Assembly (NCBI GenBank): GCA_947172415.1
Contig: OX359198.1
Span: forward strand, 527,401 to 591,400
From: Chondrosia reniformis
Taxonomy: Eukaryota > Porifera > Demospongiae > Chondrillida > Chondrillidae
Length of the DNA: 64,000 nt
Direction of reading: 5' to 3'
Position numbers and translations under genes: made by a program
The notes under the pieces: model-generated
What the model was told of the DNA's origin: nothing
Databases searched by the model: none
The model's input: the letters and a program-made list of their open reading frames with translations, nothing else
In this document: one piece after another, positions 1 through 64,000 of the stretch
How the letters are laid out: each line of letters begins with the position of its first letter
How positions within the stretch are numbered: position 1 is the stretch's first letter

Positions 1-689
1 TTCACTCTAATCCTTAATTCATGTGAATCTTTTATAACTATTAATGTTATTATTATTATTATAATATTTGAAATCTTTTCTTTTGTCTCATAAAGTTGAG
101 TCACTTGGCAACCAGTTATAAAGACATCTAATATCTAATATTGATATTTCTAGATATATGTATGTACATTCTCTAGATAAATTTTCTATGTTTATTTGCA
201 TGTATTTCTTGATTGAGTGTTGAAACATATTTTGTTCCTTAATTTTACATGAATCATACAATTATTTCATTAAAATTAGTAATGTATATATTGTGTAATA
301 TTACAACCAAGACATGCTATAAGATTTAAATGTTTATATACGTATAGATTACCTTAGTATATTGTAACTTGCACTGTATATAGTAAAAATTGAGTCATTT
401 AAATAATATTTTTGACTGTTTAATGGTAAGCTGGAAATTAAAATGGCAACGAGAGATTATCCATACCATTCTTTACATCGGCTTTGTGCAATCAGCTTTC
501 ATGTGCATATATATACAATTTATGTGCTAACCTTACACCGTGACACATTTGGTATGCTACTCACATCATGTGACTGCTTAGTATTGCGACAACGTACTGT
601 ATGTATATACTCTACAGAGTTAAGGACCTTACCACTGACAGATTGTCTCTACGACTGCTTACGATTGAGCTAAATTAGCGGCCGTCAAC
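1..689. other. AT-rich 5' flank of ROCO copy 1
   Basis: No gene is supported here. A 76-codon open frame at 443-673 has no recognisable domain and ends just before the ROCO start codon, so it is probably leader or chance. Around 342-385 there is a short stretch (TTAGTATATTGTAACTTGCA and neighbours) that also occurs near the right ends of the R1 repeats at about 28.6, 35.4 and 37.5 kb, so a fragment of that family is probably present. Confidence 0.5.
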
Positions 690-3578
690 ATGCCAGTGGT
701 GTTTAGACGAACCTTCAGCCATCAACAGTTCCAACCCGAGCGAATATTCAAACAAGCCTCTAGTCGAACGCCATCCGATGAATGGCACGATTCTTGGGAA
801 TTTGCCGCTGATATGACTACCGCATTCAATAAAGATCTTCCAAGCAGTGACTTAGTAAAACTTGCTAAAGCTTGCCGGGAGCGAACAAGTCGCTACAAAA
901 TTATTTTTGACATGACAGACGACCTTACTGATGAAGCCCTCCAGATGGATGTTGGTGCAGCATTAGTCATAGCAGCGGCTCTTGGTGGAGGTGATGTGAA
1001 CTACACTAGCGGGGAAACTGGTCCAACAGCTCTACACTATGCTGTAGGCTTTGCCAAATTCGAGATAATCAAAGAGCTAGTTAAGAGAGGTGCTAATTTA
1101 AATAAAGGGAGATTTCCAAGTAATATACGTCCTTTTGACATGGCGTTTGTCATTGAAGGCTGTGAGTATAGTGGCATAGAATTTGATGAGATTCATAGGC
1201 AATGTGTTTTGGGCAATGATGATGCTGTTGTTGATCATATAAAACAAGAGAATTTCGATAGTGTTGAAAGGTGTACCGATTTGTTAGTCAAGAGAGAGAT
1301 GACACTGTATATTGCAGCATTTATGGGGAATGAGCGATTAGTTGCAACTCTCTTGTTAGCTGGTGTGTTTCCATTCACTTCTCCATCTGGCAAATATCCA
1401 AAAATTTATGGAAAAATTAAGCCGCTGGGTGAATTTCAACATGAGAAATGTAATGATCTTCTCAAGAAGAGTGGTCATCCAATAGATATCAAGTCAAATA
1501 CTGCTTTCGGTGTGACCGCCTCAACTGCTACCATATTATTAAATGCTGTTGCAGGACCTGGTACTACTTTACTGATCCCTGTAGCTGCTGCAATGCTTGT
1601 AACTGTAGCTATTCCATTGCTTTCATCTTATGCTCTTGGAGTTGTTAATAATCATGCTGTCATGTACAAAGTACCCGTAACACCTCATGGTACTGTTCTT
1701 GTTGTTGGGCAAAAAGAAAATGGGAAAACCACTCTTATCAAAGCCCTTCAAAGAAGTACCGATTTCTTCCAAATCAGTAAGTGGTTTAAGATTAGAAATA
1801 CAGATGTGTATGACCGCACTGCTGGCATAGAAATATCTTTACTGAAGTGTGGTGACAGAACTATCAACTTTTTTGATTTTGCTGGCCACTCTGAATATTA
1901 CGTATCCCATTTGGCCTTCCTAGAAAGCATTTCTTATTCTAAGTTATCTCCTCCAGTTGTCCTTCTAGTCATCCGACTCAACAAATCTCTAGTAGAAACT
2001 CACTCTGAAATCATTACTTGGCTAGAGAACATTAGAGCCAACAGTCAAATGTCTCTGAAGTTCCCAGTTATCTTAGTAGGCACTCACTGTGACATGGTCA
2101 CTAAAGAAGAAGCTGAAGGTGTCCTAACCTCTTGTAGTGACCTGATAGGAAGGTATGATGATACCTTTGAGTTGCAATCCACACTCTCACTTGATGCCGC
2201 CTTGAAATACTCGAATGAATTTGGTAATTTGGTTGCAAATTTAAAATCAGTACTTTCAAAAGAAAGCCACATGTTGACCGACTATTTTACATTTAAATGT
2301 TTATCATCTTGCTACACATTTCTTTCATTCTTGGAAAGATTAAACTTCAAAGAAGCGGTTATTCAGGTCAAAGATATTAAAAATCTCATCACTGCTCATC
2401 CGCTGTTGCTTGAAAGAGAGTTTCTGACCTTCCTATGTCAGAATCTTGCTGCCTTTGGATTGGCCATATACCTACCTAACAAGGTGGATGTACTAGCTGG
2501 TTGGCTGGTCCTGGATGCTCCTAGCATTCTAGAGAAGATCCATGGTCCACTGTTTGCCACTGCACAACACTCTCAGTATAAAGGCAGCATCATAGATAAG
2601 AATGGACTAATGCCAGTTTCTAAACTGCCCTCTCTATTTAGGAAACTTCCGTTTGATTTTGATATGCTCAAATCCTTGCTCATTTCAATGGAGTACTGCC
2701 ATGAGGTAGATCGCACTATTTTAGATATTCCACAATCCGAATATAGGGAAAACGAGACTCTTCTTTTCTTTCCATCAAAAGTGAGAGTTTCTATGCCAGA
2801 TGAAATTAGTAAATTGCTTGAGCAACAGAATTTGAAATGGTTTGCCTGTCAAGTCTGTCCAAAAGACAACGCTCTTCTTACCGCACGATTCAGTTCCATT
2901 CTCCTACTGAGTTTAGCACTCGGCTTTAGGAAGCTCATACCAGGAAAAGATGATGATCAAAATGCCAAATGTACAGTTTGGAAGGATGGACTTCACTGGA
3001 GTTCATCATTTGGCAGCACTGATGTCTACATTCAGTTCCATTCCACCGAATCTCTCCTGATCTTGGTCAGTGGGGAGAGCTTGGAGTTTTGTGTGGAATA
3101 CAGCTTCTACATCATGAAGAAGGTCTTTGAAGTGAAGGAGCGTGCCCTTTGCAATGTTAGTATGGATGTCAACATTGTACAACATGATTCCAAGTTGACC
3201 TCACTTCTGTTGAAAGGATATGAGAAGGGTCACTGCTATCCTCTAGGCAGGGTGATCACATGTCTCTGTGCATTTGCCAATCGTCAACCTGGTAGCCATG
3301 AAGCGAGTTCCTTATCTGAGGTGCCTCTCTGTTGTTGCAAGAGAGAAGAGTGTCAGATCCACTCCACTCGTATGGACCAGGAATATCTTGAGAATCTGCT
3401 TCCTTCATACAACTGGTTGTACCAGTTGGATCCAACAGCCGATCCACCTTCCTTGCCTTTTAATTTAATAGCAAAGAGAGCAACAACTGAAAGTATTCTG
3501 AGGCCCAACTATACTAGACTTGGAGCGGATTTAGACATCAAAGAGAGCAACAAATTGGTTTCATTGACGATAATTTGA
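690..3578 (+). CDS. ANK-Roc-COR (ROCO family) protein, copy 1, C-terminus frameshifted
   Basis: Single open exon of 962 codons. A helical N-terminus (1-100) is followed by ankyrin-type repeats (clear one about 110-141 with TALHYA; another about 204-230), a hydrophobic stretch about 276-317, then a Roc GTPase: Walker A GQKENGKTT about 340-348, DFAGH near 396, and THCD in place of the usual NKxD near 465. A COR-like region follows (about 560-800), with FLCQNLAAFGLAIYLP and later LLISMEYC. ROCO proteins are GTP-regulated signalling scaffolds; ligand and partners here are unknown. Compared with copy 2 (6134-9223), identity is very high from about residue 85 onward, but the N-terminal ~85 residues and the segment before Roc differ. 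The frame is lost near 3520-3570, just where copy 2 enters its CARD-like domain. The start is the first ATG of the frame; an upstream exon cannot be excluded. The hydrophobic stretch may be a membrane helix or part of the fold. Confidence 0.8.
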   Translation: MPVVFRRTFSHQQFQPERIFKQASSRTPSDEWHDSWEFAADMTTAFNKDLPSSDLVKLAKACRERTSRYKIIFDMTDDLTDEALQMDVGAALVIAAALGGGDVNYTSGETGPTALHYAVGFAKFEIIKELVKRGANLNKGRFPSNIRPFDMAFVIEGCEYSGIEFDEIHRQCVLGNDDAVVDHIKQENFDSVERCTDLLVKREMTLYIAAFMGNERLVATLLLAGVFPFTSPSGKYPKIYGKIKPLGEFQHEKCNDLLKKSGHPIDIKSNTAFGVTASTATILLNAVAGPGTTLLIPVAAAMLVTVAIPLLSSYALGVVNNHAVMYKVPVTPHGTVLVVGQKENGKTTLIKALQRSTDFFQISKWFKIRNTDVYDRTAGIEISLLKCGDRTINFFDFAGHSEYYVSHLAFLESISYSKLSPPVVLLVIRLNKSLVETHSEIITWLENIRANSQMSLKFPVILVGTHCDMVTKEEAEGVLTSCSDLIGRYDDTFELQSTLSLDAALKYSNEFGNLVANLKSVLSKESHMLTDYFTFKCLSSCYTFLSFLERLNFKEAVIQVKDIKNLITAHPLLLEREFLTFLCQNLAAFGLAIYLPNKVDVLAGWLVLDAPSILEKIHGPLFATAQHSQYKGSIIDKNGLMPVSKLPSLFRKLPFDFDMLKSLLISMEYCHEVDRTILDIPQSEYRENETLLFFPSKVRVSMPDEISKLLEQQNLKWFACQVCPKDNALLTARFSSILLLSLALGFRKLIPGKDDDQNAKCTVWKDGLHWSSSFGSTDVYIQFHSTESLLILVSGESLEFCVEYSFYIMKKVFEVKERALCNVSMDVNIVQHDSKLTSLLLKGYEKGHCYPLGRVITCLCAFANRQPGSHEASSLSEVPLCCCKREECQIHSTRMDQEYLENLLPSYNWLYQLDPTADPPSLPFNLIAKRATTESILRPNYTRLGADLDIKESNKLVSLTII

Positions 3579-3829
3579 AAGAGAAGATTGAAAAATCAAC
3601 TCGCCAAGATGCCAATAAGTTATTCATTGATCACATGATTTCCAATTGTACCATTTCCACTGTGGAACACTTTGCTCAGCTTCTAATTGATACATCGGAC
3701 AAGCTTGCTAATGAGGTACACAAAGGTATTGGTGAAGAATTAATTGGTGCCATAGAGAAGCAGAGAAAGATGGTTGAGCACATGACAAGTTCAGCGACCC
3801 CTAGTCTCTCCATTTCTAATGAATCTTAA
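3518..3829 (+). pseudogene. Out-of-frame CARD-like C-terminal segment of ROCO copy 1
   Basis: This stretch continues the homology to copy 2 in another reading frame. It encodes TRQDANKLFIDHMI and FAQLLIDTSDKLANEV, the equivalent of the copy 2 CARD-like domain, and ends at TAA 3827-3829. There is no good ATG at its start, so it is not an independent gene. The shift lies between about 3518 and 3570, where the DNA of the two copies cannot be aligned simply. A short indel is the easiest reading; an unusual small intron or an assembly error is possible. This frame keeps 18 extra C-terminal codons that copy 2 has lost to a stop. Confidence 0.65.
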
Positions 3830-4568
3830 GCTTTACAGTTTCTTGGAGTGTGAACCAGCAAAGAACTGACCAATTCTCAAATGAAACACTATCTACTTAT
3901 ATTACTCCTTTTTTATTTGATTTTTGAGAATCTTAAGAATTAGATTCTTCAAATGAACACTATTTATGTATATACATACAGTGGACTCTCCATTAACGGA
4001 CTCTCCCAGTAACGATCAGTCACTTTACAACGTCCTCCATGCGGTCACGGTTTCTGCCGCGCATGGCGTTAATACGTTTTAATCTCCCAAATGCGGACGC
4101 TCTCAATACCGTTCAATGGACGCTTTAAAGTTCCTGATTGAGAACATACATACTAAATTCTCTCTATGAACGGACACAAAGAACCAGCAAATCAATAAAA
4201 GTACCAGAAACGTCTCAAACAACAAGCAGGCTAGTTTAAATGGGTCAGAAGTTCCTTTGCACGCTGCATGTAACATTTTGGTCCAGTTAGTGTGTAGCAG
4301 CAAGGAACCTCCAGACCCAAACCCGCTCCACGATTGACTCAAGCACCAGTTACACAGGTGCCATATGACTGATCTGCGTGTTTTTACGTTTTTTTATAAA
4401 CACTTTTAAAAGCAAGTTTCGTTCTAACAGAAACGATTTGCTAACTTAAACTGGTATACATCGAAGCGCTTATTTAAATGTCAGCGAAATCAAAAATTTG
4501 AGCGAGATTGAACAACCAATATCGAAGATATAACGTGTTAAAAAGGGCCGATTTTAAAACTCTCAGAC

Positions 4569-4855
4569 ACTATGCGCTTAGTCTAGGAAAAAGCTAGAAC
4601 TACGTTCTATACTTTATTGGAAAGGTTACAATGTATTCTAACAAAATTAAGAAGTCCGTTTCGATTCGCCCATCCGTTGAGAAGAAAACTGTGAAAATAC
4701 ACTTTTAATAGATTAGTAAATGCTATTTAATCTTTCATATCTTGGGAAATAAAGCTCAGACGCAAACGGACTTCTTAATTCTTACTAAATGACACTCACT
4801 GAATCCATTGAAGCTGACTACACGACTATGAGGATCTTCTAACTTAAGCGCATAG
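4569..4855. repeat. Nested inverted repeat inside the TIR element
   Basis: Two pairs of inverted matches share one centre: CTATGCGCTTA (4569-4579) with its complement at 4845-4855, and a 16-base arm ATTAAGAAGTCCGTTT (4646-4661) with its complement at 4764-4779. It may be a foldback core of the element or a second element inserted into it. Confidence 0.55.
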
Positions 4856-5319
4856 GCAATTTTCCTTCACTTCTGCAACAGACGCCATTTCTTAACATTT
4901 AAATCATATTCATTAGCAAATAAGTTTATTCATGGGATGATTTACACATTTGAAACGCAAACGGTGAAATTTTATAGCCGGATGTTAATATTGCGCAAAT
5001 CCTAAGTTGTGTAACTGGGATATATACATGTATGTATGTACGTTGACGCAAGTGATCGAGGATCGCCGTAAGGTGTTATTCACACTAAGGATCGCCAATT
5101 TTCGAATTTTCGTCTACAACAGAGAAGATTATGCCCCCCAAAAAAGGCAAGAGGGATATCAGTCGATAATCAAATTGCTCTGAAGTTCAACTGCGGCTTT
5201 GCAAGAGTTGCTGCATACGAATTATTCGTTAACAAAAGGTACGTAAAAAGTAAGTATTCGACGATAGCTAGAGAAGTGAATCATTTTATAGCTTTACATT
5301 AATTGTATAATACAATACG

Positions 5320-5402
5320 TACGAAGTGAGACGATTAAATAAAACATTAATAGGATACGAAGTGAGACGATTATAAGACAATGATACGAAGTGAGATGAT
5401 TA
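5320..5402 (+). repeat. Three 18-base direct repeats
   Basis: TACGAAGTGAGACGATTA occurs at 5320-5337 and 5356-5373, and with one change (GATGATTA) at 5385-5402. The spacing is 36 and 29 bases. All lie inside the TIR element about 0.45 kb from its right end, a plausible place for subterminal protein-binding sites, though that role is inference. Confidence 0.6.
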
Positions 5403-5837
5403 TATACGATATGTAAATCAATTAAGCCAAAGGATGCTATAACCAATTTAACAATGGACGATTTTAAATTCCTTCCGGTGTGTAACCGATAACACTAAAT
5501 GACGCATTCACTCTTAACGATTGAAAACGAAAATTCTTTATTAATTAGCGCTTGTTACGTGTTGATCGCTATAAGGCAGCCTATCCCTAAGGAACAGTCA
5601 TAAGGTACCAGTGTATGGTTGCTGTGATGGTGTTACACTCCCTGAGTCCACTGTAAAAATAACTTATTTTGGTCACTGTAGATTGGTGCTTTTGTGATTG
5701 TAGCACTTTCATTAATGGATAATGGTGTGTTAATTTGCTTATAATATGGTTTTCTAATACTTTCTGAGTTAAGGACATTTCCATACAAAGGACAAATGCT
5801 ATCGTCCCAGCCCGTCCTTTGGATGGAGAGTCCACTG

Positions 5838-6133
5838 TATATATATATGCCTGCACATGCATTATATATGTTAACTTTGATGTAATCACCATTATCTTAT
5901 AATTAAACACATGTAATAAATATCTATAGTAGACTACTTCGAATATTGTTGATTATATCCCAGATTGGGTCTCATTCCTTACGTTGTCCATTTTCATGGT
6001 CTTTTCTGCATGCCTGAGGTTAACCAACAATGACGGCATTTCCGTATGTGTCTAATTTAAGCGATGAGAGTGGAGGCTGAGAAAAAGAGGGTGGCGATCG
6101 GTGAATACTAGTCTAAGATAAAGAGATATAGAG
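5838..6133. other. 5' flank of ROCO copy 2
   Basis: Short non-coding stretch between the right end of the TIR element and the ATG of copy 2. It should hold the promoter and leader of copy 2. No confident core promoter motif was seen. Confidence 0.4.
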
Positions 6134-9100
6134 ATGGCAGTATCCAATCAAAAGGTATATATTAGTGAGAAGCGGTTTAACTGTTATCCTTACCAACCTA
6201 ACATAATTTTTAAAAGTGCCGGAGACTTAAAAAAATGTACATCATTCAACGAAATGGCATGGAACCTTCCTTGGAAAATCATTGAGGGGTTTGCGCGCGT
6301 GTTTAGGCAAGATTTACCTAAGGATCTAGAAAGGTTAGGAAGGTCTTGGCAATCGATTAGTCGATATCAAACTCTAACTGATGTGATCGACGACCTCACT
6401 CTCGAAGCAAAGAGAATGGACGTTGGTGCAGCACTAGTCATAGCAGCGGCTCTTGGTGGAGGTGATGTGGACTACATTAGCGGGGAAACTGGTCCAACAG
6501 CTCTACACTATGCTGTAGGCTTTGCTAAATTCGAGATAATCAAAGAGCTAGTTAAGAGAGGTGCTAATTTAAATAAAGGGGGATTTCCAAGTAATATACG
6601 TCCTTTTGACATGGCCTTTGTCATTGAAGGTTGTGAGTATAGTGTCATAGAATTTGATGAGATTCATAGGCAGTGTGTGTTGGGCAATGTTGATGCTGTT
6701 GTTGATCATATAATACAAGATAATGTGGCCGAATCTACCAACTTTTTAGTCAAGAGAGAGATGGCACTGTATATTTCAGTGTTTATGGGGTATGAGCTAT
6801 TAGTTGCAACTCTCTTGTTTGCTAGTGTGTTTCCATTCACTTCTCAATCTGACAAATATCCAAAAAGTTATGGAAAATTTAAGCCGCTGGGTGAATTTCA
6901 ACATGAGAAATGTAACGATCTTCTTAGGAAGAGTTGTCATCCAATAGATATCAAGTCAAATACCTTTGCTGCTACCATAAGTGCTGTTGCAGGTACTACT
7001 TTACTGAACCCTGTAACTGAAATGCTTGTAAAAGCTACTGTATTCCTTTCATCTTGTGAAGAACTAGATGACGATATTTATCGTTTTATCAAGATCAGAA
7101 TGCTCATAACACCTCGCAGTACTGTTCTTGTTGTTGGGCAAAAAGAAAATGGGAAAACCACTCTTATCAAAGCCCTTCAAAGAAGGACCGATTTCTTCCA
7201 AATCAGTAAGTGGTTTAAGATTAGAAATACAGATGTGTATGGCCGCACTGCTGGCATTGAAATGTCTGTACTGAAGTATGGTATCAGAACTATCAACTTT
7301 TTTGATTTTGCTGGCCACTCTGAATATTATGTATCCCATTTAGCCTTCCTAGAAAGCATTTCTAATTCTAAGTTTTATCCTCCAGTTGTCCTTCTAGTCA
7401 TCCGACTCAACAAATCTCTAGTAGAAACTCACTCTGAAATCATTACTTGGCTAGAGAACATTAGAGCCAACATTCAAATGTCTCTGAAGCTCCCAGTTAT
7501 CTTAGTAGGCACTCATCGTGACATGGTCACTAAAGAGGAAGCTGAAGGTGTCCTAACTTCTTGTAGTGACCTGATAGGAAGGTATAATGATACCTTTGAG
7601 TTGCAGTCCACACTCTCACTTAATGCCACTTTGAAATACTCGGATGATTTTGAAAATCTGGTTGATGAAGTTTACTCAGTACTTTCAAAAGAAAGACACA
7701 TGTTGACCGACTATTTTACATTTAGATGTTTATCATCTTGCTGCAAATTTCTTTCATTCTTGAAAAGATCAAACTTCAAAGAAGCAGTTATTCAGATCAA
7801 AGATATTAAAAATCTCAACACTGCTCAGCCGCTGTTGCTTGAAAGAGAGTTTCTGACCTTCCTGTGTCAGAACCTTGCTGCCTTTGGATTGGCCATATAC
7901 CTACCTAACAAGGTGGATGTACTAGATGGTTGGCTGGTCCTGGATGCTCCTAGCATTCTAGAGAAGGTCCATGGTCCACTGTTTGCCACTGCAGAACACT
8001 CTCAGTATAAGGGTAATGTCATAGATAAGAATGGACTAATGCCAGTTTCTAAGCTGCCCTCTCTATTTAGGAAACTTCCGTTTGATTTTGATATGCTCAA
8101 ATCCTTGCTCATTTCAATGGAGTACTGCCATGAGGTAGATCGCACTATTTTAGATATTCCACAATCCGAATATAGGGAAAATGAGACTCTTCTTTTCTTT
8201 CCATCAAAAGTGAGAGTTTCTATGCCAGATGAAATTAGTAAATTGCTTGAGCAACAGAATTTGAAATCGTTTGCCTGCCAAATCTGTCCAAAAGACAACG
8301 CTCTTCTTACCACTCGATTCAGTTCCATTCTCCTACTGAGTTTAGCACTCGGCTTTAGGAAGCTCATACCAGGAAAAGATGATGATCAAAATGCCAAATG
8401 TACAGTTTGGAAGGATGGACTTCACTGGAGTTCATCATTTGGCAGCACTGATGTCTACATTCAGTTCCATTCCACTAAGTCTCTCCTGATCTTGGTCAGT
8501 GGGGAGAGCTTGGAGTTCTGTGTGGAATACAGCTCCTATATCATGAAGAAGGTCTTTGAAGTGAGGAAGCATGCCCTTTCCAATGTTAGCCTGGATGTCA
8601 ATATTGTACAACATGATTCCAAGTTGACCTCACTTCTGTTGAAAGGATATGAGAAGGGTCACTGTTATCCACTAGGCAGGGTGATCACATGTCTCTGTGC
8701 ATTTGCCAATCGTCAACCTGGTAGCCATGAAGCGAGTTCCTTACCTGAGGTGCCTCTCTGTTGTTGCAAGAGAGAGGAGTGTCAGATCCACTCCACTCGT
8801 ATGGAACAGGAATATCTTGAGAATCTGCTTTCTTCATACAACTGGTTGTGCCAGTTGGATCCAACAGCTGATCCACCTTCCTTGCCTTTTAATTTGATAG
8901 CAAAGAGAGCAACAGCTGAAAGTATTCTGAGGCCCATATACACACAACTTGTGCAGGAATTAGGCGTTCCACAGCTTTGCAACTATTTATATCAAGACCA
9001 ATTGATTGAAGTTAACTTAAAAGAGAAGATTGAAACAAAATCAACTCACCAAGATGCCAATAAGTTATTCATTGATCACATGATTGCTAATTGTACCATT

Positions 9101-9223
9101 TCCACTGTGGAACAGTTTGCTCAGCTTCTAATTGATACATCGGAGAAGCTTGCTAATGAGGTACACAAAGGTATTGGTGAAGAATTAATTGGTGCCATAG
9201 AGAAGCAGAGGAAGATGGTTTAG
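6134..9223 (+). CDS. ANK-Roc-COR-CARD protein, copy 2
   Basis: Single open exon, 1029 residues, in the same orientation as copy 1. Order: divergent N-terminus (1-95), ankyrin repeats (TALHYA motif about 119-150, second about 213-238), Roc GTPase (Walker A GQKENGKTT about 335-343, DFAGH, THRD), COR-like region about 555-800, and a C-terminal helical segment about 936-1010 with CNYLYQDQLIE, THQDANKLFIDHMI and FAQLLIDTSEKLANEV. The last pattern resembles a CARD (xRQDxxxxLxxxL followed by FxxxLxxT). CARDs mediate homotypic assembly in apoptosis and innate immunity, so a GTP-switched immune or death adaptor is a reasonable inference, not shown. Unlike copy 1 it lacks the long hydrophobic stretch before Roc. 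It ends at a TAG where copy 1 has GAG; the next 18 codons stay open to a TAA, so the stop looks like a recent truncation. Confidence 0.82.
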   Translation: MAVSNQKVYISEKRFNCYPYQPNIIFKSAGDLKKCTSFNEMAWNLPWKIIEGFARVFRQDLPKDLERLGRSWQSISRYQTLTDVIDDLTLEAKRMDVGAALVIAAALGGGDVDYISGETGPTALHYAVGFAKFEIIKELVKRGANLNKGGFPSNIRPFDMAFVIEGCEYSVIEFDEIHRQCVLGNVDAVVDHIIQDNVAESTNFLVKREMALYISVFMGYELLVATLLFASVFPFTSQSDKYPKSYGKFKPLGEFQHEKCNDLLRKSCHPIDIKSNTFAATISAVAGTTLLNPVTEMLVKATVFLSSCEELDDDIYRFIKIRMLITPRSTVLVVGQKENGKTTLIKALQRRTDFFQISKWFKIRNTDVYGRTAGIEMSVLKYGIRTINFFDFAGHSEYYVSHLAFLESISNSKFYPPVVLLVIRLNKSLVETHSEIITWLENIRANIQMSLKLPVILVGTHRDMVTKEEAEGVLTSCSDLIGRYNDTFELQSTLSLNATLKYSDDFENLVDEVYSVLSKERHMLTDYFTFRCLSSCCKFLSFLKRSNFKEAVIQIKDIKNLNTAQPLLLEREFLTFLCQNLAAFGLAIYLPNKVDVLDGWLVLDAPSILEKVHGPLFATAEHSQYKGNVIDKNGLMPVSKLPSLFRKLPFDFDMLKSLLISMEYCHEVDRTILDIPQSEYRENETLLFFPSKVRVSMPDEISKLLEQQNLKSFACQICPKDNALLTTRFSSILLLSLALGFRKLIPGKDDDQNAKCTVWKDGLHWSSSFGSTDVYIQFHSTKSLLILVSGESLEFCVEYSSYIMKKVFEVRKHALSNVSLDVNIVQHDSKLTSLLLKGYEKGHCYPLGRVITCLCAFANRQPGSHEASSLPEVPLCCCKREECQIHSTRMEQEYLENLLSSYNWLCQLDPTADPPSLPFNLIAKRATAESILRPIYTQLVQELGVPQLCNYLYQDQLIEVNLKEKIETKSTHQDANKLFIDHMIANCTISTVEQFAQLLIDTSEKLANEVHKGIGEELIGAIEKQRKMV

Positions 9224-9671
9224 CGTGTTACAAGTTCAGCAACCCCTAGTCTCTCCATTTCTAATGAATCTTAAGCTTTGATTCTTCAATGAAACTAATT
9301 AAACAAAAACCTTTATAACTAGACATTTGTGTCTATGATATAGGATACTATTGCATGTGATGTATACGTATATTAACATTGTATCTTATTATCATTTAAC
9401 ATGTAATAATTATCAGTTATTTTATTATAAAATTTTTAATGCCTGCGATTGTTTGCTTAAATATTACCAATTATAAGACTTTTACATCATGACAAGAGTA
9501 ATAATGTTTAAGAATCACGAAGACAAGAAATGAACAATTTTCTGTATGTATCATTGATAATAGAGAATTACAGCAAATAATTATTGTACCCTAAATAAGG
9601 TATATGATGTGTTCGTTATCCAGAATATCAATTAACATCCCCTAAAACTGGCCACAGGTTGAGAGCAAGTT
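9224..9671. other. Intergenic region between ROCO copy 2 and SEC61A 3' ends
   Basis: The two genes converge here. The first ~50 bases still match the former C-terminal codons of copy 1, up to TCTTAAGCTTT. The rest is AT-rich 3' flank with no other feature seen. Confidence 0.5.
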
Positions 9672-15046
<5,375 letters not shown>

Positions 15047-15225
15047 TCTTTCTTGTCTGAAGGACTAAAAAATATAAATTTCCCTTTAACCACAAGAGGA
15101 ACAAAGACCCACGTGGTATACAATTCAAAGATGCCTTGTGACGTCACTATATATTCTACATTAAAGTCACGTGAACCATTAGTATGATACATAATGACGT
15201 CACAGAGCATTGCCCACAAGGCAGC
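15047..15225. promoter_or_regulatory. Bidirectional SEC61A-RPN1 promoter with four ACGT-core palindromes
   Basis: Only 179 bases separate the two start codons. They contain four eight-base palindromes with an ACGT core: CCACGTGG 15109-15116, TGACGTCA 15139-15146, TCACGTGA 15167-15174 and TGACGTCA 15195-15202, with starts 30, 28 and 28 bases apart. TGACGTCA is the classic CRE, and CCACG/TGACGTG cores are bound by ATF6 and XBP1 in the unfolded protein response. Control by such bZIP factors is inference. No clear TATA box serves either gene. Confidence 0.65.
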
Positions 15226-18200
15226 ATGGCGTCTGGAAAGAAGTGCGTATTCGTCCTTTTGGTCCTCCTGTCAATCGCTGGGGCTACTCTAGTAAACGAA
15301 AAGGTCGCCACAAGTATAGACCTGTCCACGCATATTGCGATAGTTAAGTCGAGCGTAGATTTGAGGAATTCTGGAAGTACCTCGGTCAAGAGCTTCCAGT
15401 ATGCAATTGAACCAAGCTTGTCGGATAATTTCGCCTTCATTTCCGCAACTGTGGACGATAATGAATTGAATGTAGTAGAAGATAAGAAGGAAAACAGCAA
15501 GTGAGTGTTATATACACTGTTTATTGAACTACAAGCTGCGGACAATCATTTAATAACCAATTTACAATAAATGAGGAAATTTATTATCTTGCGCAATAGT
15601 AGTTTTGTTAAATTTGATTGGTCAGATTAAAATGTGAATATTATGAAACTGTATAATTTGTTAACATTATGTATGTATCTGTCATTTCCGTTCTTTTTGT
15701 TTATTGGCAGAGAGGGACGCTTCTTTCAAATAAGCCTTTCCACTGCTTTGGAGGCCGGTAAAACTGTCACCGTTGACATTTCAGTTCATCTTGTTCATGC
15801 AATAGAGCCCTTTCCGAAGCAAATTGGACAAAACGATAAACAACTCGTTCGCTTTGTATGCAGTGCTTATTACTACTCCAAGTATAGTACGGTTACCCAG
15901 ACAACGACCTTTGCCCTGCCCACCAGTACGCCAGAGTCATACACTAAGGCCAAGCCGGTGACTATGCAGGACAAGAACATTGTGTATGGTCCATATGAGG
16001 ACACTAACCCACTCTCCACCAAAATGGTCACGGTGCACTTTGAGAATAACTCTCCCTTCCTGACAGTGCTAGAGGTGGATCGCCTGATCGAGGTCTCCCA
16101 CTGGGGGAACATTGCCGTGGAGGAGCAGGTGAGGGTGAGGCATAATGGAGCTGAGCTCAAAGGGGCCTTCTCCCGATTTGATTACCAGCGAAACCCTCAG
16201 AGTGGACAAGCTGCCGTCAAATCCTTCAAAACCATCCTTCCAGCTGCAGCTAGAGATGTGTACTATCGTGATGAGATTGGTAACATATCCACTAGTAACT
16301 TGCGTGAGGATGCTGAGGCCGTTGAGGTGGAGCTGCGTCCTCGGTTTCCCCTCTTCGGCGGCTGGCAGACCCAGTATACGCTTGGCTACAACATTCCCTC
16401 CTACGAGTACCTGTACAGGAGCGGGAAGCAGTACTCCCTCAAGATGCGGTTTGTGGATCACATTTATGATGATCAAGTAATTGACCAAATTACTGTCCGA
16501 GTTATTTTACCAGAGGGAGCCAAGTGAGTAGTTGACCAGATCTATGATCTGGGTAGATTTTTGTATGTGTAAATAGGTATGCCAGTCTACCTTCATCTCA
16601 CTAGATGTACGTAATAATAGTAAACCCATGCATTATCTAAACCACCAGTTTCCTGTAGATATGGTTGACTTGCATGTGAGGCTAAGGAAGCATGCTAATA
16701 GGCACTAGACAGTTTTTTACTCTAATTTCTTGTTTTGTTTTCTAATTGTTTCTAGAAACATTAAACTTAAGTCTCCCTATCATATTGAAGAAAAGAAGCG
16801 AGTCCTTCACTACACCTACCTTGACGTGACTGGTAGACCTGTTGTCACGGCAACCAAGAGGAACCTTATTGAGCAGCATATCCAGGACTTTGAACTAGAT
16901 TATGACTTTGAGTCTTATCTGATGTTGATGGAACCACTTTTGGTGACCGGAGCTCTTTACATCTTCTTTATCACTGTTATCATCATTGTTAGACTGGACT
17001 TCACCATCAGTCAGGTACGTAGTCATTCAGACAGTCCTCACCCATCTACTCACTCACTTTTCCCATCCCCGTCCCAAGCCACTCCCACTCCTCCCATCCC
17101 AAGCCACTGCCACTCCTCCCATCCCAAGCCACTCCCACTCCTCCCATCCCAAGCCACTCCCACTCCTCCCATCCCAAGCCACTCCCACCTCTCCCACCCC
17201 AAGCCACTCCCACCTCTCCCACCCCAAGCCACTCCCACCTCTCCCATCCCAAGCCACTCCCACCTCTCCCACCCCAAGCCACTCCCACCTCTCCCATCCC
17301 AAGCCACTCCCACCTCTCCCACCCCAAGGCACTCCCACTTCTCCCATCCCAAGCCACTCTCACCTCTCTCATCCCAAGCCACTCCCACTCCTCCACTGCA
17401 CTGCCAGTGCAACCCATGTATCCCTCCTTGGTCCGTTAGGATAAGTCAGAGTTGGCCAGGCAGAGGGCATCTGCCATTACAGACATCATAGCAGCTGCTA
17501 CCAACGAACGCATTCAGCTGGTCTCAACGGCGGAGAACACCATTGAGTCTGCTAAACAAAGCAAGCAGACATCAAAACTGCAGAAAGAGGTACTCTATTC
17601 CTTCTCTCTTTTGTATCATAACAACCTTAAATCTATCATTAATATTTGGCACTGTGGTTTTAAGGTTCAATTAGCATACTCACTGAATCCTTAATGGAGA
17701 TTTAACTTTTCACTTGTGTTTCAAAGTCTTCTTATGAACTTATATTAGACCAAATCTTTATCTGAGAAATGGAAGCAGATTGGTGACAAAATAGACACAG
17801 AAGCTGCCAATTTAGCACAAGACAGTCCTGAAACAGTAGGAAAGGTTAGTTAAGCACTACACAACAAATACACAGTGCATGAAAGCTAAAGATATCAGAG
17901 AGTACAATAGTACATAAAGCAACTACAGCTGGTAATATTAATATGTAGCACTTAGCAACATGCACAGTGTTTTGATTGGTCAGTCTGATAGTGTATTCAT
18001 AATATATAAGTAAATATATAATAATCATTAACAGTTGTTGATGTTTTTCATGTGCTATTTGTGTATGTAACACATTCCAGGATCTAATATTTGTAGTTAC
18101 TGTATAATTCCTATGGTTTAAGGTTTTATAAAGGTAAGTCTTTCTAGACTTATAACAAGAAGGCATTGTAACCCAGTAGTACTCTCCATGCAGGTGGATT

Positions 18201-18739
18201 GGCCAAAAAAACATGGCCGCCCTATTTATCTATACAAGGACTGTAAAGTTACACTTTAAGGGGGCATGCTTGATTTATTTAGTCAATATCTTCATATACG
18301 TATCTCCCCCCCTCTTCCCTGTCCGCCTTCCCTCCCCTTCCCTCCTCCCTGCCCACTTTCCCTCCCCTCCTCTCCCCTCCTCCCTGTCCGCCTTCCCTCC
18401 CCTTCCCTCCTCCCTGCCCACTTTCCCTCCCCTCCTCTCCCCGCCTCCCCTCCCCTCCCCTCCCCTACTCCCCTCACTTGATAGCTTGTCTGTCATTGGT
18501 CTAAATGCAAGGTTAAGTCTAACTAAGATTTGTATCATCTCTGTGTTTACGTGTAGGTTAAAGAAATTCAGGCTAAAAGTGCTGCACTTTTGAAAGCACT
18601 GGAGGCATCCATTGCACTGGCCACCAGAGCCATAAATGGAAGCATTGATATTAACAAGTATGACAAGGAGGAGAAGGGCCTCAGTGAAGATCGGAGAAAG
18701 TTGATTCGTACCATTCAGGATATGGTTAATGGACTTTAG
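15226..18739 (+). CDS. RPN1: Ribophorin I, oligosaccharyltransferase subunit
   Basis: Six exons with GT-AG introns: 15226-15500, 15711-16523, 16756-17014, 17440-17589, 17749-17844, 18557-18739. They join in phase to 591 residues (human protein 607). Residues 1-20 are a signal peptide (CVFVLLVLLSIAGA). The luminal part carries family stretches such as EGRFFQISL, YGPYEDTNP, SPFLTVLEVDRLIEVSHWGN, GGWQTQYTLGYNIPSYEYL and RFVDHIYDDQVIDQ. One transmembrane helix follows at about 416-444 (LLVTGALYIFFITVIIIV) and then a cytosolic helical tail. Ribophorin I is a non-catalytic subunit of the ER N-glycosylation complex and presents translocating chains next to Sec61. The ATG at 15226 is chosen because it begins the signal peptide. 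Fragments derived from exon 2 and the 3' end are scattered downstream. Confidence 0.96.
17062..17396. repeat. 25-base minisatellite in RPN1 intron 3
   Basis: About thirteen copies of AAGCCACTCCCACCTCTCCC plus ATCCC, period 25. Because 25 is not a multiple of three, all frames stay open and give long Pro/Ser/His-rich artefacts. Confidence 0.85.
18306..18477. repeat. C/T-rich imperfect tandem repeat in RPN1 intron 5
   Basis: Units of CTCCCTGCCCACTTTCCCTC and variants fill the intron before exon 6. A shorter, rearranged version lies at 22975-23157 in the downstream pseudogene, so this array was already present before that duplication and has changed in copy number since. Confidence 0.75.
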
Positions 18740-19831
18740 AATATTAAACATTTAGGATTAAGCAATATGAACAATCCAAATAATGATTGATTAATAGGGT
18801 TAAAGTGATTTCTACAAAATTGTTGAGTATAAACTTATAACACTTGATTCATCAGATGCTATATTGAGATGATAGATACTTGAAGGACTAGATGCACAGC
18901 TTCTTATTTAACAATAACATGCACTCATGTATGTACTGCATGGTATGGTGAAGGCTGCATGGTGCATGGATGCTATTAACCTTGTTACATAACACGAGAG
19001 CTTGAGATTAAGATCGTGTGATAGGTATGGTATAGGTAGGTAGGTATTCAAGCTTTAAAAGATCAGCCTTATACGTGTAACTCTAATTAGATATCTGGCT
19101 TTTCATTAGACTTAGAATTTGATTTGCTATATTATAATGGTGCATAAATATTTCTTTTTCAAATTTATCAATGTTTTCATTCTTATCTTTTGGTTTGCTA
19201 CGCTCGTCTGATATACGTATATCATTTGTATAATAATTTATTATAGTTATACTTTATGGATTATACTACGTATATATACTATATACAAACATTAGCATTT
19301 TTAAAAGTTAGCGGTATGGAAGGTATTTGGCATTTCAATTTCATCAAGATATTTAAAGTAACCTCTGAAATGTTCATATACCAACTACCTTTATTTATTC
19401 ATTGTGAAAGATAGTTTCATTGTGAAACCTCGATGGTGCAAGTAAATCTGAACCTTTAAAATATGCACATACATGCACAACTACCAAATGTATATACATA
19501 ATATTTCATGAATTTATAAACCTTCAACTTTTACTTTTAAATTTAGTATATAACTTCAAATTCACTTTGTCAATAAGTGAAATATATAATACAATACAGG
19601 TTATTGTGCATGTTTAAAGTATGTATATATATACGTATTAAATGGATAAAACCCTAAAAGCATATATATGTACGTACATACACATGATGTATCTATATAG
19701 TTCAAACTTTACTAATATATATATAGGAAAAAAAGGTATATGTGTACGTACAAAAAATAATAATGGCTATTGTGTATCACACAAAAGCTTATATATATTC
19801 CCTGAAGTTTCACACAGACAAAAACTCAAGA
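18740..19831. other. RPN1 3' flank and 3' flank of gene A
   Basis: AT-rich intergenic stretch between convergent RPN1 and gene A, with no gene seen. It is repeated with high identity at 23424-24472, and parts (the segment around 18828-18960) recur near 38840-38950 and 44700-44900. It therefore belongs to the duplicated block. Confidence 0.6.
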
Positions 19832-21685
19832 TCAATATGGCAACATGTTCACATCTTCACCCTCCCTTCTCTCATCTTCATTATTATCACCTGCTTTATA
19901 CCAATCTTTCATTTTCCTCTTCCCAAAGTAACCAAGACCAGCCACTAACAAGGTTGATATTACATACTCCATCAACTTGGTGCTATCAAAGAGAGGTGAC
20001 ACGTCCCTGTAACGTCTCAATAAGGCAATAGCATACAGGGACAAGCCTGTATAAATGAACACTATAGCAATGCAAAAGAAGATAGTTGCATAATTGCTAC
20101 AAATGCAACAATTCTTAGGATGTCTCAACATCAGATACACTTCATGAAGAATGACTACAATTGCTGCTAACAGTAAAATAAACCATAAAGTGTAAGTTAC
20201 AGTTTCTAAGGGTGAGTTTATTATGTATATTCCAAGATACACAATGGCTACTCCAAACACCTGAATACTAAAGAGTGGACCCGCCCATCCAAGAGATACT
20301 GCATGACATCTGATCACCCTCCTCCATCTTGGAGATATTTGCTGCTGGTTATTAGATGTATCATTAAGATATTTGTTTATTTTTCTATAAATGAGTGGAT
20401 ATTGACCTATAAGGTTGATGAACATTAACACTTTAATCATGAGAGCAATCACACAGTCCGGAAGGAAAAACTCGGGATAGTACTCTTCATGTGACACTAG
20501 AAGTAGAGTACATTGTAGGTTGCTCCCAGAATAATAACTGATCAATAACAGAGACAGACACCAAGTAAAGAGTTTAATTTCAGTTAATCTTTTTGTTTGT
20601 CTCTTTTGACTTTGATTCAGAATAAAACTGAAAATTTTATTCTCACTTCTGATGAATCTTATCATTAGCAAATTTCCAAGAAGCAATACCCCAACAATGA
20701 CAATGTTCTTTGCTAGAGTGAAGGTCCATCTTGAAGGATTATGGGATTTTACTATGTTAACAGGTGAAAGTGTATAGAGTGATAATCCATATGGTTTTCC
20801 CTCATACCACATTGGTGTATATGGAAAGAACACCCCTTGTTGGTCATTCATTACCTTCAGAAAGTATATAGATATCATTATAACTTATTAGAGTGTATAT
20901 ACATGTTCTATTATAATGCACCATCTCCGAACTTGGTGCTTGTGTATGTGACTGTCTGAGAAGTGGTGAGGGCTTGATGCGCCCAGGCAGTCGGGCTATG
21001 TATTTATGTATATGTATGTATTTATCTACACATTAACTGTATTTATGTGCATGGGCACTATAATAATAATAATGAAATGATATATATATGCATTAAATTT
21101 ATATCAAGTGATGGAGAATATATTATTTTAAGCTGTTCAAGTAGTAGTTGTGACACTTACATCAGCTGCAAAGTCCTGCAAAATGGAAGGATCACATAAA
21201 GGTGGAATAGTCAAGCAAAATGATTGTGGCAGCAAAATCGAATCCTTTTTGAGAAAATTAAGCATGAGAGGAGGTAGTGCTAAATAGTAATAATAGTGGT
21301 ACCACATGAATATATCACAATCCTTAGTGTTCCACTGACAGCACGGCTTCTCTATATCTAACACTGAATTATTCTGACTAGTTGCATTGATCATTTTGAA
21401 ATGGAACACTTTGACTCGCTTTCCAAAATTATTAATTTCCTTTATATCCAGTGGATTGCCAAAGTAATCACGAATACCAAAGTGCTTGTTTCCACTTCTG
21501 AGGGCATCCATCATCTGATCTAAATTCTCCACACATTCCTTGTTCTTGTAATTTTCCTCTCCACTTGTGTATCTAACCTGAAGCAGTACTAGCATCAGTA
21601 AGTAGACAGTGAAGGTTGAGGATAGAGGACACTTTAGATAAGTCATAGCTGCACTTTGAATTGTATCAGCTACAGAGATGGGCAA
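19832..21685 (-). CDS. Seven-helix receptor-like protein, array gene A
   Basis: Two exons: 21685-21161 (175 codons) and 20854-19832 (341 codons), joined in phase 0 by a GTAAGT donor and a CTGAAG acceptor; 515 residues. Exon 1 gives a signal sequence (hydrophobic FTVYLLMLVLLQV; Met14 could be the true start) and a ~130-residue ectodomain with KECVENLDQMM, NPLDIKEI, PCCQWNTKDCDIF and FCLTIPPLCDPS, six cysteines in all, plus N-glycosylation sequons (NAT, NNS). Exon 2 gives seven hydrophobic helices. Loops after helices 1 and 3 are strongly basic and the loop after helix 2 acidic, so the N-terminus is predicted outside. The tail is acidic (NNEDERREGEDVNMLPY). This looks like a GPCR-type receptor, but I recognise no known GPCR signature, so the family is unassigned. 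Confidence 0.82.
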
Positions 21686-21990
21686 TTTATAAAATTTGGC
21701 TTTTAAAAAGTTGGCCTCAAGTTTTAGAGAATTAACAAAGCTATAGTTTTAATTTATACCTCTTGAACACCCTTGTTAGTCATTTATCACCTTTTATAAC
21801 AGAAAATATGAATACTTTTAGACCGGTTTTAGATCTTAAAGGTCCCCTAATATTTCAAAAATATAATCGTAAGTATTAATTAATTCATTGAATATATATT
21901 ACAGAATGGTTAAGTCATGATGTACGTAGATTCAAACTTCGTATACCACTGATTCTATGAAACAGATATACATCCAACGTTTCAGTAACA
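21686..21990. other. 5' flank of gene A
   Basis: AT-rich sequence upstream of the gene A start, closely similar to the flanks upstream of genes B, C, D and E, so it probably holds a shared promoter. The conserved part runs from the ATG through the stretch with GAACACCCTTGTTA and TCATTTATCACC. Confidence 0.45.
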
Positions 21991-22080
21991 ATTACTATCA
22001 TGATGAGATGAGATTTGTAAAATGCGTGAGGATGCTGAAGCCGTGGAGGCGGAGCTGCATCATATATAGGTTCCCCTCTT
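21991..22080 (+). pseudogene. RPN1 exon 2 fragment upstream of gene A
   Basis: It matches RPN1 exon 2 around 16255-16354 (ATGATGAGAT ... GCGTGAGGATGCTGA ... GGAGCTGC) with internal losses. The frame is broken. It lies at the start of the second duplication unit, ahead of the exon 5-6 copy at 22594. Confidence 0.75.
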
Positions 22081-22593
22081 TGGATACATGGATATGGTAC
22101 CTTTGTCACATTAAGCATGTATTTAAAATTGAGATTGATTAATGGGTCGAAGTGATTTCTATATAATATGATAGATAGGTTATTGAGCTCTCCATAGCAT
22201 AATCATAATGAGAGTGTATATATACAAGTTTTACTTTTTATATATACATGAACTTTACCTATAATGCACCTCCTCCAAACTCGATGCTTGTGTATATGAC
22301 TGTTTGGGAAATGTGGCCAAAAGTGGCGAGGGCTTGATGCACCCAGTCGGGCTATGCACCAACAATGGTTGGCATACAGTTTAAATATATACCTTTGAAC
22401 ACCCTTGTTATATATATAGTCATTTATCACCAGATCCTTAAAAATGAATACTTTGAGACCGGTTTTAGATCTTATAAGTCCCCTAATTTTTAATCGTAAG
22501 TAATAATTAATTCATATTACAGAATGGTAAAATCATGCTGTACGTAGATTGAAACTACCACTCGATGAAACAGATTTACATCCGTTTCAGTTC

Positions 22594-24450
22594 AAGGTTC
22601 AATTAACATACTCACTGAACCCTTAGTGGAGATTTAACTTTTCACTTGTGTTTCAAAGTCTTCTTATGAACTTATATTAGACCAAATCTTTATCTGAGAA
22701 ATGGAAGCAGATTGGTGACAAAATAGACACAGAAGCTGCCAATTTAGCACAAGACAGTCCTGAAACAGTAGGAAAGGTTAGTTAAGCACTACACAACAAA
22801 TACACAGTGCATGAAAGCTAAAGATATCATAGAGTACAGTGGCACTCTCCATGCAGGTGGATTGGCCGAAAAAACATGGCCCCCCTATTTATCTATGTAT
22901 ATACAAGGCTGTAAAGTTACACTTTAAGGGGGCGTGCTTGATTTATTTAGTCAGTATCTTCATATACGTATCTCCCCTCTTCCCTGCCCGCCTTCCCTCC
23001 CCTCCCCTTCCCTCCCCTCCTCCCTGCCTGCCTTCCCTCCCCTTCCCTCCTCCCTGCCCTCTTTCCCTCCCCTCCTCCCTGCCCTCCCCTCCTCCCTGCC
23101 CGCCTTCCCTCCCCTCCCCTCCTCCCTGCCCGCCTCCCCTCCCCTCCCCTACTCCCCTCACTTGATAGCTTGTCTGTCATTGGTCTAAATGCAAGGTTAA
23201 GTCTAACTAAGACTTGTATCATCTCTGTGTTTACGTGTAGGTTAAAGAAATTCAGGCTAAAAGTGCTGCACTTCTGAATGCACTGGAGGCATCCATTGCA
23301 CTGGCCACCAGAGCCATAAATGGAGGCATTGATATTAACAAGTATGACAAGGAGGAGAAGGGCCTCAGTGAAGATTGGAGAAAGTTGATTCGTACCATTC
23401 AGGATATGGTTAATGGACTTTAGAATATTAAACATTTAGGATTAAGCAATATGAACAATCCAAATAATGATTGATTAATAGGGTTAAAGTGATTTCTACA
23501 AAATTGTTGAGTATAAACTTATAACACTTGATTCATCAGATGCTATATTGAGATGATAGATACTTGAAGGACTAGATGCACAGCTTCTTATTTAACAATA
23601 ACATGCACTCATGTATGTACTGCATGGTATGGTGGAGGCTGCATGGTGCATGGATGCTATTAACCTTGTTACATAACACGAGAGCTTGAGATTAAGATCG
23701 TGTGATAGGTATGGTATAGGTAGGTAGGTATTCAAGCTTTAAAAGATCAGCCTTATACGTGTAACTCTAATTAAATATCTGGCTCTTCATTAGACTTAGA
23801 ATTTGATTTGCTATATTATAATAGTGCATACATATTTCTTTTTCAAATTTATCAATGTTTTCATTCTTACCTTTTGGTTTGCTACGCTCGTCTGATATAT
23901 ATCATTTGTATAATAATTTATTATAGTTATACTTTATGGATTATACTACGTATATATACTATATACAAACATTAGCATTTTTAAAAGTTAGCGGTATGGA
24001 AGGTATTTGGCATTTCAATTTCATCAAGATATTTAAAGTAACCTCTGAAATGTTCATATACCAACTACCTTTATTTATTCATTGTGAAAGATATATAGTT
24101 TCATTGTGAAACCTCGATGGTGCAAGTAAATCTGAACCTTTAAAATATGCACATACATGCACAACTACGTACCAAATGTACATTGCATTTCATGAATTTA
24201 TAAACCTTCAACTTTTACTTTTAAACTAAGTATATAACTTCAACTTCACTTTGTCAATGAGTGAAATATTAATACAATACAGGTTATTGTGCATGTTTAA
24301 AGTATGTGTAAAACCCTATACGTACACATGATGTATCTATACTTTACTAATAGTACGTATATATAGGAAAAGAAAAGGTATATACATACAAAAATATACG
24401 AATAATAATGGCTATAGTGTATCACACAAAAGCTTATATTCCCTAGAGGT
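22594..24450 (+). pseudogene. Partial RPN1 copy (exons 5 and 6 plus 3' flank)
   Basis: A near-identical copy of RPN1 from intron 4 through the 3' flank (original 17664-19820). The exon 5 copy is 22681-22776 and the exon 6 copy 23241-23423, both with intact frame and splice sites and only a few changes (Lys to Asn, Ser to Gly, Arg to Trp in exon 6). Exons 1, 3 and 4 are absent and only a scrap of exon 2 lies upstream, so a full ribophorin cannot be made. Intron 5 is shorter and its C/T repeat rearranged. The copy marks a recent tandem duplication joining RPN1's 3' part to a seven-helix gene. Confidence 0.9.
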
Positions 24451-24472
24451 TCACACAGACACAAACTCAAGT

Positions 24473-26195
24473 TCAATATGGCAACATGTTCACATCTTCA
24501 CCCTCCCTTCTCTCATCTTCATTATTATCACCTGCTTCATACCAATCTTTCACTTTCCTCTTCCCAAAGTAACCAAGACCAGCCACTAACAAGGTTGATA
24601 TTACATACTCCATCAACTTGGTGCCATCAAAGAGAGGTGACACGTCCCTGTAACGTCTCAACAAGGCAATAACATACAGCGACAAGCCAGAATATATGAA
24701 CACTATAGCAATGCAAAAGAAGATAGTTGCATAATTGCTACAAATGCAACAATTCTCAGGATGTCTCAACATCAGACACACTTCATGTAGAATGACTACA
24801 ATTGCTGCTAACAGAAAAATATACCATAAAGTGGAAGTTACAGTTTCTAAGGGTGAGTCTATAAAGTATATTACAAAATACACAATGACTACTCCAAACA
24901 CCTGAATACTATAGAATGGACCCGCCCATCCAAGAGATACTGCATGACATCTGATCACCCTCCTCCATCTTTGAGATATTTGCTGCTGGTTATTAGATGT
25001 ATCATTAAGATATTTGCCCATTATTCTATAAATGAGAGGATATTGACCTATAAAGATGATGAACATTAGCACTACAATCATGAGAGCAATCACACAGTCC
25101 GGAAGGAAAAACTCGGGATAGTACTCTTCATGTGACACCAGAAGTAGAGTACATTGTAGGTTGCTCCCAAAATAATAACTGATCAATAACAGAGACAGAC
25201 ACCAAGTAAAGAGTTTGATTTCAGTTAATCTTTTTGTCTTTCTCTTTTGACTTTGATTCAGAACAAAGATGAAAATTTTATTCTCACTTCTGATGAGTCT
25301 TATCATTAGCAAATTTCCAAGAAGTAATACCCCAACAATAGCAATGTTCTTTGCTAGAGTGCAAGTCCAACTTGGAGGGATAAAATGTTTTATGTTAAGA
25401 GGTAAAAGTGTATAGAGTGATAATCCATATGGTTTTCCCTCATACCACTTTGGTGCATATTGAAAGAACACCCCTTTTTGGTCATTCATTATCTTCAGAA
25501 AGTACATATATAGTTATCAATAAACTGAAGGTGTATATAGGTATGTATATACAATATGTATATATACGTACGTACATTTTAAATCTATATAGAAATTATA
25601 TACAAGTATATAATAAAAGTGCACATATGATACAAGGTTTATATACGTATAATTCACGTGTGACACTTACATTAGCTGCAAAGCCCTGCAAAATGGAAGG
25701 ATCACATAAAGTTGGAATAGTCAAGCAAAGTGATTGTGGTAGATTCTTGAAATCCTTTTCGATGAAATTAAGCATGAGAGGAGGTAGTGCTAAATAGTAA
25801 TAAAAGCGGTACCACATGAATATATCACAATCCTTAGTGTTCCACTGACAGCACGGCTTCACCATATCTAACACTGTATTATTCTGACTAGTTGCATTGA
25901 TCATTTTGAAGTGGAACACTTTGACTCGCTTTCCAAAATTATTAATTTCCTTTATATCCAGTGGATTGCCAAAGTAATCACGAATACCAAAGTGCTTGTT
26001 TCCACTTCTCAGGACATCCATCATCTGATCTAAATTCTCCACACATTCCTTGTTCTTGTAATTTTCCTCTCCACTTGTGTATCCAACCTGAAGTAGTACT
26101 AGCATCAATAAGTAGACAGTGAAGGTCAAGGATAGAGGACACTTTAGATAAGTCATAGCTGCACTTTGAATTCTATCAGCTACAGAGATAGACAA
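24473..26195 (-). CDS. Seven-helix receptor-like protein, array gene B
   Basis: Exon 1 26195-25671 and exon 2 25492-24473, phase 0, 514 residues. It has the same layout as gene A: signal peptide, ectodomain with KECVENL, PCCQWNTKDC and LCLTIPTLCDPS, then seven helices and the acidic NEDERREGEDVNMLPY tail. It is closest to gene A within the second duplicated unit. The segment just before helix 1 differs from A (LLPLNIKHFIPPSWT against LSPVNIVKSHNPSRWT). No lesion is visible, so it is probably functional. Confidence 0.82.
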
Positions 26196-26749
26196 TTTAG
26201 AAAATTTGGCTTTTAAAAGTTGGCCTCAAGTTTTAGAGAATTACCAAAGCTATAGTTTCGTTTATATATATACCACTTGAACACCCTTGTTAATTATTTA
26301 TCACCAGATCCTTTTATAACATATATAATATGAATACTTTTAGAACGGCTTCTTAGTTTAGATCTTAAAGTTCCCCTAATATTTCAATAATATAATCGTA
26401 AGTAATAATTATTCATTAAATGTGTATTAGAGAATAGTAAAGTATTGTAATGTTATTATAGCTATTTTTAGATTCAATATATATACACATATATTTTCAA
26501 TTTATGAGTCATTCATCATATCTTATAACAGAAAGTATGTTGTATATTCAATATATTGTAATTTTGTAATCAACAAAAGTGCAAATAGTATATATTTATA
26601 TAGCTATTATACTTATAGAGAAAATATAATAATATTATTAATAGTTTAAATTTGAATATATATATAATATACGTATATGTAGAGTTCAAATTACTATAAT
26701 TGTATTATTAGTAAGGAAAAAAAGGTATATATAAATCAAATAATAATAT
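26196..26749. other. 5' flank of gene B, then very AT-rich sequence
   Basis: The first ~200 bases match the flanks of the other array genes. The remainder is AT-rich with ATATAT runs and no gene. A related stretch occurs after gene D (about 47600-47900). Confidence 0.45.
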
Positions 26750-26910
26750 ACAATGGTTATAGTGTATCACACAAAGGCTTATATATATTCCCTAGAGGTT
26801 CACACATACACAAATCTCAAAGATCAATATGGCAACATGGACACATCTTCATCCTCCCTTCTCTTATCTTCATTATTATCACCTGCTTCATACCAATCTT
26901 TCATTTTCTT
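26750..26910 (-). pseudogene. 3' end fragment of a seven-helix gene fused to an RPN1 fragment
   Basis: The sequence matches the tail end of exon 2 and its 3' flank in genes A-E (coding part from about 26824). It stops abruptly within the tail codons at TTTCATTTTCTT, where RPN1 exon 2 sequence begins. It records a deletion that removed nearly a whole gene copy. Confidence 0.75.
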
Positions 26911-27051
26911 CCTTCATAACCGTCCTTCCAGCCTCAGCCAGAAATTTGTACTATCGTGATGAGATTGGTAACATATCCACTGGGAACTAGCATGAGGATG
27001 CTGAGGCCGTTGAGGTGGAGCTGCATCATATATAGTTTCCCCCTCTTTGGC
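26911..27051 (+). pseudogene. RPN1 exon 2 fragment
   Basis: It matches RPN1 about 16228-16358, from the CCATCCTTCCAGC region to CCCCTCTTTGG. It carries substitutions and a stop, and is truncated on both sides. It is joined to a seven-helix fragment on the left and to repeat R1 on the right. Confidence 0.75.
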
Positions 27052-27059
27052 TGGGACAT

Positions 27060-28650
27060 AACATACGTATATAAAGGCCTTGGCCTTTTTTGTCCTTGTG
27101 TACAAGTTACAAAATGGTCTCTAACCCTGTTGATTATGCCAATGCATGCAACCAACCGTCGGTGTTCTTAGCTCCCTCACAAGGCAAATCAAATCTGCTG
27201 TGGTTATTAGCTGAGACCCCTTTAATACTGGAACCTTTGTTGATATATGGCATGCAGATGCATCATCTTCAGTCTATACTAAGGTGTGAAAAGGTAATTG
27301 GTAGGCCATGTGTTCTACCTTGCAATTGGATGATCTGTATCAACTACTACTCTCTATGCAGTAGTTGAGGATTTCAAAGCCTGCAACAGTACTAGTGTGA
27401 CTAAAGTCTTGTACTGTTTAAAATACTGATTATCCTAGGGGTCACTTGGATCTCTTTAAATTTGTAACTTGCACTGCATGTGTAGCTAGTACTTGATTGT
27501 AATTTTAATATTGTACAGTCACTTGGCCCTCTTAAATTTGTAACTTGTACTGTGTAGTACTTGATTGTAATTTTAATATTGCCAGTAATTTTCACTGTGT
27601 AGTGTACTTGAGTGTAATTAGCCTTCACTATACTTAAGACATTCACTATGAGCAATTTCGTTATGAGATTCTACTGTACACATGGAAAACGTACACACAT
27701 GGATAAGAATAAAGCCTTGTTGAACATCAGTAACATAAATTTACTAATTCTGGACGTTTCAACCCGGAGGTCTTCATCAGTAATACAGGAATGGGAATAT
27801 CAAGTAGGAAATTAGTAAATTCATGTTGCTGACGCTCAACAAGGCTTTATTCTCATAATGATCGCAATAAATACTCCTAATTCTTACACATGGACAAGTA
27901 AAAAATGTAAGAAGAGAAGACAGAACTATACGGTCGACTAAACGAATTTCTTTTGCATCAATATAGGGAGCTACGGAATAAACGAGTTGTAGCGAAGGTT
28001 AGATAAAGCGTATTTGTGTACGTTTCCGTTAAGTTTGAGGCAGAATTGTCCTTCTCGTAGGAGAGCGTCGACTTGTCATAGCCGTTCTCGAAAGGATGAT
28101 CTTCTGTAACAACGAGGCGGTGACGTTTTCGGAACGTCACATGATAATCCACTAAATGTGTACGGAGCGATATACGAAGATGTTGATGACGCACTAGAGC
28201 AACATCCAATACATCACCAGATTGCGCAATCGTAAGCTTGAATTCTTCATTATATCTCGATTATTTTGCAACTTTAATTAAGCAAAACTTCGCCAGACGT
28301 TTGTCATATACATGTACCATGATATATGTCGGTTTCACAGTTATCTGACAAATTAAAATTTTTTACTAATATAACACTTGGTTTCAATATAAACTTTCTA
28401 TAGCTTTTCTATAGTCCTATGGCATTTTATATGCAGACTTTGTCCTCCGTTTTCTACCAAACGGAGACCTAAATAAAAAATCCCTTAATTAAAAATGAGT
28501 TTTATATCCTAATATTTATGATACTATGTACATTCTGTTGCTAGGTCCTTTCCTGGAGCCATATGAATTATTTATATCATTTATTTATTTATTTATATTA
28601 TATTAGATTAGATTAGATTAGATTACCTTAGTATATTGTAACTTGTACTG
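27060..28650 (+). repeat. Repeat R1, single-copy form
   Basis: About 1.6 kb, starting in GTATATAAAGGCCTTGGCCT and ending near TTAGTATATTGTAACTTGTA. Two further copies with higher mutual identity occupy 33861-35463 and 35963-37590. It contains a 92-codon open frame at 27090-27368 kept in all copies, a hammerhead-like core on the minus strand (27756-27780), and in its right half a 6-10 base pattern of scrambled short open frames. No transposase or reverse transcriptase is visible. It may be a non-autonomous retroelement. Confidence 0.65.
27756..27780 (-). ncRNA. Hammerhead-ribozyme-like core in R1
   Basis: Reading the minus strand: CTGATGA, a stem-loop AGACC-TCCG-GGTT, then GAAAC. These are the conserved core boxes of hammerhead ribozymes, with stem II of four pairs. 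Flanking sequences (27723-27752 and about 27805-27845) are inverted copies of each other and could close an outer stem. A cleavage triplet and stem I were not established, so activity is unproven. Confidence 0.4.
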
Positions 28651-28663
28651 TATATATATGGGA

Positions 28664-30800
28664 GACCAGGAGAAGATATATGGTTCCTGAAGATTACATG
28701 GCAGAGGAATCTTCCTTCATCGAAAGGATCATCGGGGATCTCAAGCTGCATGGTTGAAGGTGATCAGGCGAAGCTTGACCAAGTGTATGATGAACTCTGT
28801 GAAGGCTTAAGAAGAAACTTGAAGTTAGTGAAAGGTGGGAAGAAGTCCATGAGCCAACCGTGGTTCTTGGCGGATCTGGCCAGACTGCGTAAGAGTATGC
28901 ACAGAGCTGAGGCTGAATGGTTGAAGAAAAAGGGGAGTGGTGAGCAAGTGAATAGCAGGAATGATTATTTGAGAGCCAGAAACTCGTATGCGAAGGCAGT
29001 TAAGAAGGCGAAGAGGGACTTTCAGACACGAAAGCGGAGGGAGCTGGAGTCAGAGTTAAGTTGTCCAAAGAAGTTTTGGAGGTCCATAAAGAGACTTAAT
29101 GTGCGTAACTCAAAGAAGAAAAGGAACCTTCTAGAAGTACTGGATGAAGATGGAAAACTGAGAACAGATGAGGGGGCTGTTGAGGTCTGGGCTAAACATT
29201 TCAGCGAGTTGCTGGGAACCCATATGGAGAAGGATGACAATACCCCTCCTCAGGGTAGTCGGGGTGTTCAATCTGAGTATGAAGATCACTTGTGTCATCC
29301 CATAACTATGGAAGAAGTACAGTGGGCGTTATACACAGAGTGAGGAAGGACGCAGCTCCAGGGCAAGATGAGGTAGGGGCAGAAATGATGATGGCAGATT
29401 GTATGGCTGACGTGTGGCTGAACCTGTTTCAGGTGTGCTGGGAGTTTAGCATTGTTCCGTCAGTATGGAAGGAGAGTATAGTAGTTCCGGTACCGAAGAA
29501 GCAAGCAAGAGGGGTGTGTGAAGTGGACAATTTCCGTGGGGTATCTCTGTCATCTATCGTGTGCAAGACCATGTGTATGGTACTGAATGTGAGGTTGTCA
29601 ACAGTGGCAGAAGAAGAAGGATTGATAGCTGAGGAACAAGGTGGGTTCCGAAAGATGAGAGGATGTAGAGACCAGATATTATCATTAGTGCTATTGGGGC
29701 AGATGGAGATGATGAAGAAATCGAGGGGATTGATGGTAGCATTTATTGACTTCTCCAAAGCTTATGACAGAATAGATAGAGGGAAACTATGGAAGTGCCT
29801 AGAATCTATGGGAGTGAATGGCAAATTTCTGTCTTTTCTCCAATCGCTTTATGCTGGTACATCATGTTGGGTCAAAGTTGGTGACAGACAAAGTCAAGTT
29901 TTGAATGTCAATGTGGGCCTCCGCCAGGGCTGTGTCCTCTCTCCAGTGTTATTTTCTTTGTACATAAATAGCTTGGTGGATCAGTTGAAGAGCGCCAATT
30001 GTGGGATTGAGTGTGGCTGGCGAGGATGCGATGTGTGCTATTTTGGGGTAAGGTCCTGACCAGCAGAACATATGATGGACGGTTGCTAAGGCGGATAGCA
30101 GCAGAAGCAGTGAGGTTTGGCAGAGGTACTTGGATTTGTAAGATGAGCACGTGTTGGGGGCAGTTTGGGTGGAATGATGTGAATGTGGAGGTACTCAAGG
30201 AGTTGTCGACTGTGGAAGTGAGAGAGATGCTGGAGGCCATTGCTTGGAGGAAAACGCGGGAGGAATGGGGCCATGAGATGGAGACAAAGTCTAAGTTGGA
30301 GATACTGAAGAGGATTGTGAAGTTGGGAGAGTGGTCGGAGTGTGCGAGAGTGGGGAGAAGGGCGGACAGGAGGACGATGATAAAACTAAGAGGAGGCACG
30401 GCAGGATTCCAAATCGAGACGGGAAGATGGAGGGGAGTGACCAGACAGGAGAGAATATGCAAGGAATGTGACAAGGGTGAAGTGGAAGACATGGAACATT
30501 GGTTGATGAGGTGTGAAGCATGGAAATCCCAACGCATACAATTGGAGGCCTGGATGCAACGGCATAGTGACAAGTGCAGTACCCAGGATTCTACTGCATC
30601 TCTGCTGTCGGCTGCATGTAGCAACTATGAACTCTTGTCAATTATTTTGTGTATGTGGCATGCAAGGTTCAGTTAACTCTATTTTGCATGTTCATATTAT
30701 TTATTTTGTCTTGTTGTAAGTGCTGCATGGGGCCAATCCGTGCCCTAGTGCCAATTGGCACGGTGCACTCTAATAATAATATTGATTGATTGATTGATAT
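28664..30800 (+). mobile_element. Decayed LINE (non-LTR retrotransposon) lacking the YADD segment
   Basis: Three overlapping frames hold one former ORF: a basic linker upstream of the polymerase (28750-29343), the reverse transcriptase fingers and palm (about 29336-30040, with AAPGQDEV, PVPKK, NFRGVSLSS, EEQGGFRKMRGCRDQI, AFIDFSKAYDRI, GLRQGCVLSPVLFSLYIN), and a C-terminal part with a CxxC...H...C zinc-binding motif (30030-30676). The palm passes directly from GIECG to C-terminal sequence, so the catalytic YADD block and the thumb are deleted. A frameshift lies near 29336. The 5' end lacks the endonuclease. The 3' end carries an AATAATAATATTGATTGATTGAT-type tail. The copy cannot be autonomous. 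Confidence 0.88.
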
Positions 30801-30810
30801 ATATATATAA

Positions 30811-30918
30811 TACGAGTTCATACGCAACTATTATAACACATTTTATACGTCGATATATGTATAATACGAGTTCATACGCAACTATTGTAACACTTAATTT
30901 ATACGTCAATACATCGTT
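30811..30918. repeat. 54-base tandem duplication
   Basis: The block beginning TACGAGTTCATACGCAACTA occurs twice with period 54, directly after the LINE tail. Confidence 0.6.
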
Positions 30919-31400
30919 TTTGCAAATGGCGGCGTTCAGGAAGCTTTAGTTAACGAAGCTTTTCTGTCGCTATTTATAATTTTCAGGACACTTAAGCGTC
31001 CTCAATCGTTAGGATTAAGAATAGTATATCAAAACCCAACGATGCGGCCAAGTAGTTCGAGTAAATTCGGGGGACGGCAGCCCCACGAGTTTTTAAACTC
31101 GAACTACTTGTTCTTATTATTCTTCCTTCTATTTCACGCTAATGCATAAACGCGCTTGTAGATTAATACATCTTAGAGGCATATCGTCTAAAAGTTTTAG
31201 CAACTAGGGAATAGGCACCTTTCTGTCTTCAAACGATTTGTGCAAAGACGGTTTTCTGTGGCTCGTAAGAAAATTGGAACCTTTTTGTCGCCATTTTCTA
31301 ATTAGGAGTTCTTGGTTATATCCTCTTTATGACGTTATTTCGAGTTATTGCTAAAAAAACTTACAAACTAGTTTTGATAAGTATAAAAAAGTAGGAATAC
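30919..31400. other. Intergenic stretch with a 13-base hairpin
   Basis: AAGTAGTTCGAGT (31050-31062) and its exact complement (31097-31109) form a stem around a GGGGGACGGCAGCCCC loop, followed by TTCTTATTATTCTTC. It looks like the end of a small repeat. No gene was seen. Confidence 0.45.
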
Positions 31401-31726
31401 AAGTAAATAAAAACATTTAAAAAATGAAATGAGAAGTAGGGATGGCAGTCCCTGCAACAGTACCTATCACATCTAGAAAAAGCAATGAAACAAGACAATG
31501 ATGGGCGCACTATCCCTACTTCAGCCATCATGGTGCGCCCAAACATGGAAGTGATGTGTATTGTTAAGTCACTGAAATTTGAGGCAGTATATATTCCATT
31601 TGTGTATTGTTAGCCTTATTATATGATCATTGTCTTGTTTCATTGCTTTTTCTAGATGTGATAGGTACTGTTGCAGGGACTGCCTCCCTACTTCTCATTT
31701 CATTTTTTAAATGTTTTTATTTACTT
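31401..31726. repeat. Foldback with ~102-base arms
   Basis: Arms 31401-31502 and 31625-31726 are near-perfect inverted copies (AAGTAAATAAAAACATTT outermost, ATCATTGTCTTGTTTCATTG innermost). Within the loop, TGGGCGCAC (31502-31510) faces GTGCGCCCA (31533-31541). No coding capacity; it resembles a MITE-type element. Confidence 0.75.
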
Positions 31727-32061
31727 ATTATATATAGCTTCAGTAAGATCATACGTGATATGCTATTTGATATGCTATATTTTATTATAATGGTGCATAA
31801 ATATTTCTCTTTCAATTGTTTTCATTCTTATACCTCTTGTTTGTTACGCTCGTCTGATCATTGCTTTTTGTATAATAAATTCATAATTCATTGTATGTAG
31901 ATGCTTAATGGATTATACTACTATATATACGAGCGCATAATAAGTTAGTAGTATGAAAGATTGGTATTTCAATTTCATCTAATTCCACCCTTCATCAGTG
32001 ATCCTGGGAGTCTTTGTCTTTTTCTTTATCTTGATCTTCTGTGAATCCTTGGCATGGCATG

Positions 32062-32226
32062 GAACCTATTTGAAACTTCTTGAACAGCCAGGTTTCAAAA
32101 GGTGCTCAAGTACGCACTAATAGATTAATTTCATGGGTTTCATGTTTTTTAACAGCCCCCTTTCCTAGTTTATACAAGCTTTCATATCTTTTGAAACCTG
32201 GCTGTTCAAAGAGTTTCAAATAGGTT
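32062..32226. repeat. Foldback/MITE-like element, copy 1
   Basis: Left arm GGAACCTATTTGAAACTTCT and on to about 32103 is the inverted copy of 32188-32226, about 40 bases each. A second copy lies at 48858-49055 with the same arms and similar loop, so it is a dispersed family. Confidence 0.7.
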
Positions 32227-32509
32227 GCATGACTTCTGAAATCTGAGATTTGATCCTGTGTATATTCCTCTTTCATGTTGTGTTTGAACCTTTCACTTTT
32301 ACCTTAAATTAAGTGTACGTAACTTCAAATTTTGGAATACATATAATAAAAGATATTGAGTATGCATTTTTAAAGTATATATAATTCAAACTTTGTGTTC
32401 ATGTGTATGTGTAACGATATGCATGGCTTATTTGTTGCATTTATTATAAGATCAGTGGATTTCATATGAACACCAGCAACATGTTAGTTATCTTAAGACC
32501 AGCCTTTTG

Positions 32510-32535
32510 CTGATGAAGACCTTCGTGGTTGAAAC
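32510..32535 (+). ncRNA. Hammerhead-like core
   Basis: CTGATGA, stem-loop AGACC-TTCG-TGGTT, then GAAAC on the plus strand. The stem is weaker than in the other cores. The surroundings share little with R1, so it may come from a different element. Activity unproven. Confidence 0.3.
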
Positions 32536-32823
32536 TTTCAATAACCTGTATAAAACATTTCGTACAGTACTGCTACTGATGCTCATATAAAATCAACTTA
32601 TATCTTATGTGTATATGTATACAGTTTTATACAACAAATATCATACATCCTTACTATATAATACATATACACATATAATGTAGAGTTCAAACTTTACTAT
32701 AATTCTATATAGATAAGTAAGAAAAGGTATAAATCAAATGATATCAAATAATAATATATAATGGCTATAGTGTATCACACAAAAGCTTATATATTCCCTA
32801 AAGGTTCAACTCAAAACTCAAGA

Positions 32824-32997
32824 TCAATATGGCAACAATATAGCAATGTTCTTTGCTAGAGTGAAGGTCCAACTTGAAGGATTAAAAGGTTTTACAATGT
32901 TAACAGGTGAAAGTGTATGGAGTGATAATCCATATGGTTTTCCCTCATACCACATTGGTGCATATGGAAAGGACACCCCTTGTTGGTCATTCATTAC
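32824..32997 (-). pseudogene. Seven-helix exon 2 remnant with large internal deletion
   Basis: The final codons of exon 2 (GATCAATATGGCAACA) are fused directly to its 5' part (ATAGCAATGTTCTTTGCTAG onward to the acceptor at 32997). About 850 bases covering helices 2-7 are missing. Confidence 0.8.
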
Positions 32998-33082
32998 CTT
33001 CAGAAAGTACGTATATATATTGTTATCATAATAGCATATGATTATAATGAGAGTGTAAATACGTATATATATATATATATAT

Positions 33083-34606
33083 TATTTATACTGAATTGTA
33101 TTCCCACTCCTCATATATTGCTGATGCATGAAGACCTCTGGGTCGAAACGTCCAGAATTAGTAAATTCATATTGCTGACTTTCAACTAGGCTTTATTCTT
33201 ATCCATGTTAGTACGTTTTCCATGTGTACTACATACAGTAACGAAATTGCTTATAGCGAATGTCTATAAATATAGTGAAATACTTTGTTAGCTAATTACA
33301 CTCAAGTACACTACACAGTGCAAGTTACTAGCAAATATATAAAATATTAAATTACAATCAAGTACTACACAGTACAAGTTACAAATTTAAGAGATCCAAG
33401 TGACTATGTAATATTAAAATTACAATCAAGTACTAGCTACACAGTGCAAGTTACAAATTTAAAGAGATCCAAGTGACCCCTAGGATAATCAGTATTTTAA
33501 ACAGTACAAGACTTTAGTCACACTAGTACTGTTGCAGGCTTTGAAATCCTCAACTACTGCATAGAGAGTAGTAGTTGATACAGATCATCCAATTGCAAGG
33601 TAGAACACATGGCCTACCAATTACCTTTTCACACCTTAGTATAGACTGAAGATGATGCATCTGCATGCCATATATCAACAAAGGCTTCAGTATTAAAGGG
33701 GTCTCAGCTAATAACCACAGCAGATTTGATTTGCCTTGTGAGGGAGCTAAGAACACCGACGGTTGGTTGCATGCATTGGCATAATCAACAGGGTTAGAGA
33801 CCATTTTGTAACTTGTACACAAGGGACATCATATACGTATATAAAGGCCTTGGCCTTTTATGTCCCTTGTGTACAAGTTACAAAATGGTCTCTAACCCTG
33901 TTGATTATGCCAATGCATGCAACCAACCGTCGGTGTTCTTAGCTCCCTCACAAGGCAAATCAAATCTGCTGTGGTTATTAGCTGAGACCCCTTTAATACT
34001 GAAGCCTTTGTTGATATATGGCATGCAGATGCATCATCTTCAGTCTATACTAAGGTGTGAAAAGGTAATTGGTAGGCCATGTGTTCTACCTTGCAATTGG
34101 ATGATCTGTATCAACTACTACTCTCTATGCAGTAGTTGAGGATTTCAAAGCCTGCAACAGTACTAGTGTGACTAAAGTCTTGTACTGTTTAAAATACTGA
34201 TTATCCTAGGGGTCACTTGGATCTCTTTAAATTTGTAACTTGCACTGTGTAGCTAGTACTTGATTGTAATTTTAATATTACATAGTCACTTGGATCTCTT
34301 AAATTTGTAACTTGTACTGTGTAGTACTTGATTGTAATTTAATATTTTATATATTTGCTAGTAACTTGCACTGTGTAGTGTACTTGAGTGTAATTAGCTA
34401 ACAAAGTATTTCACTATATTTATAGACATTCGCTATAAGCAATTTCGTTACTGTATGTAGTACACATGGAAAACGTACTAACATGGATAAGAATAAAGCC
34501 TAGTTGAAAGTCAGCAATATGAATTTACTAATTCTGGACGTTTCGACCCAGAGGTCTTCATGCATCAGCAATATATGAGGAGTGGGAATACAATTCAGTA
34601 TAAATA
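33083..34606. repeat. Palindrome P1: two 746-base arms around a 32-base spacer
   Basis: Arms 33083-33828 and 33861-34606 are inverted copies of equal length. The spacer 33829-33860 begins TCATATACGTATATAAAGG. The right arm is R1 sequence in its normal direction. Each arm holds an R1 hammerhead-like core with a four-base insertion (CTGATGCATGAAG). Confidence 0.85.
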
Positions 34607-35463
34607 GGAAATTAGTAAATTCATGTTGCTGACACTCAACAAAGCTTTATTCTCGTAATGATCGCAACAAACACTCCTAATTCCTACACATGGACAAGTA
34701 AAAATATTAACAGATAACGTAAGAAGAGAAGGCAGAGCTTAAATTACCAAAGTAATACGGTCGACCAAACGAATCCAGTCTTTCGCATCAATATAGGAAC
34801 AACTCTGCCTCAAACTTGACGGGAACGTATACAAAAACGCTTTATCTAACCTTCGCTACAACTCGCCTGTTCGGTAGCTCCTTCTCGTAGGAGAGCGTCG
34901 ACTTGTCATAGCCGTTCTCGAAGGATGATCTTCTTTAGCAACGAGTCGGTGACGTTTACTCAACGTCACATGATTCACAAAATGTGTGTACGGAGCGACA
35001 TACGAAGGTGTTGGTGACGCATTAGAAAAACATCACAATACATCACCAGCTTGCGCAATCGTAACTTTGAATTCTTCATTATATCTTGATTATTTTGCTC
35101 ATTTAATTAAGCAAAACTTCGTCAGACGTTTCTTATACACATGTACCATGATATATGTTGATTTCACAGTTATCTGACAAATTGAAATTTTTTATCAATA
35201 TAACACATTGTTTGCATATAAATTTCCCATAGGTTTTCTATAGTCCTATGGCCTTTTATATGCAAACTTTGTCCTCCGTTTTCTAACAAACGGAGACCTG
35301 AATAAAAAATCCCTTCTTTTAAAACGAGTTTTATACCCTAATCTTTATGATGATATGCCCATTTTGTTTCTAAGTCCTTTCTTGGAGCCATATGAATTAA
35401 TTATATTATATTATTTATATTATATTAGATTACCTTAGTATATTGTAACTTGTACTGTATATA
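34607..35463 (+). repeat. Right half of an R1 copy
   Basis: It continues the right arm of P1 in R1 order (compare 27800-28650), ending in the TTAGTATATTGTAACTTGTA motif and an AT run. Nearly identical to 36720-37590. Its short open frames are not conserved with the 28-kb copy. Confidence 0.7.
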
Positions 35464-35473
35464 TATATATATA

Positions 35474-36419
35474 GTACAAGTTACAAATTTAAGAGATCCA
35501 AGTGACTATGTAATATTAAAATTACAATCAAGTACTAGCTACACAGTGCAAGTTACAAATTTAAAGAGATCCAAGTGACCCCTAGGATAATCAGTATTTT
35601 AAACAGTACAAGACTTTAGTCACACTAGTACTGTTGCAGGCTTTGAAATCCTCAACTACTGCATAGAGAGTAGTAGTTGATACAGATCATCCAATTGCAA
35701 GGTAGAACACATGGCCTACCAATTACCTTTTCACACCTTAGTATAGACTGAAGATGATGCATCTGCATGCCATATATCAACAAAGGCTTCAGTATTAAAG
35801 GGGTCTCAGCTAATAACCACAGCAGATTTGATTTGCCTTGTGAGGGAGCTAAGAACACCGACGGTTGGTTGCATGCATTGGCATAATCAACAGGGTTAGA
35901 GACCATTTTGTAACTTGTACACAAGGGACATAAAAGGCCAAGGCCTTTATATACGTATATGATGTCCCTTGTGTACAAGTTACAAAATGGTCTCTAACCC
36001 TGTTGATTATGCCAATGCATGCAACCAACCGTCGGTGTTCTTAGCTCCCTCACAAGGCAAATCAAATCTGCTGTGGTTATTAGCTGAGACCCCTTTAATA
36101 CTGAAGCCTTTGTTGATATATGGCATGCAGATGCATCATCTTCAGTCTATACTAAGGTGTGAAAAGGTAATTGGTAGGCCATGTGTTCTACCTTGCAATT
36201 GGATGATCTGTATCAACTACTACTCTCTATGCAGTAGTTGAGGATTTCAAAGCCTGCAACAGTACTAGTGTGACTAAAGTCTTGTACTGTTTAAAATACT
36301 GATTATCCTAGGGGTCACTTGGATCTCTTTAAATTTGTAACTTGCACTGTGTAGCTAGTACTTGATTGTAATTTTAATATTACATAGTCACTTGGATCTC
36401 TTAAATTTGTAACTTGTAC
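35474..36419. repeat. Palindrome P2: two 457-base arms around the inverted spacer
   Basis: Arms 35474-35930 and 35963-36419 are inverted copies. The 32-base spacer 35931-35962 begins TAAAAGGCCAAGGCCTTTAT and is the exact reverse complement of the P1 spacer. The left arm is shorter than in P1. The right arm continues as an R1 copy. Confidence 0.85.
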
Positions 36420-37590
36420 TGTGTAGTACTTGATTGTAATTTAATATTTTATATATTTGCTAGTAACTTGCACTGTGTATATAGTGTACTTGAGTGTAAT
36501 TAGCTAACAAAGTATTTCACTATACTTATAGACATTCGCTATAAGCAATTTCGTTACTGTATGTAGTACACATGGAAAACGTACTAACATGGATAAGAAT
36601 AAAGCCTAGTTGAAAGTCAGCAATATGAATTTACTAATTCTGGACGTTTCGACCCAGAGGTCTTCATGCATCAGCAATATATGAGGAGTGGGAATACAAT
36701 TCAGTATAAATAGGAAATTAGTAAATTCATGTTGCTGACACTCAACAAAGCTTTATTCTCGTAATGATCGCAACAAACACTCCTAATTCCTACACATGGA
36801 CAAGTAAAAATATTAACAGATAACGTAAGAAGAGAAGACAGAGCTTAAATTACCAAAGTAATACGGTCGACCAAACGAATCCAGTCTTTCGCATCAATAT
36901 AGGAACAACTCTGCCTCAAACTTGACGGGAACGTATACAAAAACGCTTTATCTAACCTTCGCTACAACTCGCCTGTTCGCTAGCTCCTTCTCGTAGGAGA
37001 GCGTCGACTTGTCATAGCCGTTCTCGAAGGATGATCTTCTTTAGCAACGAGTCGGTGACGTTTACTCAACGTCACATGATTCACAAAATGTGTGTACGGA
37101 GCGACATACGAAGGTGTTGGTGACGCATTAGAAAAACATCACAATACATCACCAGCTTGCGCAATCGTAACTTTGAATTCTTCATTATATCTTGATTATT
37201 TTGCTCATTTAATTAAGCAAAACTTCGCCAGACGTTTCTTATACACATGTACCATGATATATGTTGATTTCACAGTTATCTGACAAATTGAAATTTTTTA
37301 TCAATATAACACATTGTTTGCATATAAATTTCCCATAGGTTTTCTATAGTCCTATGGCCTTTTATATACAGACTTTGTCCTCCGTTTTCTAACAAACGGA
37401 GACCTGAATAAAAAATCCCTTCTTTTAAAATGAGTTTTATACCCTAATCTTTATGATGATATGCCCATTTTGTTTCTAAGTCCTTTCTTGGAGCCATATG
37501 AATTAATTAATTATATTATATTATTTATATTATATTAGATTACCTTAGTATATTGTAACTTGTACTGTATATATTGTAACTTGCACTGTA
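36420..37590 (+). repeat. Remaining part of the third R1 copy
   Basis: A direct repeat of 34318-35463 with very few differences, including the altered hammerhead-like core on the minus strand near 36640-36675. It ends in the TTAGTATATTGTAACTTGTA motif. Confidence 0.7.
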
Positions 37591-37733
37591 TATATATATA
37601 TATGTAGTTATCAATAAACTGAAAGTGTATATACGTATATATATATGTACGTACATTTTAAATCTATATAGAAATTATACAAGTATATAATGAAAGTGCA
37701 CATATGATACAAGGTTTACGTATATTCACTTAC

Positions 37734-37935
37734 ATTAGCTGCAAAGTCCTGCAAAATGGAAGGATCACATAAAGTTGGAACTGTCAAGCAAAGTGATTGT
37801 GGTCGAATCCTTTTTGAGAAAATTAAGCATGAGAGGAGGTAGTGCTAAATAGTAATAATAGTGGTACCACATGAATATATCACAATCTCTAGTGTTCCAC
37901 TGACAACAAGTATATATAACAATGAATTATTCTGA
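37734..37935 (-). pseudogene. Seven-helix exon 1 remnant (3' part)
   Basis: It matches the last ~200 bases of exon 1 including the GTAAGT donor. About eight bases are missing next to GATTGTGGTCGAATCC, which shifts the frame. The homology ends at TTCTGACTAGT, joined to a LINE remnant. The same junction recurs at 43208, so the two places are copies of one event. Confidence 0.8.
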
Positions 37936-37952
37936 CTAGTATATTATTTTAC

Positions 37953-38248
37953 TCATAACTTTACTCATTACTTATGCGCTTTGACCAGCGGTATCCTGCT
38001 AAGATGTCGCGATGTAGTGCACACAGTTTCTCTGTCATTGTTGTAGTTAGTCCCCATGTTCCACAACCATAAAGTACTACTGGTCTGACCAAGGCATGTT
38101 CCACACCCAGATCTTCAGTTCTAGTGATGCACTGGCTCCTGTGAACAGACCAAACATGTTTTGAAATGCCAATCCAGCAGGTTGCATCCTGTGAGTCACA
38201 TCTTACTCTTCCCCCAAAAGTGAGCCCAGTGTCTTGTTCTTCTGCCAT
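37953..38248 (-). mobile_element. LINE reverse transcriptase C-terminal remnant
   Basis: The minus-strand frame carries VLYGCGTWGLTTTMTEKL and LHRDILAGYRWSKRISNE, the pattern found at the C-terminus of many metazoan non-LTR polymerases. No upstream domains are present. It has one copy of the 40-base unit that is amplified in the sister segment at 43321. Confidence 0.75.
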
Positions 38249-38392
38249 TACGTATATAATAATATTGAGATAAAAGAGATATGTATAATTATAATGAACA
38301 TGTAGTTACTCATGGGCCCAGCTAGGCCAGGTGTATCATTAAGATAACCCGGCACTTCAGCACATGGGTGATAGTGTATTTGATTACTAGTG

Positions 38393-38562
38393 TAATCCTC
38401 AGAGTGGTCAAGCTGCCATCAAATCCTTCAAAACCATCCTTAATTCCAGCCGCAGCTAGAGATGTATACTATTATGATGAGATTAGTAACATATCCACTA
38501 GTAACTTGCATGAGGATGCTGAGGTCGTTGAGGTGGAGCTGCATCATATATAGGTTTCCCCA
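38393..38562 (+). pseudogene. RPN1 exon 2 fragment
   Basis: It matches RPN1 16194-16358 from the CCTCAGAGTGG boundary. It is followed at about 38840-38950 by sequence from RPN1's 3' flank, so it is what is left of a whole RPN1 3' copy after internal deletion. Confidence 0.78.
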
Positions 38563-38685
38563 CTTGAAATTGGTCAGCGCATGGATTATGATATATTTAA
38601 AATTGAGATTAATGGGTTAAAGTGATTTCTATATATGATAGATAGGTTATTGAACTTTCCGTAGCAGTGTGAAACAATTAACTTA

Positions 38686-38711
38686 TTTCGGTCTGTATAG
38701 ACCTTCATCAG
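38686..38711 (-). ncRNA. Hammerhead-like core between RPN1 remnants
   Basis: Minus strand: CTGATGA, stem II AGGTCT-ATAC-AGACC, then GAAA. The stem has five pairs. An identical core sits at 44551-44576 in the sister segment. Such cores are known from Penelope-like retroelements. Cleavage site and stem I not established. Confidence 0.42.
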
Positions 38712-38955
38712 CTGAATAATACAATTTGAGTTACAGAACTAATCAAGAGAACTGACAGGTGGAGAGTATTCTGATATATTTACAAACAACATAGCAATGA
38801 ACCTTTATACATATATACAATGATTTCATATACAAGTTTGCTGAGTATAAACTTATACATATGTAACACTTGATTCATCAGATGCTACAGTACATATATT
38901 GAGATGAGAATGCTTGAACTTCATAAATTCAATAGATGCACACCTCCTTATGTCC

Positions 38956-39150
38956 TTAATGGAGTGTTGATCTGCTAACATTTAATAAATTAGCAATGTC
39001 TTTCAAATTGTAATCAAAAGCCAAAAGGTACTTCACTTCTTCTAAGTGCAACTCTTTAGTAGGACGGCCTGCCATTTTATCACAACATGTGCAAAGCAAA
39101 GCAGGTGGTACAGAGCATGCCCAGAGTGATTGCAGCAAGTGATATTGCAT
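38956..39150 (-). mobile_element. Fragment of an integrase/transposase N-terminus
   Basis: The minus-strand frame reads MAGRPTKELHLEEVKYLL then IANLLNVSRSTLH, a helix-turn-helix pattern common at the start of integrase-like transposon proteins. The frame ends after this motif and the rest of the protein is absent. Confidence 0.5.
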
Positions 39151-39186
39151 TATTAATTAATTAGGGGTCCATCCAAGAAGTTCATA

Positions 39187-39437
39187 TCAGCTTATGATAT
39201 GTTTTAATATCAGGTCCTGATATGTTTTCATATCAGCTTATGATATGTTTTAATATCAGGTCCTGATATGTTTTCATATCAGCTTATGATATGTTTTAAT
39301 ATCAGGTCCTGATATGTTTTCATATCAGCTTATGATATATTTTAATTTCATATCAGCTTATGATATGTTTTAATATCAGCTTATGATATGTATGCATATA
39401 TATCAGGTCATGATATGTTTCATATCAGAGCCTGATA
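39187..39437. repeat. Tandem palindromic GATATG repeat
   Basis: Alternating GCTTATGATATGTTTTAATATCAGG-like and CCTGATATGTTTTCATATCA-like units, about 53 bases per pair. Each unit is itself nearly self-complementary around TGATATG/CATATCA. No coding role. Confidence 0.75.
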
Positions 39438-40019
39438 TCCCTAACAGAGAGAATGCTACATTTTGACACGTTTGGCACCCCATACACGATAGCTTCAGAT
39501 ATTTATAGGATCAGGTGTGATAAGTATGGTATATATCCAAGCTAAAAGATCTGCGCATGCCTTATGCCCAACTCTCAATAGCTAGCTATTTTCACTATAC
39601 TGGCATAGTGTATAAATATTTTTCTTTCAAAATTATCAATGCATTCATTCTTATATCTTTGGTTTGTAATATCTGCATGATATATATCATTGTTTTTTTA
39701 TGGATTATACGACTATACGAACATAATCATTTTTAAAAGTTAGCAGTATGAAAGGTATATTTGGCATTTCAATTTCATCAAAATATTAAAAGAAACCATA
39801 TACCAACTGCCTTTATAAGACTAAAATTATCCATTGTGAAAGATAGTTTCATTCTGAAACGCTAATAGTTTAAATTTGAATATAAGTATATTCAAACTTA
39901 TTAGTAGGAAAATAGAAAAGGTATAATAAATCAAATAATAAATATTAATGCTATAGTGCATCACACAAAAGCTTATATATATATTCCCTAGAGGTTCACA
40001 CAAACACAAATCTCAAAGA
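39438..40019. other. 3' flank of gene C
   Basis: AT-rich sequence resembling 19040-19830 (3' flank of gene A). No gene seen. Confidence 0.45.
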
Positions 40020-41718
40020 TCAATATGGCAACATGTTCACATCTTCATCCTCCCTTCTCTCATCTTCATTATTATCACCTGCTTCATACCAATCTTTCAC
40101 TTTCCTCTTCCCAAAGTAACCAAGAACAGCCACTAACAAGGTTGATATTACATACTCCATCAACTTGGTGCTATCAAAGAGAGATACTGATGACACATCC
40201 CTGTAATGTCTCAGCAAAGCAATAACATACAGCGAAAAGCCTGTATAAATGAACATTATAGCAATGCAAAAAAAGATAGTTGCATAATTGCTACAAATGC
40301 AACAGTTCTTAGGATGTCTCAACATCAGATACACTTCATGTAGAATGACTACAATTGCTGCTAACAGTAAAATAAACCAGAAAGTGAAAGTTACAGTTTC
40401 TAAGGGTGAGTCTATAAAGAATATTCCAAGATACACAATGGCTACTCCAAACACTTGAAAACCATAGAGTGGACCCACCCATCCAAGAGATACTGCATGA
40501 CATCTGATCACCCTCCTCCATCTTGAAGATATTTGCTGCTGGTTATTAGATGTATCATAAAGATATATGCTGATTTTTCTATAAATGAGTGGATATTGAC
40601 CTATAAAGATGATGAACATTAGCACTACAATCATGAGAGCAATCACACAGTCCGGAAGGAAAAACTCGGGATAGTACTCTTCATGTGACACCAGAAGTAG
40701 AGTACATTGTAGGTTGCTCCCAAAATAATAACTGATCAATAACAGAGACAGACACCAAGTAAAGAGTTTGATTTCAGTTAATCTTTTTGTCTTTCTCTTT
40801 TGACTTTGATTCAGAACAAAGATGAAAATTTTATTCTCACTTCTGATGAGTCTTATCATTAGCAAATTTCCAAGAAGTAATACCCCAACAATAGCAATGT
40901 TCTTTGCTAGAGTAAAAGTCCAACTTGAAGGAACTTTTAGTATGTTAACCGGTGAAAGTGTAGCTAGTGATATTCCATATGGTTTTCCCTCATACCACAT
41001 TGGTGCATATCGAAAGAAAACCCCTTGTTGGTCATTCATCACCTTCAGAAAGTATATATGTAGTTTTCAATAAACTGAAAGTGCATATACATATATATAT
41101 ATATACGTACATACATTTTAAATTTTAGCGATTGAAAGTTATTATACAAGGATATAATAAAAGTACATATGTATTATACAAGTTTTACATGTAGTCACTT
41201 ACATTAGCTGCAAAGTCCTGCAAAATGGAGAGATCACATAAAGTTGGAACAGTCAAGCAAAATGATTGTGGCAGAAAAATCGAATCCCTGGCAATGAAAT
41301 TAAGCATGAGAGGAGGTAGTGCTAAAAAGTAATAATTGCGGTACCACATGAATATATCACAATCCTTAGTGTTCCACTGACAGCACAGCTTCTCTACATC
41401 TAACACTGTATTATTCTGACTAGTTGCATTGATCATTTTGAAGTGGAACACTTTGACTCGCTTTCTAAAATTGAAAATTTCATTTATATCCAGTGGATTG
41501 CCAAAGTAACCACGAAAACCAAAGTGCTTGTTTCCACTTCTGAGGGCATCCATCATGTGATCTAAATTCTCCACACATTCCTTGTTCTTGTAATTTTCTT
41601 CTCCACTTGTGCATCTAACCTGAAGCATCAGTAAGTAGACAGTGAAGGTCAAGGATAGAGGACACTTTAGATAAGTCATAGCTGCACTTTGAATTCTATC
41701 AACTACAGAGATAGACAA
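40020..41718 (-). CDS. Seven-helix receptor-like protein, array gene C
   Basis: Exon 1 41718-41203 (172 codons, three fewer in the signal peptide: YLLMLQVRCTS) and exon 2 41042-40020, phase 0, 512 residues. Ectodomain shows KECVENLDHMM, LCCQWNTKDCDIF and FCLTVPTLCD. It is the most divergent ectodomain of the five (RGYFGNPLDINEIFNFRKR), with an extra cysteine just after the signal peptide. Helices and tail follow the family. Helix 6-7 loop has an insertion (RDVSSVSLFDSTK). No lesion seen. Confidence 0.82.
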
Positions 41719-41990
41719 TTTAAAAAATTTGGCTTTAAGAAAGTTGGTTGAGAATTAACAAAGTTATAGTTTCATTTATACCACTTGTACACACTTGTTT
41801 GTCATTCATCACCTTTTTTTAACATAAATATGAAAATATGGTCTATTTTCATTTTAAAGGTCCCCTAATATTTCAATAACATATTTAATCGTAAGTACAG
41901 TAATAATTAATTCATTGAATATATATTACAGAATGGTAAAGTCATCAAACTATCACTATATGAAACAGAGTTACATCCGTTTCAGTTGCA
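41719..41990. other. 5' flank of gene C
   Basis: Shared array-gene upstream sequence, with no separate gene. Confidence 0.4.
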
Positions 41991-42094
41991 ATTACTATCA
42001 TGATGAGATTGATAACATATCCACTAGTAACTTGCATAGGGATGCTGAGGCTGTGGAGGTGGAGCTGCATCTAATCCAGGTTTCCCCTCTTTGA
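41991..42094 (+). pseudogene. RPN1 exon 2 fragment
   Basis: It matches RPN1 about 16255-16358 with the same left truncation as the 21991 fragment (ATTACTATCATGATGAGAT), so those two descend from one rearranged ancestor. Confidence 0.75.
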
Positions 42095-42689
42095 CTGGTG
42101 CATGGATATGGTATCATAGTCACATTAAACATGTGTTTAAAATTGATGGTCAGTGCTTGCAATGTTTCACTATTGCACACTCTGCTAATTTTCATCATCC
42201 TGTGTATGTACAGAAGTAACTCATTGAAATTTCATGTTTTACTATACTGTAATAATTCATAACATGGAACCTTCAGATATTTATAGGATCATGCATGTGT
42301 GATAGGTATAGTATATACGTATATATATAGATATCCAAGCTTTAAAAGATGATTTGCTATTATAGTGGTGTATATATAAATATTTCTCTTTCAAAATTAT
42401 CACTGTTTTCAATTTTTTGGTTCGTTACACTCGTCATCATTGTATTTTGTGTTATGCATATTCAATTATAGATGTTTTTTTGTTAGCATTTCAATTTCAT
42501 CAATATATATAAAGAAACAATAATTATTCTGAATCCAACTGCCTAAATTAAAGTAAAATTAGCCATTGGGAAAGATAGTTTCATTATGAAATTATATATA
42601 AGTTAAATTTGAATATAAATGTATTTAGAGTTCAAACTTCACTAAAAATATAATTGTATTATTAGTAGGAAAATAGAAAAGGTATTAAT
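42095..42689. other. Intergenic remnant of an array unit
   Basis: AT-rich sequence with segments like the 3' flanks of the array genes (for example around 42290-42480). No gene. Confidence 0.4.
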
Positions 42690-42693
42690 CAAA

Positions 42694-43208
42694 TATAGCA
42701 ATGTTATTTGCTAGAGTGAAGGTCCAACTTGAAGGATTGAAAAGTTTTACAATGTTAACAGGTGAAAGTGTATGGAGTGATAATCCATATGGTTTTCCCT
42801 CATACCACATTGGTGCATATAGAAAGAACATCCCTTGTTGCTCATTCATCACCTTCAGAAAGTATATATATATGTAGTTATCAATAAACTGAAAGTGTAT
42901 ATACGTATATATATATGTACGTATATTTTAAATCAATATAGAAATTATACAAGTATATAATGAAAGTGCACATATGATACAAGGTTTACGTATATTCACT
43001 TACATTAGCTGCAAAGTCCTGCAAAATGGAAGGATCACATAAAGGTGGAACTGTCAAGCAAAGTGATTGTGGCCGAATCCTTTTTGAGAAAATTAAGCAT
43101 GAGAGGAGGTAGTGCTAAATAGTAATAATAGCGGTACCACATGAATATATCACAATCCTTAGTGTTCCACTGACAACAAGTATATATAACAATGAATTAT
43201 TCTGACTA
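42694..43208 (-). pseudogene. Seven-helix gene remnant (5' part of exon 2, intron, 3' part of exon 1)
   Basis: 42694-42852 is the start of exon 2, 42853-43003 the intron, and 43004-43208 the last part of exon 1. Helices 2-7 and the signal peptide are missing. The exon 1 piece has the same eight-base loss as the one at 37734. Confidence 0.8.
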
Positions 43209-43219
43209 GTATATTATTT

Positions 43220-44120
43220 TACTCATAGCTTTACTCATTACTTATGCGCTTTGACCAGCGGTAGCCTGCTAAGGTGTCGGTGATGTAGTGCACACAGTTT
43301 CTCTGTCATTGTTGTAGTTAGTCCCCATGTTCCACAACCATAAAGTACTACTGGTCTGACCAAGGCATGTTCCACAACCATAGAGTAGTACTGGTCTGAC
43401 CAAGGCATGTTCCACAACCATAGAGTACTACTGGTCTGACCAAGGCATGTTCCACAACCATAGAGTACTACTGGTCTGACCAAGGCATGTTCCACAACCA
43501 TAGAGTACTACTGGTCTGACCAAGGCATGTTCCACAACCATAGAGTACTACTGGTCTGACCAAGGCATGTTCCACAACCATAGAGTACTACTGGTCTGAC
43601 CAAGGCATGTTCCACAACCATAAAGTACTACTGGTCTGACCAAGGCATGTTCCACAACCATAAAGTACTACTGGTCTGACCAAGGCATGTTCCACAACCA
43701 TAAAGTACTACTGGTCTGACCAAGGCATGTTCCACAACCATAGAGTAGTACTGGTCTGACTAAGGCATGTTCCACAACCATAGAGTACTACTGGTCTGAC
43801 CAAGGCATGTTCCACAACCATAGAGTACTACTGGTCTGACCAAGGCATGTTCCACAACCATTGAGTAGTACTGGTCTGACTAAGGCATGTTCCACAAACA
43901 TAAAGTACTACTGGTCTGACCAAGGCATGTTCCACAACCATAGAGTACTATTGGTCTGACCAAGGCATTCCACACCCAGATCTTCAGTTCTAGTGATACA
44001 CTGGCTCCTGTGAACAGACCAAACATGTTTTGAAATGCCAATCCAGCAGGTTGCATCCTGTGAGTCACATCTTACTCTTCCCCCAAAAGTGAGCCCAGTG
44101 TCTTGTTCTTCTGCCATTAC
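43220..44120 (-). mobile_element. LINE C-terminal remnant with an internal minisatellite
   Basis: A sister copy of 37953-38248 with the same flanks on both sides. The frame elements VLYGCGTWGLTTTMTEKL and TFGGRVRCDSQDATCW are present but separated by the 40-base array, which has broken the frame. Confidence 0.75.
43321..43960. repeat. 40-base minisatellite, 16 copies
   Basis: Unit CAAGGCATGTTCCACAACCA followed by TAGAGTACTACTGGTCTGAC, repeated 16 times at exactly 40 bases with a few A/G and C/T variants. The sister segment near 38061-38100 holds a single unit. There are no spacers between units, so it is not a CRISPR array. Confidence 0.93.
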
Positions 44121-44260
44121 GTATATAATAATATTGAGATAAAAGAGATATGTATAATTATAATGAACATGTAGTTACTCATGGGCCCAGCTAGGCTAGG
44201 TGTATCAATAAGGTAATCCCTTCAGCACATGGGTGATAGTGTATTTGATTACTAGTGTAA

Positions 44261-44424
44261 TCCTCAGAGTGGACAAGCTGCCATCAAATCCTTCAAAACC
44301 ATCCTTCCAGCCTCAGCTAGAGATGTATACTATTATGATGAGATTAGTAACATATCCACTAGTAACTTGCGTGAGGATGCTGAGGCCATTGAGGTGGAGC
44401 TGCATCATATATAGGTTCCCCCAC
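44261..44424 (+). pseudogene. RPN1 exon 2 fragment
   Basis: It matches RPN1 16194-16358 from the same CCTCAGAGTGG boundary as the 38393 copy, and again is followed (44700-44900) by RPN1 3'-flank sequence. Confidence 0.78.
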
Positions 44425-44550
44425 TTGAAATTGGTCAGCGCATGGATTATGATATATTTAATATTGAGATTGATTAATGGGTTAAAGTGATTTCTATATA
44501 TGATAGATAGGTTATTGAACTTTCCGTAGCAGTGTGAAACAATTAACTTA

Positions 44551-44576
44551 TTTCGGTCTGTATAGACCTTCATCAG
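44551..44576 (-). ncRNA. Hammerhead-like core, second copy
   Basis: Identical boxes and stem II to 38686-38711, in the duplicated segment. Same caveats. Confidence 0.42.
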
Positions 44577-45601
44577 CTGAATAATACAATTTGAGTTACA
44601 GAACTAATCAAGAGAACTGACAGGTGGAGAGTATTCTGATATATATACAAACAACATAGCAATGAACCTTTATACATATATACAATGATTTCTATATACA
44701 AGTTTGCTGAGTATAAACTTATACATATGTAACACTTGATTCATCAGATGCTACAGTACGTATATTGAGATGAGAATGCTTGAACTTCATAAATTCAATA
44801 GATGCACACCTCCTTATGTAATAGTTTGTTTAACATGCACTCGTGTGTGTACTGAATGTGGTGAAGGCTGGTGCATGGGTGGTATTAGCTTTGTCACATT
44901 AAACATGTCTTTAAAATTGATGCTCAGTACATGCAAAATTTCACTATCACATACTCTGTTAGTTTTCATCATCCTGTGTATGTACGGAAGTAACTCATTG
45001 AAATTTCATGTTTTACCATATTATATTAATTTTTAAATTGGCATAACACGATAGCTTCAGATATTTATAGGTGATGAGTGATAGGTATGATATATATCCA
45101 AGCTATATAAAAGATCTGCCTTAAGCCCAACTCTCAATAGCTAGCTATTTTCACTATACTGGTATGGTGTATAAATATTCTTCTTTCAAAATTATCAATG
45201 CATTCATTCTTATCTTTGGTTTGTAACACTTGTCTGCATATATATAACATTGTTTTTTTTTATGGATTATACGACTATACGAACATAAACATTTTTAAAA
45301 GTTAGCAGTATGAAAGGTATTTGACATTTCAATTTCATCAAGATATTTAAAGAAACCATATACCAACTGCATTTATAAAAGTAAAAGTAAAATTAGCCAT
45401 TGTGAAAGATAGTTTCATTATGAAATGCTAATAATTTAAATTTGAATATACGTACTTTTATGTAGAATTCAAACTTCACCATACAATTGTATTATTAGTA
45501 GGAAAAACAAAAAGGTATAAAAATCAAATAATACATATTGTATATCGCACAAAAGCTTATATATATTCCCTAGAGGTTCACACAAACACAACTCTCAAAA
45601 A
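44577..45601. other. RPN1 3'-flank remnant and 3' flank of gene D
   Basis: Contains sequence homologous to 18828-19830, for example the AACACTTGATTCATCAGATG stretch. No gene seen; the 88-codon frame at 44770 is by chance. Confidence 0.5.
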
Positions 45602-47483
45602 TCAATATGGCAACATGTTCACATCTTCATCCTCCCTACTCTCATCTTCATTATTATCACCTGCTTCATACCAATCTTTCACTTTCTTCTTCCCAAAGTA
45701 ACCAAGACCAGCCACTAACAAGGTTGATATTACATACTCCATCAACTTGGTGCCATCAAAGAGAGGTGACACGTCCCTGTAATGTCTCAATAAGGCAATA
45801 GCATACAGCAACAAGCCTGTATAAATGAACACTAAAGCAATGCAAAAGAAGATAGTTGCATAATTGCTACAAATGCAACAGTTCTTAGGATGTCTCAACA
45901 TCAGATACACTTCATGAAAAATGACTACAATTGCTGCTAACAGTAAAATACACCACAAAGTAGAAGTTACAGTTTCTAAAGGTGAGGTAATAAATGATAT
46001 TCCAAGATACACAATGACTACTCCAATCACCTGAATACTATAGAGTGGACCCACCCATCCAAGAGATACTGCATGACATCTTATCACCCTCCTCCATCTT
46101 TGAGATATTTGCTGCTGGTTATTAGATGTATCATTAAGATATTTGTTTATTTTTCTATAAATGAGTGGATATTGACCTATAAAGATGATGAACATTAACA
46201 CTTCAATCATGAGAGCAATCACACAGTCCGGAAGGAAAAACTCGGGATAGTACTCTTCATGTGACACCAGAAGTAGCGTACATTTTAAGTTACATGCGAA
46301 ATAATAACTGATCAATATCAGAGACGCACACCAAGTAAAGAGTTTGATTTCAGTTAATCTTTTTGTTTGTCTCTTTTGACTTTGATTCAGAACAAAAGTG
46401 AAAATTTTATTCTCACTTCTGATGAATCTTATCATTAGCAAACTTCCAAGAATCAATACCCCAACAATGACAATGTTCTTTGCTAGAGTGAAGGTCCATC
46501 TTGAAGGAGTAAAATGTTTTACTATGTTAACAGGTAAAAGTGAATAGAGTGATAATCCATATGGTTTTCCCTCATACCACATTGGTGCATATGGAAAGAA
46601 GATCCCTTGTTGGTCATTCATTACCTTTAGAAAGTAGAGTAATCATGCAATAAACTGAAAGTGCATACATTTTAAATTATAACTAATTATAATGAGAGTG
46701 TATAAGTTCTACTTTATATGTATGATCTCGAACTATAATGCACCACCCCTGAACTTGGTGCTTGTGTATGTGACTGTCTGGGAAGTGGTGAGGGCTTGAT
46801 GCACCCTGGCAGTTTGGCTATGTACCAAAAAAGGTTGGTATTTATCTACACATTAACTGTATTTATGTACGTATAATAATAATGTATGCATTAAATTTAT
46901 ATCAAGTGATGGAGAATATATTATTTTAAGCTGTTCAAGTAGTAGTTGTGACACTTACATCAGCTGCTAGGTCCTGCAAAATGGAAGGATCACATAAAGT
47001 TGGAATAGTCAAGCAAAATGATTGTGGTAGAAAAATCGAATCCTTTTCGAGAAAAATAAGCATGAGAGGAGGTAGTGCTAAATAGTAATAAAAGCGGTAC
47101 CACATGAATATATCACAATCCTTAGTGTTCCACTGACAGCACGGCTTCTCTATATATAACACTGTGTTATTCTGACTAGTTGCATTGATCATCTTGAAGT
47201 GGAATACTTTGACTCGCTTTCCAAAATTATTAATTTCCTTTATATCCAGTGGATTGCCAAAGTAATCACGAATACCAAAGTGCTTGTTTCCACTTCTCAG
47301 GACATCCATCATCTGATCTAAATTCTCCACACATTCCTTGTTCTTGTAATTTTCCTCTCCACTTGTGTATCTAACCTGAAGCAGTACTAGCATCAGTAAG
47401 TAGACAGTGAAGGTTGAGGATAGAGGACACTTTAGATAAGTCATAGCTGCACTTTGAATTCTATCAGCTACAGAGATGGACAA
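45602..47483 (-). CDS. Seven-helix receptor-like protein, array gene D
   Basis: Exon 1 47483-46959 (175 codons) and exon 2 46624-45602 (341 codons), phase 0, 515 residues. The ectodomain is nearly that of B (KECVENL, PCCQWNTKDCDIF, FCLTIPTLCDPS). The segment before helix 1 is LLPVNIVKHFTPSRWT. Helix 2 region varies (ACNLKCTLLL against GSNLQCTLLL). The acidic tail is kept. Appears functional. Confidence 0.82.
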
Positions 47484-48072
47484 TTTAGAAAATTTGGCTT
47501 TTAAAAGTTGGCCTCAAGTTTTAGAGAATTACCAAAGCTATAGTTTCATTTATACCACTTGAACACCCTTGTTATGTATATAGTCATTATCACCAGATCC
47601 TTTTATAACATCAAAAATGAATACTTTTATCGATTAGATCTTAAAGTTCCCCTAATACCTAATATTTCAAAAATATAATCATTAATATAATAAATTAATT
47701 CATTAAATGTATATTAGAGAATAGTAAAGTATTGTAATGTTATTATTATTATAGCTATTTTTAGTTTCAATAGATATAAATACATTTTCAATTTGTGAGT
47801 CATTCATTATATCTTATAACACAATATTGTATATTCAATATTATTGTAATTTGTAATCAACAAAAGTGCAAATATATATGTATAGACACATAGAGAATAT
47901 AAAAAATATTATTAAAGTGCACGTGAAGAAGGTGCCCAGCTGGGCCCATGAGTCATTCATGTTCATTATGTAAGTATCTCATTATCTCATTATCATTAAG
48001 ATAATGCTAGGCTATAGCTAGGTATATCATTAAAGTACATGGGAGGTAGTGTATTTGATTACTATATAGTGT
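47484..48072. other. 5' flank of gene D and AT-rich unit remnant
   Basis: Shared array-gene flank followed by AT-rich sequence like 26400-26700 and 63000-63300. No gene. Confidence 0.4.
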
Positions 48073-48240
48073 AATCCTCAGAGTGGTCAAGCTGCCATCA
48101 AATCCTTCAAAACCATCCTTCCAACCTCGGATACAGATGTATGCTATCGTGATGAGATTGCTAACATATCCACTAGTAACTTGCGTGAGGATGCTGAGGC
48201 CATTGAGGTGGAGCTGCGTCCTATATAGTTTTCCCTCTTT
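48073..48240 (+). pseudogene. RPN1 exon 2 fragment
   Basis: It matches RPN1 16194-16358, same left boundary as the 38393 and 44261 copies. Confidence 0.78.
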
Positions 48241-48857
48241 GGATATGGTACCTTTGTCACATGTATTAAAATTTAAAATTGAGATTGATTAAGTGTAATT
48301 TCTATATACAAGTTTGCTGAGTATATATAAACTGAAAATTGATGGTCAGTGTTTGCAAAGTTCCACTATGACATACTCTGTTAGTTTTTATCATCCTGTG
48401 TACGTACAGAAGTAACTCATTTTAATTAAATTTCATCTTTACTATGTATATTCTTATTAAATTGGCTTAACATGATATATAGCTTCAGATTAAGCTGTAA
48501 GATCATACGTGATATGATTTTTGATAATATTATGCTATATTTTACTATAATGGTGCCTAAATATTTCTCTTTCAAATTTATCATTGTTTTCGAATTCATT
48601 CTTATACCTTTTGTTTGTTACGCTGGTCTGATCATTGTTTTTGTATAATAAATTCACAATTCATTATAGATGCTTTATGGATTATACTACTATATATATA
48701 TGAGCGTATAATAAGTTAGTAGTATGAAAGATTGGCATTTTATTTTCATCTAGATATTCTCTGAAATGATCATATAATATACCAACTACCTATATTTATT
48801 CATTGTGAAAGATGGTATAAATTTCACAGGATCAAATCTTAGGTTTCAAATGGCATG

Positions 48858-49055
48858 GAACCTATTTGAAACTTCTTGAACAGCCAGTTTTCAAAGGGTG
48901 CTGTAGTAAGAAGTATGAACTAATAGATTAGTAGTATGAAATATGAACTGATAGATTAATTTCACGGGTTTCATGTTTTTAACAGGTTCCTTTCCTAGCT
49001 TATACAAACTTTCATATCTTTTGAAACCTGGCTGTTCAAAGAGTTTCAAATTGGT
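48858..49055. repeat. Foldback/MITE-like element, copy 2
   Basis: Arms 48858-48897 and 49019-49055 match those of 32062-32226. The loop has gained a short duplication. Confidence 0.7.
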
Positions 49056-49159
49056 TTCGTGACTTCTGAAACCTGAGATTTGATCCTGCATGTGTATATT
49101 CCTCTTCCATGTTGTGTTTGAACCTTTGACTTTACCTTAAATTAAGTGTAACTTCAATA

Positions 49160-50175
49160 CAGTACAAGTCAAACAGTTTCCTGGAAACCGTGGATGCTGT
49201 AAACCACAGTTGCCTGTACGGACATTTACAGATTTCTGCACAGCCATCCGCAGTAATCTGTATTGGTCTGAAAACAACTAGTATGTACGTACGTACGGAT
49301 TCCTTCTAACTGCGTCGAACTTATCTTTAGAAAGGGTCATCTTTCGATTTTTAGAGCATCGCACAGCAAGAAGAAGCAATAAAAACTGCGTCTTTAGACG
49401 CTCTAAAAGTCGAAAGATGATCCTTTCTAAAGGTACATAACGCCCGTAACCGCGGAAGGTAGTGCGGTTAATTGTGGATAGCAGGTTAATCCTTAGGCAG
49501 ACGAATTGCCAATACTCAGGATGACAGCAGAGTCGATATCCGATGCAGAGGTTTCTGGAGTTTTGGCCAGGATGCATCTTTTGTTGTAAGGGTATTTAAT
49601 CCCCTGGCAGCATCAAACCAGAACACATCCCTCACCTCAGTGTATCGGAGACATGAGCAAGAGAAGCGCAGAGAATATGACCAAAGAACACGGGAGATTG
49701 AACATGGCTCATTCGCACCACTCATCTTTGTGGCTACAGAGGGATGGGAACTTCAACCACCATAGCATACAGGAGAGTTGCCTCCCTGTTGGCCACCAAG
49801 AGAGGTCATTCCTATACAATGACCATGCAGTGGCTACGTTGTCGACTCTCCTTCAGCCTCCTAAGATCAGCCATCACTGCCATTAGAGGAACAAGAGCTT
49901 CTGCCCACAGGACCTCAAGTCCTCAGTCAATCTCCCTGGCCATGGCTGAGGGCAGAATCATTTGAACAAATGACTATCTTAATGATGTAGTTTCATAATA
50001 TATAATAACAGTATGACAGTGTGTGTTTTGAGATCCTTTTTCCTGCTTGTATGCTAAAATTATTGTTGGATTGTTTTTCAAAAATTGCGGATAGCAGTGC
50101 GGACATACGCGGAGATTCCGCAAAAATACGTGCAGAATTTTGCGGAAAACTGTAAGTTACTTTTGACTTGTACTG
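49160..50175. mobile_element. 1016-base TIR element with TA target site and an internal ORF fragment
   Basis: Fourteen-base TIRs CAGTACAAGTCAAA (49160-49173) and their complement (50162-50175), each flanked by TA. Inside are a strong foldback (about 49325-49435, arms with TTAGAAAGG and ATCTTTCGA) and, at about 49580-49965, a decayed frame with RVFNP, RRHEQEKRREYDQRTREIEHG and WLRCRLSFSLLRSAI. I know that pattern from repeated ORFs in cnidarian and sponge genomes, class uncertain. It is frameshifted near 49740. It looks like a small DNA element that has captured foreign sequence. Confidence 0.65.
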
Positions 50176-50605
50176 TAATATAGGGTATTGAGTACGTATG
50201 TTTAAAGTATAATTCAAACTTTATGTTCATGTGTAAATGTGTAACGATATGCATGGCTTATTAGTTGCATTTATTATAAGATCAGTGGATTTCATATATA
50301 AAAGATTACTGCTACTGATGTTCATATAAAATCCACTGATCTTGTGTGTATGTGTATACAGTATTACATGTATATAGATAAAAAATCATAAATGGATAAC
50401 GTATATTATATACAACTAATATCATACATCCTTACTATAAAATACATATACACATATAATATAGAGTTCAAACTTTACTATAATCCTATATAGATAAATA
50501 AGAAAATGTATAAATTAAATGATATTAAACAATAATATATAATGACTATAACGTATCACACAAAGGCTTATTCCCTAGAGGTTCACACAAACACAAATCT
50601 CAAGA

Positions 50606-53600
50606 TCAATATGGCAACATGTTCACATCTTCATCCTCCCTTCTCTCATCTTCATTATTATCACCTGCTTCATACCAATCTTTCACTTTCCTCTTCCCAA
50701 AGTAACCAAGACCAGCCACTAACAAGGTTGATATTACATACTCCATCAACTTGGTCCTATCAAAGAGAGGTGACACGTCCCTGTAACGTCTCAACAAGGC
50801 AATAACATACAGTGACAAGCCAGTATAAATGAACACTATAGCAATGCAAAAGAAGATAGTTGCATAGTTGCTACAAATGCAACAATTCTTAGGATGTCTC
50901 AACATCAGATACACTTCATGTAGAATGACTACAATTGCTGCTAACAGTAAAATAAACCAGAAAGTGGAAGTTACAGTTTCTAAGGGTGAGTTAATAAAGT
51001 CTATTCCAAGATATACAATGAATACTCCAAACACCTGAATACCATAGAATGGACCTGCCCATCCAAGAGATACTGCATGACATCTGATTACCCTCCTCCA
51101 TCTTGGAGATACTTGCTGCTGGTTATTATCATTAAGATATTTGCTCATTTTGCTATAAATCAGTGGATATTGACCTATAAAGATGATGAACCCTAATACT
51201 TCAATCATGAGAGCAATCACAGAGTCCGGAAGGAAAAACTCAGGATAGTACTCTTCATGTGACACCAAAAGTAGAGTACATTGTAGGTTGCTCCCAAAAT
51301 AATAACTGATCAATAACAGAGACAGACACCAAGTAAAGAGTGTGATTTCAGTTACTCTTCTTGTTTGTCTCTTTTGACTTTGATTCAGAACAAAAATGAA
51401 AATTTTATTCTCACTTCTGATGAGTCTTATCATTAGCAAATTTCCAAGAAGCAATACCTCAACAAAGACAATGTTCTTTGCTAGAGTGAAGGTCCAACTT
51501 GAAGGAGTAGCTTTTAGTATATTACCAGGTGAAAGTGTATAGAGTGATAATCCATATGGTTTTCCCTCATACCACATTGGTGCATATGCAAAGGAAACCC
51601 CTTGTTGGTCATTCATCACCTTCAGAAAGTATAATGTAGTTATCAATAAACTGAAAGTGTATATATGTCTGTGAATGCTGACATCAAGTATTAGCTTCAT
51701 ATGTTGGTGTTTGAAAGAGTTACAGCAATAAATGTGTATTAAATTTATATATACGATAATTGTACAATACTATAAATGGCCGACCGTGAGTAGGTACCAA
51801 ATGCGATACTATAATATATGTATATCCGAATAACTATAGCGCTTCCAAAGATTTCTTATACACATGGATATGCACTGTATAGTACTTGATTGTTGTTGAA
51901 GCAGTATTTATCCACATACATTATATGGATGTCGTTAAAGTGAAATTTTGCCGATCGACGGCCAACGAAACTCCAAAGAAAAACAGTTGGACCATACCGA
52001 ACGCTACCATCCACGACGCTCAGAGGCCGGGATCGGTGGTAACGCTCTGCCGAGTTGAGCTTTGGGTGTCACTTGCGTGAGAAGAACCAGTTCTTCTCGA
52101 TATGGCCGACTCATATGAATCCTAAGATATCAGATGCCAATCCCACATTACGTGGAACCCCCCCGAAATCCGGATTATTGGTGAGCACGTCTCTATGGCA
52201 CCAACCGATTAGGAGACAGCTTCAGAGTCTAAGCGCTACCAACCTCTATGGGAACCGCAACCACCATAGAGATGTGTCCAGGTAGGCCTACTTTATAAGG
52301 TTTTGCGCTTCTATTTAAACAACAAAATTTCAAAAGGAAACGATTGTGGTTGGCGCTATGCATACTTAAGAATAGGGTATTTGCGAGAAAAATGTAGTCA
52401 AATTATATCAAGTTAATTCGGGATCAGTGCATCGTTCCAAGCCATTTTAAAGGTATATCCAGTATTTGTGGTTCATCTAGAAACTGGGAAAAATGGATAG
52501 AATCCTGTAAGTGTCTTGATTGGCGGAGGAGAACTACTTTTCTGGTCCCATGTAGAAACGATTTTAGCGAGAGGTGTTCCGATATGAAGGTAAACTAGTA
52601 TAACCAGCCACACTCAATCTCAATTGCTGTAATAGTATAATGGCTACCTGCCTCTATATAAAGGCCTTCAGATAGCTGCGTTCTGGACTGTTCCTGCGTG
52701 TTTCTAGTAGTCCCATTCATGTCAAATCATTTTAGCTTGGTATGCCGATAATTTCCATAATAGTATCGCACGATATAAATGCTACACCATTAAAGGTCGT
52801 ATATTAGAAATTTAATGTACATTATGGTGCTGTAACTCTTCCAAATGAAAAGGTTTGAATCTGAAACTCTATCTCAGTATTCACAGAGATGTAAGAAAGG
52901 TTTTCATTGAGTTTTGCAAATTTTGATATCTATATATTCTAATTTGCCTTATCTCTCACCATACGTAATGTATGGTGAGAGATAGTGCAAATATGAACAA
53001 AACTTGAAACTTCTAAAACTGAATTGAAATGTTTCATACATGTCTGTGAATGCTAACATCAAGTATTAGCTTCACATCTTGCTGTTTGATGAAGTTACGA
53101 CCCTTAATGTACATTAAAATCTGCTCTACAAAGTTAATGTATGGTGAGAGATATATAAGGCAAATATGAACAAAAATTGAAACTTCTAAAACTCTTTGGA
53201 AATGTTTCATAAATGTCTGTGAATGCTGAAATCAAGTATTCGCTTCACATCTTGCTTTTTGTTGGAGTTATGACCCTTAATGTACTTTAAAATCTACCAT
53301 ACAAAATTAATGTATGGTGAGAGATAGGGCAATTATGAACAAAAATTAAAACTTCTAAAACTCTTTGGAAATGTTTTATACATGTCTATGAATGCTGACA
53401 TCAAGTATTAGCTACACATCTTGCTGTTTGATGAAGTTACGACCCTTAATGTACATTAAAATCTGCCCTACAAAGTTAATGTATGGTGAGAGATATATAG
53501 GGCAAATATGAACAAACATTAAAACTTCTTAAACTCTTTGGAAATGTTTCATACATGTCTGTGAATGCTAACATCAAGTATTAGCTTCACATCTTGCTGT

Positions 53601-56600
53601 TTGATGAAGTTACGACCCTTAATGTACATTAAAATCTGCTCTACAAAGTTAATGTATGGTGAGAGATATATAAGGCAAATATGAACAAAAATTGAAACTT
53701 CTAAAACTCTTTGGAAATGTTTCATAAATGTCTGTGAATGCTGAAATCAAGTATTCGCTTCACATCTTGCTTTTTGTTGGAGTTATGACCCTTAATGTAC
53801 TTTAAAATCTACCATACAAAATTAATGTATGGTGAGAGATAGGGCAATTATGAACAAAAATTAAAACTTCTAAAACTCTTTGGAAATGTTTTATACATGT
53901 CTATGAATGCTGACATCAAGTATTAGCTACACATCTTGCTGTTTGATGAAGTTACGACCCTTAATGTACATTAAAATCTGCCCTACAAAGTTAATGTATG
54001 GTGAGAGATATATAGGGCAAATATGAACAAACATTAAAACTTCTTAAACTCTTTGGAAATGTTTCATACAGGTCTATGAATGCTGACATCAAGTATTAGC
54101 TTCACATCTTGCTGTTTGATGAAGTTACGACCCTTAATGTACATTAAAATCTGCTCTACAAAGTTAATGTATGGTGAGAGATATATAAGGCAAATATGAA
54201 CAAAAATTGAAACTTCTAAAACTCTTTGGAAATGTTTCATAAATGTCTGTGAATGCTGAAATCAAGTATTCGCTTCACATCTTGCTTTTTGTTGGAGTTA
54301 TGACCCTTAATGTACTTTAAAATCTACCATACAAAATTAATGTATGGTGAGAGATAGGGCAATTATGAACAAAAATTGAAACTTCTAAAACTCTTTGGAA
54401 ATGTTTTATACATGTCTGTGAATGCTGACATCAAGTATTAGCTTCACATCTTGCTGTTTGTTGGAGTTACGACCCTTAATGTACTTTAAAATCTGCCCTA
54501 CAAAGTTAATGTGTGGTGAGAGATATATAGGGCAAATATGAACAAACATTAAAACTTCTTAAACTCTTTGGAAATGTTTCATACATGTCTATGAATGCTG
54601 ACATCAAGTATTAGCTTCACATCTTGCTGTTTGTTGGAGTTATGGCCCTTAATGTACTTTAAAATGTAACATACAAGTTTAATGTATGGTGAGAGATAGG
54701 GCAAATATGAACAAAAATTGAAACTTCTAAAACACTTTGGACATGTTACATAAATGTCTGTGAATACTGACATCAAATATTAGCTTCACATTTTACTGAT
54801 TGACGGAGTTACGACCCTTAATGTACATTAAAATCTCCAACACAAAGTTAATGTATGGTGAGAGATAGGGCAAATATGAACAAAAATTGAAATTTCTAAA
54901 ACTCTTTGCAAATGTTTTATACATGTCTGTGAATGCTGACATCAAGTATTAGCTTCACATCTTACTGTTTGAATGAGTTACGACCCTTAATGTACATTAA
55001 AATCTCCAACACAAAGTTAATGTATGGTGAGAGATAGGGCAAATATGAATAAAACTTAAAACTTCTAAAACTCTTTGGACATGTTACATAAATGTCTGTG
55101 AATACTGACATCAAGTATTAGCTTTACATCTTACTGTTTGCTGGAGTTACGACCCTTAATGTACATTAAAATCTCCAACACAAAGTTAATGTATGGTGAG
55201 AGATAGGGCAAATATGAACAAAAATTGAAACTTTTAAAACTCTTTGGACATGTTACCTAAATGTCTGTGAATACTGACATCAAGTATTAGCTTTACATCT
55301 TACTGTTTGCTGGAGTTACGACCCTTAATGTACATTAAAATCTCCAACACAAAGTTAATGTATGGTGAGAGATAGGGCAAATATGAACAAAAATTGAAAC
55401 TTCTAAAACTCTTTGCAAATGTTTCATACATGTCTGTGAATGCTGACATCAAGTATTAACTTCATATGTTGGTGTTTGAAAGAGTTACAGCAATAAATGT
55501 GTATTTAATTTATATATACGATAATTGTACAATACTATAAATGGCCGACCGTGAGTAGGTACCAAATGCGATACTATAATATATGTATATCCGAATAACT
55601 AGAGCGCTTCCAAAGATTTCTTATACACATGGATATGCACTGTATAGTACTTGATTGTTGTTGAAGCAGTATTTATCCACATACATTATATGGATGTCGT
55701 TAAAGTGAAATTTTGCCGATCGACGGCCAACGAAACTCCAAAGAAAAACAGTTGGACCATACCGAACGCTACCATCCACGACGCTCAGAGGCCGGGATCG
55801 GTGGTAACGCTCTGCCGAGTTGAGCTTTGGGTGTCACTTGCGTGAGAAGAACCAGTTCTTCTCGATATGGCCGACTCATATGAATCCTAAGATATCAGAT
55901 GCCAATCCCACATTACGTGGAACCCCCCCGAAATCCGGATTATTGGTGAGCACGTCTCTATGGCACCAACCGATTAGGAGACAGCTTCAGAGTCTAAGCG
56001 CTACCAACCTCTATGGGAACCGCAACCACCATAGAGATGTGTCCAGGTAGGCCTACTTTATAAGGTTTTGCGCTTCTATTTAAACAACAAAATTTCAAAA
56101 GGAAACGATTGTGGTTGGCGCTATTCCATACTTAAGAATAGGGTATTTGCGAGAAAAATGTAGTCAAATTATATCAAGTTAATTCGGGATCAGTGCATCG
56201 TTCCAAGCCATTTTAAAGGTATATCCAGTATTTGTGGTTCATCTAGAAACTGGGAAAAATGGATAGAATCCTGTAAGTGTCTTGATTGGCGGAGGAGAAC
56301 TACTTTTCTGGTCCCATGTAGAAACGATTTTAGCGAGAGGTGTTCCGATATGAAGGTAAACTAGTATAACCAGCCACACTCAATCTCAGTTGCTGTAATA
56401 GTATAATGGCTACCTGCCTCTATATAAAGACCGTCTGATAGCTGCATTCTGGACTGTCCCTGCGTGTTTCTAGTAGTCCCATTCATGTCAAATCATTTTA
56501 GCTTGGTATGCCGATAATTTCCATAATAGTATCGCACGATATAAATGCTACACCATTAAAGGTCGTATGTTAGAAATTTAATGTACATTATGGTGCTGTA

Positions 56601-59600
56601 ACTCTTCCAAATGAAAAGGTTTGAATCTGAAACTCTATCTCTAATTTCAATTTTTGTTCATATTTGCCCTATCTCTCACCATACATTAAACTTGTATGTT
56701 ACATTTCAATGTACATTAAGGGTCGTAACTCCATCAAACAGCAAGATGTGTAGCTAATACTTTATGTCAGCATTCACAGACATGTATGAAACATTTCCAT
56801 TCAGTTTTAGAAGTTTCAAGTTTTGTTCATATTTGCACTATCTCTCACCATACATTACGTATGGTGAGAGATAAGGCAAATTAGAATAGATATCAAAATT
56901 TGCAAAACTCAATGAAAACCTTTCTTACATCTCTGTGAATACTGAGATAGAGTTTCAGATTCAAACCTTTTCATTTGGAAGAGTTACAACACCATAATGT
57001 ACATTAAATTTCTAATATACGACCTTTAATGGTGTAGCATTTATATCGTGCGATACTATTATGGAAATTATCGGCATACCAAGCTAAAATGATTTGACAT
57101 GAATGGGACTACTAGAAACATGCAGGAACAGTCCAGAACGCAGCTATCTGAAGGCCTTTATATAGAGGCAGGTAGCCATTATACTATTACAGCAATTGAG
57201 ATTGAGTGTGGCTGGTTATACTAGTTTACCTTCATATCGGAACACCTCTCGCTAAAATCGTTTCTACATGGGACCAGAAAAGTAGTTCTCCTCCGCCAAT
57301 CAAGACATTTACAGGATTCTATCCATTTTTCCCAGTTTCTAGATGAACCACAAATACTGGATATACCTTTAAAATGGCTTGGAACGATGCACTGATCCCG
57401 AATTAACTTGATATAATTTGACTACATTTTTCTCGCAAATACCCTATTCTTAAGTATGGAATAGCGCCAACCACAATCGTTTCCTTTTGAAATTTTGTTG
57501 TTTAAATAGAAGCGCAAAACCTTATAAAGTAGGCCTACCTGGACACATCTCTATGGTGGTTGCGGTTCCCATAGAGGTTGGTAGCGCTTAGACTCTGAAG
57601 CTGTCTCCTAATCGGTTGGTGCCATAGAGACGTGCTCACCAATAATCCGGATTTCGGGGGGGTTCCACGTAATGTGGGATTGGCATCTGATATCTTAGGA
57701 TTCATATGAGTCGGCCATATCGAGAAGAACTGGTTCTTCTCACGCAAGTGACACCCAAAGCTCAACTCGGCAGAGCGTTACCACCGATCCCGGCCTCTGA
57801 GCGTCGTGGATGGTAGCGTTCGGTATGGTCCAACTGTTTTTCTTTGGAGTTTCGTTGGCCGTCGATCGGCAAAATTTCACTTTAACGACATCCATATAAT
57901 GTATGTGGATAAATACTGCTTCAACAACAATCAAGTACTATACAGTGCATATCCATGTGTATAAGAAATCTTTGGAAGCGCTCTAGTTATTCGGATATAC
58001 ATATATTATAGTATCGCATTTGGTACCTACTCACGGTCGGCCATTTATAGTATTGTACAATTATCGTATATATAAATTTAATACACATTTATTGCTGTAA
58101 CTCTTTCAAACACCAACATATGAAGCTAATACTTGATGTCAGCATTCACAGACATGTATGAAACATTTGCAAAGAGTTTTAGAAGTTTCAATTTTTGTTC
58201 CTATTTGCCCTATCTCTCACCATACATTAACTTTGTGTTGGAGATTTTAATGTACATTAAGGGTCGTAACTCCATCAAGCAGCAAGATGTGAAGCCAATA
58301 CTTGATGTCAGCATTCACAGACATTTAGGTAACATGTCCAAAGAGTTTTAAAAGTTTCAATTTTTGTTCATATTTGCCCTATCTCTCACCATACATTAAC
58401 TTTGTGTTGGAGATTTTAATGTACATTAAGGGTCGTAAATCCATCAAACAGTAAGATGTGAAGGTAATACTTGATGTCAGTATTCACAGACATTTAGGTA
58501 ACATGTCCAAAGAGTTTTAAAAGTTTCAATTTTTGTTCATATTTGCCCTATCTCTCACCATACATTAACTTTGTGTTGGAGATTTTAATGTACATTAAGG
58601 GTCGTAAATCCATCAAACAGTAAGATGTGAAGGTAATACTTGATGTCAATATTCACAGACATTTAGGTAACATGTCCAAAGAGTTTTAAAAGTTTCAATT
58701 TTTGTTCATATTTGCCCTATCTCTCACCATACATTAACTTTGTGTTGGAGATTTTAATGTACATTAAGGGTCGTAAATCCATCAAACAGTAAGATGTGAA
58801 GGTAATACTTGATGTCAATATTCACAGACATTTAGGTAACATGTCCAAAGAGTTTTAAAAGTTTCAATTTTTGTTCATATTTGCCCTATCTCTCACCATA
58901 CATTAACTTTGTGTTGGAGATTTTAATGTACATTAAGGGTCGTAAATCCATCAAACAGTAAGATGTGAAGGTAATACTTGATGTCAATATTCACAGACAT
59001 TTAGGTAACATGTCCAAAGAGTTTTAAAAGTTTCAATTTTTGTTCATATTTGCCCTATCTCTCACCATACATTAACTTTGTGTTGGAGATTTTAATGTAC
59101 ATTAAGGGTCGTAACTCCAGCAAACAGTAAGATGTAAAGCCAATACTTGATGTCAGTATTCACAGACATTATGTAACATGTCCAAAGAGTTTTAGAAGTT
59201 TTAAGTTTTATTCATATTTGCCCTATCTCTCACCATACATTAACTTTGTGTTGGAGATTTTAATGTACATTAAGGGTCGTAACTCATTCAAACAGTAAGA
59301 TGTGAAGCTAATACTTGATGTTAGCATTCACAGACATGTATAAAACATTTGCAAAGAGTTTTAGAAATTTCAATTTTTGTTCATATTTGCCCTATCTCTC
59401 ACCATACATTAACTTTGTGTTGGAGATTTTAATGTACATTAAGGGTCGTAACTCCGTCAATCAGTAAAATGTGAAGCTAATATTTGATGTCAGTATTCAC
59501 AGACATTTATGTAACATGTCCAAAGAGTTTTAGAAGTTTCAATTTTTGTTCATATTTGCCCTATCTCTCACCATACATTAAACTTGTATGTTACATTTTA

Positions 59601-62600
59601 AAGTACATTAAGGCCATAACTCCAACAAACAGCAAGATGTGAAGCTAATACTTGATGTTAGCATTCACAGACATGTATGAAACATTTCCAATGAGTTTTA
59701 GAAATTTCAATTTTTGTTCATATTTGCCCTATCTCTCACCATACATTAACTTTGTGTTGGAGATTTTAATGTACATTAAGGGTCGTAACTCCGTCAATCA
59801 GTAAAATGTGAAGCTAATATTTGATGTCAGTATTCACAGACATTTATGTAACATGTCCAAAGTGTTTTAGAAGTTTCAATTTTTGTTCATATTTGCCCTA
59901 TCTCTCACCATACATTAAACTTGTATGTTACACTTTAAAGTACATTAAGGGCCATAACTCCAACAAACAGCAAGATGTGAAGCTAATACTTGATGTTAGC
60001 ATTCACAGACATGTATGAAACATTTCCAATGAGTTTTAGAAATTTCAATTTTTGTTCATATTTGCCCTATCTCTCACCATACATTAACTTTGTGTTGGAG
60101 ATTTTAATGTACATTAAGGGTCGTAACTCCGTCAATGAGTAAAATGTGAAGCTAATATTTGATGTCAGTATTCACAGACATGTATGAAACATTTCCAATG
60201 AGTTTTAGAAATTTCAATTTTTGTTCATATTTGCCCTATCTCTCACCATACATTAACTTTGTGTTGGAGATTTTAATGAACATTAAGGGTCGTAACTCCG
60301 TCAATCAGTAAAATGTGAAGCTAATATTTGATGTCAGTATTCACAGACATTTATGTAACATGTCCAAAGAGTTTTAGAAGTTTCAATTTTTGTTCATATT
60401 TGCCCTATCTCTCACCATACATTAAACTTGTATGTTACATTTTAAAGTACATTAAGGGCCATAACTCCAACAAACAGCAAGATGTGAAGCTAATACTTGA
60501 TGTTAGCATTCACAGACATGTATGAAACATTTCCAATGAGTTTTAGAAATTTCAATTTTTGTTCATATTTGCCCTATCTCTCACCATACATTAAACTTGT
60601 ATGTTACATTTTAAAGTACATTAAGGGCCATAACTCCAACAAACAGCAAGATGTGAAGCTAATACTTGATGTTAGCATTCACAGACATGTATGAAACATT
60701 TCCAATGAGTTTTAAAAGTTTTAATTTTTGTTCATATTTGCCCTATATATCTCTTCACCATACATTAATATTGTAGGGCAGATTTCAATGTACATTAAGG
60801 GTCGTAACTCCATCAAACAGCAAGATGTGTAGCTAATACTTGATGTCAGCATTCACAGACATGTATGAAACATTTCCATTCAGTTTTAGAAGTTTCAAGT
60901 TTTGTTCATATTTGCACTATCTCTCACCATACATTACGTATGGTGAGAGATAAGGCAAATTAGAATAGATATCAAAATTTGCAAAACTCAATGAAAACCT
61001 TTCTTACATCTCTGTGAATACTGAGATAGAGTTTCAGATTCAAACCTTTTCATTTGGAAGAGTTACAGCACCATAATGTACATTAAATTTCTAATATACG
61101 ACCTTTAATGGTGTAGCATTTATATCGTGCGATACTATTATGGAAATTATCGGCATACCAAGCTAAAATGATTTGACATGAATGGGACTACTAGAAACAT
61201 GCAGGAACAGTCCAGAACGCAGCTATCAGACGGTCTTTATATAGAGGCAGGTAGCCATTATACTATTACAGCAATTGAGATTGAGTGTGGCTGGTTATAC
61301 TAGTTTACCTTCATATCGGAACACCTCTCGCTAAAATCGTTTCTACATGGGACCAGAAAAGTAGTTCTCCTCCGCCAATCAAGACACTTACAGGATTCTA
61401 TCCATTTTTCCCAGTTTCTAGATGAACCACAAATACTGGATATACCTTTAAAATGGCTTGGAACGATGCACTGATCCCGAATTAACTTGATATAATTTGA
61501 CTACATTTTTCTCGCAAATACCCTATTCTTAAGTATGGAATAGCGCCAACCACAATCGTTTCCTTTTGAAATTTTGTTGTTTAAATAGAAGCGCAAAACC
61601 TTATAAAGTAGGCCTACCTGGACACATCTCTATGGTGGTTGCGGTTCCCATAGAGGTTGGTAGCGCTTAGACTCTGAAGCTGTCTCCTAATCGGTTGGTG
61701 CCATAGAGACGTGCTCACCAATAATCCGGATTTCGGGGGGGTTCCACGTAATGTGGGATTGGCATCTGATATCTTAGGATTCATATGAGTCGGCCATATC
61801 GAGAAGAACTGGTTCTTCTCACGCAAGTGACACCCAAAGCTCAACTCGGCAGAGCGTTACCACCGATCCCGGCCTCTGAGCGTCGTGGATGGTAGCGTTC
61901 GGTATGGTCCAACTGTTTTTCTTTGGAGTTTCGTTGGCCGTCGATCGGCAAAATTTCACTTTAACGACATCCATATAATGTATGTGGATAAATACTGCTT
62001 CAACAACAATCAAGTACTATACAGTGCATATCCATGTGTATAAGAAATCTTTGGAAGCGCTCTAGTTATTCGGATATACATATATTATAGTATCGCATTT
62101 GGTACCTACTCACGGTCGGCCATTTATAGTATTGTACAATTATCGTATATATAAATTTAATACACATTTATTGCTGTAACTCTTTCAAACACCAACATAT
62201 GAAGCTAATACTTGATGTCAGCATTCACGGACATGTATGTACGTACATTTTAAATCAATACAGAAATTATACAAGTATATAATGAAAGTGCACATATTAT
62301 ACAAGGTTTACGTATATTCACTTACATTAGCTGCAAAGTCCTGCAAAATGGAGGGATCACATAAAGTTGGAATTGTCAAGCAAAGTGATTGTGGTAGATA
62401 AATCGAATCCCTTTCGATGAAATGAAGCATGAGAGGAGGTAGTGCTAAATAGTAATAATAGCAGTATGACATGAATATACCACAATCCTTAGTATTCCAC
62501 TGACAACAAGGTTTCTCTATATATAACACTGTGTTATTCTGACTAGTTGCATTGATCATTTTGAAGTGGAACACTTTGATTCGCTTTGTAAGATTAATTT

Positions 62601-62847
62601 CCTTTATATCCAGTGGATTGCCAAAGTAATCACGAATACCAAAGTGCTTGTTTCCGCTTCTGAGGACATCCATCATCTGATCTAAATTCTCTACACTTTC
62701 CTTGTTCTTGTAATTTTCCTCTCCATTTGTGTATCTAACCTGAAGCAGTACTAGCATCAGTAAGTAGACAGTGAAGGTCGAGGATAGAGGACACTTTAGA
62801 TAAGTCATAACTGCACTTTGAATTCTATCAACTGCAGAGATGGGCAA
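50606..62847 (-). CDS. Seven-helix receptor-like protein, array gene E, with a 10.7-kb intron
   Basis: Exon 1 62847-62326 (174 codons) and exon 2 51619-50606 (338 codons), phase 0, 511 residues; the GTAAG donor and CTGAAG acceptor are kept. The intron (51620-62325) is 10706 bases, against 130-340 in the other array genes, because of the insertion at 51666-62233. Ectodomain: the first cysteine of the family (KECVENL) is serine here (KESVENL), and a new cysteine appears after CGIFMSY. Two residues are missing in the NNFGKR region (NLTKR). Helices and the acidic tail are intact; three residues are missing before QQQVSPRW. Coding frames are open throughout, so it could still be expressed if the intron is spliced. 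Confidence 0.75.
52953..52987. repeat. Perfect palindrome at the A-unit/satellite junction
   Basis: TATCTCTCACCATACGTAAT reads into its own complement at the inner end of A1. Equivalent palindromes occur near 56841-56875 and 60917-60951. Each joins two satellite monomers in opposite orientation. Confidence 0.75.
52972..55430 (+). repeat. Left satellite array, ~169-173-base monomers with 515-base higher-order period
   Basis: The marker ATGGTGAGAGATA recurs at 52972, 53141, 53314, 53483, 53656, 53829, 53998, 54171, 54344, 54513, 54686, 54854, 55024, 55193 and 55362. From 53141 to about 54513 the spacings run 173, 169, 173, and blocks 515 apart are almost identical, so three monomers form one higher-order unit. 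After 54686 the monomers become 168-170 with a different variant (CTCCAACACAAAG). Confidence 0.88.
55431..58155. repeat. Central inverted pair of A units (A2 and A3)
   Basis: A2 (55431-56642) and A3 (56885-58155, inverted) are near-identical, separated by about 240 bases of satellite in head-to-head order. A2 is slightly truncated at its inner end relative to A1. Shared open frames are 55651-55845 and 55820-56050 with mirror copies at 57535-57934. Confidence 0.8.
58156..60950 (-). repeat. Right satellite array, inverted, organised differently
   Basis: Monomers of the same family in reverse orientation, marker CATACATTAA at 58221, 58390, 58559, 58728, 58897, 59066, 59234 and so on, mostly 169 apart. 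58390-59066 is one variant repeated five times almost unchanged. From 59403 to about 60584, two variants (TTTGTGTTGGAG and CTTGTATGTTAC types) partly alternate. It does not mirror the left array. Confidence 0.85.
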
Positions 62848-63520
62848 TTTAGAAAATTTGGCTTTTAAAAAGTTGGCCTCAAGTTTTAGAGAATTAACAA
62901 AGCTATAGTTTCATTTATATATATACCACTTGAACACCCTTGTTAATCATTCATCACCTTTTATAACAGAAAATATGAATATTTTATTGCTGCTTTATTT
63001 ATGAGTCATTCATCATATCTTATAACAGAAAGTATATTGTATATTCAACATAATTATGTAATCAACAAAAGTGCAAATAGTCACATACATACGTATATAG
63101 CTATATTAAATTTATAGACATACAGAGAATATACGTATAATAATAGTATAAAGTGTACGTGAAGAGGGTGCACCTAGCTGGCCCAGCTGTGCTCACGAGT
63201 CACTTCATGTTCATTATATTATACTCATTATCTCATTATCATTACTCATAGGCCCAGCTAGGCCAGGTGCATCATTAAGGTAACCCCTTAAGTACAGGAG
63301 TGATATATTAGAGAATAGTTAAATTTTGTAATGTTATTATAGAAATTTTTAGATTCATATATATATATATATACAATTTCAATTTGTGAGTCATTCATCA
63401 TATCTTGTAACAGAAAGTATATTGTATATTCAATATATAGTAATTTGTAAACAACAAAAGTGCAAATGGTCTCTATTACATAGCTATACGTATATTAAAT
63501 GTACGTACGTATAGATATTA
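62848..63520. other. 5' flank of gene E and AT-rich unit remnant
   Basis: Shared array-gene flank, then sequence like that after genes B and D (CCCAGCTAGGCCAGGTGCAT region at about 63247). The RPN1 fragment expected near 63310 is absent here. No gene. Confidence 0.45.
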
Positions 63521-63616
63521 GATGTTACACAGTGAAGCATTAGCTATATATGCACGAATCAAACAACACCCTTGCTTGTAGGATTCATGCATAGCTAATG
63601 CTTCACTGTGTAACAT
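63521..63616. repeat. Long hairpin with ~36-base arms
   Basis: Arms 63521-63560 (GATGTTACACAGTGAAGCAT, then TAGCTATATATGCACGAATC) and 63582-63616 are near-perfect inverted copies with a few mismatches and a ~21-base loop. This is the size of a microRNA precursor or the two ends of a tiny foldback element. Confidence 0.6.
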
Positions 63617-64000
63617 CCCTTTCTTGTTTCTATGCTTTTTGTGCCATCCCTACATCTTCACTATTTTTGTAGAAAATTTTTATTGTTCTCTAGTTTTTGT
63701 ACTTTTTATGGAGCATAAGCTAGGAATTCGTTGTATTTTAAACCACTTTGGTTTTCTTCGACTGATTATGACGTCATTAAAATGGCGAATTTATTGAGGT
63801 CTTGACTCTTGAGCCATGAAAACTGTCATACTCAAAAATAGCGTTATCGCTCTCGCTTCTACAAAAGAATACAGCTCGGAAAATTTAGAGTAATTTCGAT
63901 TAAGAAGTAGTCCGAAGGCTTATTTCGTTTTTTAGTTACAGCGGGCGAAGAAGATGAAGAAGAAGATGAAGAAGATGAAGAAGAAGATAAAGAAGAAGAA
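63617..64000. other. Intergenic end of window with GAAGAA simple repeat
   Basis: No gene seen. The last ~55 bases (from about 63945) are GAAGAAGATGAAGAAG-type simple repeat running off the window. Confidence 0.6.

Follow-up and report, generated by a model that had tools for sequence, protein, structure and literature searches.

The closest described counterpart of the locus analysed here is Tetris of Drosophila virilis, in which long inverted repeats, each composed of flanking domain, tandem repeats and inner domain, enclose a non-coding middle, for which, as far as the cited account goes, no transposase has been found and whose monomer also forms satellite arrays elsewhere (TIR-220; PMC4079207). 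Three structurally complete Tetris copies are flanked by target duplications of 8-9 bp and four rearranged copies by duplications of 9-10 bp, the ends are common to the short element DAIBAM, and the order of events has been read by the authors as foldback element first and satellite second (PMC4079207). Equally, satellite-like repeats have been reported to be carried by Helitrons and Helentrons in the oyster Crassostrea gigas, and the same source recounts the stem-loop model of Izsvak and co-workers, comprising fold-back copying of a nascent strand, extrachromosomal release of a stem-loop and its integration by local homology (PMC8268682). A search of the literature on sponge satellites and on transposable elements of Chondrosia found no matching paper, which is not proof of absence.

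The window, the whole stretch of 64,000 nucleotides that was analysed, is C10:527401-591400 of Chondrosia reniformis odChoReni1.1, an assembly published as 14 chromosomes and a mitochondrion (PMC12181767); the genome searched comprised 117,379,552 bases in 15 contigs. Five tandem sister genes, A to E, with predicted membrane-like proteins of about 500 aa, occupy positions 19832-62910 on the minus strand and are read as two exons each, the frames being open over 498-502 aa, with GTAAGT at the donor and AG at the acceptor. The introns of A to D measure 306, 178, 160 and 334 bp and that of E 10,706 bp. A preliminary description had proposed a 10.57-kb insertion in the intron of gene E that leaves the gene unbroken, which agrees with a 498-aa frame that stays open and with consensus splice sites from which splicing is predicted. 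The sister genes B and C had been taken as an empty site fixing the insertion ends; indeed, with the insert removed and its flanks joined, gene E can be aligned to both, though the exact ends stay loose by about 0-6 bp, given a target rich in TA/TG and a satellite that continues in a similar way (CATACA, then TGTC). The pairs of sister genes differ by a dS of 0.08-0.14, and the four pairs involving E have a dN/dS of 0.43-0.49 and thus give no sign of relaxed constraint in E. A Pfam scan of the exons from D and E, the only exons of the family scanned, found no family. Elsewhere in the window, a tandem gene pair with ankyrin repeats and a Roc domain lies at 669-3578 and 6122-9223, the second copy being slightly below the Roc cut-off, and a reverse transcriptase fragment lies at 28642-30059, where two frames overlap and the second contains RVT_1. 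The features of gene E and its insert, as assembled, are the following (window positions).

50606..51619, minus strand: gene E exon 2; acceptor AG at 51620-51621, with 46 intron bases between acceptor and insert
51666..62233, no strand: whole insert, from the empty-site alignment against genes B and C; ends plus or minus about 0-6 bp
51666..52966, plus strand: left terminal inverted repeat, 1301 bp; outer unit A1 with satellite-like ends
51757..52843, plus strand: A core 1 (A1), from blastn and genome copies
52811..52964, minus strand: right end of A1; satellite monomer, diverged and inversely oriented
52966..55488, plus strand: left satellite array of about 14.8 copies at a 169-bp period; local three-monomer higher-order repeat
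55522..56609, plus strand: A core 2 (A2), from blastn; right end cut at about 56641
56641..56645, no strand: central junction, where the truncated A2 meets inverse satellite; single genome match
56642..56943, no strand: middle between the mirror arms, 302 nt; inverse satellite and the end of A2'
56976..58063, minus strand: A core 2' (A2'), inverted, from blastn
58097..60936, minus strand: right satellite array of about 16.8 copies at a 169-bp period, expanded locally by one and by two monomers
60936..62233, minus strand: right terminal inverted repeat, 1298 bp
61055..62142, minus strand: A core 1' (A1'), inverted, from blastn
62326..62808, minus strand: gene E exon 1, taken from the first ATG in its open frame; donor (GTAAGT) retained

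The anatomy first described is borne out in its main lines. The terminal inverted repeats, put at about 1.28 kb, measure 1.30 kb and are identical in 1290 of 1302 columns (99.1%), with 7 substitutions; they end as mirror images (TGTC...GACA), and their tips resemble the satellite monomer, as had been claimed, with blastn matches at 51662-51743 and 62156-62241. The four near-identical A cores, each of 1087-1088 bp, follow in the order +,+,-,- and differ pairwise by 5-10 substitutions, and the arrays of 169-bp satellite described between them are located inside the arms of the inverted repeat. In class-1 A cores, to which those of the window belong, satellite-like sequence flanks each side in opposite orientations, so that each unit forms a small inverted-repeat structure by itself. 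In line with the earlier remark that no transposase is visible, the longest stop-to-stop frame entirely within the insert has 80 aa, and 7 of the 32 listed insert frames were scanned against Pfam with no match above cut-off; three weak matches (E 0.05-0.2) lie under the cut-off and were disregarded. Across the window, neither Rfam (no match above cut-off) nor a tRNA search gave a hit, and an RNA gene considered for the palindromic junction at 52852-53078 was dropped, its nine weak matches (E up to 1) being far under the cut-offs.

Outside the insert, the A units and the 169-bp monomers constitute a dispersed satellite, present in tandem at many loci with edges that lack a fixed terminus. The search for A-unit copies that had been suggested found at least 40 long genome matches of the core, four of them in the window, a lower bound for which 40 of 1002 candidates were scored; defined ends were encountered at the two tips of the insert only. 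A pattern for the left end of the A unit (at most 3 mismatches) occurs at 37 places in the genome, all of which were inspected, and at 35 of them, of which 33 lie elsewhere and two belong to the inner A units of the insert, the sequence continues into satellite, with 14-15 of 15 bases matching. The two tips of the insert alone break off, with 6 and 7 of 15 satellite bases and at the same base, a point shared by none of the other 35 left ends. The notion of A units as elements with defined ends is thereby largely overturned, all 33 left ends outside the insert entering satellite, and a fixed transposon tip for A units, tested on all 37 left ends, was dropped. A mirror piece of composite satellite is consequently the better reading of the insert, in preference to one copy of a discrete element with inverted repeats. 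A second class of A cores lies in the opposite sense inside a continuous array; two such units, on chromosomes 4 and 10, were checked for clean ends over 350-400 bases per flank, and both proved to be within diverged satellite.

The edges of whole satellite blocks tell the same. Twelve of 19 printed edges were read as outer and one further edge was added, the seven others having been set aside, by reading, as places where another element interrupts the block or the core changes; none of these 13 outer edges, as read, coincides with the tip of the insert, and they fall at various satellite phases or within the core, two of those counted as outer (C3:926363 and C7:6936886) having small satellite pieces about 0.8-1.2 kb beyond. 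Satellite arrays are present at the inspected loci on chromosomes 2, 3, 7, 10, 11 and 13, and a 28-base satellite motif has 1021 genome matches (at most 2 mismatches; places listed for chromosomes 1-3); six apparent solo monomers were short arrays on inspection. The 77 listed A places form 22 clusters, all at no more than 27.3% of chromosome length from an end, a distal placement with a uniform chance of about 2e-6, the limit being derived from the same data. A further A unit with satellite lies about 100 kb away from the insert (C10:475501-477950), ending near putative exons of an integrin-type gene as judged by eye.

The mirror order +,+,-,- is unique to the insert among the class-1 blocks inspected. 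Neighbouring A units elsewhere stand in direct order, with four pairs 2.7-3.7 kb apart on chromosomes 3 and 13 among the matches listed, which points to a block with two A units as a common form. The exception is found on chromosome 13, where a minus unit at 5686494 and a plus unit at 5699304 face each other with their left ends across an array that itself switches orientation; such switches are not rare, five having been examined on chromosomes 7 and 13. At up to 3 mismatches, a single genome match was obtained for the central junction of the insert; the junction is asymmetric, A2 being cut at 56641 so that 302 nt have no mirror, and displays an overlap of at most about one base by eye. On both sides of it the inner monomers follow one another in mirror order, at 98-99% (54684/59576, 54853/59407, 55022/59238, 55191/58563). 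Monomers 55022 and 55191 are closest to their own mirror partners (0.991 versus 0.944 and 0.976 versus 0.947 outside the window, 474 monomers compared), and for 54684 and 54853 other monomers, from beyond the window, match about equally well (0.982 and 0.994); the outer monomers differ between the arms through local expansions. Among the A cores, compared after exclusion of alignments shorter than about 950 bases (29 retained; five diverged cores are absent from the site table), one variable block groups the units crosswise, A1 being like A2' and A2 like A1', and A2 differs from a chromosome 13 core by 3 substitutions and from A2' by 10. The crossed variants and the greater proximity of A2 to the chromosome 13 core speak against a plain mirror copy and require either later conversion or two source blocks. 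At core positions 908-924, two alternative block forms occur genome-wide, in crossed order in the four units of the window.

The manner of insertion can be approached through the junctions. At the right junction satellite and intron both go on with TGTATG, giving 6 shared bases, a match that is equalled at 7 of the 1330 control positions taken from introns A to D; at the left junction the shared run is only 1 base. A check for a target duplication, as had been advised, did produce a candidate of 8 bp flanking the mirror tips at 51666 and 62233 (TGTATATA and TGTATGTA, 7 of 8 bases), a score that is equalled by 147 of 300 control pairs in a search over a box of end positions, the ends not being fixed; moreover, the uninserted gene B already contains TGTATATA three times. 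Clean short duplications do accompany two other insertions into the satellite family. One is an element of about 10.2 kb in a satellite block (C7:6913620-6923847), examined and rejected as an unrelated CACTA-type element: it has an 848-aa tnp2 transposase frame, is bounded by CACTGCAAGAA of its own and is accompanied by an ACA duplication within one monomer; the other is a 2.3-kb element in an A core (C13:5679631-5681906) with the ends TGTCACAG and CTGTGACA and a CCGG duplication. Since the candidate duplication of the insert is at chance level, as opposed to the clean ACA and CCGG, joining with little or no homology appears, from the junction sequences, to fit the entry of the insert better than the action of a transposase.

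On balance, we consider it probable that a two-A satellite block became an inverted dimer, either through fold-back synthesis or through the union of blocks head to head, and was then joined into the TA/TG-rich intron of gene E. The source would be the composite satellite, 169-bp monomers broken up by A cores of about 1.1 kb, of which a block (A, array, A) would have become an inverted dimer when a nascent strand folded back or when two blocks joined head-to-head. The dimer would then have been joined into a TA/TG-rich stretch of the intron, a few shared bases probably assisting, and conversion or exchange would have followed. What we infer is the fold-back intermediate, which might have been extrachromosomal, how it was joined and that no transposase took part. 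The insert is a good candidate product of the stem-loop model outlined above (PMC8268682), which has, however, been proposed there for short inverted-repeat elements, whereas the arms of the insert measure about 5 kb and the intermediate is a postulated one.

The main rival, which we regard as unlikely, is a non-autonomous Tetris-like foldback transposon with A1 as flanking domain, the array as tandem repeats, A2 as inner domain and the 302 nt as middle, moved by a transposase in trans, the satellite blocks elsewhere being later expansions. The likeness to Foldback elements seen in the preliminary description persists in this domain order, which is the same as in Tetris, and in the non-coding middle, the absence of a detected transposase and the satellite arrays elsewhere, as Tetris is portrayed in the cited account (PMC4079207); the exact mirror tips between TGTATATA and TGTATGTA are such as a transposase could leave, and class-1 A units carry inverted satellite-like ends of their own. 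On the other hand, the insert differs from Tetris as portrayed there in being a single mirror copy with 169-bp monomers, no demonstrable duplication and no other end at its tip (PMC4079207). Against such an element stand the left ends that enter satellite, a tip reused by no other A left end found or block edge as read, a central junction matched once in the genome and a duplication score that many controls reach. Helitron, MULE and P-like proteins do exist in the genome, yet a distance of about 77 kb separates the closest of their listed places from a listed A place (C13:1.567 versus 1.490 Mb), and among the matches listed for MULE (8) and TNP-like RNaseH (22) none is near a listed A place.

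A relation to the oyster repeats was equally weighed. Helitrons and Helentrons have asymmetric ends (5' TC, and 3' CTRR with a hairpin) and no long inverted repeats; the ends of the insert are mirror images, and membership was rejected. The monomers of about 170 bp in scattered short arrays beside other repeats do resemble the oyster repeats as reported (PMC8268682), unlike which the insert is a mirror structure, and the 133 listed Helitron_like_N matches lie between 2.3 and 6.5 Mb in the central parts of chromosomes, whereas the listed A places lie in the outer arms.

That the arms or array copy numbers were misassembled at a long inverted repeat is very improbable. The length of the insert is near the read length (mean HiFi about 12.9 kb, from published totals divided; PMC12181767), but the arms differ in their monomers and by the terminal substitutions and the centre is asymmetric, so that the locus is not a simple folded or duplicated contig, and the assembly has a published QV of 69.8 (PMC12181767). 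An in-place inverted duplication of a single block that had inserted first, with which the parts of the inner arms that are mutually closer than to any other monomer compared would agree, is just as improbable, there being no mirror duplicate of the intron flank and both ends stopping at the same satellite base.

A palindromic repeat of 10.6 kb is tolerated inside an intron, and its effects on splicing and stability are open to testing. The insert can be dated by its neighbours, with A cores that differ by 5-10 substitutions per about 1087 positions and gene copies at a dS of 0.08-0.14. Rather tentatively, and with more doubt than for the single locus, blocks of the composite satellite, which cluster in the outer arms, might disperse by folding back, free of a transposase: each would leave as an inverted dimer and enter an intron at a site of little homology, a route from satellite to foldback-like elements and not the reverse. 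For at least one locus, the sister-gene empty site, the single-match junction and the 37 left ends together suggest that the satellite came first and the foldback-like structure second, which is the reverse of the order proposed by the authors of Tetris.
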